From contig NC_016051.1 of NCBI RefSeq assembly GCF_000151205.2, forward strand, positions 372,001-436,000: a stretch of 64,000 nucleotides of DNA, in the 5' to 3' direction. Made by a program: the position numbers and the translations under genes. Below are positions 1-64,000 of this stretch, piece by piece. The notes below the pieces were generated by a model. The model searched no databases. It was given only the letters and a program-made list of their open reading frames with translations, and had not been told where the DNA came from. How positions within the stretch are numbered: the stretch's first letter is position 1; every line of letters begins with the position of its first letter. The stretch comes from Thermococcus sp. AM4. Lineage in GTDB: Archaea; Methanobacteriota_B; Thermococci; Thermococcales; Thermococcaceae.

Positions 1-2
1 AC

Positions 3-257
3 GACGTTGCATTCGATGCCCTCGTGGACGTCCTCTGGCAGCTCTTCCTCGAGGACGACTTCGAGAGGATATACAACAACGCGGACATGTTCATCAGAGC
101 CTTTCCAGATTTGGCAACGTTCTTTGAGGGCGTTAAGTACCTGGCCCTCTTCAAGGACGGCAAGGTTGAGGAGGAAGAGCTCAAGAAGGTCCTCGAAAAG
201 GTCGAGGACAGGAGACTACTTGATCTCCTTGAGTTCCTCGGAGAGGCCGAGCTCTGA
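3..257 (+). CDS. Partial hypothetical protein (C-terminal 84 residues)
   Basis: The reading frame is open to the left edge of the window, so only the C-terminus is present. The visible part is acidic, leucine-rich and probably all helical, ending VEDRRLLDLLEFLGEAEL. There is no motif that I recognise. Codon use is GC-rich at third positions like the neighbours, which supports real coding. Its last 42 bases overlap the 3' end of the convergent DUF447 gene. A GTG at 24 could serve as a start, but the frame continues upstream, so the true start probably lies outside. Confidence 0.6.
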   Translation, partial: DVAFDALVDVLWQLFLEDDFERIYNNADMFIRAFPDLATFFEGVKYLALFKDGKVEEEELKKVLEKVEDRRLLDLLEFLGEAEL

Positions 258-833
258 GGCCCACTCCACCATCTTTTTTGCGATCCAGTCCCTTCCGCCA
301 AGGCGGCGGTAGAGGCGGTAGCTGGCGAGCATCCTTGTGTGGAGTTCCCGGGCCTTTTTTCCCTTCGCAGCCCTGAGCCTTGTGAAATCCACCGCCATCT
401 CGATCAGCGCGCAGTCAGCCCGGCTCATCGGCCTGGGCGGGAGGGAACCTTCTATCTCCCCTAGGGGAGTGATAACGCCTTCGAGAACCATCGCGGTTCC
501 GATTTCATCGGAGTGCTCCCTCATCTCCCACTCAACGTCCCCATAGAGGCCAGGAAGACCCTTTATCCAGCGGTATTTGCCCGATTCAACGAACTCAAGT
601 TTCTCCGCCGGCGGAACGTTGAGCGCCAGCCGAACGATCAAACCGGCGTCGTTGGTGAACTGAATTGAAACGTGGGGGTGCTCCCTTATCTCCTCGGCGC
701 TCCTTCCCCCAAAAAGTCGGAAGTGAAGCCCTGGACCCTTCCTGACGATGCCAATGGGTGCAACGTTGCCCCTCGTCACAAGGAGAACCTCGTAGACCTG
801 CCCCTCAATGAGAAAATTTAGAAGGGAGGGCAT
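216..833 (-). CDS. DUF447 family flavin-binding (split-barrel) protein
   Basis: 205 residues. The N-terminal LLVTRGNVAPIGIVRKGPG resembles the archaeal DUF447 family, whose known structures are FMN-binding split barrels; the reaction is unknown. The C-terminal third is helical and basic. It begins 10 bases after the stop of the ABC ATPase gene with GGTGTTTCA before the ATG, so it is probably the last gene of the ferric-type importer operon. A flavoprotein there could reduce or release imported metal, but that is inference from context only. The 3' end overlaps the unknown gene at the window edge by 42 bases on the opposite strand. Confidence 0.8.
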   Translation of the reverse strand: MPSLLNFLIEGQVYEVLLVTRGNVAPIGIVRKGPGLHFRLFGGRSAEEIREHPHVSIQFTNDAGLIVRLALNVPPAEKLEFVESGKYRWIKGLPGLYGDVEWEMREHSDEIGTAMVLEGVITPLGEIEGSLPPRPMSRADCALIEMAVDFTRLRAAKGKKARELHTRMLASYRLYRRLGGRDWIAKKMVEWASELGLSEELKEIK

Positions 834-843
834 TGAAACACCG

Positions 844-1905
844 TCAGAGCTGTTTTGGAAGAACGAGGATGTCCTCCCTCTTTATGTAGAACTTCACGGG
901 CATCGTCGGCCTGAGGTTCTCGACGTCTCTGGTGCTTATGGTCCTCGCTATCAGCCTCGTATCGTCGAAGATCCCCACGACCTCGACGAAGAAGCCGTAG
1001 TACTCAACGAGATCGACCTTGCCCTCCATCTCGACGGCGTCCTCAACTGGCTTGAGGTGTATCCTCTCCGGCCTTATGACGAGCGCGACCTCGTCCTTCT
1101 CCCCGGTGTAGTGGAGCCCCTCGAAGCGGAAGCTGCCGAATTCAACGGTAACGCGGTCGCCGTTTCTCTCGACGACTTTGGCAGGGATGACGTTGGTCTT
1201 ACCCATGAAGCTCGCAACGAACTCCGTCCTCGGCTTCTCGTAGATCTCCCTCGGCGTTCCAACCTGCTCGACGGTTCCGACGTTCATCACCGCTATCCTG
1301 TCGCTTATCGCCATCGCCTCCTCCTGGTCGTGGGTAACGTAGATGACGGTAATCCCGAGCTCGCGCTGGATTCTCCTGATTTCCGAACGCATCTCAAGGC
1401 GGAGCTTTGCATCGAGGTTGCTCAGCGGTTCGTCGAGGAGGAGCAGCTTGGGCTCAACCACGAGGGCCCTCGCTATGGCAACGCGCTGCTGCTGGCCGCC
1501 GGACAGCTGGGTTGGGTAGCGGTCCTCGAAGCCCTGGAGCTTCACAAGCTCAAGGGCCCACTTGACCCTCCTGTCTATCTCCTCCTTGGGGAGCTTCTTC
1601 AGCCTGAGGCCGTAGGCGACGTTGTCGTAGACCTTCATGTGGGGCCACAGGGCGTAGTTCTGGAAGACGAGGACGGCTCCCCTTTCACTTGAGCTGAGGT
1701 TCGTCACGTCCTGATCGTCGAACCACACCTTACCCGACGTCGGGTAGTCCAGGCCGGCTATGATCCTCAGCGTCGTTGATTTACCGCAGCCGCTCGGTCC
1801 GAGGAGCGTGAAGAGCTCCCCGTGCTTTATGTGAAGGTTTATGCCCTTGAGGGCGACGGTATCACCAAACTCCTTAACGACGTTCTCAAGTCTGACCTCA
1901 ACCAT
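844..1905 (-). CDS. ABC transporter ATP-binding protein (ferric iron/polyamine/sugar CUT-like class)
   Basis: 353 residues, energising subunit of an importer at the inner face of the membrane. Walker A GPSGCGKST at about residues 36-44, Q-loop FQNYALWP near 81, signature LSGGQQQR near 134-141, Walker B LLLLDEP near 154-160 and the switch histidine in VTHDQEEA are all present. Residues from about 235 form a TOBE-type regulatory domain, typical of the MalK/PotA/FbpC group. The start ATG has GGTGATAAT in front. It follows the double permease by 9 bases and precedes DUF447 by 10, so one transcript is likely. The substrate cannot be read from the ATPase; the binding protein and fused permease favour an iron(III)-type importer. 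Confidence 0.88.
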   Translation of the reverse strand: MVEVRLENVVKEFGDTVALKGINLHIKHGELFTLLGPSGCGKSTTLRIIAGLDYPTSGKVWFDDQDVTNLSSSERGAVLVFQNYALWPHMKVYDNVAYGLRLKKLPKEEIDRRVKWALELVKLQGFEDRYPTQLSGGQQQRVAIARALVVEPKLLLLDEPLSNLDAKLRLEMRSEIRRIQRELGITVIYVTHDQEEAMAISDRIAVMNVGTVEQVGTPREIYEKPRTEFVASFMGKTNVIPAKVVERNGDRVTVEFGSFRFEGLHYTGEKDEVALVIRPERIHLKPVEDAVEMEGKVDLVEYYGFFVEVVGIFDDTRLIARTISTRDVENLRPTMPVKFYIKREDILVLPKQL

Positions 1906-1914
1906 ATTATCACC

Positions 1915-4131
1915 TCACGAGAGGCCTATGAAGGAGTACTTCTGCTTGGTTATTATGTTCACGAGCACTATGGAGATTATCTGCACCGTGATGAGGAGCA
2001 CACCCAAGGCTGCCGCTATGTTCACGCTTCCGACGGCTGACATCATGATCTCCTTCATGTAAGCCGTTATCGGCGCGTTGGCCATCTTCAGTGAACCGAG
2101 GGTAATGCCCACGCTGGTTTCGCTCATTGAGTAGACGAAGCTCAGCATTGCTCCACCGAACACGTTGAGCGAGATGAGGGGCAGTATTATGCTGGTTATC
2201 GTCTTCCACCTGCTGGCGCCGAGGTTCATCGCGGCCTCTTCAAGGGACACGTGCACCTGCTGAAGGCCCGCGTAGACTGACCTCGCCGCGAAGGGCAGAC
2301 GCCTTATCGAGTATGCCAGTATGAGCACGTACGCCGGGTTGAAGTGCTTTGGATCTATTGGATCGAGCGGTGTCCCTGGGAAGACCTGGTGGAAGAAGTA
2401 GAAGTATCCCATGGCGACGACGATTCCCGGAACTGCCATCGGCAGGATGACTATGCTCTCGAGGACCGGCGTTAACGCCCCCTTGAACCTGCTCGTCGCG
2501 TAGGAGGACGTTATGGCCAGGAGGACTATGAGCACGACCGCCGCCGCGGAATAGGTGAGGCTGTTCACGATGTACCTCCTGACGTCGGGCGTTGTGAGCA
2601 TCTCTTTCACGTACTTGGCCGTGATCTCGACCTTCTTTCCGACGGGTATGTTGAACATCGTCGCCTTGAAGGTGGAGGAGTTCAGGTTGAGCATGCCCGC
2701 GCTTACGGTACCGCTTCCCGTTATCGGGCCGAGCATCTGGGTGTGTATCGTTCCGTTGTACTTGCTGGCCGTGCCTTGGAAGTCGGCGTAGAGGACTTTG
2801 CCCTCAACGGTGAACTTTCCATCCTTTATCGTCACCTTGCCAACGATGAAGCCGCTTAGACTGCCGTTTATCACACCGAGGGTATTGGAGTGACCGTGGA
2901 CTTCACCCTTGAAGAACCAGCCGTTCTTGGAGGTCTCAACGACGCCGTTTTCCGGTAACTGGACGTTGAAGTCTGGATAGATGGTCCCGATGATCTGGGC
3001 GTTTATGTCGGTCACGTTGGTGACAACCCTCTGCTCCTGCGTGAAGGCGAGCTTTACAACACCGGCCTGCGGCGTTATCGTGAACACGAGGAGGGGCAGG
3101 AGAACGAGGTAGATTATGAGAGCCTGGCCGAGCCTCGGCTTCCTTACCCTCGGGGACCACCTTCCGCCCTTGCTGAGCATCGCGTACTGCCTCAGTCCAA
3201 CGTACTTCCTGATTCCGAGGAAGGCTATGATCGCGAGGGTTAGCATGACTATGGCCAGGGCCGCTATGAGCGGGCTCCTCTCGCCGGTTCCGTAGAGGAA
3301 CTTGCTGAACACCTGGTAGGAGATTATCTTCTTGGCGAGGTTGTTGCTGTGGAAGACGATTGGCGCGGCGAGGTCCTCGAGACTGAATATGAAAACGAGC
3401 GTGGCTCCAGCGGCTATTCCCGGGAGGGCGAGCGGGAACGTGACAGTTCTGAAGAGGTGGAAGCCCTTGCTTCCGAGGTTTTCGGCCTGCTCCTCCAGGC
3501 TCGGGTCGATGTTGATGAAGCTCGCGTAGGCGTTGAGGTAAACGATTGGGTAGTACGTTATCGCCTGTGCGAGCGTTATGCCCGCCAGACCGTCTATCCT
3601 GACCCTGAAGCCGAAGAGGGCGTGGAGTATTGAGCTAACCAGTCCGTACTCGCTGAAGAGCTGCTGGACGACGTAGGCGCTCACGAAGGGGGTAACGAGC
3701 AGGGGAATGAAGAGGAGGATCCTGAAGACGTTCTTACCCGGGAACTCGTAGCGGGCCATCACGAAGGCGAAGATTGTGCCCATTATTGAAGCCAATAGAG
3801 TAACGAAGGCGGCAACGATTATCGAGTTCAGGATTATTCCAAAATCGAGCCCCTCGATGAGGTACAGAGTCTCACCCGTACCGGGCATCTTCACGGTTTG
3901 AACGAGATCCCACGAGGAGGGCAAACTCATATAGTCCGAGTTCCACGTGAATATCTCCTTAAACCAGTGGAGGGATATACTCCCGTTGTACGTGAACGCG
4001 ATGGCCAGCATGGCCAGAACTGGGATTATCAGGAAGAACACGAGGTAGAGCAGCGGGAAAAGATAGGAAGAGATGACGAGAGGCTCCGGCTTGGGGACGC
4101 CGAAGAGCCTCTCGATCCACTTAGAGCTCAT
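1915..4131 (-). CDS. Fused ABC transporter permease, iron(III)/FbpB-type, with a large extracytoplasmic insert
   Basis: 738 residues containing two BPD/MetI-type permease units in one chain, as in FbpB/ThiP-like importers. EAA-type coupling loops are seen near residues 212-240 (LEEQAENLGSKG) and 630-652 (LEEAAMNLGASRW). Between the halves, roughly residues 360-510, lies a hydrophilic, Gly/Thr/Asn-rich beta-like stretch with several N-x-S/T sequons, which should be outside the cell. Family members usually lack such a domain. The ATG overlaps the stop of the binding protein gene (ATGA) with GGAGGTGA just upstream, indicating translational coupling. Together with the lipoprotein and ATPase it forms a complete importer. 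Confidence 0.88.
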   Translation of the reverse strand: MSSKWIERLFGVPKPEPLVISSYLFPLLYLVFFLIIPVLAMLAIAFTYNGSISLHWFKEIFTWNSDYMSLPSSWDLVQTVKMPGTGETLYLIEGLDFGIILNSIIVAAFVTLLASIMGTIFAFVMARYEFPGKNVFRILLFIPLLVTPFVSAYVVQQLFSEYGLVSSILHALFGFRVRIDGLAGITLAQAITYYPIVYLNAYASFINIDPSLEEQAENLGSKGFHLFRTVTFPLALPGIAAGATLVFIFSLEDLAAPIVFHSNNLAKKIISYQVFSKFLYGTGERSPLIAALAIVMLTLAIIAFLGIRKYVGLRQYAMLSKGGRWSPRVRKPRLGQALIIYLVLLPLLVFTITPQAGVVKLAFTQEQRVVTNVTDINAQIIGTIYPDFNVQLPENGVVETSKNGWFFKGEVHGHSNTLGVINGSLSGFIVGKVTIKDGKFTVEGKVLYADFQGTASKYNGTIHTQMLGPITGSGTVSAGMLNLNSSTFKATMFNIPVGKKVEITAKYVKEMLTTPDVRRYIVNSLTYSAAAVVLIVLLAITSSYATSRFKGALTPVLESIVILPMAVPGIVVAMGYFYFFHQVFPGTPLDPIDPKHFNPAYVLILAYSIRRLPFAARSVYAGLQQVHVSLEEAAMNLGASRWKTITSIILPLISLNVFGGAMLSFVYSMSETSVGITLGSLKMANAPITAYMKEIMMSAVGSVNIAAALGVLLITVQIISIVLVNIITKQKYSFIGLS

Positions 4132-5723
4132 CCATTCACCTCCTTGAGGACCTTCTCGTATTTTGCCCTAGCAGCATTGCTCCATTCTTTAAGTATTGTG
4201 TCCTTAAAGTCTGGATCGTTTAGGATCTTCTCGTTGATCTTCTTGGCGTACTCCTCGGTGAAGGTCACGGTCTGCCCGGTTTCGGGGTCCTTGAACTGAA
4301 TCGGAGCGGTCAGCTCGTCCTTGAGCCTCTCAAAGGTCTGGTCGTCTATCTTGCCGGACTTGTGGGCGTTCACGATGGCCATCCAGGCCTGGTGGAGCTC
4401 CTCGTTGGTGTCGACGAGGGTGGCCTTGAAGTACTGCTGCATGGCGTAGATGGTCTCAAGGGCCTCGGTGTCGTTGAACGGTATTCCCCTGGTGTGGAGG
4501 GCGAGATAGTAGGCGGTCCTGAGGTCGGGCCTCTTCTGGCCCTCTGGGGTGTTGAAGATCGACGGGTTGACGGGGAGCCTGTTGACGTCCTTGTTTAGCC
4601 AGATCTTCTGACCCTCGGTGAGGACCCAGTAGATGAAGGCCTGCGCCGCCTCGGGGTGCTTGGACGACTTGAGGAGTGCTATCGGGTCACCGTTTATGAT
4701 GCTCTCCCCCTCGGGGATGATGTAGACACAGTCCGGATTTTTCTGCATCGCGGTGTAGCCGTAGAAGTCGATCGTGTTTCCAGCCGCTATGTCGCCCGCT
4801 ATAACGGCCTCCCTAACGGAATCGCTTGACTCATAGATCCTGGAGTTGGCAGCGATGAGGGTTAGGATTCTCCATCCCTTATCCCAGCCGAAGGCCTGGA
4901 GGATGATCTGGTAGATCCTGGTGTTCGAAGTGCTCCTGGTCGGATCGGCTATACCGTACTGCGGTGGATCCCTGGCCCAGGCCTCGCTCGCTATGTCCTC
5001 CCACTTCTTGGGCTCGGGAAGGCCCCACTTCTTCAGGGCGGCCTTGTTCTCGGTGAATCCGAAGGACGAGAGGGCAGCAGCTATCCAGTAGACCTTACCG
5101 TCCTTGTCCTTCCTGACCATCGGCATTCCGGCTATGGTCTCGGAGATGTTCTTGCCTAGGAGTGAGAGTATCTTCTCGTCGGTGATGGGTGCGAGGTAGC
5201 CCTCGGTGTAGAGGGTGTCGAAGAGGGTCGGACCTCCACCCCAGCCGACGTCTCCTCTACCGTTCTTGATAAACTCAATCCATTGGGATCCAGTTGCCTT
5301 GATGAAGCGGATGTTGGTGATGTGGTACTCCTTGGCGATCTCGCTCTTGAGGAAGTACTCCTTGGCTAAGCTCTGGATCGTCGTGTCGTGCCTGGTGAGA
5401 ACTATGAGCTCAACGTTGGTGGGCCTGGAGGTAGTGGTCGTTGTGTGGGAAGCGGTTGTGGTTGTCTGTGCAGCTGAGGTCGTTGTCTGGGCCTGAGAGG
5501 TGGTCGTTGATTGGGTTTCGCTCTGGGTTGAGCTGGAAGTCGTGGTTCCTGAGGGGGATACGGTGTACTCGTTGCTGGTGGTCGTCTGTGACGCCGAAGA
5601 AGTCGTGGATTTGGTGGGGCTCTCGCTTGAGCTCGTGCTCCCTCCTCCACCGCCGATACATCCGGCGGCCACAACACTAAACAGAACCAAGAACACAACA
5701 AGGAAAGCGGCCGTCTTTCTCAT
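4128..5723 (-). CDS. ABC transporter substrate-binding lipoprotein (ferric-type) with Ser/Thr linker
   Basis: About 531 residues. The chosen start, MRKTAAFLVVF, has AGGGGTGA five bases upstream; an in-frame ATG 33 bases earlier would put extra polar residues before the signal peptide. A hydrophobic signal ends in the lipobox VAAGC, so the mature cysteine is probably lipid-anchored outside. About 70 residues of nearly pure Ser/Thr follow, a likely glycosylated stalk in Thermococcales lipoproteins. The globular part resembles extracellular solute-binding proteins of the iron(III)/thiamine class and is somewhat long at the C-terminus. First gene of the importer operon. Iron is the favoured substrate but thiamine or phosphonate types cannot be excluded. 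Confidence 0.87.
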   Translation of the reverse strand: MRKTAAFLVVFLVLFSVVAAGCIGGGGGSTSSSESPTKSTTSSASQTTTSNEYTVSPSGTTTSSSTQSETQSTTTSQAQTTTSAAQTTTTASHTTTTTSRPTNVELIVLTRHDTTIQSLAKEYFLKSEIAKEYHITNIRFIKATGSQWIEFIKNGRGDVGWGGGPTLFDTLYTEGYLAPITDEKILSLLGKNISETIAGMPMVRKDKDGKVYWIAAALSSFGFTENKAALKKWGLPEPKKWEDIASEAWARDPPQYGIADPTRSTSNTRIYQIILQAFGWDKGWRILTLIAANSRIYESSDSVREAVIAGDIAAGNTIDFYGYTAMQKNPDCVYIIPEGESIINGDPIALLKSSKHPEAAQAFIYWVLTEGQKIWLNKDVNRLPVNPSIFNTPEGQKRPDLRTAYYLALHTRGIPFNDTEALETIYAMQQYFKATLVDTNEELHQAWMAIVNAHKSGKIDDQTFERLKDELTAPIQFKDPETGQTVTFTEEYAKKINEKILNDPDFKDTILKEWSNAARAKYEKVLKEVNG

Positions 5724-5755
5724 TGCCTTCACCCCTGCATCATTCTTGCCACTCA

Positions 5756-5764
5756 CTTTTAAGG
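5756..5764 (-). promoter_or_regulatory. TATA box of the ferric-type importer operon
   Basis: CCTTAAAAG on the minus strand lies about 35-40 bases upstream of the lipoprotein ATG, predicting a start near 5734 and a short leader that just contains the GGGGTGA site. This spacing also argues for the downstream of the two possible ATGs. Confidence 0.55.
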
Positions 5765-5801
5765 TTTTGTCACTAACTTTGGTTCAATTTCGGGGAACTA
5801 T

Positions 5802-5822
5802 CGGTGTGTTTTTGCACCACCG
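5802..5822. promoter_or_regulatory. Inverted repeat between two divergent metal-importer operons
   Basis: CGGTG and CACCG form an inverted repeat around a T-rich centre, with a second GGTG/CACC pairing nested in it. It sits about 40 bases upstream of each of the two divergent TATA boxes. Position suggests a shared regulator site, but short GC repeats of this kind can occur by chance. Confidence 0.3.
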
Positions 5823-5852
5823 TGTTAATATCGCTTTTGGTTCGGGCACAGG

Positions 5853-5860
5853 TTTAAAAG
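5853..5860 (+). promoter_or_regulatory. TATA box of the ABC-3 importer/rnhB operon
   Basis: TTTAAAAG centred near 5856 predicts transcription starting near 5881. A GTG at 5877 would then lie upstream of the transcript, so translation most likely begins at ATG 5886 or 5895. Confidence 0.5.
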
Positions 5861-5894
5861 GTGTGGGGGATCTTTAGTGGAATGGATGGTGAAG

Positions 5895-6692
5895 ATGGAG
5901 GCTTCGGTTGAGGCGAGGAACCTGACGATATACTACGGGAAACAGGTGGCCCTCAGAGACGTGACCTTCCAGCTTGGAATCTCGGAAACGCTGCTCCTCC
6001 TCGGACCGAACGGGGCGGGCAAGACGACCCTTCTCAGAACCATAGCCGGCTTTCACACGGAATACACGGGTGAGCTCCTGATATTCGGGAAAAAGCCGGG
6101 AGAAGCCAGGGATCTCGTATCTTACGTCCCCCAGAGCCATTCTCTGAACGAGAGCGTCCCCCTGACGGCCCTAGAGGTAGTTGCGATGGGCGCGATCTAC
6201 AAGAGGGGTTTGATCCATCGGAGGATTCCCCCTGAGGTCGAGGAAAGGGCCCTCAAGGTGCTCGGCTTCGTGGGTCTTGAGAACGTTGCCAACAAGCTCT
6301 TCCGGAACCTCAGCGGTGGTCAGAAGCAGAGGGTTCTCCTGGCGAGGGCACTGGTGAGCAACCCCAAGTTACTCCTCCTCGACGAGCCGCTCTCCGCCCT
6401 CGATCCCTCGGCCAGGGCGGAGGTAACGTCCGTCCTTGACAGGATAAAGAAAAAGAAGAGGATAGCAATGATCATAACGACCCACGACATAAACCCCCTC
6501 CTCGAGATAGGCGACAAGGTCATGCTCATCAACCGGCGGATGATCGCCTTTGGAAAGCCGGACGAGGCTCTGAGGGACGAGATAATCAAGAGCGTCTACG
6601 GGCCGATGGCGAGGGCGATAAAGGTCGAGGACAGGCTCTACTGCATAACCGGGGACTTCCACATCCACCTTGCGAGGGGTGAGGTCAGGTGA
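5895..6692 (+). CDS. ABC-3 type metal (zinc/manganese) transporter ATP-binding protein
   Basis: About 265 residues, ZnuC/MntB-like. Walker A GPNGAGKTT, signature LSGGQKQR and Walker B LLLLDEP are present, followed by the D-loop SALDPSAR and H-loop TTHDINP. The start is uncertain: GTG 5877, ATG 5886 and ATG 5895 are in frame; the TATA spacing favours one of the two ATGs. The stop overlaps the GTG of the permease gene, so the pair is coupled. No solute-binding protein of the ZnuA class is encoded next to it. The divergent lipoprotein is of another class, so the partner must be elsewhere in the genome or absent. Confidence 0.85.
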   Translation: MEASVEARNLTIYYGKQVALRDVTFQLGISETLLLLGPNGAGKTTLLRTIAGFHTEYTGELLIFGKKPGEARDLVSYVPQSHSLNESVPLTALEVVAMGAIYKRGLIHRRIPPEVEERALKVLGFVGLENVANKLFRNLSGGQKQRVLLARALVSNPKLLLLDEPLSALDPSARAEVTSVLDRIKKKKRIAMIITTHDINPLLEIGDKVMLINRRMIAFGKPDEALRDEIIKSVYGPMARAIKVEDRLYCITGDFHIHLARGEVR

Positions 6693-7510
6693 TCCCCGAG
6701 TTCATGCTCCGAGCCATACTCGCGAGCATCACGATAAGCGTCCTCTTGGGCCTTCTGAGCCCCCTGATAAACATGAAGGGCCTCGCCTTCCTCACCCACG
6801 CGCTCTTCCACGCCCTCCTCTTCGGAGCGGTTCTGGGAATGATCCTCGGCCTCGTTTTCAACAACCTGTCCCTCGTCATGGCGGTCGCGACCCTGATAAC
6901 GATCGTTATAGTGCTGACGATAGCCGAGCTTGAGCGCCTCGGGTTCTCCTCCGACTCCGCCGTTGGGATCGTCGCCAGTTTCGTGGCGGGCCTAACTGTT
7001 CTTGGCTTTGGCGTGCTCTACAAGGTCATGGCGGGCAGGCCGTACTTCCCCCTCACCGAGAACGTCGTTTCCTACCTCACCGGCGAGCTCTTCCTGATAA
7101 CGAGGGAGAACCTGCTGGCCTTGACGGTCCTCGGGTTCGTTATCCTCATCGTGCTTCTCCTGTTCTACCGCGACTTCCTCTACATAAGCTTCGACATGGA
7201 GGGCGTCGAGAGCTACGGCGGCAGGGCGAGGTTTTACCTCGTTCTCCTCTACGTCCTCGTCGGTCTGGTGGGTTCCCTCATAGTTCAGAGCGTTGGTCTC
7301 GTTACCCTCCAGGTCGTAGCGGTTCTGCCGGGTGCGATAGGGCTCATGGTGAGCGACAACCTGAAGAGGGTCGTCCTGACGAGCCTGCTGGTTACCCTAA
7401 CTGTTCAGCTGTCTTCAGTCGTCATAGCGTACTTCACATCCATCCCCCCGAGCGGAATAGCCACGATAATCCTCGGCCTGATCTACGGAGCCCTGCTGAT
7501 CAGGAAGTGA
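6689..7510 (+). CDS. ABC-3 family metal transporter permease
   Basis: 273 residues with about eight hydrophobic segments, typical of ZnuB/MntC-type permeases. Family-like features are PLINMKGLAFLTHALFHALL near the N-terminus and the GLVTLQVVAVLPGAIG segment near residue 210. The GTG start overlaps the ATPase stop by four bases (GTGA) and lies behind GAGGTCAG. The 3' end overlaps or abuts the start of rnhB. Zinc or manganese is the usual substrate of the family, and the sequence alone does not decide between them. Confidence 0.86.
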   Translation: MIPEFMLRAILASITISVLLGLLSPLINMKGLAFLTHALFHALLFGAVLGMILGLVFNNLSLVMAVATLITIVIVLTIAELERLGFSSDSAVGIVASFVAGLTVLGFGVLYKVMAGRPYFPLTENVVSYLTGELFLITRENLLALTVLGFVILIVLLLFYRDFLYISFDMEGVESYGGRARFYLVLLYVLVGLVGSLIVQSVGLVTLQVVAVLPGAIGLMVSDNLKRVVLTSLLVTLTVQLSSVVIAYFTSIPPSGIATIILGLIYGALLIRK

Positions 7511-7515
7511 TGGGA

Positions 7516-8202
7516 ATGGGGAGGAAGTTGGCTGGAATAGACGAGGCCGGACGGGGACCGGTCATCGGGCCGATGGTCATAGCGGCCGTCGTCGTTGATG
7601 AGGATAAGCTTGGAAACCTGGAAGAGCTGGGCGTCAAGGACTCGAAAAAGCTCACCCCCCGGAGAAGGGAGCGGCTCTTTGACGAGATAATTGCACAGTT
7701 AGACGATTATGTAATCATCGAATTATGGCCAGAGGAGATAGACTCAAGGAAAGTTACCCTCAACGAGTTCGAGGTGGAGAACTTTGCAAAAGCCCTGAAC
7801 TCCCTGAAGGTCAGGCCGGACGTTGTTTACATCGACGCGGCCGACGTCAAGGAGGGGCGCTTCGGCGAGGCAGTGGGCAGGTTGCTCAGCTTCAAAGCCG
7901 AGATCGTGGCGGAGCACAGGGCGGACGATAAGTTCGTCCCGGTTTCGGCGGCTTCAATCCTCGCAAAGGTCGTAAGGGACAGGGCAATTGAGAGGCTCAA
8001 ACGCGAGTACGGGGAGATCGGCTCTGGCTACCCAAGCGACCCAAGGACGAGGGAGTTCCTGGAAAAATACTACCGAGAGCACGGTGACTTTCCGCCGATC
8101 GTCAGAAAAACGTGGAAGACCGTGAAAAAGATACGGAAAAAGCTGGAGTCTAGGGATAAGGAAAGGGGATCTCAGCTAACCCTCGACTCGTTCGTTGGCT
8201 GA
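7516..8202 (+). CDS. rnhB: Ribonuclease HII
   Basis: About 228 residues. It cleaves the RNA strand of RNA-DNA hybrids and single ribonucleotides in DNA. The N-terminal AGIDEAGRGPVIGPMVIAA carries the first catalytic Asp-Glu; VVYIDAADV gives the next Asp; VSAASILAKVVRDRA and GSGYPSDPRT are family signatures. Closely resembles Thermococcus kodakarensis RNase HII. GGAAGTGA five bases before ATG 7516 favours that start over GTG 7507 or ATG 7510. The C-terminus ends in QLTLDSFVG, which fits a PIP box for binding PCNA. Co-transcribed with the metal importer, and its 3' end overlaps the convergent GT39 gene by 31 bases. Confidence 0.95.
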   Translation: MGRKLAGIDEAGRGPVIGPMVIAAVVVDEDKLGNLEELGVKDSKKLTPRRRERLFDEIIAQLDDYVIIELWPEEIDSRKVTLNEFEVENFAKALNSLKVRPDVVYIDAADVKEGRFGEAVGRLLSFKAEIVAEHRADDKFVPVSAASILAKVVRDRAIERLKREYGEIGSGYPSDPRTREFLEKYYREHGDFPPIVRKTWKTVKKIRKKLESRDKERGSQLTLDSFVG

Positions 8203-9971
8203 GGATTCATCTCGTGCTTCTTCGGGAGGCCGCCCGGCCTCGGTCTCCTCTCCCTCCTGCCCCTCGCGAGGGGTACCTTCTTTGGAAGTCCCCTCTGCTC
8301 CACGTAGACCGTTGGGGGCAGGGGTATCGTTGGAATCAGCGCTGGTTGCTCAACTTTCTCGGCCTCTTCCTGCTTCTTTCTCCTCTCCTCGACGTACTCC
8401 ACGAACCTCTTTATCCTGAGCCCCCTGCCGATCCAGTAGAGGTAGTCGAGCAGCGACTCCCTGAAGGCGTCCCAGCTGACGATCTCGTAGACGACCACGC
8501 CCATGACCACCGCGGCCTCCGGAACCAGCGCTGTCGCGTAGAAGCTGAACTGGGTCTTGCCGCCGAGGGCGTACTGGAGGGCGAATAGGCCGACCGTGCT
8601 CCAGAATATGCCGAAGGGCACTATGACGAGGTTCCTCCTCTTCCAGACGTAGGGTATTGCGAATACAGCGACCACCATGAAGAGCAGGAGCGTTGGATTG
8701 GTGTTCGCAACTATGTCGGGGTTGAAGTGGAAGTGGAATGAGTTGCCGTTGTAGAACCACTCCCAGAACGGTGCCGTCCAGGGGTTGGGACCCTTGTAGC
8801 TGAGATGCCACTTGAAGCTCCCGAGGAAGTTCCTCAGCCAGTCGTTGAAGCCCACAACCTTAATCGCCGGGATCTCCGGCAGGAGGAAGCCGAGTAACGG
8901 CAGGGACAGACCGGCCGTCAGGAAGGCGAGGAGGAGTTCCAAGCTCTCCCTGCTGGAGTACACGAACTCCGCAACCGCCAGAATCGTCAGGAGGGCCAGT
9001 ATCTGGAAGTACTTGGCGTCCCAGTAGTCGGCGAGGTACTCGGAGTAGGCGACCACCGTAAGGCCGAGAAGGACCACTATAACGACCATCCTCAGGGCTT
9101 TTCTCCATCCGGCTTTCTCCTTGGCATCGGCCAGCAGGCGGAGGAAGAGAACCGGATAGCCGAATGCACCGCTCAGCTTCGTTGCACCCGCCAAACCCAC
9201 TCCAAAGCCGGCCCAGTTCCTCCAGCCGTAGGTCAGGAGAAACGTGAAGAGCGCGACGAAGACGCCGACGTATATGTCCAGCATCGCGGTGACGGCGGTT
9301 GCCTGAAGGGTCGGATCAACGGCAACGAAGAAGAGGGCTATGAGGGACGCGAGGTAGCTCTTAGTTATCCTGTAAGCCGTGAGGAGAACGAGGAGCTGGA
9401 GGAGGCCGTAGAGTATCAGCCCGGGGACGCGCCAGTAGAAGGGCTTATCGCCGAGGAGGAGCATGGAGAGCATTATGAAGTCCTTGCCGAGGAAGGGATG
9501 CTCGAGGTTCAGATAGTTCTGGATGTTGTCCTTGTCGGGATACCTGAAGCCCGTTACGGTGTAGTACGCGTTCTCGGGGATGTTGTCCCTGAGGTAGTTC
9601 ATGAAGTCCCTCAGCCTTTCCCTCGGAATCTCGACGTATATCGCCGGAAACTTCTGGTAGTTTACGGTTGCCGACATGTTGCCGTCGTACATTATGACGG
9701 CCTCGTCTATAACGTGCTCGTACTTGGCCTTGTCATCGTCGTTTGAGAAGATAACGTTCACGCCCTCGTACCCGTTGTGGATGTAGTGCGCCTCGAAGCC
9801 GAGCCGGTGGAGAACGTTTCTGCTCGCAGGAACGTACCAGACCTCGTCGCCCACGTAATCGTTGAGGTCGGCCCGGGAGGCGGTGTCAAAAGCGTACCAC
9901 AGCGAGGCTCCGATCATGCCAACCGCGAACAGAATGAACAGAACTAATTTTACCTGCCTCGTCGTTACCAT
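8172..9971 (-). CDS. GT39-family (dolichyl-phosphate-mannose protein mannosyltransferase-like) membrane glycosyltransferase
   Basis: About 599 residues with many hydrophobic segments, a GT-C fold enzyme expected to use a lipid-linked sugar at the outer membrane face. The first loop after TM1 holds DYVGDEVWYVPASR, matching the acidic DE catalytic site of PMT/GT39 enzymes. The C-terminal about 75 residues are cytosolic-looking, basic and proline-rich. Start: an ATG at 9998 also exists, but TTTTAAG at 10003-10013 would place transcription near 9982, so ATG 9971 (MVTTRQVKLV) is preferred. Monocistronic. Acceptor and sugar are unknown. Confidence 0.82.
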   Translation of the reverse strand: MVTTRQVKLVLFILFAVGMIGASLWYAFDTASRADLNDYVGDEVWYVPASRNVLHRLGFEAHYIHNGYEGVNVIFSNDDDKAKYEHVIDEAVIMYDGNMSATVNYQKFPAIYVEIPRERLRDFMNYLRDNIPENAYYTVTGFRYPDKDNIQNYLNLEHPFLGKDFIMLSMLLLGDKPFYWRVPGLILYGLLQLLVLLTAYRITKSYLASLIALFFVAVDPTLQATAVTAMLDIYVGVFVALFTFLLTYGWRNWAGFGVGLAGATKLSGAFGYPVLFLRLLADAKEKAGWRKALRMVVIVVLLGLTVVAYSEYLADYWDAKYFQILALLTILAVAEFVYSSRESLELLLAFLTAGLSLPLLGFLLPEIPAIKVVGFNDWLRNFLGSFKWHLSYKGPNPWTAPFWEWFYNGNSFHFHFNPDIVANTNPTLLLFMVVAVFAIPYVWKRRNLVIVPFGIFWSTVGLFALQYALGGKTQFSFYATALVPEAAVVMGVVVYEIVSWDAFRESLLDYLYWIGRGLRIKRFVEYVEERRKKQEEAEKVEQPALIPTIPLPPTVYVEQRGLPKKVPLARGRRERRPRPGGLPKKHEMNPQPTNESRVS

Positions 9972-10055
9972 CCTACCACCCGCCGATATTGGGTTCATCC
10001 CCTTTTAAGCTTCTCCATGCCTCAACTTTTTAAACGCTCCCCCCAACTAATGCCG

Positions 10056-11213
10056 ATGAGCTGGGTTAATGAGGTCACCGAGGATCAGGTCGAGCTCGCG
10101 GTAGAGCTCGTTAAAAAGGGTCTGGACGAGAGAAAGCTCCGCTCAAAGCTCGGGCCCCACTGGAAGGAGCTGGTCGAGGTAGCCAAGGCCAGGCTGAGGG
10201 CGAAGGACAAGTTCTCCAGGCAGGATCTGTGGATGGACCTCGAGGGCCTTCGCTACGCGACCCACGAGATCGTTGCCAGATACCGGGCGAAGAGACTGAG
10301 GGAGCTTGGAGTGAAGAGCATAGCGGACGTCTCGTGCGGGATAGGGATACAGCTGATCTTCTACGCGATGGAAGTTGAGAGGGCTTACGGCATCGATATC
10401 GACCCGGTCAAGATAGAGTTCGCGCGAAGGAACGCGGAGAAGTACGGCGTGAACAACATCGAGTTCATAAACGCGGATTCCCTCTCTAAGGAGGTTGTGG
10501 AGAGGATAGATGCAGAGGTTGTCTTCTCCGATCCAGCAAGACCGCCGGAGGCACCGGAGAGAACGCTTGAGGGTCTTTTGCCCAGCCCGCTCAGGGTTTA
10601 TGAGGTTTACAGGTCAAAGGTAAACGCCTTCATCTTCGACCTTCCCCCGCAGATGAGGAGGGAGAGGGTTCCCTGGAAAGGGGAATTCGAGTACATCGAC
10701 CTCTTCGGGGCGATAAACCGTCTAACCTTCTACTTCGAGCCCCTCGCGAGGGCAGAGAGGAGTGCGGTAACGCTTCCAAAGGGCGCGCGCCTTGAGAGCG
10801 ACCCCAACCTCGAAGACATAGTTGAGTGGACCGAAAGGCCCGGGCAGTACCTCTACGAGATCCCGCAGAGCATAGACTACGCCGACCTGATAAACGAGCT
10901 CTTCCACAGGGTAAACGGCGAGATGAAGATGCTCCTCAGGGAAAAGAGACGCGTTCTGGCCACAGGAGAGGAGGAACTGAGAAGCGACTACTTCAAGAGG
11001 GTTTACTCCGTCGTCGCGGTTCTGCCCTTCCATCCGGTCCGTATCAACGACTTCCTGAGGAGGGAAGGCTTCGGAAGGGCGACCCTCAGGATTAGCCTGC
11101 CCGATTCCGAGTACTGGCGCTTCAGGCGGAAGGTCGAGACGGGACTGAGGGGCGAAAGAAGGGCCTTCGTCTTCCAGCTGGGGAGAAAGGCGATCATCGC
11201 GGAGGAGCTATAG
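10056..11213 (+). CDS. SAM-dependent methyltransferase with THUMP-like C-terminal region
   Basis: About 385 residues. After a helical N-terminal region, a Rossmann methyltransferase core shows motif [14 protein letters not shown], motif [25 protein letters not shown], and motif [16 protein letters not shown]. The remainder resembles the THUMP-like domain joined to such cores in bacterial and archaeal proteins of unknown target. An RNA substrate is likely by family analogy but not proven. ATGs at 10017, 10050 and 10056 are in frame; TTTTTAAAC near 10026-10034 places transcription at about 10057, so a near-leaderless start at MSWVNEV is chosen. Overlaps the convergent small gene by 6 bases. Confidence 0.78.
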
Positions 11214-11399
11214 CTCTTCGATCCTCGCGTTCCTGATCTTCTTGGAGCCTATTCTGAGGCTCTTGAAGTAATCAACGTGTTCCTCTGGCAAAAACAGATC
11301 CAGTCTCGTCTCCCTTAAGCGTTTCTTTTTCTTCCTCGTTTCGGGTTCCTTCTTCGCAGTGCCTTCCCGTCCAAGGAACTCGTCGATTTTGCGGTACAT
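11208..11399 (-). CDS. Small basic hypothetical protein (63 aa)
   Basis: The product is very lysine/arginine-rich in the middle ([12 protein letters not shown]) and ends in [17 protein letters not shown]. No family is recognised. Its 3' end overlaps the methyltransferase gene by 6 bases, which is typical of real convergent gene pairs here. The short basic composition would suit a nucleic-acid or ribosome-associated protein, but that is speculation. Confidence 0.6.
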
Positions 11400-11428
11400 G
11401 GTTTCAGCCGGTGAGAATAGGCGGAACG

Positions 11429-11437
11429 GTATAAAAC
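11429..11437 (+). promoter_or_regulatory. TATA box of pepQ
   Basis: GTATAAAAC lies about 60 bases upstream of the chosen ATG, predicting a start of transcription near 11459 and a leader of about 34 bases with GGTGA in it. Confidence 0.5.
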
Positions 11438-11492
11438 TTTTGCCGACGAAAGGATTTTATTGAGCCTGCCTGACACACATCAGGTGAGTCAG

Positions 11493-12539
11493 ATGAGGAT
11501 CGAAAGGCTGAGGGAGTTCATAGCGGAGAAGGAACTTGACGGCGTGATAATAACACACAGGCCGAACCTCTACTATTTCACAGGTTCCGCCCCCGTTCTC
11601 GGCGGCTACCTGCTCGTAACGGCCGACGAGGCGCTCTTCCTCGTTCCCCAGCTCGAGTATGAAGAGGCAAAGGAAACCTCGCGCGTCCCCGTTGAGGCCT
11701 TCAAGCGCGGGCCGGAGCTCTTCGACAGGCTCAAGTCCTTCAAGCTGAGGAAGCTCGGAATCGAGGGGAGAACCGCCTACTCAACCGTCCAGAGCTACCG
11801 CGAGAAGCTCGGCGTTGAGGAGTTCGTGACCGTTGATGACGTCATCAAAGAGCTGAGAATGATCAAAACTAAGGAAGAACTCGAGGTCATCCAGGCCGCG
11901 TGCGAGATAGCTGACCAAGCGATGCTCGTTGCCATAGAGGAGGTAAGCGAGGGCAGGCGCGAGAGGGAAATAGCCGCCAAGATGGAGTACGTCATGAAGA
12001 TGAACGGTGCTGAGAAGCCTGCCTTCGACACGATAATCGCGAGCGGCCCGCGCTCCGCTCTGCCCCACGGCGTCGCGAGCGACAAGAGAATCGAGAGGGG
12101 AGAGCTCGTCGTCATCGATGAAGGCGCGCTCTACAACCACTACAACTCCGACACGACGAGGACAATCGTGGTCGGCAGTCCCAACGAGAGGCAGAAGGAC
12201 ATCTATCAGGCGGTTCTCGAGGCCCAGAGGAAGGGTGTCGAGAGCGCGAGGCCGGGAATGACGGCGAAGGAGCTCGACACGATCGTCAGGGACGTCATCA
12301 GGGAGTACGGCTACGGCGACTACTTCATTCACTCAACCGGTCACGGTGTTGGCCTTGAGATACACGAATGGCCCGGCGTGAACCAGAGCGACGAGACCGT
12401 CCTCAAGCCCGGTATGGTCGTCACAGTCGAGCCGGGCATATACATTCCAAAGTTCGGGGGAGTCAGGATAGAGGACACGATAGTCATAACCGAGAACGGG
12501 GCCAAGAGATTAACGAGGACGGAGAGGGAGCTTATCTGA
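11493..12539 (+). CDS. pepQ: Xaa-Pro dipeptidase (prolidase)
   Basis: 348 residues from MRIERLREF, the same length as Pyrococcus furiosus prolidase. It hydrolyses X-Pro dipeptides in the cytosol with two divalent metals. The N-terminal creatinase-like domain is followed by the pita-bread domain. Metal ligands are visible: Asp in VVIDEGALYNHYNSD (two Asp), His in HSTGHGVGLEIHE, Glu in VEPGIYIP and Glu in GVRIEDT. GGTGAGTCAG precedes the chosen ATG with ideal spacing, so the longer in-frame TTG at 11460 is rejected. No operon partner is evident. In peptide-fermenting Thermococcales it serves proline peptide recycling. Confidence 0.95.
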   Translation: MRIERLREFIAEKELDGVIITHRPNLYYFTGSAPVLGGYLLVTADEALFLVPQLEYEEAKETSRVPVEAFKRGPELFDRLKSFKLRKLGIEGRTAYSTVQSYREKLGVEEFVTVDDVIKELRMIKTKEELEVIQAACEIADQAMLVAIEEVSEGRREREIAAKMEYVMKMNGAEKPAFDTIIASGPRSALPHGVASDKRIERGELVVIDEGALYNHYNSDTTRTIVVGSPNERQKDIYQAVLEAQRKGVESARPGMTAKELDTIVRDVIREYGYGDYFIHSTGHGVGLEIHEWPGVNQSDETVLKPGMVVTVEPGIYIPKFGGVRIEDTIVITENGAKRLTRTERELI

Positions 12540-12590
12540 CCCCCAAACTTTTTATTCACCTGTGAGCATTGCAGTTGAACGGTGGTAATG

Positions 12591-12785
12591 ATGGAGAGCG
12601 TTGAAAAGCTCATCCTTCAGGAGCTTCGCGAGATCAAGGAAGAGCTTAGGGCCCTAAACTCAAAGATTGACAACTTCGCAGGCTATTTCGAAGCCGATGA
12701 GGACGAGATTAAGGAGTTAATGGAGGAGTTGAAAGGCGCAAGGAGAAACGGAGTGAAGCTAGAGGAGGTTCTCCATGAGCTATGA
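12591..12785 (+). CDS. relB: RelB-type antitoxin
   Basis: About 64 residues. A helical, highly charged protein (LILQELREIKEELRALNSKI, then an acidic stretch EADEDEIKELMEEL) with a C-terminal tail KLEEVLHEL. This matches archaeal RelB in size and layout: N-terminal coiled coil plus a segment that wraps the toxin. GGTGGT lies just ahead of the ATGs at 12588 and 12591; the latter is chosen. The coding end overlaps the toxin gene by 11 bases, the usual coupling in toxin-antitoxin pairs. It lacks an obvious DNA-binding fold. Confidence 0.8.
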   Translation: MESVEKLILQELREIKEELRALNSKIDNFAGYFEADEDEIKELMEELKGARRNGVKLEEVLHEL

Positions 12786-13038
12786 GGTCATTCTCTCGAG
12801 AAACGCCCTGAAGTACATCAAAAAACTGCCTCCCGAGGACAGGAAGCGGATAAAAGAGGCCCTTCTTAAACTCAGCCAGAACCCCTGGTTCACACAGTAC
12901 AAAAAGCTTAGGGGTTATCCTTTCTACCGCATAAGGGTTGGAGATTATCGCATAATCTACAGCGTTGATGATGAGTCCAAGACTGTGTACGTTGTGAAAA
13001 TCGGGAAGAGGGGAGAGGTTTACAAGAACATAGGGTGA
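12775..13038 (+). CDS. relE: RelE-family mRNA interferase toxin
   Basis: 87 residues with the RelE/ParE fold. RelE toxins cleave mRNA in the ribosomal A site. The basic residues expected for catalysis are seen: Arg in VGDYRIIYSV and Arg/Tyr in GKRGEVYK near the C-terminus (equivalents of E. coli R61, R81, Y87 by eye). It overlaps the antitoxin gene by 11 bases. Its TGA stop is part of the GGGTGA ribosome binding site of pelA, whose ATG is 5 bases further. The toxin therefore appears co-transcribed and translationally coupled with the ribosome-rescue factor Pelota. The toxin looks intact. Confidence 0.87.
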   Translation: MSYEVILSRNALKYIKKLPPEDRKRIKEALLKLSQNPWFTQYKKLRGYPFYRIRVGDYRIIYSVDDESKTVYVVKIGKRGEVYKNIG

Positions 13039-13043
13039 TGCTC

Positions 13044-14117
13044 ATGCAGATACTCGAGGAGAAGCCCAAGGAGGGCATAGTGAAGGTAAAGGCCGAAACG
13101 CTGGACGACCTTTGGCACCTCTACCACGTCATAGACCCGGGAGATATAGTTTACGCTAAAACCCTTAGAAAGCAGGCCCAGAGGGCCGACGCGCTGAGGG
13201 CCGAGAAGGTCGAGGTCATTCCGGTCTACCTTGGCGTCAAAGCCGAGAAGATAAACTTCCACAAGTTCGCGAACCAGGTCCGCGTTACCGGGCCGATAGT
13301 TTACGCGAGCAGAGAGGATGTTCCCCTCGGCAAGTACCACACGATAACGATTGAAGAAGGAACGGTCGTAACAATCCAGAAGCCCCGCTGGAAGGAGCAC
13401 CACATAGAGCGCCTTAAGGAGGCGATAGAGGCGTCAAAGCGGGCAAAGGTCATGATTGTGGTGATAGACGAGGGAGAAGCCGATATAGCGCTCGTCCGCG
13501 AGTACGGCGTCGAGATGGTCGCTAGCATAAGGCGGAACCTCGGCGGGAAGCGCTATAACACCGACCGCGAAAGCGAGGAGAAGCGCTTTTTCCACGACTT
13601 GGCCAAGACTATGGCCGAGCTCATGGAGAGGGAGAAGATTGAAAAGGCGATTGTAGCTGGCCCGGGCTTCGTCAAGGAGGACTTCCACAAGTTCCTGCGC
13701 GAAAACTACCCCGAGCTGGCCAAGAAGGTCGTCATCGAAGATACGAGCGTAACCGGAAGGACGGGCATCTACGAGGTCATCAAGCGCGGAACCGTTGATA
13801 GAGTTTACCACGAGAACAGGGTTGCCAAGGAAGTCCAGCTCGTCGAGAAGGTCCTTGAGAACATCGCGAGGAACAACGGGCTGGCCACCTACGGCCTCAG
13901 GGAAGTGGAGGAAGCGGTGAACTACGGGGCCGTTGAGACGCTTTTGGTCCTCGACGAGCTGTTGAAGGGCGACCTAAGGGAGAAGGTCGAGGAACTCATG
14001 GACGCGGTGCGCTATTCAAGGGGTGAAGTTGTCATCGTCAGCTCTGAGCACGAAGGAGGAGAAAAGCTGAAGGCCCTTGGCGGCCTCGCGGCGTTGCTGA
14101 GGTTCAGGGTGAAGTGA
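13044..14117 (+). CDS. pelA: mRNA surveillance/ribosome rescue factor Pelota
   Basis: 357 residues, eRF1-like. Pelota (Dom34) enters the A site of stalled ribosomes and with aEF1A and ABCE1 splits them. The N-terminal Sm-like domain includes ETLDDLWHLYHVIDPGD and TLRKQAQRADALRAEKVEV; the central domain and the C-terminal eL30-like domain (YGLREVEEAVNYGAVETLLV, VSSEHEGGEKLKALGG) follow. The GGQ of release factors is absent, as expected for Pelota. Start ATG 13044 has GGGTGA five bases upstream; GTG 13035 and ATG 13038 are less well placed. Follows relBE directly. The 3' end overlaps the convergent HEPN gene by 14 bases. Confidence 0.95.
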   Translation: MQILEEKPKEGIVKVKAETLDDLWHLYHVIDPGDIVYAKTLRKQAQRADALRAEKVEVIPVYLGVKAEKINFHKFANQVRVTGPIVYASREDVPLGKYHTITIEEGTVVTIQKPRWKEHHIERLKEAIEASKRAKVMIVVIDEGEADIALVREYGVEMVASIRRNLGGKRYNTDRESEEKRFFHDLAKTMAELMEREKIEKAIVAGPGFVKEDFHKFLRENYPELAKKVVIEDTSVTGRTGIYEVIKRGTVDRVYHENRVAKEVQLVEKVLENIARNNGLATYGLREVEEAVNYGAVETLLVLDELLKGDLREKVEELMDAVRYSRGEVVIVSSEHEGGEKLKALGGLAALLRFRVK

Positions 14118-14478
14118 GCTTGGAGCGCACGAAGGAGAGGGCGAGTTCGGCGAGCTTTATCGCGTTCTCAACCTCTTCTTTATCCGGCTTGTGGAGGGTT
14201 GGATACCTCGCCTCAACGGCGTAGGCGGTCAGAACGTCAACATCATCATCGAAGAGCTTTAGGAATTCCGAATCCACTTCAGCGCACAGGAGTATGAGCT
14301 CCCCAATGTCATGGGTTCGCTTGATAGGCATTCCCCTCGATACTAAAAACGCTTTTAGGGCTTTCTCTGCACACTGCTGGGCGTGAAAAGTCGCGTAGTC
14401 GTAGAATTTGAGGGAAAGGCTGTTCTTGGCCAGCACGAGGTCTTTCTCGGCCTTCTGGAGCCACTCTCTGAAGCTCAA
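14104..14478 (-). CDS. HEPN-domain protein of an MNT-HEPN toxin-antitoxin pair
   Basis: 124 residues, all-helical HEPN fold (FREWLQKAEKDLVLAKNSL, FHAQQCAEKALKAFLVSRG, THDIGELILLC). The Rx4H motif RYPTLH expected for a HEPN ribonuclease is present near residue 90. It begins with TTG, overlapping the stop of the nucleotidyltransferase gene by four bases (TTGA). In studied pairs the HEPN RNase is the toxin and the nucleotidyltransferase blocks it by AMPylation; that role is inferred here. The 3' end overlaps pelA. Confidence 0.85.
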   Translation of the reverse strand: MSFREWLQKAEKDLVLAKNSLSLKFYDYATFHAQQCAEKALKAFLVSRGMPIKRTHDIGELILLCAEVDSEFLKLFDDDVDVLTAYAVEARYPTLHKPDKEEVENAIKLAELALSFVRSKLTSP

Positions 14479-14792
14479 ATTTTCACACCCTCCCTGAGGG
14501 CGTAGTAGTAGAGGAAGCCCGTGTCGTCTTTGACCTTCTCCAGCTCGTCCCTTGAGATGAAGAGAATATCCGCCTTGATCCCCTTCAACAGAAGCTCCCT
14601 GTGCATTCGTTTGTAGGCTTCGAGTTCCATTTTCCTTCCTACCTGCTCCGACAGAACAACCAGAACGTCCCAGTCGCTGTCGGCTCTAAAATCCCCCCTG
14701 GCACGGGAGCCGAAGAGGATTATCTCATCAACTTCAAGACCAAGTTCGCGTGATACCCTCAAAATCACGTCGCGGATAAGCTCCGAGCTCAT
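14475..14792 (-). CDS. MNT-type nucleotidyltransferase (minimal polymerase-beta fold) antitoxin
   Basis: 105 residues. The nucleotidyltransferase signature IILFGSRARGDFRADSDWD provides the GSxxxG and two catalytic Asp residues, and ADILFISRDE gives a possible third acidic site. Upstream partner of the HEPN gene on one short transcript. No strong ribosome binding site; a GATAAATAG element near 14812 could be the TATA, giving a short leader. Second toxin-antitoxin module within 2 kb, on the other side of pelA. Confidence 0.87.
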   Translation of the reverse strand: MSSELIRDVILRVSRELGLEVDEIILFGSRARGDFRADSDWDVLVVLSEQVGRKMELEAYKRMHRELLLKGIKADILFISRDELEKVKDDTGFLYYYALREGVKI

Positions 14793-14817
14793 GGGTGATA
14801 CTACACCTTCCCTCTAT

Positions 14818-15813
14818 TTATCGTTTGCCATAGAGCTCCGCGTAGGGGTCGCCCTCGAACTCGGGGAAGGGTCTCTCCTCGCTACCCTCCATGAGAACCC
14901 TCTCTTTCTCCTCGGTGAACTCGCCGAGCTCAAACGCTAGAATTCCATTTTTAAGTAATTCGACAATTAAAGCATCGCTTTTCTCGGGCGGCGTGATGGC
15001 TATCAGCGTCCCGGTTGAGGAAACGCTCCACGGTTCCAGATTATAGAAATCGAGAACCTTCTTGACCAGTGGATCGAGGTGGAGCTTATCGGCGTAGACC
15101 CTGAAGCCCACCCCGGAGTTGTCGGCTATCTCATGCAGAGCTGTTAAGCCGCCTTCGGTTGCATCGTGCATTCCCCTCGCAAAGTTCCTCGCGATAAGGG
15201 CCTCTGGAACGACGGTTTCGAAGTAAAAGGAGCGCTTTAGCCTCATGAGTTCCTTCTTGGTGAGCTTCCCGAGGAGCTCCTTCTCCCTGAAGTACGCCGC
15301 CGAAACCGCGAACTCTAGACCGACCTTGGCGGTCACGACTATCCTATCTCCCGGTTTCGCTATCGGCAGCTTGAGCTCTTCCTTCCTCACCGTTCCAGCG
15401 ACCGTTGAGGTGCCTATGGGCTCCGTTATTGAGGGATAGACGCCGGTATGCCCCCCGATGATTGAACCCCCGTACTTGAGGCACTCCTCGTGCACGTCGC
15501 CCATTACCTCCCCGACGTACTCCTCCGGCGTACCCTCGGGAAAGAGGAGGTTGAGCACGAGCCACCTCGGCTCTGCACCGAAAACGGCGACGTCGCTGGC
15601 CGCGAAGTGGTAGGCGAAGAACCCGAAGGCCTCTCTCGGGACGCCGATGACTGGGTCCGTTGCAACGACGAGATAGTTCTCACCGTCGTACTCGAGAACG
15701 GCGGAATCAAAGCCTTCCCTCGGCCCGTAGACGACCTTCTCATCCTCAACGCCCAGATACGGGAAGACGACCCTTTTGAGGACATCGTTCCTGAGCTTTC
15801 CGGGCTTTAGCAT
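14818..15813 (-). CDS. AIR synthase (PurM/HypE-like) family protein
   Basis: 331 residues from MLKPGKLRNDVL. The PurM-like ATP-binding fold is shown by FDSAVLEYDGENYLVVATDP, the Asp-rich loop ASDVAVFGAEPRW, GGHTGVYPSI and the MHDATEGG turn before the C-terminal domain. It is not a purine PurM or typical HypE (no C-terminal PRIC cysteine). The ATG overlaps the PP2C stop (TGATG), so it is the third gene of an operon with a PP-loop ATPase and a PP2C phosphatase. A second relative with the same MKPGKL beginning lies at 52523. Substrate unknown. Confidence 0.82.
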   Translation of the reverse strand: MLKPGKLRNDVLKRVVFPYLGVEDEKVVYGPREGFDSAVLEYDGENYLVVATDPVIGVPREAFGFFAYHFAASDVAVFGAEPRWLVLNLLFPEGTPEEYVGEVMGDVHEECLKYGGSIIGGHTGVYPSITEPIGTSTVAGTVRKEELKLPIAKPGDRIVVTAKVGLEFAVSAAYFREKELLGKLTKKELMRLKRSFYFETVVPEALIARNFARGMHDATEGGLTALHEIADNSGVGFRVYADKLHLDPLVKKVLDFYNLEPWSVSSTGTLIAITPPEKSDALIVELLKNGILAFELGEFTEEKERVLMEGSEERPFPEFEGDPYAELYGKR

Positions 15814-16556
15814 CACCACCACCTGTATAAGATGATAGTGACGTTGTCACGAGTTACCCCGAGGGCCTCCCTCAGGAGTTCCATAACGGCTTTCCCGGGC
15901 TCTTCGTTCCTGGAGAGTACATCAAGGATAGCCTCTGCATCAAGGTAGTCGTGGAGCCCGTCGGTGCTTAGGAGAAGCCAGTCCCCGGGTCTGGCCTCCC
16001 AGCGGTAAAGATCGACCGCAAAGCGCTTTCCTCTACCCCCGATAACGTGGGTCAGCCTTCTGGAAGCTTCCATGGCTTCTGCCTTTGTTAATGCAATCCC
16101 CTTGTCCAGAAGTTCCCTGAGCAGGTTGTGATCCCTCGTTGAGGCCACCACGTCTCCATCCCTTATGAGCTGAGCCCTGCTGTCCCCGGTGTTGGCCAGA
16201 AAAACCTCCCGTCCCCTGATTACCGCGCTCAGGAGCGTGGTCCCCATGCCTTTTCTCTCGCCAACTGCCTCCTCCAGAACGGCCGAATTCGCCAGCTCGT
16301 GGGCTTTCCTCAGGAGGAGCCTAAGGAGCTGTCCATCTATCCCGTCCTCGTATTCATCCACAACGACCCTCTTCGCGGCGGTCAGGGCGATCTCAGAGGC
16401 CACTTCGCCAGCCGCGTGCCCGCCCAGGCCGTCGGCTATCCCAAGGTAATAGCCCGAGGGCAGTTTTTCAACTATGAACCCGTCCTCGTTGTTGGATCTG
16501 GCACCAACGTCGCTCACGGCGCAGAGGTACGGAAGGCAGAGCCACTTCGCGTCCAT
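15813..16556 (-). CDS. PP2C-family serine/threonine protein phosphatase
   Basis: 247 residues. Every PP2C motif is visible: GARSNNEDGF, IADGLGGHAAGE, GMGTTLLSAV, NTGDSRAQLI, TRDHNLL, LLLSTDGLHDYLD and the final RDNVTIILY. The Asp residues that bind the two catalytic Mn/Mg ions are conserved, so it should be an active metal-dependent Ser/Thr phosphatase in the cytosol. Such phosphatases are common in bacteria but rare in Euryarchaeota. GGTGATAGGA precedes ATG 16556 with ideal spacing, and a GTG three codons upstream is rejected. It lies between the PP-loop ATPase and the PurM-like gene. The kinase partner is not in the window. Confidence 0.9.
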   Translation of the reverse strand: MDAKWLCLPYLCAVSDVGARSNNEDGFIVEKLPSGYYLGIADGLGGHAAGEVASEIALTAAKRVVVDEYEDGIDGQLLRLLLRKAHELANSAVLEEAVGERKGMGTTLLSAVIRGREVFLANTGDSRAQLIRDGDVVASTRDHNLLRELLDKGIALTKAEAMEASRRLTHVIGGRGKRFAVDLYRWEARPGDWLLLSTDGLHDYLDAEAILDVLSRNEEPGKAVMELLREALGVTRDNVTIILYRWW

Positions 16557-16561
16557 TCCTA

Positions 16562-17353
16562 TCACCGTTTGAACTTTTCGATGAGCTTTTTAATCTCTTC
16601 CATCGTTTCCGGATCGGGATCCCAGGCCATGACCTCAAAACTGGGAACGCGAACGCTCACCCTCACCTTTCTCCTCCTCGCGATCCTGCTCACCTCGTAG
16701 TTCACTCTGTAGGCCAGGTCCATTAGTTCCGGTTTTATCGTTTCTTCCGTATCTATGTATTGGAGCGGGCACCCCTCGCGCCACTGCCTCCTCCTCGCGT
16801 GCTCGTACATGCGGTAGGGCTTTATCCCGACTTCGTCTGCGAGCTCCTCAACTTCCTCCGCCGTGTACCTAATCAGGGGACGGAGTATCGGAAGCCCAAT
16901 CCTCGGAAGCTCGCAGAGCCTTATGTCACCGGAACACTGGTCGAGCAGTGCCCCGATTATCTTGTCGTTGGCGTTGTCGCCCTTCGCTAAGACGTCAAAA
17001 CCGTTGTTGATGGCAAACCACTTGGCGTTCCAGAGCATGACCTTCTTGCAGTGGATGCAGACCGGCCCCTTCCTGCCAACGGCCTCGCGGAGGAGACCCT
17101 CTGTGATGTCCACGAGGTAGTGCTCGACGCCGAGGTTTTTTGTAAACTTCATCGCCCAGTTGAGCGTTTCGCGCCAGCTCCAGCGGTGAAAGAACGTTAA
17201 AGCGGAAACGTTGAGCTTAGCCTCCTTCAGGAGGTAGAGAGCGAGGGAGCTGTCCTTACCGCCCGAAAAAAGCATCAGTATTTTCCTGTCCCTTAAGCCG
17301 GTTTTCCGGGCGAAGTTCCGGAGATCCTCGATAACCGTCCCGATTTCCACCAT
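16562..17353 (-). CDS. PP-loop ATPase (tRNA-thiolation/TtcA-TtuA-like superfamily)
   Basis: 263 residues. The PP-loop LMLFSGGKDSSLALYLL binds ATP and adenylates its substrate. Cys pairs in GPVCIHCKK, together with CSGDIRLCELP and the REGCPLQYID cysteine, could hold a metal or Fe-S cluster as in tRNA thiolases. The target base or molecule is not deducible. First gene of the operon with PP2C and the PurM-like protein, overlapping or abutting the PP2C start. GTTTTTAAGGC near 17374 serves as a probable TATA. The family also contains QueC-like enzymes, so the exact reaction remains open. Confidence 0.75.
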   Translation of the reverse strand: MVEIGTVIEDLRNFARKTGLRDRKILMLFSGGKDSSLALYLLKEAKLNVSALTFFHRWSWRETLNWAMKFTKNLGVEHYLVDITEGLLREAVGRKGPVCIHCKKVMLWNAKWFAINNGFDVLAKGDNANDKIIGALLDQCSGDIRLCELPRIGLPILRPLIRYTAEEVEELADEVGIKPYRMYEHARRRQWREGCPLQYIDTEETIKPELMDLAYRVNYEVSRIARRRKVRVSVRVPSFEVMAWDPDPETMEEIKKLIEKFKR

Positions 17354-17473
17354 GTTTCTGAATACCCTCCGGCCTTAAAAACGTTTGAGAAACGCCCTGC
17401 AAACCCGGGATGCGGTTTTTAGAACTCCCCTGTTTTACATTTCGAACCTCTGAGTTTTGTTAGGCTCACCAAA

Positions 17474-17483
17474 GCTTTTTAAG
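17474..17483 (+). promoter_or_regulatory. BRE/TATA of the feo operon
   Basis: GCTTTTTAAG predicts transcription from about 17505, just upstream of the palindrome at 17508-17521. Confidence 0.5.
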
Positions 17484-17507
17484 TCTCCTGAGCAAACTGA
17501 AGTGGAA

Positions 17508-17521
17508 TTAGGAAAACCTAA
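17508..17521. promoter_or_regulatory. DtxR-like palindromic operator upstream of feoA
   Basis: TTAGGAAAACCTAA is a perfect 14-base palindrome around a four-A centre. The half-site TTAGG/CCTAA is shared with the consensus of iron-dependent DtxR/IdeR repressors. It covers the predicted transcription start and ends just before the feoA ribosome binding site, ideal for repression. A further TTAGGCTCACC lies at 17459-17469, upstream of the TATA, as a possible weaker half-site. Confidence 0.6.
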
Positions 17522-17532
17522 CGGTGATGAAC

Positions 17533-17760
17533 ATGATTGTGCCTTTACTCTCATTGAATCCCGGCGAGAGGGGCGTTGTAATCGATCTGCGAGGGGGGCC
17601 GAACTTCCGGAGCAGGCTCTACGCAATGGGCCTGGCGCCGGGTGCAATCGTCAGGGTTCTCGAGAACTATCCCAGGGGACCGGTTATAGTCGAGGCCGGC
17701 GGAACGAGGCTGGCCCTCGGCAAGGGAATGGCGGCGAAAGTGCTCGTGAGAAAGCTCTGA
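17533..17760 (+). CDS. feoA: Ferrous iron transport protein A (FeoA)
   Basis: 75 residues, SH3-like FeoA fold (LSLNPGERGVVIDLRGG, SRLYAMGLAPGAIVRVLENY, VEAGGTRLALGKGMAAKVLV). It acts as a cytosolic helper of the FeoB channel. GGTGA lies five bases before ATG 17533, so the in-frame GTG 17524 and ATG 17527 are less likely. Nine bases separate it from feoB. Expression is probably iron-controlled through the adjacent palindrome. Confidence 0.92.
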   Translation: MIVPLLSLNPGERGVVIDLRGGPNFRSRLYAMGLAPGAIVRVLENYPRGPVIVEAGGTRLALGKGMAAKVLVRKL

Positions 17761-17769
17761 GGTGGTAGC

Positions 17770-19758
17770 ATGGCGATGAGAGTTGTCGCCCTGGCCGGCA
17801 ACCCCAACGTTGGAAAGACGACGATATTCAACGCCCTAACTGGCATGCGCCAGCACGTCGGCAACTGGCCCGGCGTTACCGTCGAGAAGAAGGAGGGAGT
17901 TTTTGAGTACAAAGGGGAGCGCTTTCTCGTCGTTGATCTGCCCGGAACCTATTCTCTCACCGCCCACTCCGTTGACGAACTCGTCGCGAGGAACTTTCTC
18001 CTCAACGGAAACCCGGACGTAGTTGTGAACGTTGTAGATGCCACTTCTATTCTGCGAAACCTCTACCTCACGATGGAAATCTTCGAAATGGGACTGAAGA
18101 ACGTAATCATAGCCCTCAACAAGCTCGATTTGGCAGAGAAGAAGGGAATCAAGATAGACCCCGTGAAGATGTCCAAAGCCCTGGGCGTCCCTGTCATTCC
18201 GCTCAGCGCCAAGGAAGGGGCAGGAATCGAGGAGCTCAAGGAAAAGATATGGGAGATGGCGCACGGGAAGATAAAGACGAACCCCGTTCTACCGCGCTAC
18301 GACGAGGCTGTGGAGAGGGAAATCGAGCACATCTCCAAGTGCCTTGAGGGAACAAAGTTAGCGGGCCGCTACCCGCTCCGCTGGCTGGCGATAAAGCTCC
18401 TCCAGCGCGACGATGAGGTCATGAAGCTCGTTCTCCGCTATCTCGGCGAGGAGAAGCTGAAGGAGATAATGACCCACATAGGCGAGGCCGAGGAGCGCTA
18501 CGGGCGGGCGATGGACCTGATCATAGCCGGCCAGAAGTACGAGTTCATAGACGGCCTTACCCATGAGTTCATGAGCTACGGGAAGACAAAGGAGACGCTC
18601 ACAGACCAGCTCGACAGAATCCTCGTCCACCCCGTTTACGGCTTCATAGCGATGGCCTTCGTCTTCTACCTCGTCTTCAAGTTCGTCTTTGCCTTTGGAA
18701 TGCCCCTTCAGGGGATTCTGGACGATGCCTTCAGCAGGTTCGGCGAGTGGCTCGCTCCCCACATAGCGAATGAAACCCTTCGCGGCCTCCTCGTGGACGG
18801 CATAATCGGCGGTGTCGGCTCCGTCTTGAGCTTCTTCCCCCTCGTCTTCCTCCTGTTCCTCGCCTTATCTTTCCTCGAAGACCTCGGCTACATGGCGAGG
18901 GTAGCTGTGCTGATGGAGGGCATCCTCAGGAAGTTCGGACTGCCGGGCAAGGCTATAATACCGCTCATCCTCGGCCTCGGCTGCAACGTTCCAGCCGTTA
19001 TGGCCACGAGGACGCTCGACGAGGAAAGGGACAGGCTCGTTGCCATGTTCGTGAACCCGTTCATTCCATGTTCCGCACGTTTGAGCGTCATCAGCTTCCT
19101 CGTCGGGGCGTTCTTCGGTGGGGACGCCCTCGTCGCTCTGACAATCTATCTGCTCGCCTTCGCGGTGGCGTTGCTCTCTGCCAAGCTCGTGAGCAGGTTC
19201 GTTTCGGGCGAGGAGAGCCCCTTCGTCATCGAGCTCCCTGAGTTCCTCCTTCCAAGCTGGAGGAGTCTGCTCCTCCACTCGTGGGAAAGGAGCAAGGAGT
19301 TCGTCCAGAAGGCCGGAACGGTTATCCTCGTCGGTTCGATAGTGATATGGTACCTCAGCAACTACCCAGTGCCGATGGGAACCGGGAAGAGCTACGCCGA
19401 AAAGCTCGGCCACCTCGTTGCGCCTTACCTTCACCTTATGGGCCTCGACTGGAAGGCCGGAGTGAGCTTAATCTTCGGAATAATTGCCAAGGAGAACGTA
19501 ATCTCGACGTACAGCATCCTCTACAGCGGCTTGAGCGGTGATGCTCTCAAAGAAGCCATGATGTCCTCGATGAGTCCCCTGCAGGGCTTCGTCCTGGCGG
19601 TCGTTACGACGCTCTACATACCGTGCATAGCCACCATAGCGGCCATAAGGGCTGAGAGCAACTGGAAGTGGGCGCTCGCTGTAACTGCATACATGATAAC
19701 CGTCGCCTCGCTCCTCGGAATCCTGATATGGCACGTCGGAACGGCGCTGGGGTTGTGA
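17770..19758 (+). CDS. feoB: Ferrous iron transport protein B (FeoB)
   Basis: 662 residues, membrane Fe(II) transporter with a cytosolic GTPase. G1 AGNPNVGKTTIFNALTG, G3 DLPGTYSLTAHS, G4 LNKLDL and G5-like PLSAKEG are in the first 170 residues, followed by the helical GDI-like region. The membrane part contains two related gate sequences, GLGCNVPAVMATRTL and PFIPCSARLSVISF, each with the conserved cysteine, and a second half with STYSILYSGL and TLYIPCIATIAA. Length is normal for archaeal FeoB. GAGGTGGTAGC precedes the ATG. Middle gene of feoA-feoB-feoC-like. Confidence 0.96.
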   Translation: MAMRVVALAGNPNVGKTTIFNALTGMRQHVGNWPGVTVEKKEGVFEYKGERFLVVDLPGTYSLTAHSVDELVARNFLLNGNPDVVVNVVDATSILRNLYLTMEIFEMGLKNVIIALNKLDLAEKKGIKIDPVKMSKALGVPVIPLSAKEGAGIEELKEKIWEMAHGKIKTNPVLPRYDEAVEREIEHISKCLEGTKLAGRYPLRWLAIKLLQRDDEVMKLVLRYLGEEKLKEIMTHIGEAEERYGRAMDLIIAGQKYEFIDGLTHEFMSYGKTKETLTDQLDRILVHPVYGFIAMAFVFYLVFKFVFAFGMPLQGILDDAFSRFGEWLAPHIANETLRGLLVDGIIGGVGSVLSFFPLVFLLFLALSFLEDLGYMARVAVLMEGILRKFGLPGKAIIPLILGLGCNVPAVMATRTLDEERDRLVAMFVNPFIPCSARLSVISFLVGAFFGGDALVALTIYLLAFAVALLSAKLVSRFVSGEESPFVIELPEFLLPSWRSLLLHSWERSKEFVQKAGTVILVGSIVIWYLSNYPVPMGTGKSYAEKLGHLVAPYLHLMGLDWKAGVSLIFGIIAKENVISTYSILYSGLSGDALKEAMMSSMSPLQGFVLAVVTTLYIPCIATIAAIRAESNWKWALAVTAYMITVASLLGILIWHVGTALGL

Positions 19759-19760
19759 AG

Positions 19761-20015
19761 ATGGGGAAGCTGGAGGAAGTGCTGAGGCTCATCAACGAGG
19801 GCAAGCGGTTTCCCCAGGACATCGCGAGGGAGCTCGGGATTACGGTTGGGGAAGTCGAGGGAATAATCGAGCTCCTCAAAGGCCTCGGCTACATCGAGGA
19901 GGTTGAGAAAGGCCCGGCCTGCGAGACCTGCCCGCTAAGGAAGGTCTGCTACGGGAAGTGCCTGCTGCCCAAGGTGAAGGTGCTTAGGCCGAGCTTTGAC
20001 CTTCGAGAGGATTGA
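19761..20015 (+). CDS. FeoC-like winged-helix protein with four-cysteine cluster
   Basis: 84 residues starting two bases after the feoB stop (MGKLEEVLRLINEG). The first 45 residues form a winged helix (FPQDIARELGITVGEVEGII, LLKGLGYIEEV). The tail has C-x2-C-x5-C-x3-C (CETCPLRKVCYGKC), suited to an Fe-S cluster, as in bacterial FeoC. Size, position and motifs support an iron- or redox-sensing partner of FeoB. Whether it binds DNA or FeoB is unknown. An upstream in-frame extension inside feoB is not used. Confidence 0.82.
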   Translation: MGKLEEVLRLINEGKRFPQDIARELGITVGEVEGIIELLKGLGYIEEVEKGPACETCPLRKVCYGKCLLPKVKVLRPSFDLRED

Positions 20016-20065
20016 TCGTGAAATGAATTTCTCAGGCTTTCTCCCTCCTATTTTACGCCCGTAAA

Positions 20066-20074
20066 ATATTTAAG
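20066..20074 (+). promoter_or_regulatory. TATA box of the nucleotidyltransferase gene
   Basis: ATATTTAAG predicts transcription from about 20096, nine bases before the ATG. The GGTGATACC site lies across this predicted start. Confidence 0.45.
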
Positions 20075-20104
20075 CTTCCAGCCTTAGATGATGATGGTGA
20101 TACC

Positions 20105-21346
20105 ATGAAAGCGGTTATTCTCGCCGGAGGATTTGGTACGAGGTTGAGGCCAATCTCATCGACTAGGCCGAAGCCGATGGTCCCTGTTCTCGGCAAACCA
20201 AACCTCCAGTACCTGCTGGAGAGCCTCGAAAAGCTCAAGGAGATCGACGAGGTGATCCTCTCCGTCCACTACATGAGGGGAGAGATCAGGGAGTTCATTG
20301 AGGAGAAGATGGCGGATTACCCCAAGGAGATAAGGTTCGTCAACGATCCGATGCCCCTCGAGACCGGCGGCGCGCTCAAGAACGTTGAGGAGTACGTGGG
20401 CGAGGACTTCCTCGTGATCTACGGCGATGTTTTCACGAACTTCAACTTCGGGGAGCTCATCGAAGCCCACAGGAAGAACGACGGCCTCGTTACGGTCGCT
20501 GTTACAAAGGTCTACGACCCGGAGCGCTACGGTGTCGTTGAAACTGACGAAGATGGAAGGGTCGTTCACTTCGAGGAGAAGCCCCACAGGCCCAAGACCA
20601 ACCTCGTCGATGCCGGAATCTACGTCGTGAACAAGAAGGTCCTTGAGGAGATCCCCAAGGGCAAGGAGGTCTACTTCGAGCGCGAAATCCTGCCGAAGCT
20701 CGTGTCCAGGGGGCTCGTTTACGCGTACAGGATGCCCCGCGAGAACTACTGGGTCGACCTCGGAACGCCGGACGATCTCTTCTACGCGCACCAGATCGCG
20801 ATGGACGAGATAGCGAGGGAGAACGGCTACATGGTCATCAAGGAAAGCGCCGAGGTTCCTGAGGACGTTGAGATACAGGGGCCGGTTTACATCGATGAGG
20901 GCGTTAAGATCGGCCACAAGGTGAAGATCAAGTCGTACACCTACATTGGCCCCAACACGATCGTTGAGGACAGGGCGTACTTCAAGAGGGCCATCTTGAT
21001 CGGCAACGACATCGTTAAGGCCGAGGCGGAGATCAAGGACAGCATCCTCGGGGAGGGCGTCGTCGTAGGGCGAAACGTCATCCTCAAGGAGAACGCGGTC
21101 GTCGGCGACTACGCCAGGATCTACGACAACCTCGTTATCTACGGTGCCAAGATACTGCCATGGAAGAAGGTCGAGGAGTACGAGGCCTACATCAAGGTAA
21201 AGCTCGACCCGACGAAGGTCAGGCCCGGCCAGTACCCGGACCGCTGTCCGCTCGGCCTGCCGGAGTGCATCTACAAGAAGTTCAAGTCCATAGCCGGCGA
21301 GAAGCCGCCGTGCGACGAGTGCATCGAGAACCAGTGGCTGTTCTGA
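20105..21346 (+). CDS. Sugar-1-phosphate nucleotidyltransferase (mannose/glucose-1-P type) with Cys-rich tail
   Basis: 413 residues. The N-terminal nucleotidyltransferase has AGGFGTRLRPISSTRPKPM, LETGGALKNV, IYGDVFTNFN and DAGIYV. It makes an NDP-sugar for surface glycans or glycolipids. The middle (about 255-350) is a left-handed beta-helix with hexapeptide-like IGP/GVKIG/GEGVVVGRNVIL repeats. The tail is unusual: CPLGLPECIYKKF followed by CDECIENQWLF, four cysteines that could bind a metal. GGTGATACC precedes the ATG. The exact sugar and base (GDP-Man versus dTDP/UDP-Glc) cannot be fixed by eye. Monocistronic. Confidence 0.87.
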   Translation: MKAVILAGGFGTRLRPISSTRPKPMVPVLGKPNLQYLLESLEKLKEIDEVILSVHYMRGEIREFIEEKMADYPKEIRFVNDPMPLETGGALKNVEEYVGEDFLVIYGDVFTNFNFGELIEAHRKNDGLVTVAVTKVYDPERYGVVETDEDGRVVHFEEKPHRPKTNLVDAGIYVVNKKVLEEIPKGKEVYFEREILPKLVSRGLVYAYRMPRENYWVDLGTPDDLFYAHQIAMDEIARENGYMVIKESAEVPEDVEIQGPVYIDEGVKIGHKVKIKSYTYIGPNTIVEDRAYFKRAILIGNDIVKAEAEIKDSILGEGVVVGRNVILKENAVVGDYARIYDNLVIYGAKILPWKKVEEYEAYIKVKLDPTKVRPGQYPDRCPLGLPECIYKKFKSIAGEKPPCDECIENQWLF

Positions 21347-21413
21347 TGCCGTTGTACATTCTTATTTTTTAAGCCTCGCCCGTTAGGACGGAGAGCGATG
21401 AACGTTTTTGTCC

Positions 21414-22220
21414 TCAATATTTCATCCTCGGGTTATACTCGAGAAGCATCATCCCGTTTTTGAATATCCTTATGGTTCCGCTCTCAGAGAGGCTTATGGC
21501 GGTTGCCTTGGTCAGCTTGGTTATGCCCGCCGCGGCTATGTGCCTGCTTCCCAGACCGGGGGGAAGTCTCAGATCGAGGCTCTTAGGATCCACCTCAAGG
21601 TAAACTCCCGCGGCCAGTATCCTTCCCCTGGAGCTCACTATGAAGGCCCCGTCCAGCTGGGCGAACTCCTTGATGATCTCCTTGCTCTCCCGGTCAAGGA
21701 CGTTTATCCTGTGGCCCTTGAAGGGATTCGGCAGCATGCTGTGGGAGTGCTTCATGACGTTCTTGACGTCGCCGACGACGAAGATCGTGCCGATCGGGTG
21801 CCCCTCCCTCCCCTCGATGCTCAGTTCAATGGCTATCTCGAGGAGCCTCTGGACAACTGATTGGGACTGGGAGAAAAAGCCGTTGACCGCGAAGAGGTTC
21901 TTTTTAACGGATTTGATGCCGAGCTCGGAACTCGACACGTAGACGAACGATTCTCCCTCCTTTATGAGGCCCTGCTCTATCAGGAAGGCCGAAACGAGGT
22001 TGAGAACGCTCTCCCTGTCGAGGGTTGGGGGAATGCTGAGGCGGATTAGGCGCCTGTTGCGCACGTCGAAAACGGGCCCTATGACGACAACTGTAAACTT
22101 TGTGTTGAGGAGAAGTGCCGACTCAACCTCCTTTGGAGGGGCCTCTAAGAAGACTATTATCCGGGCCTTTATCCTCTCGGCAACGGCAACCGCTGTCTCA
22201 CTAAGGACATTAATTGTCAT
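21414..22220 (-). CDS. dacZ: Diadenylate cyclase (archaeal DacZ-type, DisA_N domain)
   Basis: 268 residues. The C-terminal half is a DisA_N domain with the catalytic DGAFIVSSRGRILAAG and GSRHIAAAGITK (DGA and RHxxA motifs), so it should join two ATP into the second messenger c-di-AMP. The N-terminal half is an archaeal PK-like domain, not the DNA-binding DisA tail. No transmembrane segment, unlike bacterial CdaA. It has its own promoter (TTTTAAATA on the minus strand at 22255-22263). c-di-AMP controls osmotic balance in haloarchaea, and a similar role here is inference. Confidence 0.87.
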   Translation of the reverse strand: MTINVLSETAVAVAERIKARIIVFLEAPPKEVESALLLNTKFTVVVIGPVFDVRNRRLIRLSIPPTLDRESVLNLVSAFLIEQGLIKEGESFVYVSSSELGIKSVKKNLFAVNGFFSQSQSVVQRLLEIAIELSIEGREGHPIGTIFVVGDVKNVMKHSHSMLPNPFKGHRINVLDRESKEIIKEFAQLDGAFIVSSRGRILAAGVYLEVDPKSLDLRLPPGLGSRHIAAAGITKLTKATAISLSESGTIRIFKNGMMLLEYNPRMKY

Positions 22221-22254
22221 TTTTTCGACCCTTAGGGGGATCTTCCCGTTGGAT

Positions 22255-22263
22255 TATTTAAAA
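22255..22263 (-). promoter_or_regulatory. TATA box of dacZ
   Basis: TTTTAAATA on the minus strand, about 38 bases from the ATG; predicted transcription start near 22233. Shares a 120-base divergent region with ubiX. Confidence 0.45.
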
Positions 22264-22304
22264 TTTTTGTTACCAACCGGGGATCCTTGCGGGGAATTAG
22301 GTAA

Positions 22305-22314
22305 GCTTAAAAAG
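22305..22314 (+). promoter_or_regulatory. BRE/TATA of the ubiX-lrp operon
   Basis: GCTTAAAAAG predicts transcription from about 22336, with a leader of eight bases. Confidence 0.45.
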
Positions 22315-22343
22315 GGTAAACTTGTATAAATGGAGGGAGATTG

Positions 22344-22892
22344 ATGAGGGGAAAGCTCAGGGTAGTGGTCGCGATAACCGGAGCCAGCGGCAGCGTTTAC
22401 GGTGTGAAGCTAATCGAAACACTCAGGATGCTTGGACATGAGGTTATAACCCTGGCATCGAAGAGCGGAATGGCTGTTGCAAAGCACGAGCTCGGGGTTG
22501 ATCTAAAGCCGGATTACGACGAGGATGACCTATTTGCCCCCGTTGCCTCGGGTTCTTATCGCTTCGACGCGATGGTTATAGCTCCGTGCTCCATGAAAAC
22601 CCTGGCCTCGATAGCCAGCGGTATAACGGACAACCTGATAGCCCGGACGGCGGACGTGGCGCTAAAGGAGAGGCGGAAGCTGGTGCTCCTCATCCGCGAG
22701 ACCCCGCTGAACGTGATACACATCGAGAACATGCTCCGCGTTTCGAGGGCAGGCGCGATAGTTATGCCAGCTTCTCCAGGTTTTTACACAAAGCCCAAAA
22801 CATTGGATGATATGGTAAACTTTATAATATGGAGAGTCCTAGATCAGATCGGGGTAAATGTAAACTATCCAAGGTGGGGTGAAGGGCCATGA
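22344..22892 (+). CDS. ubiX: UbiX-family flavin prenyltransferase
   Basis: 182 residues. UbiX joins a dimethylallyl group to FMN to make the prenylated cofactor of UbiD decarboxylases. The flavoprotein fold shows [20 protein letters not shown], the [23 protein letters not shown] loop and [16 protein letters not shown]; these fit the family. The start ATG has GGAGGGAGATTG upstream. No ubiD is adjacent. The prenyl donor would come from the mevalonate pathway, two enzymes of which are in this window. The stop overlaps the Lrp-family ATG (ATGA). Confidence 0.9.
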
Positions 22893-23371
22893 TACAGCTC
22901 GACGACCTCGATAGGGCTATACTCAGGTTGCTCAAAAAGGACGCGAGGCTTACGATCTCCGAGATAGCCGAAGCGCTTAACAGGCCCGAGTCCACTGTTC
23001 ACTTCAGGATCAAAAAGCTCATTGAGAGAGGAGTTATAGACCACTACACGATACTCCTTGGACCCGAACTAAGGCCCAAGAGGACCGCTTTGGTTATCCT
23101 CCAAGTTGAAACGCCCATAATTGAGGACTTCCTCGAGCGCTACGTTAACCATATAATGAAGACCCTTTCGATGCTTCCCAACGTCCTCCTCGTTGCCAAG
23201 AGCGGTAGGGACACTGTTATAGCCCTGCTCGGCGACGAGAACGAGGAGAAACTCAACGCCTTCATAGACGAGAACATAAGGACCCTGCCGACGCTCAAGT
23301 CGGTCAACGTTTACCCGATAGACGACGTGAAGAAGGGCGAGGAGCTGGTGGGCTTCCTCGTGGAGGTGTAG
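22889..23371 (+). CDS. Lrp/AsnC-family transcriptional regulator
   Basis: 160 residues. An N-terminal winged helix ([41 protein letters not shown]) is followed by a RAM-like ferredoxin-fold ligand domain. Overlaps ubiX by four bases, so both are made together, and regulation of ubiX or of itself is possible. The effector amino acid is not known. The gene is followed after seven bases by the CYTH gene, so the operon probably has three genes. Confidence 0.88.
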
Positions 23372-23378
23372 CCAGGGC

Positions 23379-23888
23379 ATGGAGATCGAGGTGAAGTTCC
23401 GCGTGGATTTTGAGGAGACAAGGAAAAAGCTTGAATCCCTCGGTGCTGAGCTTGTCAGAACCGAGGAGCAAGAGGACCTCTATTTCTCCCTTCCGCCGAA
23501 CGAGCTGCTGAGGCTTCGACTGATACGGAACCTTGGGAAGGCGTACCTCACCCACAAGATAATTACAGATCCCGGCAGGAACGAGGAGTTCGACGAGATC
23601 GAGGTCGAAGTTTCGAGCTTTGAGGGGGCGAGGGAGATACTGAGGCGCCTCGGCTTCCGGGAGGACGTGCTGATAAGGAAGCACCGCCTCGTTTACAAAC
23701 TCGGAAACGTTACCTTCGAGCTCAACAGAGTGGAATGTGTTGGGGATTTTCTGGACATCGAGGTGATCTCCGAGAACCCGGTGGAAGCAAAGGGGAAAAT
23801 CTGGGAGCTCGCGAGGAAGCTTGGGCTGGGTGAAAACGACGTCGAGCCCCGGCTTTACACCGAATTGATAAAGGAAAAAGGATGCTAA
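23379..23888 (+). CDS. CYTH-domain protein (class IV adenylate cyclase/triphosphatase-like)
   Basis: 169 residues. The CYTH signature ExExK is at the very N-terminus (MEIEVKFRV), followed by charged strands of a triphosphate tunnel: LRLRLIRNLGKAYLTHK, EIEVEVSSFEG, IRKHRLVYKLGNVTFELNRV, FLDIEVIS. CyaB-type enzymes make cAMP or cleave inorganic or thiamine triphosphate; the activity here is not decided by sequence. Third gene after ubiX-lrp. The 3' end overlaps the HEAT-like gene by four bases. Confidence 0.87.
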   Translation: MEIEVKFRVDFEETRKKLESLGAELVRTEEQEDLYFSLPPNELLRLRLIRNLGKAYLTHKIITDPGRNEEFDEIEVEVSSFEGAREILRRLGFREDVLIRKHRLVYKLGNVTFELNRVECVGDFLDIEVISENPVEAKGKIWELARKLGLGENDVEPRLYTELIKEKGC

Positions 23889-24448
23889 ACCAGCTTTTCG
23901 AGGGTTTCCCTCGCTATATCGCCGAGCTTTACCCACTTCTTGCCCTCGAAGGGGAGTATGACTTTATCCTCAACGTCAACGAGCTCCTTCACGAGGCCCT
24001 CAAGCTCCTTTATCCTGAACTCGCCGATGAGAACCAGCATAAAGCCCTTCTGGTTGAGGTCGCCCTCCCTTAGAACGCGCTCCGCCTCCTTCATGAACAG
24101 CCCCCAGTACTTCCTCGCCACGTCGGGGAGGTCCTTTGCGAGGCGGTAGAGGAGTATCATTGCGTTCTCGCGGACGTAGGGGTTGCGGGACTCCACGAGG
24201 CTGAGGAGCCTTTTAATCGTTTCCTCGTTGAGGTGGGGCTTTATAACGTCGGGGTTGTTCTCCATGACCATGACTATTGTGAGGAGGGCGTCGCCAACGA
24301 TGCCCGGGTTTGAATCCTGGAGGAGCTCGAACAGCGCCTCCCTGACTTTCTTGTCCTTGACGGCATCCTCCACGACCAGCTGTATCTGATCCCCCTCAAG
24401 CATCTTCTTGACTTTACCCTTCTTTGATCCGAATGACAGGAATCCCAT
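23885..24448 (-). CDS. HEAT-like helical repeat protein
   Basis: 187 residues from MGFLSFGSKK, with AAGGTGA five bases upstream; a GTG three codons earlier is less likely. The chain is built of paired helices of 35-40 residues (VREALFELLQDSNPGIVGDALL, NPYVRENAMILLYRLAKDL, LNQKGFMLVLIGEFRIKELE), consistent with HEAT/ARM repeats that bind proteins. The basic N-terminal GSKKGKVKKM stands apart. No enzyme motif. Its partner is unknown. Confidence 0.68.
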   Translation of the reverse strand: MGFLSFGSKKGKVKKMLEGDQIQLVVEDAVKDKKVREALFELLQDSNPGIVGDALLTIVMVMENNPDVIKPHLNEETIKRLLSLVESRNPYVRENAMILLYRLAKDLPDVARKYWGLFMKEAERVLREGDLNQKGFMLVLIGEFRIKELEGLVKELVDVEDKVILPFEGKKWVKLGDIARETLEKLV

Positions 24449-24470
24449 TGATATCACCTTCTTTCAGTTT

Positions 24471-24501
24471 GGTTCCGAACGGTTAAATCCTTTTTGGAAC
24501 C
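24471..24501. promoter_or_regulatory. Inverted repeat between divergent HEAT-like and GT39 genes
   Basis: GGTTCC at 24471-24476 and GGAACC at 24496-24501 form a 6-base inverted repeat. The TTTAACC element for the minus-strand gene lies between the arms. It could be an operator; the arms are short. Confidence 0.25.
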
Positions 24502-24548
24502 GGGCCTAAAGTTTTAAAGAAAGGGTCTTATCTTGGTGGGGGGATTGA

Positions 24549-26786
24549 ATGAGGCCTCACCGTTTCCAGTCCCGTGACGCTACCGTCATCGCGCTCCTCG
24601 CCGTTCCCTACCTCCTGCTCAGGATCATGGTCATTCACGGTGGGATGAACGAATACTTCGACTACGACGAGGGCACCTATCTCATGATAGCCCGCTTCAT
24701 AAACCACGGAATACTGCCCTATCGGGACGTTTTCGCGGTGCATCCTCCCCTCTACTACTACCTCCTCGCCCTGTGGCTCAGGATCTTCGGTGACAGCTAC
24801 GTCGTTGGCAGAACCCTCTCCGTTGTCCTCGGTCTCATCGCGATGGTCTTTGCATACCTTACGGGAAAGGAGCTGAAGGACTGGAGGCTTGGCGCACTCT
24901 TCGCCTTCATTCTGGTCTTTGATCCGACCATGGTCCAGATGAACTCCCTCGTGTTCCACGAGACCTCGATAGAGCTCTTCACGGCGCTCTCGCTCTATCA
25001 CTTCGTCAGATACTTCAAGACGGGTGAAATGAAGCAGGCTTACCTCTCGCTCTTCTGGGCCGGGCTGGGAACCACCTCCAAGTTCACGATAATCCCCTAC
25101 GCTGTGGCGCTCTACGTGACGCTGGTGCTTTCCCTTGACGGGGAAACGCGCGGGTACGTGGAAAAAGCCGCGTCCCTTCTCTTTAACAGGGTTCAAACGT
25201 TCATACTGGCCGCCACGACGCTCTTCTTGGCCGTTATCATAGTTGATGCAATAGTCTCTTATCCTTCCGATTTTCTGAGGAGCATATTGATCGTTCCCGG
25301 GATACATCCCATAAACACGATAGGTCAAATCTTCTCCGTTGGTCTGTTCCTGGCTGTGTGGGGGGTTCTGTTTCTCCACGTCACCGGGGTGTCCTACGTG
25401 GGGGCAATCAGGAGAACCGTTGTAGTTCTCGCAAGGAACCTCAAACCCGCCCTCAAGATGGCCCTTGTTCTACTTGCCCCCAAGGTGGTGGTCGAGGGTG
25501 CTCTCGGCCTCGCGGTTTCCAAGTCATACATCTATCAGACGTATCTTGCACAAAAGGGACGCTATGCCCCGATAATCAACCCGTTCTCCTACGTTAATCA
25601 GATCATGAAGCACCTGTACTCGGCCAAATCTCAGGATTATCTGGTCTTCTACGTTCCGGCGATGGTTCTGCTCGCGGTGCTGTTAATTGAATGGGCGAAG
25701 GGGCGGAGGTTCAGCCTCGAAAAGGCCACCGGATCGCTTCTCCTCATGAACTTCCTCATGTACTTCCTGGTGTTTCCCATAGTTCCGAATCAGCGCTTCC
25801 TGTACTCGTTTTTCATGGTATTCTACCTCGTCCTGTTCTACGCACTTCTCGGTCAGCTTGAGCGTGAAAAACATGGGCGGGCGCTCCTTGGGGGACTTTT
25901 GGTGGTGATGGTGCTTGTTGGGGTTTCCGGGATTGGAATGGCCTACAGGTATCCCAGGGGTGATCTGCTCATCGCGTGGGAGTCCCATGGCAAAGAGCTC
26001 AGGGATGACCTCGGAAGGTACATAACCCAGCACAACATTTCAAACGGACTGTACTTACCGATGAATCCCTTCAACGCCTACTACCTTCATTTGAGGATAA
26101 ACCCATGGTATCTTGACGTCTTTGGAATTACCTATCTGTGCAATTCAACACAGTTCTGGGTAGCTGTCAACCAGAGCGATTACGTAATCTTCAGCACGTG
26201 GATGTACGCGATGGAGATGGAGTCTCACGTTTTCAAAACCACGTTCGGAAAACTCGAAAAGATCGCCCACATGAACTATACGGTGATGTTTTCCAAGTCG
26301 TACTTCAGGGGGGACGTGATAACCCTTGTGAAGAGATCCGGCTCCAGAAACGCCGTCTCATTCGATGCCTACCTAGGTAGGATGAGGGTGTGGATAAACG
26401 GATCTCCCATTTTCTTCCTGCATGCGTTGAGTGGATCCCTGAAGAACGATGACTTCACTGATATAGAGCTGATAAACGGCAGGTATTCGGTGACCCAGAG
26501 GGTAAACGGAACCGTGATAAAATTCTCAATGTACCATAGTGAGAACGGTGTGGATCTTCGGTTTTCCAGAACCCTTAACGTGACGCTGGAGTTCCTTGAG
26601 CCCGTTGCTGTCCTCAACGCCACCGGGAACTACGCAAAACCCGGTTATAATGGCGTGCTAAGGGTATACGCCCCAGAGCAGGGTGTTGAGTTTAACCTTG
26701 ATCTCGGGGGTGGAAAGATAGTCTCGATGTCCCCGAAGGAGGTTGTTATCGAATGCAGGGAACTAAGAATTCTCTTGTCCGGCTGA
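24549..26786 (+). CDS. GT39-family membrane glycosyltransferase
   Basis: 745 residues. The N-terminal 450 residues carry about ten hydrophobic segments. The first outer loop has the GT-C acidic signature YFDYDEGTYLMIARFINHG and then HPPLYYYLLALWLRIFGDS, typical of GT39/ArnT-like enzymes. The C-terminal about 290 residues are soluble, extracellular and rich in Asn, with several N-x-S/T sequons. It probably adds a lipid-linked sugar to surface protein or lipid. GGTGGGGGGATTGA precedes the ATG. The last 34 bases overlap the next membrane protein, so the two are translated from one message. Confidence 0.83.
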   Translation: MRPHRFQSRDATVIALLAVPYLLLRIMVIHGGMNEYFDYDEGTYLMIARFINHGILPYRDVFAVHPPLYYYLLALWLRIFGDSYVVGRTLSVVLGLIAMVFAYLTGKELKDWRLGALFAFILVFDPTMVQMNSLVFHETSIELFTALSLYHFVRYFKTGEMKQAYLSLFWAGLGTTSKFTIIPYAVALYVTLVLSLDGETRGYVEKAASLLFNRVQTFILAATTLFLAVIIVDAIVSYPSDFLRSILIVPGIHPINTIGQIFSVGLFLAVWGVLFLHVTGVSYVGAIRRTVVVLARNLKPALKMALVLLAPKVVVEGALGLAVSKSYIYQTYLAQKGRYAPIINPFSYVNQIMKHLYSAKSQDYLVFYVPAMVLLAVLLIEWAKGRRFSLEKATGSLLLMNFLMYFLVFPIVPNQRFLYSFFMVFYLVLFYALLGQLEREKHGRALLGGLLVVMVLVGVSGIGMAYRYPRGDLLIAWESHGKELRDDLGRYITQHNISNGLYLPMNPFNAYYLHLRINPWYLDVFGITYLCNSTQFWVAVNQSDYVIFSTWMYAMEMESHVFKTTFGKLEKIAHMNYTVMFSKSYFRGDVITLVKRSGSRNAVSFDAYLGRMRVWINGSPIFFLHALSGSLKNDDFTDIELINGRYSVTQRVNGTVIKFSMYHSENGVDLRFSRTLNVTLEFLEPVAVLNATGNYAKPGYNGVLRVYAPEQGVEFNLDLGGGKIVSMSPKEVVIECRELRILLSG

Positions 26787-28936
26787 TAGAACTCGTCGCC
26801 CTCCTCGCTCTGGGATTGGTTAGCCCGTACTTTTCGATTCTGGTTATCTGGTATCTGGGTTTTCTCGTGCTGGACTGGCTCCCGCCGCTGTGGAGGCTTG
26901 CGCTCGGGCCGGCGGTGGGGATGGGGATAGTTATTTTTGTAGTCCACATAACTAGCATTGTTGGGTTTTCTATCTGGCTCACAGTACCAGTAGTTTATCT
27001 TATAACGTTGCTTCTCTGGTGGAAAGATTCCAAAGGATCTTCGTTATCCAGCATGTGGAATGAAATTCCATTAATTGACAGGTTATTCTTGTCTATCTCA
27101 GTTTTCCTGTCTGCAGGATTGAAGATACCCTTCTTGAGTATTCCTTCTTATTCAAGTGCTCCTAAGGATCCCGTGTTTCATGCGTATAAAACTTGGGAGA
27201 TCTTGAAAGAAGGAACGATATTTATCAAACATGCACCAATATCTTTCTCTGGAATTTTGACGTATCCTGCGGGGTATCACTCACTTGTTGCTTGGATATC
27301 TCTAGTAAGTGGAGTTAAAGTGCCATTTTCCATGATGAGTTTGCAACTTTTCACGTGGATATTCCTTCCATTAGGTACATATCTCGCTTCTTGGAGTATG
27401 TTTCAAGATAAATGGGTCTCTCGTATATCCGCCGCGGTGATGCCTTTAACGTATCTTTACTACTATTATCTTCATTACTCATTATTGCATTTGTTTCTTG
27501 ATTACTATCTTCTTTTAGCTTCCATAGCGGTTTATACCCAGTTGATTACTGAGATTACCAAAGATTCCGTCAAACAGTATCATGTATCTTGGTTTGTGAT
27601 ATTGTTTTTACTGACATCCTCTCTTTTAATAGTACATCCATACCCCTATCTACTATTCCAGGCCTATGCGCTTTTTTTAGCTGTGTTAATTATTCCAGGC
27701 ATAACTACCTCTCAAAAAATGAGAACATTGTTTTTATTTTTCTTTCAGGCAGCGGGTAGTTTCTTGGTCTATTATTTTATTGAAGCTCCAAATCGCCTTA
27801 ACGTTGAAAGATACTCCAAGCCCTTGTTTCATATTAGCAAATACTACCTTAAGGATAATCCGCATTGGTTCTATTTTATATTAAAACAAACGTTTTGGGC
27901 CAATGGCCAGTTTGTCTTCTTGCCATTTTTTATAGTTTCGACGTTCTGGATACTTCACAGGAAAAACAAACAAGGACTTGCTTTGATATCGACATTGTTG
28001 TTTTTTATCTTCTTAATTTTTGATAAAATATGGTTTCATGTTAACGTTCCATATTATTCGGCAATATGGAACTCAGAGCGTATTTATATCCTTCTAACAC
28101 CCTTATTTCCTCTATTGCACGGTCTAGGGATTTCTTTGGTTAAAAGACACATTGAAGCGAGAAGAAAAGTAATATTGGCTATTACACTAACAGCACTTTT
28201 TGTAATTCCCGGAACATATGTTAATATAGATAATTATGCTAGGGAACTTTGTGTTACCGTCGACAATAATACATTGCTAGCATTTAGATATGTTGACTCT
28301 CTCACGGGCCCGATCTATGTACAAAACTCCCTGATGGACTCGGGAATTTGGATTCCCATTTTTACGGATAAGGAAATAATAAGAGTGACCACTCCTCCAA
28401 AAAAAGGCATCTTGTACGTGGACTCCAGAGGTTATGGAGATATCCATGCACCTCCACTAAATCCTCTTCAGTTAGTGAATAAGTCAGCGTTGATTTCATA
28501 TTATAATGGAATCTGGATTTTTAATCTTTCCCAGACGTGGCGTGATTCTAGAGAGGACGCACTTAATGATCTCTATCGCCATCTTATGCTTCGCAGGAAT
28601 TCTATCAAGGCTTACAATTTTGAGGACTGGAGATATTTTGTCTACGGCTTCCTGCTTAGACACCCCGTTGTCGTCAGGGGAATCCTCCTTAAACAGTGGA
28701 GTGGCGTATTCTCGATTGTGAACGACTCGTATATAGTGTTCATCCCCGATCAGAACTATTCTTCCCTACGGATAATAGGTCTCGGTGAGCCTGCCAGGGT
28801 GTACCTGAACGGGGTTTACCTTGGGGTTCTTGACAGGGGATCCGTATCCTTTATGACAACGCTGGAAAAAGGGAAGTTCTATGTCTTGAAGTTTGAAGGA
28901 AAAGTGTACATAGAAAGGATCATCCTCCGAGGTTAG
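26753..28936 (+). CDS. Large GT-C-like membrane protein, compositional mosaic
   Basis: 727 residues, around twelve hydrophobic segments and a soluble C-terminus. An acidic/His loop, DPVFHAYKTWEILKEGT, followed by YPAGYHSLVAWIS, looks like the first loop of GT-C glycosyltransferases. No closer family is recognised. Base composition changes sharply inside the gene: GC-rich to about 26930, strongly AT-rich (many TTT, TTA, ATA codons) to about 28640, then GC-rich again to the stop. This suggests replacement of the middle by homologous recombination with a foreign allele. GGAGGTTG lies before the ATG inside the upstream gene. The 3' end overlaps the convergent pilin by 17 bases. Confidence 0.72.
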   Translation: MQGTKNSLVRLIELVALLALGLVSPYFSILVIWYLGFLVLDWLPPLWRLALGPAVGMGIVIFVVHITSIVGFSIWLTVPVVYLITLLLWWKDSKGSSLSSMWNEIPLIDRLFLSISVFLSAGLKIPFLSIPSYSSAPKDPVFHAYKTWEILKEGTIFIKHAPISFSGILTYPAGYHSLVAWISLVSGVKVPFSMMSLQLFTWIFLPLGTYLASWSMFQDKWVSRISAAVMPLTYLYYYYLHYSLLHLFLDYYLLLASIAVYTQLITEITKDSVKQYHVSWFVILFLLTSSLLIVHPYPYLLFQAYALFLAVLIIPGITTSQKMRTLFLFFFQAAGSFLVYYFIEAPNRLNVERYSKPLFHISKYYLKDNPHWFYFILKQTFWANGQFVFLPFFIVSTFWILHRKNKQGLALISTLLFFIFLIFDKIWFHVNVPYYSAIWNSERIYILLTPLFPLLHGLGISLVKRHIEARRKVILAITLTALFVIPGTYVNIDNYARELCVTVDNNTLLAFRYVDSLTGPIYVQNSLMDSGIWIPIFTDKEIIRVTTPPKKGILYVDSRGYGDIHAPPLNPLQLVNKSALISYYNGIWIFNLSQTWRDSREDALNDLYRHLMLRRNSIKAYNFEDWRYFVYGFLLRHPVVVRGILLKQWSGVFSIVNDSYIVFIPDQNYSSLRIIGLGEPARVYLNGVYLGVLDRGSVSFMTTLEKGKFYVLKFEGKVYIERIILRG

Positions 28937-29114
28937 AGGAAACCTCGCTCAGAACTCTCTGATTGAACTGACTCTCGGCATTTGAGAGCGAATCCGCGAG
29001 GTTCTCCTCCCCTCCCTTGATTATCTTCGCATAGTGCAGGCCCCAAACAACTATTATCAGTATCAATGCAAGCATAAACAGGTATTCGATTGTACCTTGG
29101 GCCAATCTTCTCAT
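28920..29114 (-). CDS. Type IV pilin-like protein with class III signal peptide (second)
   Basis: 64 residues. The short basic leader MRRLAQGTIEYLFMLALILIIV holds the archaeal class III signal peptide motif (cleavage before QGTIEYLFML, with the +5 Glu), then a single hydrophobic assembly helix and a short polar tail ending SEVSSNLGG. Prepilin peptidase cleavage and assembly in a pilus or other surface filament are inferred from the family. AAGGTGATATA precedes the ATG. It follows the first pilin by 49 bases and overlaps the end of the mosaic GT-C gene. Confidence 0.82.
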   Translation of the reverse strand: MRRLAQGTIEYLFMLALILIIVVWGLHYAKIIKGGEENLADSLSNAESQFNQRVLSEVSSNLGG

Positions 29115-29163
29115 TATATCACCTTCCTGAAGAAATTGCGAATGGGTAAAAAAAGGTTAGAAA

Positions 29164-29349
29164 TCAACTGCTAAGAGCAGAACTGAGCTCCTTGCTAACT
29201 GCGGTATTAAGTTGCTCCTGCCCCTGCTGGATGGTCTGACCGGTGCTCTTGCTTGAGCTCTTGAGGTACTTGATCACCACTGCAACGATGATGAGCGCCG
29301 CCGCAATCATAAACAGGTACTCGATTGCACCCTGGGCCTTCCTCATCAT
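29164..29349 (-). CDS. Type IV pilin-like protein with class III signal peptide (first)
   Basis: 61 residues. MMRKAQGAIEYLFMIAAALI shows the same class III motif (QGAIEYLFMI with Glu at +5), a hydrophobic helix and a polar Ser/Gln-rich tail with no globular domain. The consensus GGAGGTGA lies five bases upstream of ATG 29349, the strongest such site in the window and consistent with a very abundant product. Two similar tiny pilins in tandem recall major pilin genes of Thermococcales. No pilus ATPase or prepilin peptidase is nearby. Confidence 0.86.
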   Translation of the reverse strand: MMRKAQGAIEYLFMIAAALIIVAVVIKYLKSSSKSTGQTIQQGQEQLNTAVSKELSSALSS

Positions 29350-29395
29350 TCACATCACCTCCGGGAGGTCTTGTCAAAATATTTAGCCTGAAACC

Positions 29396-29407
29396 CCTTT
29401 AAATAGG
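29396..29407 (-). promoter_or_regulatory. TATA box of the pilin pair
   Basis: CCTATTTAAAGG on the minus strand, itself palindromic at the core, predicts transcription from about 29375 and a leader of 25 bases with a perfect GGAGGTGA. Confidence 0.55.
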
Positions 29408-29604
29408 TTTCTCCATAATTTTGTCGGATTTCCTAGCAAAATTGGGGGATTGTTGGGGAGCATTAACGAGGATGTAAACGTATTGAATATATCACAAAAT
29501 AGCCCCGGCTGGATTAAAGTTAATACAATAAGATTTGAGGTGGCACATTTTGACATGATTTTACTACTGCATTTTAACGGATGGAAAAGCGTGAAGAGGA
29601 AGGG
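29408..29604. other. AT-rich intergenic region between pilins and HTH regulator
   Basis: About 200 bases with no convincing gene. A 73-codon open frame from 29450 has no ribosome binding site and no recognisable protein character. ATTTTGAC at 29546-29553 is the inverted match of GTCAAAAT at 29373-29380 by the pilin start of transcription, which could be paired sites for the divergent regulator. Confidence 0.35.
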
Positions 29605-29616
29605 TTTATATATTTT
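29605..29616 (+). promoter_or_regulatory. TATA box of the HTH regulator
   Basis: TTTATATATTTT predicts a start of transcription near 29634 and a leader of about 12 bases with GGGGAGGAGT. Confidence 0.5.
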
Positions 29617-29645
29617 ACGCCCCTACATAGCTTCCGGGGAGGAGT

Positions 29646-30191
29646 ATGAGGCTGTTCCACGTCTCCTGTGAATCCGCCAGCGTTGAGGATTGCATCGAGG
29701 AGTTCACATCGAAAATAAACCAGGTATTATCAGGTTCTGGATGTTACATAAAATCAGCAGACCTTAACCTGACGTTCGGTGCGTTTATGCACCTATCGGC
29801 GGGACTGCTGGTTGATCCCTCAACCCCGGGCGGAAGGGTCGTGGCGAAGTATTCCGCAGGAAGGAGCAGGGAAAGTGCCATTGAGGGCGTCCTCGCGGAG
29901 ATAAACCCCCTGATCGAGAACGCCGAGGTTGTCGCGTTTAAGTTTGGAACCTACACAACGCCGGTGACGAGGCGAACCTACGCTGTGGGCGTCGTTGCCT
30001 ACAACCTCCCTATGAAGCCAGCGAGCCAGATAAGCGAGACCGCCGACAGAAGAAAGCTCCTCGCTCACGTGCTCTCCCTGTTTGAATACAACCCCAAAGT
30101 TCTCAACATCTCAGAACTCGCAAGGGTCTTCGGCGTTTCGAGGGATACTATCTACTACGACATTCAGCAGATACTGAAGGAAAAAAAGTGA
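29646..30191 (+). CDS. HTH-domain transcriptional regulator, divergent from the pilins
   Basis: 181 residues. The C-terminal 50 residues form a helix-turn-helix (LNISELARVFGVSRDTIYYDIQQIL). The N-terminal 125 residues are an unrecognised alpha/beta domain with FGAFMHLSAGLLVDP and repeated charged helices. The start has GGGGAGGAGT directly ahead. Its divergent position suggests control of the pilin pair, which is inference. It ends right where the convergent S2P protease gene ends. Confidence 0.72.
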   Translation: MRLFHVSCESASVEDCIEEFTSKINQVLSGSGCYIKSADLNLTFGAFMHLSAGLLVDPSTPGGRVVAKYSAGRSRESAIEGVLAEINPLIENAEVVAFKFGTYTTPVTRRTYAVGVVAYNLPMKPASQISETADRRKLLAHVLSLFEYNPKVLNISELARVFGVSRDTIYYDIQQILKEKK

Positions 30192-31433
30192 TCACCTGAC
30201 GAAGAACGGCACAGGGGTTGCGGTCAGCACGAATATTATCAGGGCGAGGATTGCCAGAGCCTTTCTGCTCCACGAGATCGGGCTGACCTCGTCCAAAGCC
30301 CCGGGGTTTCCGGAGCCACCGATGAAGAGCACGAGCAGACCCCATATCATCCATCCGCTCCAGAGGTAGCTCATTAGTATCAGTGTCAGTCCTATCCCTA
30401 TCGTGAAGTACCTGTGAAGCCTCTCGCTCATGAAGGCCCTCGCTATGTGCCCCCCGTCTAGCTGTGCGGCCGGGATAAGATTGAGGAACGTGACGAGGAT
30501 CCCAACCCAGCCCGCTATGGCAACGGGATGCAGGAACACCACGTAATCACCGCCGGCGACGTTTTCACTCAGTATGAGCTTCTCAAGTATCGTGAAGAAC
30601 AGGTTCGTGCCGAGGTAGAGCCCCTTGCCGGAGCTTGGGACAAGGGAAGCCGGAACCACCGGGGAAAGTCTGAGCCCGATTATGGTGACGGGAATCGCCA
30701 CCAGAATGCCCGCTAAGGGACCGCTGACACCGAGGTCGATGGCGGCGTTTCTGGTTGGAACCGGGGACTTTACCCTTATCACTGCCCCGAGCGTTCCGAG
30801 CAGGTTGGGGAAGGGAATGAAGTAGGGGAAGGTTGCCTTAACGTTGTGCATCGTTGCGGCTATCTTGTGGCCCATCTCGTGTGTTCCCAGGATCGCCAGC
30901 ACGCTGAGGGAGAAGGCAACGGCTATGACGTACGGATTCCGGTAGCCCGGCAGGCCCAGCTGGTCGAGCGTCGCTATGTACTGGATCGCGAGAACGTAAC
31001 CGGCCCAGAGTGTGGAGAGCAGGGTGAGGATGAAGAGCGCTATTCCTACCTTCGGGTTGTCCGGCTTAACCTCGCCGGCCGGAAAGACGTACAGAACGAC
31101 ATCCCCTCCGGCCCTCTTTAATGCGGCCCAGTAGCCGCGGCCTTCAAACTCCTGCAGAACGGTCTCAAAATCCCGTTCGAGTATTTCTAAAACCCTGAAA
31201 ACGTACACCTCGCCCCTTTTTTCAACGAACTCCGCCCGGTAGAACCTCGATACAAGTTCTTCAACTCCAAAGAGGTCCTCACCCGCAGAAGGTGCCTCTC
31301 CGGCATCGATGGCAAAGCCAACAAGAACCATGTCGCCGCCGCATTTGGGGCACGCTCCTTCAAGGAGGGCCTCGTTTGACTCGATGATCTCCCTGTGCCC
31401 GCAGTTGACGCACTCGTAAATTCCCTTCGGCAT
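30192..31433 (-). CDS. Site-2 protease family (M50) zinc metalloprotease
   Basis: 413 residues. The N-terminus is a zinc ribbon (CVNCGH and CPKCGG pairs), followed by about 110 soluble residues and then at least six hydrophobic segments. The protease motif HEMGH (GTHEMGHKIAA) supplies two zinc ligands and the catalytic Glu; IPAAQLDGGHIARAF supplies the Asp ligand. It cleaves membrane-embedded substrates; the target is unknown. GGGGGAGAAG precedes the ATG, and TTTTTAACC near 31460 is the likely TATA. The zinc ribbon fusion is characteristic of archaeal members. Confidence 0.9.
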   Translation of the reverse strand: MPKGIYECVNCGHREIIESNEALLEGACPKCGGDMVLVGFAIDAGEAPSAGEDLFGVEELVSRFYRAEFVEKRGEVYVFRVLEILERDFETVLQEFEGRGYWAALKRAGGDVVLYVFPAGEVKPDNPKVGIALFILTLLSTLWAGYVLAIQYIATLDQLGLPGYRNPYVIAVAFSLSVLAILGTHEMGHKIAATMHNVKATFPYFIPFPNLLGTLGAVIRVKSPVPTRNAAIDLGVSGPLAGILVAIPVTIIGLRLSPVVPASLVPSSGKGLYLGTNLFFTILEKLILSENVAGGDYVVFLHPVAIAGWVGILVTFLNLIPAAQLDGGHIARAFMSERLHRYFTIGIGLTLILMSYLWSGWMIWGLLVLFIGGSGNPGALDEVSPISWSRKALAILALIIFVLTATPVPFFVR

Positions 31434-31633
31434 CTTCTCCCCCAGTATGGAGGGAAGGGAAAGGTTAAAAATCTACCCGTCGATGATTTCGATCTTGCCT
31501 TTATCGGTGTGCATCTTTCAGCGAGGGCATCATTGTATCCTCGAGAAGCTTAACTTGTTCTGGCAATACTAATTAAGTGATACAAGACAATAGCTTTTTA
31601 TCCTACCATGATGAACTACACTTGGTGGTGGCC

Positions 31634-33016
31634 TTGGAAGAAAGACTGATTGAGAGCCTCGTGAGGAGGACCATCGACACAGCCGAGGCAAGGCTCAGAA
31701 AGTACGTGTTCACTCCAACCGGAGAAAAAAGACCTGAAAGGAAACCCCTCACGAAACTCAAGGAGAATGTTGAGTTGTTTCTCCAAACCCGGGAAAACAG
31801 CCTTCTGGTTCTCTACGGTCTTCGCGGTGTCGGAAAGACCACCATGCTCGCTCAAATCTACTTCAAGCTTCTTCCCCAGATTCCAAGGGAGAGACTTGTC
31901 TACGTCTCCCTCGACAAGCTTCGCTCGCTGGGAATAAGCCTGAATGACTTTGTCCGAGCCTACGAACGCCTCCTCGGTGAGAGGATTGAAGAGCTGAGTC
32001 AGCCGACCTTCCTATTCATCGACGAAGCCCACTATGACGAGAACTTCGGGATTACGGTGAAGGACCTTCATGACTCCGTGAGTAACCTCATGATTGTGGT
32101 CACTGGATCTTCTTCACTTCCCCTTAAGCTCGACCCCGACCTGATGAGAAGGGCCAGAAAGCTCAGGGTGCCGCCTTTAACCTTCACAGAATACCTACTT
32201 TTAAAGAAGAAAATACAAATCCCCGAGGAGCTCAGTGCAGCTTTAAAGAGGGCATTCCTCAGCTGTGATTTCTCAGAAATTGAAGAGCAGCTTGGGGGAG
32301 TGCTCCTGAAGTTTACTGAAAAAGACGTCGAGGATTACCTCATCCAAGGCTCGCTCCCCCTTTACCTCGCTTCGCCAAACCCGCTTGAGGATGCCTATGA
32401 GATACTGAGGAAGATTGTCGAGGTTGATTTAATGCACGAGGGTCTTTCCGAGACGACGAGAGAAAAGGCCCTTGGATTGTTACTCCTCCTTGCTTCCGGC
32501 GAGAGCTTGGCTTACGATGACCTGAGCTCGACTCTGGGGCTCGCCAAGGCGACCGTGGAAAAGATGATTGAGAAGCTTGAGGACCTCGAAGTCATCTTTC
32601 CGGTAAGGGCCTACGGCTCTCTGGGCAAGGTCGCCCGAAAGACCCCAAAATACAAGTTCCTGGCACCAATGTTGAGGAGCGCGGTGCTTTACGAGTTCGG
32701 ACTCTTTGAGAGGGATTCAAAAACGCTCGGTATGCTCCTTGAGGACGCGGTTGCTCTTTATCTCCATCTGCTCGCTAGGGAGCACAAACTCGGCCTTCAC
32801 TACGATGCCCAGAGGGGCGGTGCGGACTTCATCTTGAAGGGACACGGCGAAGGAGTCGTGGTTGAGGTTGGTTGGGGGAAGAAGGGCGTCCGTCAAGTTC
32901 TCAGGACCATGAAGAAGACTGGATTAACCTGCGGCGTCGTGGTTCACAATGGGCCGTTGAAAAAGAAAGGAGACGTGTGGTTTGTGCCGAGGGAGCTCTT
33001 TTTGCTGATGCTTTGA
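31634..33016 (+). CDS. AAA-type ATPase with DUF4143-like C-terminal region
   Basis: About 461 residues. Walker A LYGLRGVGKTTMLAQ, Walker B FLFIDEAHYD and sensor VVTGSSSLPL place it in the large archaeal family of STAND/AAA-like ATPases of unknown function. A winged-helix stretch (YDDLSSTLGLAKATVEKMIEKL) precedes a C-terminal part with nuclease-like character (RGGADFILKGHGEGVVVEVGWG). The frame reaches to 31577, but the TATA at 31595-31602 predicts transcription from about 31625. A TTG at 31634 after GGTGGTGGCC fits best; start uncertain. Members are often patchily distributed, and it stands alone here. Confidence 0.72.
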   Translation: MEERLIESLVRRTIDTAEARLRKYVFTPTGEKRPERKPLTKLKENVELFLQTRENSLLVLYGLRGVGKTTMLAQIYFKLLPQIPRERLVYVSLDKLRSLGISLNDFVRAYERLLGERIEELSQPTFLFIDEAHYDENFGITVKDLHDSVSNLMIVVTGSSSLPLKLDPDLMRRARKLRVPPLTFTEYLLLKKKIQIPEELSAALKRAFLSCDFSEIEEQLGGVLLKFTEKDVEDYLIQGSLPLYLASPNPLEDAYEILRKIVEVDLMHEGLSETTREKALGLLLLLASGESLAYDDLSSTLGLAKATVEKMIEKLEDLEVIFPVRAYGSLGKVARKTPKYKFLAPMLRSAVLYEFGLFERDSKTLGMLLEDAVALYLHLLAREHKLGLHYDAQRGGADFILKGHGEGVVVEVGWGKKGVRQVLRTMKKTGLTCGVVVHNGPLKKKGDVWFVPRELFLLML

Positions 33017-33056
33017 ATTCTTCTGAATTCTTTGGTTTTAAGAGTGAGAAAACTGC

Positions 33057-33452
33057 TCAACCTTCCTCGACCTCAACCTCGCCCAAATCGGCATCAACCT
33101 TAACCCTCGCCCCGCTCCTCAGCTTGGACACGTCTATCCCCTGAACCATTGGAATGCCGGCTATTATCGCACCCGTTGCCACTATCGTCTCGGCTTCGCC
33201 GACGATTATCGCCTTCGGTGCCTTTCCGTTCTTCTTGAGGGCGTAGATTACGTAGGAGCCGACGGTTGAGCCCTTCCCGCGTGGGAAGGCGAGGATTTTG
33301 CCCGCTATGCTCTGACCCCTTATGTCGCTCTCCGCGTCGGTGACGATTCCAGTCTCGGGGTCAACTCCACCGAGGAAGGAGAGCGGTTTCTTTGACACTA
33401 TCAGCTCGCCCTCAGCCTTTCCGCCGACGACCTTCCTTCCCTTCAGCTTCAT
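33057..33452 (-). CDS. Phosphomevalonate dehydratase (aconitase X) small subunit
   Basis: 131 residues, DUF126/aconitase X swivel domain. Typical features are KGRKVVGGKAEGELIVS, SFLGGVDPETGIVTD, SIAGKILAFPRGKGSTVGSY and VATGAIIAGIPMVQGID. With the large subunit it dehydrates mevalonate 5-phosphate to trans-anhydromevalonate 5-phosphate in the archaeal mevalonate pathway to isoprenoid lipids. GAGGTGGTAGA precedes the ATG. It follows the large subunit gene by nine bases. Confidence 0.92.
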   Translation of the reverse strand: MKLKGRKVVGGKAEGELIVSKKPLSFLGGVDPETGIVTDAESDIRGQSIAGKILAFPRGKGSTVGSYVIYALKKNGKAPKAIIVGEAETIVATGAIIAGIPMVQGIDVSKLRSGARVKVDADLGEVEVEEG

Positions 33453-33461
33453 TCTACCACC

Positions 33462-34622
33462 TCACGGGGCTTTTTTTATGAGTCTCTCGGCGTCGTCAAG
33501 CCTTACGCTAAAGCCGAAGGAGCGGAAGTAGAAAGCCGACTTTCCGCTGTTGGTGGCGATGCCGTTGTACCAGCCCTTAATCGGCGACACGACGAAGCAC
33601 GAGTCCGCTATAATCCGCCCGTTGTAGCGCTCTATCGTTTCGGTGTAGCCGAGCGAGTCGGATAAAGCCTTAACGGCCCTGCTCGCGGTTATGAAGAGCG
33701 GTATCTTTAGGGGCCTTCCGCGCATTCTCAGAAGTTCGGCTATCTCCTTGATTTCCACCAGGGAAGCGTGCGGACAGCCTATGAGAATCATGTCTATCTC
33801 GCTCCAATCGTCGGAGAAGCTCTCCCTGACGGCCCTCAGGTCAGCTTCCTCAACCGTCACCGTCTCTATCCCGTCGGAAATCGCGTTCCTGTATTCGGGC
33901 GTTTCGCCTTCGACGTGGTAGAGCGCTATCGAACCGGTAGCGGCCATAGAAGCGCCGAGCTCCTTGAGGTAGTCTAGGCTTTCCGGTTTCAGGCCGGTTA
34001 TGTAGGGCACGTCGTTTCCGAGGGCCTTTCCAAGATGGTAGCCGAGGGCGGAGTAGTCCACAAAGGTCTTGACTTTAGCTTCTACCTTCACCTTCACGGT
34101 CGCCTTCCTGTTCTCGTCGAGGTGAAGTCCGTATTCCGGCGTTTTGCCGACTATGGCTGATGCCAGGCTCGACGGCCCGCCCTCGCGGTTGGTTCTGGCC
34201 CCTATTATAGAGTTTGCGAAGGAAACCGCCGAGCTCTCGCTCCAGGCAAGGTGGTCGCCGAACTTCGGAAGGTTCGCCCCGTAGTAGGGGGTGCAGGTCG
34301 AGGTCACCTCTATCCCCATCGCGCGGTAGAGCTCCAAAACCTCCCTCTGCTTCTCCATGAACTCGTCGTCGCCTATTCCCGCCGGGTTGAGGGTCGTGTA
34401 GACGCTGACCCTCGCTCCAGCATCCACGAAGTCCCTCAGGAACTCAATGCCGGCCTCGCCGAGGTTTTTGTAGGAAACTCCAGCAATCTGGGCGCTCTTT
34501 ATGGGAATCAACCGCTCCGCCCCGTAGATGTCGCCGAGTGCGACGAGGATTTCCATCGCCTTCTGGAGTGCGTAGCCGTACTCGCCGGCCAAGATAAGCT
34601 CCTCTTCCTTCGTCAGGTACAT
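33462..34622 (-). CDS. Phosphomevalonate dehydratase (aconitase X) large subunit
   Basis: 386 residues, aconitase X catalytic domain (DUF521). Cluster and active-site regions include STCTPYYGANLPKFGDHLAW, SESSAVSFANSIIGARTNRE and GGPSSLASAIVGKTPEYGLH; a second cysteine region is ILIGCPHASL. An Fe-S cluster is expected. With the small subunit it gives trans-anhydromevalonate phosphate, the branch point specific to most archaea. GGTGGTGTC precedes the ATG, and TTTATATT at 34653-34661 is a good TATA. HMG-CoA reductase of the same pathway is at 60607. Confidence 0.93.
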   Translation of the reverse strand: MYLTKEEELILAGEYGYALQKAMEILVALGDIYGAERLIPIKSAQIAGVSYKNLGEAGIEFLRDFVDAGARVSVYTTLNPAGIGDDEFMEKQREVLELYRAMGIEVTSTCTPYYGANLPKFGDHLAWSESSAVSFANSIIGARTNREGGPSSLASAIVGKTPEYGLHLDENRKATVKVKVEAKVKTFVDYSALGYHLGKALGNDVPYITGLKPESLDYLKELGASMAATGSIALYHVEGETPEYRNAISDGIETVTVEEADLRAVRESFSDDWSEIDMILIGCPHASLVEIKEIAELLRMRGRPLKIPLFITASRAVKALSDSLGYTETIERYNGRIIADSCFVVSPIKGWYNGIATNSGKSAFYFRSFGFSVRLDDAERLIKKAP

Positions 34623-34652
34623 GACACCACCGAACTAAAAACGACCTTGAAG

Positions 34653-34661
34653 AATATAAAG
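34653..34661 (-). promoter_or_regulatory. TATA box of the phosphomevalonate dehydratase operon
   Basis: CTTTATATT on the minus strand, about 35 bases from the ATG. It lies back to back with the tRNA-Met promoter. Confidence 0.5.
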
Positions 34662-34675
34662 CCCGCTCCGAAAGA

Positions 34676-34684
34676 TTTATAAAC
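34676..34684 (+). promoter_or_regulatory. TATA box of initiator tRNA-Met
   Basis: TTTATAAAC predicts transcription from about 34706, ten bases before the mature tRNA. Confidence 0.55.
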
Positions 34685-34715
34685 TTCCTTCGGTTCACTA
34701 ACTAACGGGTCGAGC

Positions 34716-34793
34716 AGCGGGGTGGGGCAGCTAGGAGTGCCCGCCGGGCTCATAACCCGGAGGTCGGAGGTTCAAATCCTCCCCCCGCTACCA
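34716..34793 (+). tRNA. Initiator tRNA-Met (CAT anticodon), CCA encoded
   Basis: The cloverleaf folds by eye: acceptor AGCGGGG with CCCCGCT, anticodon stem CCGGG-CTCATAA-CCCGG, T arm GGAGG-TTCAAAT-CCTCC, discriminator A and encoded CCA at 34791-34793. The A1:U72 pair and three successive G:C pairs below the anticodon loop are hallmarks of archaeal initiator tRNA rather than elongator Met or Ile2. No intron is visible in the anticodon loop. Confidence 0.95.
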
Positions 34794-34816
34794 GATTCGG
34801 TTTTCTCGCCTTTTGC

Positions 34817-36094
34817 TCAACCACCGCGCCTTTTCCTGCCCCATCTGATCCTCGCGGTTAAAACTTTCTCGCTCGCGAATATTCTCGCGGTCGCGTACAG
34901 CGTAACTCCCGCAGCGATTCCCAGGTACAGGATGCTCCACGCGACCGATCCGTAGTCCCCCATGAGGATGTAGCGGTAGTCAAGCGTCGGATGGGTGAAC
35001 GGACTCGCGAGAAGCAGGTATCTGCCAAGGGGCGGGAGCTGGGTCACGTCCACGAAGCTCAGGATGAAGGTGGGGAAAGCCAGCGGCAGGATCACCGAGC
35101 TCACAACTGTGTTGGCGCTCTGGACGTCTTCGGCGAAGACAGCCAGGAGCATCGCCAGGCTCAGCGAAAAGGCTATCGTCAGGAAGACGACGACGCCGAA
35201 GAGGGCCAGTCCGGCGGGTGTTACCGAAAGGCCGAGCTCGCTCAGCGAAACCCCGGTCTGGGCCCCGAAGCTCGCCATGTACTGTTTGAGGCCGATCATG
35301 TAGGCTAAAGCCGCTATCACACCCATAACGGCCGTTCCGGTTATCTTTGACGCGACTATCGTTGTTCTCTTTACCGGGAGCGTCAGGAGGGTTTCGAGGG
35401 TCTTGTTTTCCTTCTCGCTGGCCACAGCGCCGGCGGCCATCTGCGACGTTATCATGACCATGAGGAAGACTATCAGGGGCAGCCCGTAGGACTGCGAAGC
35501 CAAAACCTGCGAAACGACAGTTGGAGGAACGTTGATTATCCTGTCCATGAAGTACGATCTGCTCTCCGCCCGTATGGGGTGCAGTATCGCCTCCGGATCC
35601 CTGGCGCCGAGGGACCTGACCTTCAGCCTCGCTATCTCCTCGGAAAGGACGCTTATAACTGCGTTGATCCTGCCCTCGCTCACGCTCTCCCTCATCCCCG
35701 AGCTAAGTCCCTTGAAAACGCCGTACACCTCGACCGTCGCTATCCTGTCGGACTCTATGCTCTCACTGAAGTTGGGAGGGATAACAACCAGAACGTTTTG
35801 ATTCTCCTGAAGTGCCCGTTTTAGCGCTTCCTCGACAGACGGGGCAGTTATAACGGTTACACTCACGTTGGGACTCGCGTTGAGGGCCTTTATCAGCAAC
35901 TCGCCGTACTTTCCGTCGTCGAAGTTGACTATCGCCACGTGCGTTTCCTTCGTCGCGCTCTCGAAGCCGAACTGCATCATCCTGCCAAGGGCCGGGTAAA
36001 CGATGAGCGGCACTATGATCAGGCCGAAGAGCAGTTTTTTATCCCGGATCAGGTTCTTTACCTCCTTCTTTGCCAGGACGAGGAAATCGCTCAC
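34817..36094 (-). CDS. ABC-2 type transporter permease (NatB-like)
   Basis: 425 residues. One N-terminal TM (LLFGLIIVPLIVYPAL), a large external domain of about 170 residues, then six TM segments including TSQMAAGAVASEKENKTLET, the typical coupling region of ABC-2 exporters. With the ATPase it should export a small molecule, peptide or Na+ (NatAB-like); the substrate is unknown. It starts with GTG overlapping the ATPase stop (GTGA), with GGAGGTGA six bases ahead. Last gene of a five-gene operon running from 38034. Confidence 0.85.
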   Translation of the reverse strand: MSDFLVLAKKEVKNLIRDKKLLFGLIIVPLIVYPALGRMMQFGFESATKETHVAIVNFDDGKYGELLIKALNASPNVSVTVITAPSVEEALKRALQENQNVLVVIPPNFSESIESDRIATVEVYGVFKGLSSGMRESVSEGRINAVISVLSEEIARLKVRSLGARDPEAILHPIRAESRSYFMDRIINVPPTVVSQVLASQSYGLPLIVFLMVMITSQMAAGAVASEKENKTLETLLTLPVKRTTIVASKITGTAVMGVIAALAYMIGLKQYMASFGAQTGVSLSELGLSVTPAGLALFGVVVFLTIAFSLSLAMLLAVFAEDVQSANTVVSSVILPLAFPTFILSFVDVTQLPPLGRYLLLASPFTHPTLDYRYILMGDYGSVAWSILYLGIAAGVTLYATARIFASEKVLTARIRWGRKRRGG

Positions 36095-36846
36095 GAGCCC
36101 TCACCTCCAACCGGCTCGGGGACGCTGACGCCGATGGCCCTCATGAAGACCTCCTCCAGGTTCTCGGCGTCGTACTTCTCCTTCAGCTCTCCGGGAGTTC
36201 CAATCTCGACGATCCTTCCGTCCGCTATCATGGCAACGCGATCGCAGAGGAACTCGACTTCGAGCATGTTGTGGCTTGAGATCAGAAACGTGGTATCCAT
36301 CTCCCTCGCGAAGCGCCTTATCGTCTTTCTGATCTCGTAGGCGTTCACTATGTCGAGCCCGCTCGCCGGCTCGTCGAGAATAGCTAACTTCGGCCTCACC
36401 ATGAGGGCCCTCGCTATCAAAAGCTTGCGGGTCATGCCCTTGGAGTAAGTCGAGACCTTGTCGTCGAGCCTCTCTCCCAGACCCGAGAGCTCAACGCCGA
36501 GCTCGAGCATTTCCCGGGCTTTCCGCTCGTCTTTGGCGTAAAGTTTCGCCATAAACTCCAGGTACTCCCTTCCGGTAAGGTTTTTGTAGGCTCCTGCTTC
36601 CTCGGGCAGGTAGCTGATGAGAGCCCTTACCCTGTCGGCCTCCTTAACCACGTCATGGCCGCCCACTCTCGCCGTCCCCCCAGTCGGCTTCAGCAGGGTG
36701 GCGAGGATTTTGAGGGTCGTGCTCTTTCCGGCACCGTTTGGCCCGATGAGGCCGAAGATCTCGCCCTCCCCGATGGAGAAGCTTATCCCCTTCAGGGCCT
36801 TGACCTTCCCGTAGTCCTTCTCAAGGTTCTCAACCTCGACGAACAT
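36091..36846 (-). CDS. ABC transporter ATP-binding protein (NatA-like exporter)
   Basis: 251 residues from MFVEVENLEKDYGK. Walker A GLIGPNGAGKSTTLKIL, Q-loop YLPEEAGAYKNLT, signature-like TYSKGMTRKLLIARAL and Walker B LAILDEPASGLD are intact; the signature SKGM is typical of ABC-2 exporter ATPases. GGTGA lies five bases before this ATG; the longer frame upstream would run through the regulator gene and is rejected. The start ATG overlaps the end of the XRE gene region closely, and the stop overlaps the permease GTG. Confidence 0.88.
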   Translation of the reverse strand: MFVEVENLEKDYGKVKALKGISFSIGEGEIFGLIGPNGAGKSTTLKILATLLKPTGGTARVGGHDVVKEADRVRALISYLPEEAGAYKNLTGREYLEFMAKLYAKDERKAREMLELGVELSGLGERLDDKVSTYSKGMTRKLLIARALMVRPKLAILDEPASGLDIVNAYEIRKTIRRFAREMDTTFLISSHNMLEVEFLCDRVAMIADGRIVEIGTPGELKEKYDAENLEEVFMRAIGVSVPEPVGGEGS

Positions 36847-36847
36847 C

Positions 36848-37045
36848 TCAATCACCGTCGTAGATGAAGATGTCCTCGATTTTAGCACCAAAAAAACGGG
36901 CGATTTTGAAGGCGAGCCTGAGGGAGGGGTCGTATTTACCTTTCTCAATCGCTATAATGGTCTGCCTCGTAACTCCTAGGGCCTTTGCGAGCTCCTCCTG
37001 GGTCAGTCCTCTCGCCTCCCTCAGCTCGCGCAGGCGGTTCTTCAT
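36848..37045 (-). CDS. XRE-family transcriptional regulator
   Basis: 65 residues from [13 protein letters not shown] with GGAGGATG upstream. The helix-turn-helix is [20 protein letters not shown], followed by [19 protein letters not shown] and a short acidic tail: the compact YgzD/Xre type often found with DUF2178 and ABC-2 genes. It probably binds the twin palindromes at 38046-38077 in front of its own operon. An in-frame extension of 18 codons overlaps the upstream gene and is not used. Confidence 0.87.
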
Positions 37046-37047
37046 CG

Positions 37048-37653
37048 CTACATCCTCCGGGAGTAGTAGGCCCTCGCTCCCATCATCGAGATGCTCCACG
37101 TGAGCATGAGAAGAAAGGACAGCGTTTCCGCATTGGGGTTCCAGAGGTGGAAGAGTGCCAAGAGCAGAGTTATCGAAGCCACCGTCGTCATGTTCCTGCC
37201 GGCGAGCGCCCAGGACTTCAGCTCTATTAGCTCAGTCCTCTCGTCCACAACGGGCCCCTCTGGCCTTAACCGTTCGGCGTTCATCCTCGCAAGCAGGGCC
37301 CACACACCGAGAAAGACAGCCCCGGCGAGCAGTCCCTCAGCCTTTGAGAGGTATCCGGTCATAACGAACGCACTCACCGTTGAGAGGCCGGCGAAGAGCA
37401 GGGAAAGCGCGAGGAGCTGGGGAACCGCCCTGCTTTCACGGGCTTCCTCCGCTCCCTGGAAGGCCAGCAGAATGGAGCCACCTGCGAAGGAGAATACGAA
37501 CACGAAAATTCCGGCTATGAACGGGAACGTCCACTCGGGAGGTTCGTACCTTACAACCATGGTGCCGTTGCTCGCCCGGTAGAGCCAGAGGAAGTAAACC
37601 GCGTAGAGAAGGCCCGATATGGCAACTAGGCCGAGAAGGTTCTTCTTTCCCAT
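37048..37653 (-). CDS. DUF2178-like membrane protein
   Basis: 201 residues with about six hydrophobic segments. The motif [19 protein letters not shown] near residue 137 and a YYSRRM end are shared with the next upstream gene product (DERTIRINEIASRRT, HYYSRVM), so the two are distant paralogues; the present one carries extra N-terminal TM segments. DUF2178 function is unknown. GGGTGATGTGA precedes the ATG, which directly follows the stop of the upstream gene. Confidence 0.75.
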
Positions 37654-38034
37654 TCACATCACCCGCGAGTAGTAGTGTCTGAGAAGGAGGTGTAACATTG
37701 AAATACCAACAAGGAAAACGCTTAGGGCCTTGAAGGCTCCTTTTATCTCCGGGGCCGATGTCCACTGTGAGAGAACCAGCACCGAGAAGCCGAGGGCTAT
37801 CACCGCGATTTGGAGCGTTCTCCTCGAGGCAATTTCGTTTATCCTGATCGTTCTTTCGTCCTCGAGGACAACGCCCCTCTCCCTGAGCCATGACGAATAC
37901 CAGTTTGCGAAGAGCATTGCAAGGGCCAGGGACGCAACCGCGAGCTCCCAGTGTCCGGAACGGACGGAGAGGAACATCACGAACCCGGCGGCGATCCCCA
38001 CGAGCAGGGTCGGAACCCTTGACCACTGCCCCAT
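37654..38034 (-). CDS. DUF2178 family membrane protein
   Basis: 126 residues with four hydrophobic segments and the cytosolic loop VVLEDERTIRINEIASRRTL that marks DUF2178. First gene of the DUF2178-DUF2178-XRE-ATPase-permease operon. GGTGAGAGC lies four bases from the ATG. Two GTAAAG-N4-CTTTAC palindromes lie 12-43 bases upstream of the start codon. The role may be sensing or accessory to the exporter; nothing in the sequence settles it. Confidence 0.8.
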   Translation of the reverse strand: MGQWSRVPTLLVGIAAGFVMFLSVRSGHWELAVASLALAMLFANWYSSWLRERGVVLEDERTIRINEIASRRTLQIAVIALGFSVLVLSQWTSAPEIKGAFKALSVFLVGISMLHLLLRHYYSRVM

Positions 38035-38045
38035 GCTCTCACCAT

Positions 38046-38077
38046 GTAAAGTTTCCTTTACGTAAAGCTTCCTTTAC
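38046..38077. promoter_or_regulatory. Two abutting palindromic operators of the DUF2178/XRE/ABC operon
   Basis: GTAAAG-TTTC-CTTTAC at 38046-38061 is followed at once by GTAAAG-CTTC-CTTTAC at 38062-38077. Both are perfect 6+6 inverted repeats with a 4-base spacer. The TATA is CTTATAAG at 38081-38088, predicting transcription near 38059, inside the operators. Binding would block transcription. The XRE protein of the same operon is the likely ligand. Confidence 0.72.
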
Positions 38078-38080
38078 ATC

Positions 38081-38088
38081 CTTATAAG
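38081..38088 (-). promoter_or_regulatory. TATA box of the DUF2178/XRE/ABC operon
   Basis: CTTATAAG, a symmetrical TATA at the end of the preceding gene, with a BRE-like GC on the upstream (minus-strand) side. Confidence 0.5.
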
Positions 38089-38402
38089 CTTTGCTCCTCG
38101 CGGTAGAGCTCCTCGATGTAGGACACCATGTCGTGGATTGCAAGGAAATCCAGGAGGGCTATAATCCCCTTCAGCAGCACCCCCGAGATGAGGTAGAATA
38201 TCGCGAGGAACAGGTCAATTGCTAAATACACCAGGGAAACCTTGATCGCCGTCTTTCTGCGGGTATAGGTCCCCCACGCGAGGAGGAAGTCGAGAAGGGC
38301 AAAGGGAAGGTAAACGGCCGGGAACTTCGTCCCCTGATAGAGGCCTAGAAACCCCTGAAGAACCAGCACGAACGTCGTGACCTTCAGCTCCCCGAACTTC
38401 AT
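38082..38402 (-). CDS. Small membrane protein, hypothetical
   Basis: 106 residues with about three to four hydrophobic segments (FVLVLQGFLGLYQG, PFALLDFLLAWGTY, VSLVYLAIDLFLAIFYLISG) and a charged tail IEELYREEQSL. No family recognised. ATGs at 38408 and 38402 are possible; GGGATGGGA before the second suits better. It follows the coiled protein gene by a few bases and is probably co-transcribed with it. Confidence 0.62.
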   Translation of the reverse strand: MKFGELKVTTFVLVLQGFLGLYQGTKFPAVYLPFALLDFLLAWGTYTRRKTAIKVSLVYLAIDLFLAIFYLISGVLLKGIIALLDFLAIHDMVSYIEELYREEQSL

Positions 38403-38411
38403 TCCCATCCC

Positions 38412-38699
38412 TCAGTACAGGTGGCTCTTGCTCTCCCGGAGCAGTTTGAAGTACTCGAGAAGTTTCTCAAGATCTTCCCGTTCAAAGACTTCCTCTACGT
38501 TCGTCTCCGGGTCGAGGGTGAGCAGATAATCACGCAGTTTTACCAGCTCATCCAGATCCTCCTGAAGCTCCACCGCCCTCTGGGTGAACTCCAGACTTGT
38601 GTAGGGGCTCTCAAAGGACCTCGTTTGATTGGCCACTATCGCAACTTTAAGGTCTCCAATCGCTTCCTCAACGAGTTCAAGGAGCTCTCCAACCTTCAT
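38412..38699 (-). CDS. Hypothetical helical protein (95 aa)
   Basis: Acidic, all-helical sequence (KVGELLELVEEAIGDLKVAI, FTQRAVELQEDLDELVKLRD, EVFEREDLEKLLEYFKLLRE). No family recognised. GAGGTTTCTCC precedes the ATG. First of a two-gene unit with the small membrane protein. Its promoter appears to share one TATA with the divergent gene at 38782. Confidence 0.65.
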   Translation of the reverse strand: MKVGELLELVEEAIGDLKVAIVANQTRSFESPYTSLEFTQRAVELQEDLDELVKLRDYLLTLDPETNVEEVFEREDLEKLLEYFKLLRESKSHLY

Positions 38700-38742
38700 G
38701 GAGAAACCTCAGCGTTTCCCTTAATAACCTTGTCCCAAAACG

Positions 38743-38748
38743 TTTATA
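38743..38748. promoter_or_regulatory. Possible shared TATA for divergent genes 38699(-) and 38782(+)
   Basis: TTTATA (TATAAA on the other strand) lies 44 bases from one ATG and 39 from the other. It is the only clear TATA in the 82-base gap, so both directions may start from it. Confidence 0.4.
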
Positions 38749-38781
38749 GTGACGTGGGTGAAATTCCAAACGGGGATCGCT

Positions 38782-39036
38782 ATGGACTTCGCCCTCTTCA
38801 TGGAGAGGTACGGGTACAAGATACTCCTCGGTGTCTTCGCGATAATCCTCATCGGCTTCTTTGCCGTCCTCGGTTTCTGGATCTACGCCATGTTCAAGGT
38901 CTTCGGCTCGATCGCGGCGATAGCGATCGTTGGCTACTTCATATACGCGTTCGTCGTTAAGAGGCGCGTTCTCGACGCCCAGGCGGAGGCTCATGGGAAG
39001 TACTTCTACGACCCGAACTACGGAAAGAAACGCTAA
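38782..39036 (+). CDS. Small membrane protein, hypothetical (84 aa)
   Basis: Starts MDFALFMERYGYK; an in-frame ATG 33 bases upstream lies close to the TATA and is less likely. Two hydrophobic segments (ILLGVFAIILIGFFAVLGFW and VFGSIAAIAIVGYFIYAFVV) are followed by a basic/aromatic tail GKYFYDPNYGKKR. No family recognised. Confidence 0.6.
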   Translation: MDFALFMERYGYKILLGVFAIILIGFFAVLGFWIYAMFKVFGSIAAIAIVGYFIYAFVVKRRVLDAQAEAHGKYFYDPNYGKKR

Positions 39037-39123
39037 TAGTTCTCTGAAAATCCTTTGGGTTTTGGGTTATTTTTTCGAGCCATAAGTTTTATATCCTTCC
39101 TCCAACTCCCCAGCGGTGGTTGC

Positions 39124-41031
39124 ATGGATGCGGTTAAATCTTATCCTTCTGACCCAGCCGAAGTGAAAGGCGAGAGGCGAGAGAAGAAGCTTCTCATGGG
39201 AAACGAGGCGATAGCCTACGGCGCCCTCGAAAGCGGTGTCGTTTTCGCCACAGGCTACCCCGGGACACCCTCAACCGAAGTGATAGAGACGATAGCGAGG
39301 CTCAAGCCTGAAGTTTTTGCCGAGTGGGCCCCCAACGAGAAGGTCGCGCTGGAGGAAGCGGCTGGAGTTGCCTACACCGGACTGCGGGCGCTCGTGACAA
39401 TGAAGTGCGTCGGTTTGAACGTGGCAGCGGACCCGCTTATGAGCCTCGCTTACTCTGGCGTAGAAGGTGGCTTAGTAATCCTCGTGGCGGACGACCCTGG
39501 ACCTCACACGAGTCAAACGGAACAGGACGACCGCTACTACGGCAAGCTCTCGCTTCTGCCGGTCCTTGAGCCTGCCGACCCGCAGGAAGCTCACGACCTC
39601 ATCAAGTACGCCTACGAGCTGAGCGAGAGATACAAAGTCCCGGTTATCTTCAGGACAACCACGAGGGTTAACCACACGACGGCCGACGTGGAGGTTAGCG
39701 AGTTCATCGAACTCGACAGGAAGCCCGTCTTCAAGAAGGACATCGAGCGCTACGTGCGCGCGAGCATGGAGGGCAACAGGAAGAGGCACAAGTGGCTCAA
39801 CGAGACCCTTGCCAAGATAGAGGAGGAGTTCAACTCGATGCCCTTCAACTGGGTCGAGGGGAGCGGTAAAATCGGAATAATCGTCGAGGGCGCGCCCTAC
39901 AACTACGTGAGGGAGGTTCTCCCGGGAATCAGCGCGGACTTCAAGGTCCTCAAGCTCTCAACGCCCCACCCGCTCCCGAGGAAGCTCGTCGTTGATTTCC
40001 TCAAAACCGTTGATTTCGCGATTGTAATCGAGGACGGCGCGCCGTTCCTCGAGGAGGAGGTCAAGATAGCCGCCTACGAGGCCGGGATCAACGTGCCGAT
40101 CTACGGCAAGAGAACCGGTCATTTACCGCTTGAGGGCGAGCTCACCCCGAGCCTCGTCAGGAACGCCCTCCTCAGGCTAATGGGTGAAAGCGAGGAAACC
40201 TACGAGAAGCCGGAGGAGGTAAAGCTCGCCGAAAGCCTCGCCCCGAAGAGACCGCCGGTAATGTGCCCCGGCTGTCCGCACAGGGGAAGCTATAGGGCCG
40301 CTTTGGACGCCCTCCGCGACCTCAAGCTCGGCCGCTACTCGGTCCCCATTCACGGCGACATAGGCTGTTATGCCCTATCGCTCCTCCCCCCGCTCGAGGC
40401 CATCTGGACCGAATACGTCATGGGCGCGAGCATCAGCTTAGCGAACGGCCAGAGCGTCGTTATGAACAAGAAGATAATCGCGACAATCGGTGACTCGACG
40501 TTCTTCCACAATGGAATTCAGCCGCTGGTGGATGCAGTTTACAAGAACCTGAACGTTCTGGTGATGATACTCGACAACAGAACCACCGCGATGACCGGCC
40601 ATCAACCGCACCCGGGAACCGGTGGAAGTGAAACCGGCAGGAAGTTCAACGAGATTGACATCGAGGCCCTCGTCAAAGCTTTGGGAGTTAAGTACGTCAA
40701 GACCGTTGACCCATACGACCTCAAGGCCACGAGGGAAGCGATAAAGGAAGCCATGCAGGTTGAGGGGCCTGCAGTCATAATAGCGAAGCGCGAGTGTGTC
40801 ATTCCCGTCATAAGGCGCGGTGAGATAGGCGAGATACCGAAGGTTATAGAGGACAGGTGCACCGGCTGTAAGGCGTGCATACTCCTGACCGGCTGTCCGG
40901 CGCTCGTTTACGACCCGGAGACCAACAAGGTCAGAATAGATGGCCTGCTCTGTACGGGCTGTGGCGTCTGCAACCAGACGTGCCCGTTCGATGCGATAAA
41001 GTTCCCGAGCGAGCTGGAGAAGGGGGCTTAG
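39124..41031 (+). CDS. iorA: Indolepyruvate:ferredoxin oxidoreductase alpha subunit
   Basis: 635 residues. It oxidatively decarboxylates aryl pyruvates from aromatic amino acid breakdown to aryl-CoA, reducing ferredoxin. Order: pyrimidine-binding domain with the TGYPGTPSTEVIE loop, middle domain, CPGCPHRGSY, then the TPP-binding region HGDIGCYALSLLPP and IGDSTFFHNGIQPLVDAVY, and two C-terminal [4Fe-4S] motifs CTGCKACILLTGCP and CTGCGVCNQTCPF. GGTGGTTGC precedes the chosen ATG, with a TTTATATCC TATA about 30 bases before. The beta subunit iorB, often adjacent in Thermococcales, does not follow; the next gene is convergent. Confidence 0.94.
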   Translation: MDAVKSYPSDPAEVKGERREKKLLMGNEAIAYGALESGVVFATGYPGTPSTEVIETIARLKPEVFAEWAPNEKVALEEAAGVAYTGLRALVTMKCVGLNVAADPLMSLAYSGVEGGLVILVADDPGPHTSQTEQDDRYYGKLSLLPVLEPADPQEAHDLIKYAYELSERYKVPVIFRTTTRVNHTTADVEVSEFIELDRKPVFKKDIERYVRASMEGNRKRHKWLNETLAKIEEEFNSMPFNWVEGSGKIGIIVEGAPYNYVREVLPGISADFKVLKLSTPHPLPRKLVVDFLKTVDFAIVIEDGAPFLEEEVKIAAYEAGINVPIYGKRTGHLPLEGELTPSLVRNALLRLMGESEETYEKPEEVKLAESLAPKRPPVMCPGCPHRGSYRAALDALRDLKLGRYSVPIHGDIGCYALSLLPPLEAIWTEYVMGASISLANGQSVVMNKKIIATIGDSTFFHNGIQPLVDAVYKNLNVLVMILDNRTTAMTGHQPHPGTGGSETGRKFNEIDIEALVKALGVKYVKTVDPYDLKATREAIKEAMQVEGPAVIIAKRECVIPVIRRGEIGEIPKVIEDRCTGCKACILLTGCPALVYDPETNKVRIDGLLCTGCGVCNQTCPFDAIKFPSELEKGA

Positions 41032-41036
41032 CCCCC

Positions 41037-41720
41037 TTACTCCCTCCAAACCTCGAGAACCATGAAGCGCCTCACGAGCGGGTTTGGATACAGCTCCCAG
41101 CCGATTCCCTCTGTTTCCGCCTCAATTTCCCCGAAGAGACCGCCCTCGCGCGGGTCGAGGCTTTCCCCGTAGATTTTTCCGGGCCTTATCTCGACCTTCA
41201 TGTAGCGCGGGAGGCCGACGATGGCTTTTCCCTCTTTCCTCGCGTACCCGATGGCCCACTTCGCCGTGTACAGGCCAGCGTAGATTTCCGCTATCCTGAC
41301 CGGGACGCTCGACTTGCCGATGGCGATTATCTCTATCCCGGTCTCCTCCCAGAACTTCTTGGCTAAGGGCTGGAGGTCCTTCGCGAGGTCCTTCCACACC
41401 TCCTTCCCGCGGTCGGTTATCGTTAGGGCGTCAATCGTCGGCTCGTCGAGCTTTCTCACCTCTATCCCGCCGATTGTCGAGTCGAGGTGGATAACGTCGG
41501 GCTTAACTTCCCTCGCGAGCTCGACCGCGAGCAACGCCTCGTCCCTTATTGCCTGCCTTCCGCTCATGTCATAGTTGAATGGGTCCGCGTACTTCACCCT
41601 GCTGAGCGTCGCGGTTTTATACGGCTTCTCAACCAGCACTGCAGCAGTTGCAATGAGCCCTATCGGCTCGTAGTCCTCGGTTAGTAGGGCCCCACCCGTG
41701 TCGGCTGAGACGATCCTCAT
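41037..41720 (-). CDS. DUF4152 family protein
   Basis: 227 residues from MRIVSADTGGALLTED, with GGGGGTGAACTC upstream. The N-terminal SADTGGALLTEDYEPIG and internal HLDSTIGGIEVRKLDEPTID fit the archaeal family DUF4152 known from a Pyrococcus structure, RNase-H-like in shape; function unknown. The conserved Asp residues near the N-terminus and in LDST could bind metal. Convergent with iorA, with five bases between the stops. Confidence 0.78.
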   Translation of the reverse strand: MRIVSADTGGALLTEDYEPIGLIATAAVLVEKPYKTATLSRVKYADPFNYDMSGRQAIRDEALLAVELAREVKPDVIHLDSTIGGIEVRKLDEPTIDALTITDRGKEVWKDLAKDLQPLAKKFWEETGIEIIAIGKSSVPVRIAEIYAGLYTAKWAIGYARKEGKAIVGLPRYMKVEIRPGKIYGESLDPREGGLFGEIEAETEGIGWELYPNPLVRRFMVLEVWRE

Positions 41721-41787
41721 GAGTTCACCCCCGGTAACGACCAATTACCTATGATCCTCTTCACCCTATGAAATGATGTGATGGGGT

Positions 41788-42231
41788 ATGGATGGATCAG
41801 CTTATGAAATTTTGGGGCATTACCTGGACAGCCTGTCGGGCTCGATATACCTGGGGTCGGCCAAGGGGTTCGTGTTCGTTGAGCATGATGAAAAGGTGTA
41901 CGTTATAAGTCCCGTTGAGTGCACGGAGTACGTGTCGATATTCTACTCCGACGGTTTCCTTGAGATCTACACGATCTGGGGAAGGGGAGGTGAGAACGGG
42001 GTCAGACTGCTCGCCGACACGAGCAGGGTTTCGGTGTTCTCCAAGGGCGACGATCTCTACATACTCATCGAACCGCACGGTTCCTACGAGATGGTCAACG
42101 GCGTCATAGGCGTCTTCCTGAGGGGAGCAAAGGACATGGAGCCGACGATCCGGAGCACGATAGACCTCGTGGATCTGAAACGAAAGGGGAAGGAGGGAGT
42201 TATAGAGGTGGTGCAGGGTCAGGGGCTTTGA
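41788..42231 (+). CDS. Hypothetical protein (147 aa)
   Basis: A mostly beta-strand pattern (GSIYLGSAKGFVFVEHDEKV, VYVISPVECTEYVSIFYSDG, LLADTSRVSVFSKGDDLYIL) with a charged C-terminus. No family recognised. The start ATG lies in a run of GATGTGATGGGGT, without a classic site. Codon choice matches the neighbours. Convergent with the next small gene, five bases apart. Confidence 0.62.
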   Translation: MDGSAYEILGHYLDSLSGSIYLGSAKGFVFVEHDEKVYVISPVECTEYVSIFYSDGFLEIYTIWGRGGENGVRLLADTSRVSVFSKGDDLYILIEPHGSYEMVNGVIGVFLRGAKDMEPTIRSTIDLVDLKRKGKEGVIEVVQGQGL

Positions 42232-42235
42232 GTCA

Positions 42236-42505
42236 TCACCGCTCAGCACTCGGCAAACTCTTCATTCCCAGCATCTCGTAGATCCTTCTTGCGACAGTAC
42301 TTATATCTTCTTCCCCTTCGATCGATTCGAGTTCCCGGCTCCCAGGGAACCTGACCCTCAGATAATCGAGGGCCTCCGCGGGGGCCATCAGCACTCCGCT
42401 TTCCCTGTACGCCCACGCGGTTAGGAGTACGTTCACGGCTTTTTTGGCCTGTCCATCCCTCAACAGCTCTTCCGCCTCATGAAGGAGCTCTTCGAAAACT
42501 CCCAC
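42236..42505 (-). CDS. Hypothetical helical protein (89 aa)
   Basis: GTG 42505 has GGGTGA five bases upstream (MGVFEELLHEAEELLRDG). A longer frame to ATG 42538 would start on the TATA itself and is rejected. The product is TPR-like in helical pattern (EELLHEAEELLRDGQAKKAV, LLTAWAYRESG). No family recognised. Divergent from the AI-2E type transporter gene with a shared symmetrical TATA. Confidence 0.62.
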   Translation of the reverse strand: MGVFEELLHEAEELLRDGQAKKAVNVLLTAWAYRESGVLMAPAEALDYLRVRFPGSRELESIEGEEDISTVARRIYEMLGMKSLPSAER

Positions 42506-42537
42506 GTTCCTCACCCGGTCAGGGTTCCATGTCAACA

Positions 42538-42544
42538 TTTATAA
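42538..42544. promoter_or_regulatory. Shared TATA for divergent genes 42505(-) and 42570(+)
   Basis: TTTATAA reads TTATAAA on the other strand. Starts near 42567 and 42515 fit both start codons (leaders about 3 and 10 bases), so one element may serve both. Confidence 0.45.
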
Positions 42545-42569
42545 CCGATTGGGTGTATATCCGGAAAGT

Positions 42570-43577
42570 ATGAGGGGAAGGGCCGAGATCGCCGTCTGGA
42601 CGGTCGTGAGTCTGGTAATCCTTTACCTTTCCTGGAGAACGGTTAGACCTCTCGTTACACCCCTATTCTTCGGGGTTCTGCTGGCTTACATAGTCTACCC
42701 CCTCCACATGCGCCTCAGGAGAAGGTTTTCTGCCCACGAATCTGCTCTAGTACTGACCGCGATCATGATCGGACTCGGCACGGCCCTCCTCGTGTTCTTC
42801 ACGCTGATCTCGATAAAGCTCGTCAACAGGTTCTACATGAACGTGAAGGACGTTTTGGTCTGGCTGTCCTCGCTCCAGTTCTCCGGGACGCTCCAGACTT
42901 TCTTCGAACAGGTGCAGTCCCAGATAGTCCCCAAGCTCACGGACTACGTCTCCTCCTTCACCTTCTCCGTTCCCAAGTACCTCCTCCAGCTCGTCGTCTT
43001 CCTCTTCGCCTTCTACTACGCCCTCGTCTACGGTGAGAAGCTGAGGGGGTTCATCCTCTCCCTCGTCCCTGGAAACCAGGCCCCCTTCATGGTTGAGATC
43101 CTCGACAGAACGGACAAGACCCTCGACGCGCTGGTCAGGGCGTGGCTCCTCCTGAACGTCGCCAAGGGCTTTCTGATGACCATCGGCTACGTTATCTTTG
43201 GCGTGGGGGATGTATACACTGCGATGATAGCAGGTTTCCTGACGTTCCTCTTCAGCTTCGTGCCCCTCCTCGAGGGATGGATGCTCTGGGTCGCGGGCGC
43301 GGTGTACCTTTACATGAGGGGGTCCCTGCTTGGGGCGATTGGGATCTCCGTTTACGGTGCGGTTCTGGTTTCCCCACTGCCGGATTACACGATAAGGCCT
43401 ATGCTCGTTGCCAAAGACGCGGAACTGGACGAAACGCTCGTTTTCATAGGCATGCTCGGCGGAACGTGGGCCTTTGGGCTGAAGGGCCTTCTGCTGGGCC
43501 CGGTGATACTGAGCATTGCCCTCGTTCTGCTGAAGGAGTGGAAGAAGAGAAACTCAGAGGGAGGAGCAGCGGATTAG
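42570..43577 (+). CDS. AI-2E family (PerM-like) membrane transporter
   Basis: 335 residues from MRGRAEIAVW. Pattern of the AI-2E/PerM family: two N-terminal TM pairs, a coiled amphipathic middle (VNRFYMNVKDVLVWLSSLQ, FEQVQSQIVPKLTDYVSSF), then five TM segments with the family's DYTIRPML motif and ELDETLVFIGMLGGTWAFG. Some members export autoinducer-2, others are Na+/H+ antiporters; the substrate here is unknown. An ATG seven codons earlier lies upstream of the predicted transcription start. The 3' end overlaps pncA by 24 bases. Confidence 0.86.
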   Translation: MRGRAEIAVWTVVSLVILYLSWRTVRPLVTPLFFGVLLAYIVYPLHMRLRRRFSAHESALVLTAIMIGLGTALLVFFTLISIKLVNRFYMNVKDVLVWLSSLQFSGTLQTFFEQVQSQIVPKLTDYVSSFTFSVPKYLLQLVVFLFAFYYALVYGEKLRGFILSLVPGNQAPFMVEILDRTDKTLDALVRAWLLLNVAKGFLMTIGYVIFGVGDVYTAMIAGFLTFLFSFVPLLEGWMLWVAGAVYLYMRGSLLGAIGISVYGAVLVSPLPDYTIRPMLVAKDAELDETLVFIGMLGGTWAFGLKGLLLGPVILSIALVLLKEWKKRNSEGGAAD

Positions 43578-44105
43578 CTTCACTCCCGCGCGCTGGAGCT
43601 CTTCGAGCGCTTTTCTCTCGTCCTCGGGGTTGATGCCCTTGACGGCGTCGGTTAGGAGGTAAGTTTCAAAGCCGTGTTTTACAGCATCTAAAGCCGTCGC
43701 CTTCACGCAGTACTCCGTGGCAACCCCGCAGACGTAGACACGCTTAACACCCTTCTCCCTGAGTACCTCCGCTAGGTTCGTCCCCTCGAAGCCGGAATAC
43801 GCCTCCTTGTCGGGTTCCGTTGCCTTCGAGATTATGATCGCGTCCTCTGGCAGCTCCACAACGAACTCCGCGCCGGGCGTGTTCTGAACGCAGTGTCTCG
43901 GCCAGGGGCCGCCCCGTTCTCTGAAACTGATGTGATCCGGTGGATGCCAGTCCCTGGTGGCGACTATCAGGGCTCCCCTCTCCCGGAATTTCTTCACGCA
44001 CTCGTTCACGATGGGAATTATCTCGTCTCCCCCGGGAACGGGAAGAGCTCCCCCGGGCATGAAATCCCTCTGCATGTCTACAACTATGAGGGCCTCCTCC
44101 GGCAT
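43554..44105 (-). CDS. pncA: Nicotinamidase
   Basis: 183 residues from MPEEALIVVDMQRDFM. It turns nicotinamide into nicotinate for NAD salvage. Catalytic triad visible as Asp in VVDMQRDF, Lys in IISKATEPDK and Cys in VCGVATEYCVKATALDA; metal ligands in RDWHPPDHISF. Length and sequence agree with the Pyrococcus enzyme. GGTGGTGCCC precedes the chosen ATG; the ATG three codons earlier lacks a site. The 3' end overlaps the transporter gene. Confidence 0.93.
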   Translation of the reverse strand: MPEEALIVVDMQRDFMPGGALPVPGGDEIIPIVNECVKKFRERGALIVATRDWHPPDHISFRERGGPWPRHCVQNTPGAEFVVELPEDAIIISKATEPDKEAYSGFEGTNLAEVLREKGVKRVYVCGVATEYCVKATALDAVKHGFETYLLTDAVKGINPEDERKALEELQRAGVKLIRCSSL

Positions 44106-44140
44106 GGGCACCACCGATTGAGTTATCGATTTCCGGCTAA

Positions 44141-45469
44141 TTAACCGTTTCCTCCTGCACTTATTTTCAATCCCTGGCCAACTATCACCAGCGAGTTTTT
44201 GTGGTGCAGGAGGTTGGCCTTAACCACCAGACTCATCGAACTCACCGAGCCCTCAACTGGTAGTTCACGGGCCTTCGGGCTGAACGGAAACAGCCCCAAC
44301 AAGTTCAAAACCGCAACAAAATCCCTATCCAAAGAAAACCCACAAACAGGACACTCGAAAACCCTCTGACGCAGAGCGTCGTCATCAGGCTTAATCTTAA
44401 ACGCACCACAGTGCGGACAAACCTGAGAAGAATAAGAGGGATTCACGAAAACCACAGAAACACCATATTCAATCGCCTTTTCAAGGACAAACCGCTGAAA
44501 CCCGTTCATACCAATATTGTGGAGAGTATCCCTCAGCCTTCTCTCGTTCTTCCTTCTCCTTTTAGTTACCCGCTGGTTGAAGTTCTTGGGAACGGCCTCA
44601 AGGACAATCGTAGCGTTCAACTCCTTGGCAAGTTCAACGAGTCTCTTCGCCAACTTCCTCTGCAAGTCAATTCTCTTATTCATTTTTCTCCGTCCAAACT
44701 TCCTGAGGAGTTCCTTCCCCTTTCTTGAAGATGGTTTCCTCTTCCAGCCGACCAGATGCGATTCCTGAATCCTCTTCCTCACGTTAGAATAGAACCTCGT
44801 CAATCTCCCTAATTCAGTCCGAACCTGAATCAAGAATTCGTGCGTGCCGAAGGAAACGTTATCAGCGTTGTAATCCACGCCGAGAAAGTTCCCACTCAAG
44901 CCTTTTTCATCAAACTCTTTCTCGAAGACGAAATACGCAAGAACCTTCCTCTCTTTCTCGATAATACGGAGTTTCACGCCAGCCTTGACCTTCCATCTAT
45001 CGTTGAGATATTTAAAAAAGAGTTTGTGCGGTTTTAGTGGGAGTTTTATTCGTCCCAGTTTGGTAGTCAAGCCAATTACAAGAATTTTTCTTCCGCCTTT
45101 AAGCGTGTTAAATTTTGGGAATCGTTTGTAGTCCCATAGAACATCGTCCAGCCAGATGGAGACTTTTCTTACCTCAGGTTTTCCAGTTCTGGCTCTTCTC
45201 TTCTTTTTCAACTCAAGAAAACTCTTCGCCCTCGTTACGGCATCCTGACAAACCGTGTAGTAATAGTGAGTTGGCAAGTCGTGCTCTTCCTTGAGTTTCG
45301 CATAAAAGAGTTTCCTGAGTTTCAAGTGGCTCTTTATCCTGTTCTCGACGGCATATTCAGTTAGAAACTCAAGAATTTCTGAGTATTTGTCATACACTTC
45401 TTTTATCGCTCTGAACTTTCTCCTCGTGAGTGGGTAACTTTCAAGGACTACTGTTCTGGTCAATTTCAA
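44141..45469 (-). CDS. tnpB: TnpB RNA-guided nuclease, IS200/IS605-type, without TnpA
   Basis: 442 residues. The RuvC residues are all present: Asp in FLGVDYNADNVSFG, Glu in IVLEAVPKNFN and Asp in SLDRDFVAVLNLLG. A four-Cys zinc finger (CPHCGAFKIKP, ECPVCG) lies between the last two. TnpB is the transposon-encoded nuclease guided by an RNA from the element's right end. It begins with TTG behind GGAGGTTGAG. No TnpA transposase is adjacent, so the element is non-autonomous. Hairpins lie at both ends (44176-44219 inside the 3' coding end; 45480-45505 upstream). Not visibly disrupted. Confidence 0.9.
   Translation of the reverse strand: MKLTRTVVLESYPLTRRKFRAIKEVYDKYSEILEFLTEYAVENRIKSHLKLRKLFYAKLKEEHDLPTHYYYTVCQDAVTRAKSFLELKKKRRARTGKPEVRKVSIWLDDVLWDYKRFPKFNTLKGGRKILVIGLTTKLGRIKLPLKPHKLFFKYLNDRWKVKAGVKLRIIEKERKVLAYFVFEKEFDEKGLSGNFLGVDYNADNVSFGTHEFLIQVRTELGRLTRFYSNVRKRIQESHLVGWKRKPSSRKGKELLRKFGRRKMNKRIDLQRKLAKRLVELAKELNATIVLEAVPKNFNQRVTKRRRKNERRLRDTLHNIGMNGFQRFVLEKAIEYGVSVVFVNPSYSSQVCPHCGAFKIKPDDDALRQRVFECPVCGFSLDRDFVAVLNLLGLFPFSPKARELPVEGSVSSMSLVVKANLLHHKNSLVIVGQGLKISAGGNG
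44176..44219 (-). ncRNA. Candidate omega-RNA stem in the 3' end of the lone tnpB
   Basis: GGCCAAC at 44176-44182 pairs with GTTGGCC at 44213-44219, and inside it CACCA at 44186-44190 pairs with TGGTG at 44202-44206. A nested hairpin in the last codons of tnpB is where guide RNAs of IS605 elements are encoded. The guide would be the sequence downstream, toward 44110-44135. RNA boundaries cannot be fixed. Confidence 0.4.
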
Positions 45470-45479
45470 TCGTTCTCAA

Positions 45480-45505
45480 CCTCCGTGAGGAGTTTTTTGA
45501 CTCCT
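45480..45505. repeat. Hairpins at the presumed left end of the lone tnpB element
   Basis: CTCC-GTGA-GGAG is followed by GGAGT-TTTTTG-ACTCC, two overlapping hairpins sharing the central GGAG arm. IS200/IS605 left ends carry such subterminal palindromes. The exact element end, somewhere before 45540, is not visible. Confidence 0.4.
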
Positions 45506-45540
45506 TAACCCTTTTGAAAGTCTAGCCCTTTGGGATGGGA

Positions 45541-45942
45541 TCAGTCCAGCTCAAGCCTATCCCTAAAGCGGGACATGTCGAGGCCCTTCTCAACGCCGAA
45601 GAGGTAGAGAACCAGTCTCCGATCGAGGTTGCCGTACCTTCTTGAGAACTCCTCGAGTTCATCTAAAACCTCTGATTCATCGAGGCCCAACTGAGAGGCC
45701 ACAAAGGACAGCATCTCCCTGAAAAGATCTTCCTCCCCTTCCTTCCGCGCCAGCGCCTCGATGTTTATCCTCAGGAGGTCTCCTTCCTCGATGAGAAGGC
45801 CTTCCTCTATCCACTTTGAGATGGCTTCCTTGGCCTCGCCAACACCCATGAGCCTGAGTTTGAACGTAAGCAGTCCGACGAGCTCGCTCCTCGAGAGCTC
45901 TCCGCTTCCCTTAACCTTGAGCACGCTCTCTAAGGGGTGCAC
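45541..45942 (-). CDS. DUF2240 family protein
   Basis: 133 residues from GTG 45942 (MHPLESVLKVKG), which has GGGTGGTTCC ahead. Helical, acidic; LSRSELVGLLTFKLRLMG and EAISKWIEEGLLIEEGD look like a winged helix, followed by a second helical region. It resembles the archaeal DUF2240 family, function unknown. Codon use is that of the host, so the nearby TnpB element did not carry it. Adjacent to tRNA-Thr on the same strand. Confidence 0.7.
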   Translation of the reverse strand: MHPLESVLKVKGSGELSRSELVGLLTFKLRLMGVGEAKEAISKWIEEGLLIEEGDLLRINIEALARKEGEEDLFREMLSFVASQLGLDESEVLDELEEFSRRYGNLDRRLVLYLFGVEKGLDMSRFRDRLELD

Positions 45943-45985
45943 GGAACCACCCAAAGTTTTTCGCAAAAGGGGTATAAAAACGTGG

Positions 45986-46062
45986 TGGAGCCGGGACCGG
46001 GATTTGAACCCGGGACCTGGGGATTACGAGTCCCCCGCCCTGCCGAGCTAGGCTACCCCGGC
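45986..46062 (-). tRNA. tRNA-Thr (CGT anticodon), CCA encoded
   Basis: On the minus strand: acceptor GCCGGGG with TCCCGGC (one G:T pair), anticodon arm GGGGA-CTCGTAA-TCCCC giving anticodon CGT, T arm CCGGG-TTCAAAT-CCCGG, discriminator T and encoded CCA. It decodes ACG. No intron. The TATA at 46087-46095 sits at the right distance. Confidence 0.95.
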
Positions 46063-46086
46063 ACCGGAGGAGAGAAAGTAGGGGAG

Positions 46087-46095
46087 GTTTATAAG
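46087..46095 (-). promoter_or_regulatory. TATA box of tRNA-Thr
   Basis: CTTATAAAC on the minus strand, predicting transcription from about 46065, just before the mature 5' end at 46062. Confidence 0.5.
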
Positions 46096-46102
46096 TTTTC
46101 CG

Positions 46103-46900
46103 CTACGGCTTGGGCATCGTTATGGCCAGTATGAGGAGGAAGCCGCCGGCGAGGAAGCCGAGCATCGTGACGTGCTTGATTATTGAGACGTTGACGCTCC
46201 TGAACGTCGATGGGACCCGGATTTTCTTGCCCTCAACCAGCCTGCCCACGATCACGGCCAGTACGATTCCGGAGAGGGCGTCGTAGATCCAGTGGTGACC
46301 GAGCAGGAGGGTTGCGAAGGGGACGAGGGAGTTGAGGGCTATGATGAGCTTGGCCGTGAGCTCCCGCCTGTACTTCCACAGGATGATTATGTTAAACGCC
46401 GCAACGGTGTTGTGAAGGGAGGGAAGGACGAACTCCTGTTGAGTTAGGTAAGTTCTGTCCGGGTAGAACCCGGGCAGATTGTAGACGTAGTGAGGTGCGT
46501 AAACGTGGACGAGGGTGTAGATGGCCCCGCAGATTGAATATATCACGAGGTAGCCGAGGGCCAGCTCATCCGCCTTCTGGAGATCCCGCTTGTATATCAG
46601 GACGAAGAAGACCGTCAGCGCTATCGAGCCAGAGAACCCGATGTAGTAGATGGCCTTCATTAGGAAGTAAATCGGAAGAAAATCCTTCGTGAGATCAAGG
46701 GTTGTGACAACGAACTTATACGACGTGAAGGGGAGCTTGAGGAGGAGGTACGTAACGTCCCTGCTGTGGGATTTAATGTGGTCGTAGAGAACCGTAAACC
46801 CGATCCACCCGAAGTACAGCACGAGAAACGTGTTGAGTCTTATGAGCACCTCGTGATCGTTGAGGGACTCCATGAGGTTCTCGGCAAAACGTCTTTTCAT
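46103..46900 (-). CDS. PAP2-family membrane phosphatase/phosphotransferase
   Basis: 265 residues with six or more TM segments. PAP2 motifs are FVLPSLHNTVAAFN and LLGHHWIYDALSGIVLA, giving the catalytic histidines and Asp on the outer side. The spacing resembles the inositolphosphotransferase (Aur1-like) branch, so it could act on polyprenyl or inositol phospholipids; the substrate is inferred only at class level. GGGGGAGTCCG precedes the ATG. Confidence 0.85.
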   Translation of the reverse strand: MKRRFAENLMESLNDHEVLIRLNTFLVLYFGWIGFTVLYDHIKSHSRDVTYLLLKLPFTSYKFVVTTLDLTKDFLPIYFLMKAIYYIGFSGSIALTVFFVLIYKRDLQKADELALGYLVIYSICGAIYTLVHVYAPHYVYNLPGFYPDRTYLTQQEFVLPSLHNTVAAFNIIILWKYRRELTAKLIIALNSLVPFATLLLGHHWIYDALSGIVLAVIVGRLVEGKKIRVPSTFRSVNVSIIKHVTMLGFLAGGFLLILAITMPKP

Positions 46901-47025
46901 CGGACTCCCCCACCGGCTATGAGTAATGGGATACCCTATTTAAACTTTTCACTTTTTCCGTCATCGGAGTTGAAATAAAGCCAAAGGTTTTTCTGGTCAA
47001 CGGTCAATCTCCACCGGTGAGCTGG

Positions 47026-47478
47026 ATGAGAGTTGAGGTTCCGGGCCACGGACGGATCGAATTCAACGCCGTGCTTTTCGACCTGAACGGCACGCTGGGG
47101 GTCGAGGGAAGGGTTCCTGATGATGTTAAGGAACTCCTTGAAAAGCTCGCCGGCCGCTGTACCGTTGTCGTTCTGAGCGCGGACACGTTTGGAACGCTTG
47201 AGGAAGAGCTCAAAGGCCTGCCCGTTAGGATCGAGAGGGTCTCAAGCGGTGCCGAAAAGGCCGAGATTGCCGAGGGTTACGCTCCTTACGTCGCGGTGGG
47301 TAATGGAAACAACGACGTTGCCATGCTTGAGAAGGCGGAGCTGGCCTTCTGCGTGATCGGACGGGAAGGGGCGACGGTTGATGCGCTCCTCGCGAGCGAT
47401 GTAATCGTCACGGACGTTAGGGACGCGATAGAGATGCTCCTCAACGAGAAGAAGCTCATAGCGACGCTGAGGAGGTAG
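47026..47478 (+). CDS. HAD-superfamily hydrolase, small (P-type ATPase P-domain-like)
   Basis: 150 residues from MRVEVPGHGRIEF, with GGTGAGCTGG ahead. HAD motif I is VLFDLNGTLG (nucleophile Asp, although the second Asp of DxDxT is Asn), motif II VVVLSADTFG, motif III Lys in GAEKAEIAE, motif IV GNGNNDVAMLEKA. No cap domain. DxNGT recalls small archaeal HAD proteins resembling the P-domain of P-type ATPases. Substrate unknown. It precedes the YigZ gene by two bases. Confidence 0.85.
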   Translation: MRVEVPGHGRIEFNAVLFDLNGTLGVEGRVPDDVKELLEKLAGRCTVVVLSADTFGTLEEELKGLPVRIERVSSGAEKAEIAEGYAPYVAVGNGNNDVAMLEKAELAFCVIGREGATVDALLASDVIVTDVRDAIEMLLNEKKLIATLRR

Positions 47479-47480
47479 TC

Positions 47481-48071
47481 ATGGGCTACAGAACCCTGAG
47501 GGGCGTTGGCACTGCCCGGCTCGTGATAAAGAAGTCTGTCTTCATAGGCTACGCCTCCCCTGCAAGAACGGAGGAAGAGGCAAGGGCGTTTATTGAGAAA
47601 ATTCGGGCTTACCACAGCGACGCTAACCACAACGTCTCGGCCTACGTCATAAACGACGGGCGGAACTTCGCGGTCCGCTACGATGACGACGGCGAGCCGA
47701 AGGGGAGCGCCGGAAAGCCTGTCCTGAAGGTGATTCAGAACAAAGGCCTGAGCAACGTGGTCGTCGTGGTCACGCGCTACTTCGGCGGGATAAAGCTCGG
47801 CTACGGCGGCTTGGTCAAGGCTTACAGCGAGGCCGCGAGTCTTGCTATTGAGAACGCTGGAATCGTTGAGGTCTATGAGACGGAGCGCTTTCAGGTTACA
47901 TTTCCCTACAGCCTGTTCCACACTGTTAAAGAAGCCATTGAGAAGGCAGGTGCGAGGGTCGTCGGCGAGAACTACTCCGATAACGTTACCTTTACCGTTG
48001 AGACGAGAAAAGGCGAAGCTGAAGGGCTGATGGAGCTTTTGAAGGAGAGGACGAGAGGCAGGGCTAGGTAG
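47481..48071 (+). CDS. YigZ/IMPACT family protein
   Basis: 196 residues. The UPF0029 domain is clear: SVFIGYASPARTEEEARAFI, HNVSAYVINDG, DDDGEPKGSAGKPVL and TRYFGGIKLGYGGLVKAYSE. A ferredoxin-like C-terminal domain follows. In eukaryotes IMPACT modulates translation control, and the bacterial YigZ function is unclear. Probably co-transcribed with the HAD gene, with GAGGTAGTC ahead of the ATG. Confidence 0.9.
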   Translation: MGYRTLRGVGTARLVIKKSVFIGYASPARTEEEARAFIEKIRAYHSDANHNVSAYVINDGRNFAVRYDDDGEPKGSAGKPVLKVIQNKGLSNVVVVVTRYFGGIKLGYGGLVKAYSEAASLAIENAGIVEVYETERFQVTFPYSLFHTVKEAIEKAGARVVGENYSDNVTFTVETRKGEAEGLMELLKERTRGRAR

Positions 48072-48107
48072 GAACACTCTGTTTTAATGGCATCCGGGGA
48101 AACCCTT

Positions 48108-48146
48108 AAATTTACACGGCATGTAATTTACATTGGGTGTAAATTT
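48108..48146. promoter_or_regulatory. Nested palindrome over the start of the second archaeal ATPase gene
   Basis: AAATTTACAC at 48108-48117 and GTGTAAATTT at 48137-48146 are a perfect 10-base inverted repeat; ATGTAA-T-TTACAT at 48121-48133 is a second palindrome near the same centre. A further GTGTAAAA lies just inside the gene. The repeated TGTAAA core suggests two or three copies of one operator over the transcription start. The element ends one base before the ATG. Confidence 0.62.
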
Positions 48147-48147
48147 C

Positions 48148-49296
48148 ATGGTGTGTAAAAATTTCTTCAGGACGAGGCCGGTTATGGAGGAGGAATGTCT
48201 CTGGGGAAAGGGCCATAGAAAAGCCGTTGAGGATATCCTTGGCGCAGTGTTACGGGGAAACACCGCGGTTCTCCTCGGCCCGAGGAGGGTCGGGAAAACA
48301 AGCGTGGTTAGTGTAATGGCGGAAAAACTGAGGCGAAAGAGGGGTTACCATTACGTTTATTTCAACTTTTCTCGCTTCATAGGCTCCCGGGCGATATCAA
48401 TAGCCGACATAGAACCCAAGAGGACGTCACTCAAGATGATAACGACGAGCAAAAGCTACAAAATATCATTTCGGGGGGTGAGTGTTGAGGTAAGAAAGAC
48501 CAGCATTGAGGAGTTCAGCAGGGACTTTTCAACGCTGGTCCGGGTTTTGTCCCAGAATGCCGAGTTGGGTGTTTTGATATTCGACGAAGCCCAGGTTCTG
48601 GCCAGGCTGAAGAATCTCGACTTCAGGGGGCTACTGCAGGAGATAACAGACAGTTATCCAAACATCTCTCTCGTTTTCACGGGCTCAATGCCGGGTATGC
48701 TGGTCGAGTATCTAAACCCGGGCGCCGAAAAGCCAAACTTCATGCGCTCGGCGGAAATTTTCACCCTTCCACGGTGGAGCATCGAAGAGGGAAGGGGATA
48801 TCTCCTCGAGGGCTTCAGAAGCTACGGAATAAAGGTAACGAACGAGCTGGAGCTCTCAAGAGCCGTTGAAGAGCTGGGAGGAGTTCCCGGGTTTATCTCT
48901 CACTACGGCATTACGGCGGTTAACCTCATGAGGACTGAAAAAAGCCCAGAAGAAGCCCTCCCAGTGGCCCTTGAGGAAAGCAGGAGGTATGCGCTTGAGG
49001 AGTGGAGAAAGGACATAGAGGCTTTTCTGAACGTCTACAACAGCAGGGTTTATATCGGTGTTCTCAGAGTTCTGGCCGAGGCATATCCGAGCGCCCTCCG
49101 TGGGGCGGAAATCTACAGGAGGCTTAAAATTCTGGGTTTAGCACCTACAAGGATTCAGCACATCTATAAGTACCTTGAAACTCTTGAAAAAGCCGGTTTT
49201 ATTCGCTCGTCTGAAAGGAAGTACTGGATTGAAGACCCCCTCCTTAGGGAGGTCGTCAAGAGGTTTAACATTGACCGGGTCACTCCTGCCCTTTAG
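48148..49296 (+). CDS. Archaeal ATPase-family (STAND/AAA-like) protein
   Basis: 382 residues from MVCKNFFRTRP. Walker A VLLGPRRVGKTSVVS, Walker B LGVLIFDEAQ and SLVFTGSMPGML are present, followed by a winged-helix C-terminus (RGAEIYRRLKILGLAPTRIQ, YLETLEKAGFIRSSE). Members are numerous and patchy in Thermococcales, with unknown function. A nested palindrome covers the promoter and ends next to the ATG, so expression seems tightly repressed; since the protein has a winged helix, self-repression is possible. Translation has no SD site and may be leaderless. Confidence 0.8.
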   Translation: MVCKNFFRTRPVMEEECLWGKGHRKAVEDILGAVLRGNTAVLLGPRRVGKTSVVSVMAEKLRRKRGYHYVYFNFSRFIGSRAISIADIEPKRTSLKMITTSKSYKISFRGVSVEVRKTSIEEFSRDFSTLVRVLSQNAELGVLIFDEAQVLARLKNLDFRGLLQEITDSYPNISLVFTGSMPGMLVEYLNPGAEKPNFMRSAEIFTLPRWSIEEGRGYLLEGFRSYGIKVTNELELSRAVEELGGVPGFISHYGITAVNLMRTEKSPEEALPVALEESRRYALEEWRKDIEAFLNVYNSRVYIGVLRVLAEAYPSALRGAEIYRRLKILGLAPTRIQHIYKYLETLEKAGFIRSSERKYWIEDPLLREVVKRFNIDRVTPAL

Positions 49297-49325
49297 AACT
49301 TTTCCCGGAGAAATAAAGGAAAACA

Positions 49326-49559
49326 TCAGCGGAGCCTTTCGGCCTCCGCCTCGAGCTTCGCCTTCTCAACCAGAACCTTCAGGAACTCGAGGAGCTCGCG
49401 GGCGTTTCTCTCGGAGTAGGGCAGGAGAACCGAGAGCGGGCCGGTGAACCGGGCGTGGTCCTCGAGCAACGTAAGGGTGAGCTCCACGGTTTTGGAGCCG
49501 AAGGAGAGACTATCTCGGGTGCTCTTCAGGTGAACTTCATACCTCTTACAGACCTTCAC
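49326..49559 (-). CDS. Small hypothetical protein (77 aa)
   Basis: KRYEVHLKSTRDSLSFGSKT is followed by a strand-rich centre and a helical tail (NARELLEFLKVLVEKAKLEA). GGAGGTGGTG is close to the ATG. No family recognised. Paired with the next small gene 46 bases upstream on the same strand. Confidence 0.6.
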   Translation of the reverse strand: MKVCKRYEVHLKSTRDSLSFGSKTVELTLTLLEDHARFTGPLSVLLPYSERNARELLEFLKVLVEKAKLEAEAERLR

Positions 49560-49605
49560 AACACCACCTCCCGTGCGCGCCCCAAGGGGGGCAAAAAAAG
49601 AAAGC

Positions 49606-49842
49606 TCAGAGCAGGGCCCTTATTTCATCCTCGCTCAGGGCCTTCTCGATATACTTGGAGAGGATGTAAACGAGGAGGAAAACGTTTTCCGGCGTCAGGT
49701 CAACGGCGGAGTAAAGGTAGCGGTCGTAGCCTTCGGCGATGATGAAGCGGAAGCTCCCGGGCCCGAACTCGACCTCGAGCCTGAGCGGGCCGTCAACGCC
49801 CTCCAACTCCAGAACGTAGTAATCAAAACCCATCGCGTACAT
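49606..49842 (-). CDS. Small hypothetical protein (78 aa)
   Basis: MYAMGFDYYVLELEG starts after GAGGTGA with five-base spacing, which decides the start. A beta-sandwich-like pattern (LRLEVEFGPGSFRFIIAEGY) and a C-terminal helix ALSEDEIRALL. No family recognised. Likely shares a message with the 77-residue protein gene downstream. Confidence 0.62.
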   Translation of the reverse strand: MYAMGFDYYVLELEGVDGPLRLEVEFGPGSFRFIIAEGYDRYLYSAVDLTPENVFLLVYILSKYIEKALSEDEIRALL

Positions 49843-49851
49843 GAGCATCAC

Positions 49852-50111
49852 CTCGAGAAGGGTTGTGATCCCAGTAAGTCAGTATAATCTGAATTCCTAA
49901 AAAGCCTGAACTGGTATTGTTATGTTCACTTTCAGTCCAACTAAAGTCCTGCAGTAAAAGGATTAGGGCAAGTTGACATTTATAAATCTTTTGGAAACCT
50001 GTAGGGCTTAATCATTCTAATCATTCTAGAGAAAAACATTCCAAGATTATGATAATATACTTTGTCTCTATGATTGTTTGTGTTCATTAAGGTGAAGATA
50101 AAAACCAAAAT
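49852..50111. other. AT-rich intergenic island with promoter-like element and tandem repeat
   Basis: About 260 bases without a convincing gene. ATTTATAAAT at 49978-49987 is a symmetrical TATA; 22-30 bases downstream on the plus strand the 9-base unit TAATCATTC occurs twice in tandem (50009-50026). A plus-strand transcript from there would run antisense into the membrane protein gene ending at 50112. Confidence 0.4.
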
Positions 50112-50612
50112 TCAAAGGTCACCATATTCCAACTCGTCTACTATCTCGTCTATGTCTTTGAGAGGGTACTTCTTAGCCAAATATTTTTTGACGCTTCTTT
50201 TAATGGCTGAATCAAGGAAGATATCGTCTCTAACCAATACATACCCGCCTGAATGGTCCCGTTTTAGATATCCTTCGAATTCTAAGTCCTCCAAGATGTC
50301 CAGAGGAATATCTGTTGTGAATACACGGTTTGTTATCGTTAGTCTATGTTGAATGTCTCTCACAAGGTTTTCATACTCTTCTTTAATTTCGTTGTTTTCG
50401 TTAAATTGTATCTGGGATGTGTGCTCATATTCGTATGTGTTTGTAGAACCAGATGCGGCAGCCATAATCAACAGGAGAAATAGTATCGTAACTATTGTCC
50501 CTTTAACTCCAAACCAGTCAATCAAAGTGAATATGATATATAGGCCTATCATTAGCATAAAAATCAGAAGGATTATATCGACGATAATCGAAATAATCCT
50601 CCAAACTCCCAT
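50112..50612 (-). CDS. Two-TM membrane protein, AT-rich, possibly acquired
   Basis: 166 residues from MGVWRIISIIVD, with AAGGTGA seven bases ahead. Two hydrophobic segments (IISIIVDIILLIFMLMIGLY and GTIVTILFLLLIMAAASGS) are followed by a cytosolic acidic domain (TNTYEYEHTSQIQFNENNEI, YVLVRDDIFLDSAIKRSVKK). Codons are AT-rich (many AAT, ATA, TTT) against GC-rich neighbours, and the island reaches from about 49880 to 50650, suggesting transfer. No family recognised. Confidence 0.65.
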   Translation of the reverse strand: MGVWRIISIIVDIILLIFMLMIGLYIIFTLIDWFGVKGTIVTILFLLLIMAAASGSTNTYEYEHTSQIQFNENNEIKEEYENLVRDIQHRLTITNRVFTTDIPLDILEDLEFEGYLKRDHSGGYVLVRDDIFLDSAIKRSVKKYLAKKYPLKDIDEIVDELEYGDL

Positions 50613-50712
50613 TTTTTCATCACCTTTTTGACTCATCAGTCAAACATAAGTCCACTCTAGTTACTCCGCAACCCTTTAAAATCCTCGCCCTCAGCTTAGC
50701 CCGGTGGTGGAG

Positions 50713-52482
50713 ATGAGAATCGCGGTCATCGACTACGACAAGTGCAACCCGGACAAGTGCGGTCACTTCCTCTGTGAGCGAGTCTGTCCCGTCAATCGAA
50801 TGGGCGGCGAGGCGATAATCATAGACGAGGAGAACTACAGGCCAGTCATACAGGAGGCCAGCTGTACGGGCTGTGGAATCTGCGTCCACAAGTGTCCCTT
50901 CAACGCGATAACTATAGTCAACCTGCCGGAGGAGCTCGAAGAGGGCTGCGTCCACCGCTACGGAATCAACGGCTTCGTCCTCTACCGCCTACCGGTTGTC
51001 AAGGAGGGAATGGTCGTCGGAATCCTCGGTCCCAACGGAACCGGCAAGACGACGGCCGTCAAGATACTCTCCGGCCAGCTCTTGCCGAACCTCTGCGGTG
51101 ACAACGACTCCTGGGACAACGTGATTAAGGCCTTCCGCGGAAACGAGCTCCAGAACTACTTTGAGAGGCTGAAGAACGGGGAAATACGGCCGGTTGTGAA
51201 GCCCCAGTACGTTGACCTGATTCCCAAGGCAGTTAAGGGGAAGGTCCGCGACCTGCTCAGGAAAGCCGACGAGAGCGGAAAGTTCGACGAGGTCGTCAAG
51301 GAGCTCGAGCTCGAAAACGTTCTCGACAGGGACATAAGGCACCTCTCGGGCGGTGAGCTGCAGAGGGTGGCCATAGCGGCGGCCCTCCTGAGAAACGCGG
51401 AGTTCTATTTCTTCGACGAGCCGTCGAGCTACCTCGACATAAGGCAGAGGCTCAGGGTTGCGAAAATCATAAGGAAGCTCGCCGAGTCGGGCAAGAACGT
51501 TCTGGCGGTCGAGCACGACCTTGCTATTCTAGACTACATGAGCGACATAGTTCACGTCGTTTACGGCAAGCCCGGAGCCTACGGTATCTTCTCCCAGCCG
51601 AAATCGACGAGAAACGGCATAAACGAGTTTCTCAGGGGCTATTTAAGGGACGAGAACGTCAGGTTCAGGCCCTACGAGATAAACTTCAGCAAGAAGAGCG
51701 AGAGGAAGAGCCAAGAAGGCGAAATCCTCGTCGAGTATCCGAGGCTCGTGAAGGACTACGGCTCCTTCAGGCTCGAGGCCGAGGGCGGCGAACTCTACAT
51801 CGGCGAGGTCGTTGGAATCGTTGGCCCGAACGGAATCGGTAAGACTACATTCGTGAAAATGTTGGCGGGAGTCGAGAAGCCAACGGAGGGGGAAATAGAC
51901 TGGTCCCTGACCGTAAGCTACAAGCCCCAGTACATAAAGACGGACTATGAGGGAACCGTTTACGAGCTCCTCAGCAAGATTGACGCGGGCAAGCTCATGA
52001 GCAGCTTCTACAAGAGCGAGCTCCTGAACCCCCTTGGAATTCCCGACCTCTACGACAAGAACGTCAACGACCTTTCCGGCGGTGAGCTTCAGCGCGTTGC
52101 CATAGTGGCCTGCCTGATAAGGGACGCCGACCTGTACCTCCTCGACGAGCCCTCCGCTCATCTCGACGTCGAGCAGAGGCTGGCAGTTTCAAAGGCAATC
52201 CGCTCGCTCATGGCCAAGAACGAGAAGACGGCACTTATAGTCGAGCACGACGTCATGATGGTTGACTACCTGAGCGACAGGCTGATAGTCTTTGAGGGCC
52301 AGCCCGGCAAGTTCGGTAAGGCGAGCAAGCCGATGGGCATGCGCGAGGGAATGAACAGGTTTTTGGCCTCGGTAGGCATAACCTTTAGGCGCGACCCCGA
52401 CACAGGAAGGCCAAGGGCCAACAAGGAAGGCTCGGTGAAGGACAGGGAGCAGAAGGAGAGGGGCGAGTACTACTACACCTAA
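50713..52482 (+). CDS. abcE1: Ribosome recycling ATPase ABCE1 (Rli1)
   Basis: 589 residues from MRIAVIDYDKCNPDKCG with GGTGGTGGAG ahead. Two [4Fe-4S] clusters (CNPDKCGHFLCERVCP, CTGCGICVHKCPF), then twin ABC domains: Walker A LGPNGTGKTTAV and VGPNGIGKTTF, signatures LSGGELQRVAIAAAL and LSGGELQRVAIVACL, Walker B FFDEPSSYLD and LLDEPSAHLD. It splits ribosomes after termination or after Pelota acts. pelA is 38 kb away in the same window. Essential and highly conserved; sequence intact. Confidence 0.97.
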   Translation: MRIAVIDYDKCNPDKCGHFLCERVCPVNRMGGEAIIIDEENYRPVIQEASCTGCGICVHKCPFNAITIVNLPEELEEGCVHRYGINGFVLYRLPVVKEGMVVGILGPNGTGKTTAVKILSGQLLPNLCGDNDSWDNVIKAFRGNELQNYFERLKNGEIRPVVKPQYVDLIPKAVKGKVRDLLRKADESGKFDEVVKELELENVLDRDIRHLSGGELQRVAIAAALLRNAEFYFFDEPSSYLDIRQRLRVAKIIRKLAESGKNVLAVEHDLAILDYMSDIVHVVYGKPGAYGIFSQPKSTRNGINEFLRGYLRDENVRFRPYEINFSKKSERKSQEGEILVEYPRLVKDYGSFRLEAEGGELYIGEVVGIVGPNGIGKTTFVKMLAGVEKPTEGEIDWSLTVSYKPQYIKTDYEGTVYELLSKIDAGKLMSSFYKSELLNPLGIPDLYDKNVNDLSGGELQRVAIVACLIRDADLYLLDEPSAHLDVEQRLAVSKAIRSLMAKNEKTALIVEHDVMMVDYLSDRLIVFEGQPGKFGKASKPMGMREGMNRFLASVGITFRRDPDTGRPRANKEGSVKDREQKERGEYYYT

Positions 52483-52487
52483 AGGCT

Positions 52488-52500
52488 TTTCTTTTCCTCC
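52488..52500 (+). terminator. Pyrimidine/T-rich terminator after abcE1
   Basis: A CTTTTCTTTTCC run just after the stop, before the next ribosome binding site. Archaeal termination often uses such T-rich runs. No hairpin is needed. Confidence 0.35.
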
Positions 52501-52522
52501 TCCAACTCCCTTTGGTGGTTGT

Positions 52523-53497
52523 ATGAAGCCCGGAAAACTCCCGCCGGAACTCCTTGAGAAGCTCGTTCTCTCAAGGCTTCCATCAAAGGGTAAGGGCGTC
52601 ATCGTCGGCCCCGGGACTGGAATAGACGGGGCTGCCCTAAGGGTGGATGGAACCCTCGTTGCCTCCAGTGATCCCATAACCGGGACAACGAGGAGAATCG
52701 GCTTCTATGCAGTCCACGTCAACGCGAACGACGTGGCGGTTATGGGCGCGGAGCCGAGGTGGTTCCTGACGACGATACTCCTCCCTGAGAACGCTGACGA
52801 GGGACTTTTAAGCGAGATAATATACGAAATCTCGCGTGAAGCCAAAAGGCTCGGCGTTGCGGTCGTCGGCGGTCACACGGAAGTAACCCCGGGCCTCGAC
52901 AGGCCCATAGTGGTTGGAACGATGCTCGGCGAGGCCGAAAAGCTCGTCAGGCCCGATGGGGCCAAACCGGAGGATGCAATAATCATGACGAAGTGGGCCG
53001 GCCTCGAGGGAACGGCCATAATAGCGAGCGAGAGGGAAGACGAGCTGAAGGAAATCTTCGGGGAGGCCCTCGTGGAGCGGGCAAAGAGCCTTCTGGAGTA
53101 CCTCAGCGTCGTTCCAGAGGCCATGCTCCTGAGGAACTTCGCGGACGCGATGCACGACCCGACCGAGGGTGGAATCCTCAACGGCCTCCACGAGATGGCC
53201 GATGCCTCGGGGCTTGGGCTCAGGATCTTCGCCGACAGGATACCCGTAAGGGAGGAAACGGAGCGGATATGCAGCTTCTATGGCATTAACCCCCTTGCCC
53301 TGATAAGCTCGGGCTCTCTGCTGGCGGCGGTTCCGAGGGACAACGCGAGGTTCGTCGTCGAGAGGCTTTTGGCCAGGGGTATAAACGCGGCCATCATTGG
53401 GGAGTTTCTCGCCGAGAAAAAGAGGATCATGATAAAGGGAGGAGACGAACTGCCGCTCCCCCGGCCGGTCAGCGACGAGCTCTGGAAAGTAGTCTAG
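52523..53497 (+). CDS. AIR synthase (PurM/HypE-like) family protein, second copy
   Basis: 324 residues. MKPGKLPPELLEKLV is followed by PurM-fold hallmarks: IDGAALRVDGTLVASSDPI, ANDVAVMGAEPRWF, VVGGHTEVTPGLDRPI and MHDPTEGGILNGLHEMAD. Related to the protein at 14818 but only moderately alike. No HypE C-terminal cysteine motif. GGTGGTTGT precedes the ATG. Substrate unknown. The 3' end overlaps the convergent tgtA stop by four bases. Confidence 0.85.
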   Translation: MKPGKLPPELLEKLVLSRLPSKGKGVIVGPGTGIDGAALRVDGTLVASSDPITGTTRRIGFYAVHVNANDVAVMGAEPRWFLTTILLPENADEGLLSEIIYEISREAKRLGVAVVGGHTEVTPGLDRPIVVGTMLGEAEKLVRPDGAKPEDAIIMTKWAGLEGTAIIASEREDELKEIFGEALVERAKSLLEYLSVVPEAMLLRNFADAMHDPTEGGILNGLHEMADASGLGLRIFADRIPVREETERICSFYGINPLALISSGSLLAAVPRDNARFVVERLLARGINAAIIGEFLAEKKRIMIKGGDELPLPRPVSDELWKVV

Positions 53498-55236
53498 CCT
53501 TTCTCTATTCCCCTCCTGACCTTCACGGCCAGCCCGCTCTGGAAGACCTTCAGCTCCTCCCCGTTCAGGAGGGTCTGCCCGGTTGCGAGGAGTTCATCTT
53601 TTTCGTTCACCACCAGAACCTCGTCGTAGGGCCTGATTGAGGGGTCGGCATCGACTACGAACTTGGCGAAGACGTTTTTTCCGCGCTTCGCGAAGGGTTC
53701 GGCATCCTCGTTCACAACAACGCGCATTCTCGGGAACGGCAGGAGCGCGTGAAGTCTCTTTGCCCCTTCGATGCCGAGCGTTAACAGGCCGTCCTCCGCT
53801 CTAAAGGTCGCGAGGTGCCTGCCCTTCGCCTTTACCTGCCTCGGCATGCCAGTCTTCCGCGATAGCTCCACGAAGGCGTCTTTGAAAGCTTCACTTGCCT
53901 CTTCGCCGAACTGATATTCAGCGACGGCCATGACGTATTTCCTCGCTTCCCCTTTCCTCGGCTTCTCTATCGTGAAGTCCTCCTCGCCCTCGCTCTGGGC
54001 GAAGGGGTAGCTCAAACTCAGGTACTTTGGAATCTCGCCGAATATCGGGTGTTTTACCTTCTCGGGGAACTTTCTGGCGACGCGCTCGGCCCTCTCTTTG
54101 GCGCGATAAACGATAGGCCAGTGCATGGCTTCCTCGCTCACCTTGAAGAAAGCGCTGGACTTTGTAACTGGCTCGTTCTTCTCAAGGTAGTCCCTGTACT
54201 CGAGCAGTCTCTTGTAGGCGGAGTAAAGCTTCGGGTGGCTCCTTGCCCTCTCGTCAACGAGGCGCCAGAGTTCCCCTTCCTTTATCGCCCCCTTGACCCT
54301 GTTGAGTTCTTCGCGTATTACCCAGAGGTTGTGGATGGCCAAAAGCCTCGTCCGCTCTTCCTTCGGCATCTCACGCAATTCCTGCGGGGTGTAGTGAGAG
54401 CAGACCGGGCAGGAGCAGGGGAAGTACTCAAGCTCTTCGAGCCTTTTCGTTCCCTCAGGTGTCAGATAGCGGTCGTCTTTAGCGTACAAAGCGTAGCTCG
54501 CCGAGTCGAATAGGTCAACGCCCATAGCGACTGCCAAGGCGAAAATCATCGGGTGGCCCGCCCCAAAGAGGTGAACGGGCCTGTCCGGTCTTAGACCGAG
54601 CTTGGAAGCCACCACAACGTCCACCAAATCGCGGTAGCGGTAGCTCTCCATGAGAGGAACGACGGCCCCAATCGGGTGGATTTCAAAGTTCATCTTACTG
54701 AGCTCCCGCGCGGCGTAGGTTCTTAAGTCCGGATAAGTTGAACCCTGGACAGCAGCATTCATGGCAATGTTCTTTATGCCTTCGGCTTCCCTCGCCCGCT
54801 CGAGGGTTATCCTGAGGTCCTCCTCGGCCTTCTCCCTCGGCGCGTCTGGAGGAGTAGGAATGTCGAGGAAGGTGCCTATATCAACGCCGATTTTCTCCTG
54901 GAACTCGATTATCTCTCGGTTTGTAACCTCAACCTCGCCGTAGCGCATGAGCTGGAAACTGCCAGAATCAACCTCGATTATCCCGTCGTAGTCGAGGAGT
55001 CTATGAATGCCCAGCTTTAGCGCTTTCTCCCTCAATTCCGGCGTCTTGTAGATGATGTAGGAGTTGGTGATTATCATTCCAAAGCCCATTTCCCTGAGTT
55101 CCTTCGGCGTTACGATGAGCTGTTTCGGGTTGATGACGGGCATTATGGCGGGAGTTTCGATGCTCTTGCCGTTGACGGTGAGCTTTCCTATTCTTCCGGC
55201 CGCGTCTCTGGCCTTGATCTCAAACCTGAACTCCAT
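53494..55236 (-). CDS. tgtA: Archaeosine tRNA-guanine transglycosylase (ArcTGT)
   Basis: 580 residues from MEFRFEIKARDAAG with GAGGTGAGAGC upstream. It exchanges guanine 15 of tRNA for preQ0 on the way to archaeosine. Catalytic core: EVDSGSFQLM, the nucleophile Asp region GVDLFDSASYALYA, zinc ligands CSCPVCSHYTPQELREM with the later LLAIHN histidine. The C-terminus has the extra domains of archaeal TGT ending in a PUA domain (PYDEVLVVNEKDELLATGQ). A minus-strand TTTTAAG TATA at about 55265 lies right beside the left end of the IS607 element. Confidence 0.95.
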   Translation of the reverse strand: MEFRFEIKARDAAGRIGKLTVNGKSIETPAIMPVINPKQLIVTPKELREMGFGMIITNSYIIYKTPELREKALKLGIHRLLDYDGIIEVDSGSFQLMRYGEVEVTNREIIEFQEKIGVDIGTFLDIPTPPDAPREKAEEDLRITLERAREAEGIKNIAMNAAVQGSTYPDLRTYAARELSKMNFEIHPIGAVVPLMESYRYRDLVDVVVASKLGLRPDRPVHLFGAGHPMIFALAVAMGVDLFDSASYALYAKDDRYLTPEGTKRLEELEYFPCSCPVCSHYTPQELREMPKEERTRLLAIHNLWVIREELNRVKGAIKEGELWRLVDERARSHPKLYSAYKRLLEYRDYLEKNEPVTKSSAFFKVSEEAMHWPIVYRAKERAERVARKFPEKVKHPIFGEIPKYLSLSYPFAQSEGEEDFTIEKPRKGEARKYVMAVAEYQFGEEASEAFKDAFVELSRKTGMPRQVKAKGRHLATFRAEDGLLTLGIEGAKRLHALLPFPRMRVVVNEDAEPFAKRGKNVFAKFVVDADPSIRPYDEVLVVNEKDELLATGQTLLNGEELKVFQSGLAVKVRRGIEKG

Positions 55237-55334
55237 GCTCTCACCTCTAGGGGAGCTATATCTTGAACTTAAAAGCCTTAGTTGACTGTTTTTGAGCAAA
55301 ATGTTTAAAAGTTTTTGTGATTAAATGTGAGTAT

Positions 55335-55964
55335 ATGGTAGTAAAAGAGAAACTCTATACGCTCAAACAGGCGAGCGAAATACTCGGAGTTCACCCAAAA
55401 ACAATCCAGAAATGGGATAGGGAAGGAAAAATTAAAGTCATTAGAACGCCCGGCGGACGAAGAAGAATCCCCGAAAGCGAAATCAAACGCCTCCTCGGGA
55501 TAAAAGAGGAAAACGGCCTCATCATAGGCTACGCAAGGATTTCCAGCCACACTCAAAAAGACGACTTGGAACGACAAATCGAGGCGATAAAAGAATACGC
55601 AAGAGAAAGAGGCTGGCAAGTTAAAATCCTCAAGGACATTGGCTCCGGACTGAGCGAGAACAGGAAGAACTACCGGAAACTCCTTGAAATGATCGCCAAA
55701 GGAGAAGTTTCAAAAGTCATCATCACTTACCCCGACAGACTCACCCGTTTTGGGTTTAAAACACTCCAATTCTTCTTCCAGCAACATGGGGCAGAGATAA
55801 TAACAATCCACGAGAAGGACAAAACCCCAAGAGAAGAACTAATTGAGGACTTGATGGCCGTAATCAGCCATTTTGCAGGCAAACTCTACGGAATGCGCTC
55901 TCACAAATACAAAAAACTCAAGGAAGGCTTGAAAAAACTCATAGAGGAGGTTGAAGACGAGTGA
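55335..55964 (+). CDS. tnpA: IS607 TnpA serine recombinase
   Basis: 209 residues from [13 protein letters not shown]. An N-terminal MerR-like helix-turn-helix ([20 protein letters not shown]) binds the ends; the catalytic domain has [19 protein letters not shown] with the nucleophile Ser, [20 protein letters not shown] and [17 protein letters not shown] at 55317 is in frame but lies within the predicted promoter (GTTTAAAAG near 55299-55307). The stop overlaps the tnpB start by four bases. No defect is seen, so the element could be active. Confidence 0.9.
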
Positions 55965-57343
55965 AAATCGTTCTCACCTACAAAATGATGCACGACTGGA
56001 ACGTCGGAGAACTCCTCACTGAGTATCAAAAACTTCTCCAGCGGGCGATTGACGAGATTTGGGAACACACGACTTGGAAAGAGAAGAAAGTCAAACACAG
56101 ATACTCCATCGGGAACGGAAGATACAAGTATTATGAAACTACCCGACTAATCCCATACTTTCCAAAATCAAACGAGTTCAAGAGGGAACTCAGGAACAAA
56201 CTCCTCAAGAGCTGGCCTTTTGCCAAACACTACGTTGATTCCACCATAAAAACGGCATACTCAATCCTTGAGAGCTGGAGACAGAACTACCTGAAGGGAA
56301 GGCGGAAAAAGAGAAAACCGGTCGTAAAGAGGAAATTTGTGCGGGTCAAAACCACGTTGATGAAGGTTGAAGGCTCAAAAATCAGAATAACCGTCAAACC
56401 GAGGGAAGAATACCTCGAACTTGACTATTCTGGCGAGTGGTTTTATGAGAGGATTAAGGACTGGAAGGTTGGCGAGTTGATAATTAGAGAAGAGGAAATT
56501 TACCTGACCTTCTCGAAGGAAGTCGAGTTTTCGAGAAGGATTAAAATCGGAATTGACAGCAACTTAACGAGCCTTGACGTTTATCACCCTGAGAAGGGCT
56601 GGATTAAGGTGGACTTGAGTGAACTCCACAGGATTGCGGAGACTTATGACGAGATTATCGACAGACTCAAGAGCATTCAGAGGAAGGCTCCGAAGAGAAT
56701 TTCAAGACTGCTCAAAAAGTATTATGCTCGCAGGCGGAACAGGATTGAGGATTACCTTAACAAACTCGTAGTTCAGCTCTCAAAGGAGTTTCCTGATGCG
56801 GTTTTCGTCTTCGAGGACTTGAACAAGTTCAGCATGTTCAACGGAAATGGTAGAAAGTTCAACCGGAAACTCTCACGCTCAACTTGGAGTAAGATTGTCC
56901 AGAAACTCTCCTATCATGTTCCGGTTGAGTTCGTCAATCCCGCTGGCACTTCCTCCACCTGCCCGAGATGTGGGAGTAGGTTGGAGTCCCGAAACGGGCT
57001 GGTGGAGTGTTCTAACTGTGGGTTTAAGGCGGATAGACAGTTTGTTGGAGCGTTCAACGTTTTCGTGCGGGGACTTGGGGTCGCCCTGAGCGGGGGCGAG
57101 GCCGGTGATTTACTCCCCAATGAACCCGGAGGGGAGTTGAGGCTGATGAACCCCAAGTCCGTCGTGAGGGTTGACTTGAACGGGAGAACACTCACTTACC
57201 CCCCTAAAACTCACGACGGACAGACCCCTGCCGAGAAGAGCTTGATGAGCAGGAAAGCGAGGATTCCGGCGAAGAGCGGCGCGCGAACCCAGCTCTTCAC
57301 GATGTCCACGAGGAGCTTTTTGTTCACGTGCTCCCCCTTGTAG
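55961..57343 (+). CDS. tnpB: IS607-type TnpB nuclease with host-derived C-terminal tail
   Basis: 460 residues. RuvC catalytic acids: Asp in [13 protein letters not shown], Glu in [12 protein letters not shown], Asp in [13 protein letters not shown]; zinc finger [24 protein letters not shown] start overlapping tnpA. The frame does not stop inside the element: after [11 protein letters not shown] it enters the antisense strand of the phosphate permease gene and adds about 40 residues of host sequence before a stop at 57343. The catalytic part seems intact. A 12-base inverted repeat in its last element codons may be the guide-RNA stem. Confidence 0.88.
57157..57221 (+). ncRNA. Candidate omega-RNA/right-end stem-loop of the IS607 element
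   Basis: GTCCGTCGTGAG at 57157-57168 and CTCACGACGGAC at 57210-57221 are a perfect 12-base inverted repeat with a 41-base loop, in the last codons of tnpB and at the edge of the host gene. This is where TnpB guide RNA scaffolds end. The guide would then begin with host sequence from about 57222. Confidence 0.45.
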
Positions 57344-58146
57344 GCGCTCAGCCCGCTTATCGCCCCGACTATCGCTTGGCCCGAGCTGACGGGCAGACCG
57401 AAGAGGTTCGCGGTGCTGACCGCTATCGAGGCCCCGAACTGACTCGAGAAGGCCGAAGTCGGGCCGAGGGGTGCTATGTCCTTTCCTATCGTCATCATGA
57501 CCTCGTAGCTGAAGGTGAGCGTTCCGAAGGCCATCACAAGGGCGAGGAAAGCGTTCGGGTCGGACATTCCGCCGGCCTTTGCGAGGCCTATGACGTTCGA
57601 GACCTCGTTCGTGCCGAGGTTGAAGGCCGAGAATGCCGAGGCGAGAAAGACGAGCCACTTCTGGGTGAGTTCAAGGTTCTTGAGGCACTTTATCCTCCGG
57701 AGGAGAGGCTTATAGAGCTTGTACACCGCTATGGCCAGGAGGGAAGCAAGAACTGGAGAAAAGAACCACGCCGAGACGATTTTACCGATTGTCCACCAGT
57801 CAACGGGGAGACCGAGGGCGAGGGAGGAACCTATGAGCGCGCCTATTATGGACTGGGTCGTCGAGATTGGCCGTCCCCAGAGGCTCGCGATTGTGACGGC
57901 CGATGCCGCGCTGAAGAGGGCGAGGGCGATTATGCCTGGATAAAGCCCGCTCGCTAGCCCCGTTATCGTCCCCGAAACGCCGGAACGTCCAATGACCGCC
58001 CCAAGGGTTGTGAACACCGCTATTATGAGCACCGCACGCCTGAAGCCCACTACACCGGAGCCAACGGCCGTGCCGACTGCCTTTGCGCTGTCGTTCGCTC
58101 CGACGGCCCATGCCATGAAGAACGCCGCTGCGACGACCTCGATCAT
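57211..58146 (-). CDS. PiT-family inorganic phosphate transporter
   Basis: 311 residues, about ten TM segments. PiT signatures are AWAVGANDSAKAVGTAVGSG near the N-terminus and FNLGTNEVSNVIGLAKAGGM in the second half, with PISTTQSIIGALIGSSLAL and PVSSGQAIVGAISGL marking the duplicated halves. It imports phosphate with H+ or Na+. GAGGTGAGGGA precedes the ATG. The last codons (GVCPS, stop) come from the IS607 right end, so the native C-terminus was probably altered by a few residues. All core segments remain, so function may be kept. Confidence 0.92.
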   Translation of the reverse strand: MIEVVAAAFFMAWAVGANDSAKAVGTAVGSGVVGFRRAVLIIAVFTTLGAVIGRSGVSGTITGLASGLYPGIIALALFSAASAVTIASLWGRPISTTQSIIGALIGSSLALGLPVDWWTIGKIVSAWFFSPVLASLLAIAVYKLYKPLLRRIKCLKNLELTQKWLVFLASAFSAFNLGTNEVSNVIGLAKAGGMSDPNAFLALVMAFGTLTFSYEVMMTIGKDIAPLGPTSAFSSQFGASIAVSTANLFGLPVSSGQAIVGAISGLSAYKGEHVNKKLLVDIVKSWVRAPLFAGILAFLLIKLFSAGVCPS

Positions 58147-58156
58147 TCCCTCACCT

Positions 58157-58180
58157 CTCTATAGTCTATATAGTCTATGT
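58157..58180. repeat. Direct repeat in the phosphate permease leader
   Basis: TATAGTCTA occurs twice in succession (about 58160-58177), at the predicted transcription start given by the minus-strand TTTTAAATG TATA near 58196-58204. It may be a regulator site. Confidence 0.35.
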
Positions 58181-58251
58181 GGCACAGAGTTGAGCATTTA
58201 AAAGGGTTTCGGATGATAAAACTTTAAAGCATCGTTGCGGAGTTACTCACC

Positions 58252-58890
58252 ATGAGAAAGAAGATCCTGAAGGCAATGACCAACTTCGGCACCGGCACGT
58301 GGCTGACCTACGCTCTCTTTCGGGGCAACCCCTCTGAGCTGTCCAGAGAGATCGAGACGGCCCTTTCCGGGATGGAGATCCGGTACAACCGCCTCGTTGA
58401 TCCCGACTGCTACTCGCTCAGGGCTTACGTCACGGAGCACTTTGGAGAGGGCATTCTCCTCATCGAGATACGGGGAGCTGAGGGGAAGGTCTTCTACATT
58501 GTTCCAAATCTCTCAAGGGTGGAGTTCAAAAACCTCAGGCCGGAGTTCGAGCTCAGATTCATGGTCACGAAGAGAGCGGGCCTTGAGGCGCTCACAGACT
58601 ACATCTGCAGGGGTAGGATAACGAAGCGCCACGCCTACCGCTCGGCCGCGAGTTTCGTTGTGAGCATGCTTGCTGGCTTTCTAAGCTCTGCATTAGGCGG
58701 AAGCTTTGGGCCCTTTGCTCAGTTCGTGGTTGGACTGCTCGTTCTCTTCACGGTGCTCTTTCTCCTCGAGTATCCCCTGTCCGTTCTAAGCCTCAAGGGT
58801 GTTAAAACAGTGGAGGAGAAGAGGAAGGTCAAGATTCTGGTTGTGAGAAAGAGCGGCGATCTTCCTAATGGTGGCACGAAATTGAAATGA
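58252..58890 (+). CDS. Hypothetical membrane protein (212 aa)
   Basis: A soluble N-terminal alpha/beta domain of about 125 residues (WLTYALFRGNPSELSREIET, VFYIVPNLSRVEF) is followed by two TM segments (FVVSMLAGFLSSALGGSFG and FVVGLLVLFTVLFLLEYPLS) and a basic tail. No family recognised. No clear ribosome binding site; ACTTTAAAG near 58219 could be the TATA. Confidence 0.6.
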   Translation: MRKKILKAMTNFGTGTWLTYALFRGNPSELSREIETALSGMEIRYNRLVDPDCYSLRAYVTEHFGEGILLIEIRGAEGKVFYIVPNLSRVEFKNLRPEFELRFMVTKRAGLEALTDYICRGRITKRHAYRSAASFVVSMLAGFLSSALGGSFGPFAQFVVGLLVLFTVLFLLEYPLSVLSLKGVKTVEEKRKVKILVVRKSGDLPNGGTKLK

Positions 58891-58931
58891 GAGGATTGAC
58901 GGGATAGTGCTTGAGGCTCTTGGTGATAGCT

Positions 58932-59738
58932 ATGGGCGTTGATAATAGCATTTACTTTGTGTTTGATAAAAAGCCGGAGGAGGTTGAAGACTTCCTTAAG
59001 AGGGAGTTTGAAGTTGATGTTCGGGACAGGGAGTGGGATGATCCTTGGATAGATTACCTCAAGGAAAAGGGCCTCTTGGGAGAGGATTTTCAGCTCGTTG
59101 TCTCAGGCGAACTGCTTTTTGACCCTCCTTTGAGGACTGATGAAGGGGAGACTGTATCCAATGCAGACTTCTATATTTACACTGTCGAGGGTTACACAAT
59201 CCTCGAAATTCACCCCGTTCTGAGGAGCAGGTGGTGGTTCGTCCTCAGTTCGGAAGTTATCAGACTCCTAAAACAGTTCATGAAGGGGGAGCCACTCCTA
59301 ATATGCGGCTACCGGGATGATACAGACCTGACGAAACTCGGCTTCGAGCACAACATGTCCTACCTGTTCATAAACTGGCTTCCAGAGGCAATTAAAACCG
59401 GAAAACTCGAAACCCTACCCTCAGCCCTCACGGCAATTAGGAAAGAACTCTTAGACTTGGAGAATGGTCTCTACGAGCTTATTGAAAGGCCTGGGAGAGA
59501 AGAAAAGGAGTACGTGCTGGTAAAGAGTCTTGGGGACTACAAAATACTCGTTGCGGTGAAGGAGATTGATCTAACGGATGAGGAGTGCTATCTCGAACTT
59601 TTGGAGGACAGAGCATGGTTCAGCTTGGAAATCGTTGGGGTTATCTTCAAGCGCATTGGCAGGAGAATTGAGGATGAGCTCCTTCTAAAAAGGGCCGAAG
59701 AGTTCTTCAGGGAGCAGGTGGGGGAAGATGGGCATTGA
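58932..59738 (+). CDS. Hypothetical protein, intact member of a tandem paralogue pair
   Basis: 268 residues from MGVDNSIYFVFDKKPEE; GGTGA lies five bases ahead, which decides the start over a TTG at 58911. Acidic alpha/beta protein with FYIYTVEGYTILEIHP, RSRWWFVLSSEVIRLLKQF and CGYRDDTDLTKLG. A damaged copy follows immediately with the same start (MGIENYIYFLF) and the same middle (IELHPNPRSWWWEAYSHEV). No family recognised. Confidence 0.72.
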   Translation: MGVDNSIYFVFDKKPEEVEDFLKREFEVDVRDREWDDPWIDYLKEKGLLGEDFQLVVSGELLFDPPLRTDEGETVSNADFYIYTVEGYTILEIHPVLRSRWWFVLSSEVIRLLKQFMKGEPLLICGYRDDTDLTKLGFEHNMSYLFINWLPEAIKTGKLETLPSALTAIRKELLDLENGLYELIERPGREEKEYVLVKSLGDYKILVAVKEIDLTDEECYLELLEDRAWFSLEIVGVIFKRIGRRIEDELLLKRAEEFFREQVGEDGH

Positions 59739-60513
59739 GAACTACATTTACTTCCTGTTTAGTCATTAAGTTGCTGGAGGATATCAATATCCTTAAAAAG
59801 GCCAGTGCCGTGGAGTTTAAGCCCATAGACTGGGAGTTTGAGGAAAAAGTGAGGCAGAGAATAGTCCGAGAATGGTACAGGCACGGGATAAAACTACCCG
59901 CTCCCGTTGGGGTCTATTCCGGCGTGCTCTTTCCGAACTATCGCGTCAAAACAACGGAAGGGAAATAACCAGTATGGACTTCACAATCTACCGGGCAGGC
60001 TGGCTCTCGGTCATTGAACTCCATCCAAACCCAAGGAGCTGGTGGTGGGAGGCCTACAGTCACGAGGTTGTTGCCTTTCTGAGGCAGTTCTTCAAGTGGG
60101 ATGTTCTCCTAATCGCGGGCCTGAACGACTGGACTGATTTAAGAGGTACATTGACGCTTGACGATATGGAGCTCTTCATAGCCAAGCTCGCCGAGTGGAT
60201 CACCCTTAGGAGCCTGCCCGCGATCCCCTCTGCCTTTACGCTGGCCAAGGAGGATCTTTTGGATATTGGCTACGGTCTCCACCGGGTTTTCACGTCGGAA
60301 AGGGGGTACTACAGTTATGTTCTGGCAGAACCCCTGGATGATTACACCGCGATTTGGATCATCGGGCGTGTGGACTTCAACGATCCGATGGAGTTATGCG
60401 AGACCTTTGGCGCCGAGGTTGAGCTGACCCTCTCACTAACTGGAGCATCACTCCTTCCGCTAACAGAACTGAGGCCTTCTGAAGATGGCGCCTCCTCCAG
60501 ATTGAAAGAATGA
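59728..60513 (+). pseudogene. Frameshifted paralogue of the preceding hypothetical protein
   Basis: It begins MGIENYIYFLF after GGGGGAAG, overlapping the intact copy by 11 bases, then hits a stop at 59767-59769. The similarity continues in another frame (KLLEDINILKKASAVEFKPI up to VKTTEGK, stop at 59968) and from about 59950 in the first frame again (MDFTIYRAGWLSVIELHPNP to SSRLKE, stop at 60513). Two frameshifts are needed to restore the full length, so it is a recent pseudogene or contains sequencing errors. Confidence 0.75.
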
Positions 60514-60572
60514 CCTTCAAAGCCCAGATAACCGGTGGCTATGACCTGTTCCGCTGTCCTGAGAGGCAGTAG
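60510..60572 (+). other. Tiny open frame after the pseudogene, probably a gene remnant
   Basis: A 20-codon frame (MTFKAQITGGYDLFRCPERQ) overlaps the pseudogene stop as ATGA. It has a gene-like coupling but no ribosome binding site of its own and no family resemblance. It may be the beginning of a deleted third gene of the cluster. Confidence 0.25.
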
Positions 60573-60606
60573 TGGAGAATAGAAAGGACGAAGGAATAAA
60601 AAACCC

Positions 60607-61827
60607 TCAGCGCCCCAGCTCTTTATGGGCCTTCGCGAGGTGTTTCGCCGCTATCGCCGCGAGGAGCGAGAGTTCCCCAGCGAGAACCGCTCCGGCAACT
60701 ATCTCCGCGAACTTCTTGGCGTTTGTGCCAGGTGGGTCGCCTCCTCCAGCGACGCCCATAATGCTTAAGGCCTCCCTCTGGGTCGGGACGCGCGTTCCTC
60801 CTCCGACGGTTCCGATTTCGAGGCTCGGCATTGTTATGCTGATGTAGAGGTCTCCCTCAGGCGTAACCTCCGCGAGGGTTATGCCGTGAGAGCCTTCTGT
60901 AATCTGCGCCTCGTCCTGGCCCGTGGCGAGGAAGATTGCTCCGACTATGTTGCCAAAGTGAGCGTTGAAGCCGTAGGAACCGGCCTGGGCCGAGCCGACG
61001 AGGTTCTTGCGGTAATTCACCTCGGCTATGAGTTCCGGCGTGGTCTTGAGCTTCCTCTCGACTATCTCCCTCGGCACTATCGCCTCGGCAATGACAGTTT
61101 TCCCGCGCCCGTTGATGAAATTCATGGCGTTGGGCTTCTTGTCAACGCAGAGGTTGCCCGAGAGCGCCAGATACCTAACGTCCGGAAACTCCTCTCCGAT
61201 GACCTTCATTATCTCCTCGCTCGATATCGTTACCATGTTCATTCCCATGGCGTCGCCGGTCTCGAACTCGAAGCGCAGGTAGAGGTTGTTGCCCACTATG
61301 AAGGGCTTAACATCGCGAAGCTTTCCGTGTCTGGTAACCTTGCTGACGGCCTTCTCTTGCAGGTAGTCTATGTTCTCTTTCACCCACTCCGCGACTTCTC
61401 TCGCTCTCCTCGCGTCGGGGCACTTGAGGAGCGGTGCGCGGGTCATTTTGTCGTCGATGAGCGTCGTCTTAACACCACCTGCCTCGGTGAGGGCGGAGCA
61501 ACCGCGGTTCACGCTCGCAACGAGCGCACCCTCGGTGGTGGCGAGGGGTATGTAGAACTCACCCTTTGCATATTCTCCGTTGATTTTGAGGGGCCCTGCA
61601 ACGCCCATCGGTATCTGGACGACGCCTATCATGTTCTCGATGTTCCTGCCGATGACCTGCTCGGGGTCTATGCTGTAGTGCCCGATGTGGTCGAGCTTCA
61701 CGCCGAGCTTCCTCTCGAGGGCCTTCCTCCTTACTTCCGTTGCGGTCCTCTTGTCGGTGTACTTCTCAACCTGGTGGAGCTTCACCTCTCCCTTAACGAC
61801 CTTCTCAACGAGCTCCTCAAACTCCAT
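60607..61827 (-). CDS. hmgA: HMG-CoA reductase (class I)
   Basis: 406 residues from MEFEELVEKVVKGEV with GGGGGTGTTGAA ahead. It reduces HMG-CoA to mevalonate with NADPH, the committed step to archaeal ether lipids. Active-site features: EGALVASVNRGCSALTEAGG (Glu), GDAMGMNMVTI, DKKPNAMNFINGRGK (Lys), GQDEAQITEGSHGITLAEV (Asp) and IGTVGGGTRVPTQ. No membrane anchor is present, as in other archaea. The start lies 16 bases after the stop of the MinD-like gene, so they are probably one operon. The short catalytic C-terminal His segment (KHLAKAHKELGR) is present. Confidence 0.96.
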   Translation of the reverse strand: MEFEELVEKVVKGEVKLHQVEKYTDKRTATEVRRKALERKLGVKLDHIGHYSIDPEQVIGRNIENMIGVVQIPMGVAGPLKINGEYAKGEFYIPLATTEGALVASVNRGCSALTEAGGVKTTLIDDKMTRAPLLKCPDARRAREVAEWVKENIDYLQEKAVSKVTRHGKLRDVKPFIVGNNLYLRFEFETGDAMGMNMVTISSEEIMKVIGEEFPDVRYLALSGNLCVDKKPNAMNFINGRGKTVIAEAIVPREIVERKLKTTPELIAEVNYRKNLVGSAQAGSYGFNAHFGNIVGAIFLATGQDEAQITEGSHGITLAEVTPEGDLYISITMPSLEIGTVGGGTRVPTQREALSIMGVAGGGDPPGTNAKKFAEIVAGAVLAGELSLLAAIAAKHLAKAHKELGR

Positions 61828-61843
61828 TTCAACACCCCCAGAA

Positions 61844-62587
61844 TCAGCCGAAGATCCACTCCTCAAGAACCTCCCCCGCTTCGGCGAAGGCTAAAGCTGC
61901 GTCGCTCTTCGGTTTGTAAGCGAGCACTGGGATTCCGACGTTTATCGACTCGGGAACCGCGTCATCGAATGGCACCCAGCTGAGAACAGGAACGCCGACC
62001 TCGTTCTCTATCACGTCTATGATCTTGTCCACCACGTCGGCGCTCTCGCGAACCTTGTTGAGGACGACGCCGATCTTGAGCCCATACTCCTCGCCGAGGG
62101 CCTTAAGCTTGTTTACCTCGTTCTCGACCATCGTCTCAAAGGAGTAGATCGGTGAACGCTCTATCTCCACCACGATTATCTGGTAATCCGCCACCTCGAA
62201 GGTGGGAAGGGTGTCAAAGGGAACGCCTGTGGGGGAATCGACAAAAACGACACCGAACTTGTACTTAACCCTCTCCACAAGGTCCCTCAGGCCCTGGGGA
62301 GAGATTCCGATTACATCGTGGAGGTTTGAGCTCCCGGGCATCACATAAACTCCCGTCTCCCGATGCTTGTAGATCGCCCACTCCGGATCGAGGCTTGGAT
62401 CCCTGAGAAGCGAGTGAACAGTGTACTTGACGTTGTCCATGCCAAAGTGGAACCCGAGGTTCGGGAGGTAGAGGTCGCCGTCTATTGCAAGAACCCTGTA
62501 CTCCCTCCCCGCCAGAAAAGTGCTCAGGTTGGCGGTGGTCGTGGTCTTTCCGGCACCACCCCTGCCCGTCATTACGATCACTGCCAT
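61844..62587 (-). CDS. MinD/ParA-family ATPase
   Basis: 247 residues from MAVIVMTGRGGAGKTTTTAN, with GGAGGGAATAAA upstream. A deviant Walker A (GRGGAGKTT), FVDSPTGVP (Walker B-like) and ADYQIIVVEIERSPIY are typical of MinD/ParA proteins. The C-terminal end shows AGEVLEEWIFG, somewhat like a membrane-targeting helix. It might position proteins on the membrane or assist Fe-S or surface assembly; the function cannot be assigned. Upstream partner of hmgA by spacing. Confidence 0.85.
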   Translation of the reverse strand: MAVIVMTGRGGAGKTTTTANLSTFLAGREYRVLAIDGDLYLPNLGFHFGMDNVKYTVHSLLRDPSLDPEWAIYKHRETGVYVMPGSSNLHDVIGISPQGLRDLVERVKYKFGVVFVDSPTGVPFDTLPTFEVADYQIIVVEIERSPIYSFETMVENEVNKLKALGEEYGLKIGVVLNKVRESADVVDKIIDVIENEVGVPVLSWVPFDDAVPESINVGIPVLAYKPKSDAALAFAEAGEVLEEWIFG

Positions 62588-62719
62588 TTTATTCCCTCCA
62601 CCCCGAAGTTTTTGAAATTCCTTTTTATTAACTTTTCCACGGTTGAACACGTATCAACATTGCCGCCGTCAGGTGAGACATCTTCAAGCACTCATTTAGG
62701 TTGCACTCTACCAGAAAAA

Positions 62720-62728
62720 GTTTATATC
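62720..62728 (+). promoter_or_regulatory. TATA box of tdh
   Basis: GTTTATATC predicts transcription from about 62750, giving a leader of about 16 bases before ATG 62766. A weak CTAC/GTAG inverted pair lies between TATA and start. Confidence 0.5.
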
Positions 62729-62765
62729 TAAGCACATCTACGAAAATCTGTAGGGGATGGTTGCC

Positions 62766-63815
62766 ATGACAGAGAAAATGCCCGCTATTATGAAGACCAA
62801 ACCCGCTTACGGTGCCGAGCTCGTTGAGGTTGACGTTCCCAAGCCCGGGCCGGGCGAGGTTCTCATCAGGGTTCTCGCGACGAGCATCTGCGGAACCGAC
62901 CTGCACATCTACGAGTGGAACGAGTGGGCGCAGAGCAGAATCAAGCCGCCCCAGATCATGGGGCACGAGGTCGCTGGAGAGGTCGTCGAGGTCGGCCCAG
63001 GCGTCGAGGACCTCCAGGAGGGCGATTACATAAGCGCCGAAACCCACATCGTCTGCGGCAAGTGCTACGCCTGCAAGCACAACCGCTACCACGTCTGCCA
63101 GAACACCAAGATTTTCGGCGTCGATATGGACGGCGTCTTCGCTACCTATGCCATCGTTCCGGCCCAGAACGCCTGGAAGAACCCCAAGGATATGAAGCCC
63201 GAATACGCCTCACTCCAGGAGCCCCTTGGCAATGCAGTTGATACCGTTTTAGCCGGCCCGATAGCTGGAAGGAGTACGCTCATAACCGGGGCCGGCCCGC
63301 TCGGACTGCTCGGCATAACCGTCGCGAAGGCGAGCGGTGCTTACCCGGTCATCGTGAGCGAGCCGAGCGACTTCAGGAGAAAGCTCGCCAAGAAGGTCGG
63401 TGCCGACTACGTCATCAACCCCTTCGAGGAGGACCCGGTTGAGGTCGTCATGAGCATAACCGACGGTGCCGGGGTTGAGGTATTCCTTGAGTTCAGCGGT
63501 GCGCCTAAAGCTCTGGAGCAGGGCCTTAAGGCGACGACCCCTGGAGGAAGGGTCTCCCTGCTCGGACTGTTCCCGCGCGACGTCACGCTCGACTTCAACA
63601 ACCTCATAATCTTCAAGGCCCTTGAAGTTCACGGCATCACCGGAAGGCACCTCTGGGAGACCTGGTACACGGTCTCAAGCCTGATTCAGAGTGGAAAGCT
63701 CAACCTCGACCCGATTATCACCCACAAGTATAAGGGCTTTGACAAGTTTGAAGAGGCCTTCGAGCTGATGAGAGCAGGAAAGACCGGCAAGGTCGTCTTC
63801 TTCCCGAAGGAGTGA
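62766..63815 (+). CDS. tdh: L-threonine 3-dehydrogenase
   Basis: 349 residues from [16 protein letters not shown], nearly identical by eye to the Thermococcus kodakarensis enzyme. Zinc-dependent medium-chain dehydrogenase that turns threonine into 2-amino-3-ketobutyrate with NAD+. Catalytic zinc: Cys in TSICGTDLH and [12 protein letters not shown]; structural zinc cysteines in [19 protein letters not shown]-binding [23 protein letters not shown] 62766 is preferred over GTG/ATG three codons upstream because it matches relatives. Own promoter with a good TATA. Confidence 0.97.
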
Positions 63816-63833
63816 TTTTTCCTCCTTTTCTTT
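63816..63833 (+). terminator. T-rich terminator after tdh
   Basis: TTTTTCCTCCTTTTCTTTC immediately after the TGA. T-runs of this kind commonly end archaeal transcripts. Confidence 0.4.
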
Positions 63834-63883
63834 CACCGCAATTCTTAAGTAAGCCCTTCCCCACTTCCCCCGGAGGTGTTGGA

Positions 63884-64000
63884 ATGGAGCTGAGTTATGG
63901 GGAGAAGCTCACCCTCATCAAGCTCAACGAACTGAAAAAAGCGAAATTCGAGGAACTCGTTAAAGAGACCGGTCTCGAGCAGGTAGCGGTCATGAGGGCC
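63884..64000 (+). CDS. pheS: Phenylalanyl-tRNA synthetase alpha subunit (partial, N-terminus)
   Basis: 39 codons are present before the window ends. [20 protein letters not shown] and [18 protein letters not shown] match the N-terminal winged-helix region of Thermococcus/Pyrococcus PheS. The consensus GGAGGTG lies six bases before the ATG. The catalytic core is beyond the right edge, so the call rests on this segment only. Confidence 0.85.

What the first reader, a model, noticed from the sequence alone, without database searches (positions are those of the whole stretch)
26753..28936. Mosaic GT-C gene: AT-rich core between GC-rich ends
Composition changes abruptly at about 26930 and 28640 inside one uninterrupted reading frame. 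The ends look like the host, the middle does not. This fits allelic replacement by recombination in conserved flanks, as seen in surface-glycan loci under diversifying selection. It sits beside pilin genes.
Basis: partly seen in the sequence, partly recalled or inferred. Interest (0 to 1): 0.6.

Follow-up and report, generated by a model that had tools for sequence, protein, structure and literature searches.

The report
Recombinant sugar-transferase gene beside pilin genes
In this heat-loving archaeon, a membrane sugar-transferase gene next to pilin genes keeps its own two ends, but its whole catalytic middle appears to have been swapped for a distantly related, AT-rich version; the neighbourhood is a slot whose sugar-transferase genes differ from species to species.

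Summary
Synonymous GC3 in the frame is 0.68, then 0.36-0.41, then 0.60 (host 0.715), with change points at 26933 and 28637; no permutation (0 of 400) and none of 59 homologous slot genes shows it. The protein is a DUF6541-like GT-C glycosyltransferase with a carbohydrate-binding-module-like tail. DNA colinear with the sister genome G009 (75%) stops at 26938 and resumes at 28637. Relative to the upstream PMT_2 gene, the core is 2.18 times as diverged from G009 (0.70-1.33 in 27 other pairs); the first 60 codons are not. Best reading: the catalytic core was replaced by recombination with a diverged allele from an unsampled AT-rich relative. Tree topology does not show it (G009 is sister throughout), no donor was found, and the 3' end is inconclusive by distance. 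The gene sits in a conserved slot (HEAT gene, cassette, pilins, regulator): of 41 complete slots in the genus, 17 are empty and 24 hold 12 layouts. A well-supported new example of known replacement-island and mosaic-gene behaviour; glycan target and selection are inferred.

The parts
23885..24457 (-). HEAT-repeat protein, conserved left border of the slot
   Evidence: Pfam HEAT hits; found beside the slot in 41 genomes of the genus
24549..26786 (+). PMT_2-type GT-C glycosyltransferase (745 aa), host-like composition; overlaps the next gene by 34 bp
   Evidence: PF13231 E=1.2e-19; GC3 0.58-0.80 along the gene
26753..28936 (+). Mosaic DUF6541-like GT-C glycosyltransferase, 727 aa
26753..26932 (+). 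Host-like 5' segment (codons 1-60, first transmembrane helices)
   Evidence: GC3 0.68; colinear with G009 to 26938 at 75%; divergence in line with neighbours
26933..28636 (+). AT-rich replaced core holding the whole catalytic module (invariant D139, H143, D529-S530-G531, R559-G560)
   Evidence: change points; excess divergence; invariant residues; structure
28637..28936 (+). Host-like 3' segment (codons 629-727), including the carbohydrate-binding-module-like beta sandwich (about residues 650-727)
   Evidence: GC3 0.60; DNA homology with G009 resumes at 28637; CBM6 structural matches
28920..29114 (-). Short class III signal peptide pilin-like protein (64 aa)
   Evidence: PF04021 23.1 bits, just under cut-off 23.7
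29164..29349 (-). Short class III signal peptide pilin-like protein (61 aa)
   Evidence: PF04021 34.2 bits, above cut-off
29646..30191 (+). HTH regulator-like protein, conserved right border of the slot
   Evidence: weak HTH hits; present in the 41 complete slots
30192..31433 (-). Polytopic membrane protein, read as a site-2-protease-type metalloprotease from its HExxH-type motif; flanking gene of the slot
   Evidence: translation; conserved next to the slot in relatives

Best explanation
The gene is a recombinant allele. An ancestor in this lineage carried a native DUF6541-like GT-C gene right after the PMT_2 gene, as G009 still does. Recombination replaced about 1.7 kb (26933-28636), the catalytic transmembrane and extracellular core, with the same part of a diverged allele from an AT-rich, unsampled Thermococcaceae relative. 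The native 5' end and the C-terminal carbohydrate-binding-module-like domain were kept. Shown: the composition mosaic, its coincidence with loss of G009 homology, the excess core divergence, the GT-C fold (by prediction), the variable slot. Inferred: that G000 (not G009) received the new core, that homologous recombination in the conserved motifs did it, and that the enzyme moves a lipid-linked sugar onto a surface molecule, so that the swap may change the surface glycan.
For: Sharp synonymous composition mosaic, not from amino-acid composition. Colinear DNA with G009 runs 21414-26938 and 28637-31483, with only two short matches between. Core/PMT_2 distance ratio 2.18 for this pair against 0.70-1.33 in 27 other pairs. 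Relative divergence d12/d3 is .31-.44 for HEAT, PMT_2, HTH, protease and a further neighbour, and .34 for codons 1-60, but .75 [.65-.85] for the core. No homologous gene has the pattern. Junctions lie in locally conserved motifs PAVGMGIVI and DWRYFVYGFLLRHP, at about the 79th and 84-92nd percentile of local conservation. The slot content changes between species. GT-C fold with a CBM6-like tail.
Against: G009 is sister in every segment, so no incongruent topology. No donor found: the best core match is 53% in all 115 held genomes of the phylum. The 3' segment does not behave clearly as native by distance (C/PMT_2 1.70; d12/d3 .79 [.55-1.04]). The BLAST boundary is not fully independent of composition, since a GC shift itself lowers nucleotide identity. 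Even at the ends homology to known alleles is only about 65-75%, low for homologous recombination, so the real donor must have been closer there.
Confidence: 0.73

Rival explanations
1. Acquisition and partial overwriting: the whole gene was acquired from an AT-rich relative, and its ends were later overwritten by host-like DNA. The end product is the same mosaic with the opposite order of events.
For: Slot genes have lower GC3 than their flanks in 53 of 59 cases, so wholesale import of AT-rich genes is common here; the less sharp right edge could reflect stepwise overwriting.
Against: The first 60 codons share G009's level of divergence with the PMT_2 gene and flanks, and the gene order is the same as in G009, so a native gene was probably already there.
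Confidence: 0.12
2. No recombination: the core evolved fast in place under diversifying or relaxed selection in the G000 and G009 lineages, with an AT drift in G000.
For: Uniform topology. Other sister pairs also show a smaller normalised distance in the C-terminal segment than in the core, so part of the contrast at the 3' end is ordinary rate variation.
Against: A change in synonymous GC3 from about 0.7 to 0.36 across a few codons is not expected from selection on protein. The core/PMT_2 ratio is an outlier among 28 pairs. No relative shows the pattern.
Confidence: 0.1
3. The unusual core divergence reflects a replacement in G009 rather than in G000, and the AT-rich core is the old state of this gene in G000.
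For: Distances of the two cores to third parties are nearly equal (d13 .99, d23 .95), so distance cannot say which lineage changed.
Against: G009's gene shows no comparable contrast in composition (z 4.5), whereas G000's core departs abruptly from its own ends and host.
Confidence: 0.05

Closest known systems
Replacement flexible genomic islands (Lopez-Perez et al. 2014, PMC4033161)
   Same: Same chromosomal site, similar surface function, different gene content between relatives; exchange attributed to recombination in conserved flanks.
   Different: Here an exchange inside a single gene is seen as well, and the available relatives are different species, so recent junction SNP peaks cannot be examined.
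VARTIG hypervariable modules of Thermococcales (Makarova et al. 2021, PMC8416519)
   Same: Thermococcales; intragenic recombination between species giving mosaic surface-related proteins; alleles seemingly too diverged for ordinary homologous recombination.
   Different: VARTIG recombines the C-terminal Ig domain of arCOG07710 proteins; here the catalytic core of a glycosyltransferase is exchanged and the C-terminal domain is kept.
DUF6541 (PF20176) and the GT-C fold (STT3/AglB/PglB, DPY19, AftA, ArnT)
   Same: Seven of 15 family members match PF20176; the model matches GT-C enzymes; invariant Asp in the first large loop.
   Different: The query itself has no Pfam hit; it carries extra N-terminal helices and a CBM6-like tail; structural similarity is at fold level only (TM about 0.3-0.4).
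Species-specific recognition by Ups pili and S-layer N-glycans in Sulfolobales (PMC7064770)
   Same: Links variable pilins and species-specific glycans to cell recognition; a possible analogue for why the slot varies.
   Different: Different phylum and different pili; no functional data for this locus; the two adjacent pilins have no N-glycosylation sequon.

Membership tests
Mosaic (recombinant) gene | Abrupt composition change at both ends of an internal segment beyond chance | tested here: met
Mosaic (recombinant) gene | Segments with different histories: incongruent tree topology (one possible sign, not a required one) | tested here: not met
   G009 sister in N, core and C segments
Mosaic (recombinant) gene | Segments with different histories: different relative depth | tested here: met
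   core against 5' segment and neighbours; 3' segment inconclusive
Mosaic (recombinant) gene | Identifiable donor allele (supporting, not required) | tested here: not met
   best core match 53% in 115 genomes of the phylum; nothing in plasmids
GT-C glycosyltransferase | GT-C fold | tested here: met
   AlphaFold2 pLDDT 85, pTM 0.87; STT3, AglB and PglB matches E 1e-6 to 1e-4
GT-C glycosyltransferase | Conserved acidic residue in the first large extracytoplasmic loop | tested here: met
   D139 invariant in 15 family members
GT-C glycosyltransferase | Transferase activity with a polyprenyl-phosphate-linked sugar | not testable with these tools
   needs biochemistry
DUF6541 (PF20176) | Profile match above cut-off | tested here: inconclusive
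   7 of 15 family members match (best 1.5e-17), the query itself does not
Replacement flexible genomic island | Same flanks, same kind of function, different genes in relatives | tested here: met
   41 complete slots: 17 empty, 24 filled in 12 layouts
Replacement flexible genomic island | Variation between strains of one species | not testable with these tools
   one genome per species is held
Locus under diversifying selection | Excess non-synonymous change among recent alleles | not testable with these tools
   synonymous sites are close to saturated between the available alleles

The most novel reading that the evidence does not exclude
The HEAT-pilin-HTH slot is a dedicated variation site for pilus or surface glycans in Thermococcaceae. 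Whole glycosyltransferase cassettes and even the catalytic cores of single enzymes are exchanged between species through short conserved motifs, changing surface identity for cell recognition or virus escape.
Probability: 0.25. Interest if true: 0.68.

Novelty: new member of a known kind. Interest (0 to 1): 0.43.

Why it matters
It shows recombination in a hyperthermophilic archaeon apparently exchanging an enzyme's catalytic module while keeping its anchor and sugar-binding-like tail, at a locus tied to pilins. The slot gives a defined place with natural empty, native and swapped alleles, so whether surface sugars there govern cell recognition or virus entry becomes directly testable in a genetically tractable genus.

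Tried and rejected
Amino-acid composition as the cause of low GC: rejected, expected 50.7% against 37.1% observed. Gene overlaps as the cause of GC-rich ends: rejected, overlaps are 34 and 17 bp only. Ancestral pattern: rejected, no relative has it. Donor search by DNA in 115 genomes of the class, by protein in the phylum, in plasmids and in GTDB contigs: no donor. Direct repeats at the junctions as traces of a mobile element: none found. C-terminal distance contrast to far outgroups: first looked like support, then set aside because other sister pairs show it too.

Full report
Observation. The 727-codon frame at 26753-28936 is uninterrupted. Synonymous GC choice changes at 26933 (support 26924-26987) and 28637 (28577-28661), with a log-likelihood gain of 23 over a uniform gene. 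On total GC the left edge is equally sharp (26915-26936) and the right edge broad (28175-28673). GC3 is .68 in codons 1-60.36-.42 in the middle and .60 in the tail; the host average is .715, and host codons would give the middle 50.7% GC against 37.1% seen. No permutation of codons reproduces the contrast (0 of 400). It ranks third among 176 long ORFs sampled; the first looks like an over-called start and the second is a coiled coil of biased composition.

Identity of the gene. Members of its family in Thermococcaceae match DUF6541 (7 of 15); the query alone has no Pfam hit. An AlphaFold2 model from the 15-sequence alignment (pLDDT 85, pTM 0.87) matches GT-C enzymes: oligosaccharyltransferases STT3, AglB and PglB, then DPY19, AftA and ArnT. 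The last 80 residues match CBM6-type carbohydrate-binding modules at lower significance. Invariant residues include D139 and H143 in the first large loop, D529-S530-G531 and R559-G560; all lie in the AT-rich core. The host-like parts are the first helices and the C-terminal sandwich.

Test of mosaic origin. (a) Homology along the DNA: with G009 the window is colinear from 21414 to 26938 (75.5%) and from 28637 to 31483 (73.5%), with only two short matches between. This agrees with the composition break points, although a GC shift itself lowers nucleotide identity, so the two are not fully independent. (b) Protein distances: relative to the neighbouring PMT_2 gene, the core is 2.18 times as diverged between G000 and G009; 27 other pairs of genomes give 0.70-1.33. 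The first 60 codons have the same relative depth (.34) as HEAT, PMT_2, HTH, protease and a further neighbour (.31-.44), whereas the core has .75 [.65-.85]. (c) Relatives: none of 59 homologous slot genes in other genomes exceeds z 4.8 on the same statistic, against 7.5 here, so the pattern is not ancestral. (d) Junctions: both fall in locally conserved motifs, which is suggestive only.

Limits. G009 is sister in all three segments, so the donor must be a branch near the G000/G009 pair. No donor was found. For the 3' segment the composition and DNA homology say native, the distances are inconclusive (C/PMT_2 1.70, d12/d3 .79 [.55-1.04]). The low C-terminal ratio to far outgroups is shared by other sister pairs and was not counted. 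Which of the two lineages changed rests on composition.

Setting. The gene lies in a chromosomal slot between a HEAT-repeat gene and short class III signal-peptide pilins with an HTH protein behind them. In 41 genomes of the genus with both borders found, the slot has no glycosyltransferase cassette in 17 and carries 12 different layouts in 24: PMT_2 alone, PMT_2 followed by this type, other deeply diverged GT-C types, or other genes; the HEAT-HTH distance runs from 250 to 7617 bp. In one genome listed as PMT_2 alone (G029) the second GT-C gene was hidden by the overlap filter, so the layout counts are approximate. G007, the genome with the most similar flanks, is colinear up to 24448 and again from 28930 at 81-85%, with a different cassette between. 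In 53 of 59 cases slot genes have lower GC3 than their flanks. So exchange at this site is general, and the intragenic swap is an extreme case of it.

Mechanism. Most likely DNA from a related, AT-rich species recombined into the native gene through short conserved stretches, giving an enzyme with a new catalytic module. That the enzyme acts in decorating the pili or another surface molecule is inferred from fold and neighbourhood. The two adjacent pilins have no N-X-S/T sequon, so N-glycosylation of these two short pilins is unlikely and the target is open.

Comparison. This fits the idea of replacement flexible genomic islands (PMC4033161) and resembles the interspecies intragenic recombination described for VARTIG modules in the same order (PMC8416519), where the authors also remark that the alleles seem too diverged for homologous recombination. 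Species-specific recognition by pili and glycans in Sulfolobales (PMC7064770) is a possible functional analogue. From memory and contig length only, G000 may be Thermococcus sp. AM4 and G007 T. gammatolerans; this was not verified.

Noticed in passing
31577-33016: An AAA_14/DUF4143 ATPase gene stands between the protease gene and 33057 in this genome; G007 and G009 are colinear across the site without it, so it looks like a lineage-specific insertion.
   Followed up: partly
L074:2536-6650 (G015): The same slot in another species holds an AT-rich cassette (37-39% GC) of radical SAM/B12-binding, UbiA prenyltransferase and DUF2079 membrane proteins in front of PMT_2.
   Followed up: partly
L079:10123-12362 (G005): A homologous GT-C gene appears split into two frames, probably a pseudogene or a frameshift.
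   Followed up: no
L105:617-5951 (window genome, about 1820600-1826000): An AT-rich cluster of genes with GC3 0.33-0.35, the lowest in the sampled genome; likely another imported island.
   Followed up: no
24449-28929 against G007 (L067): The whole slot differs from the genome with the most similar flanks (81-85% identical on both sides).
   Followed up: yes
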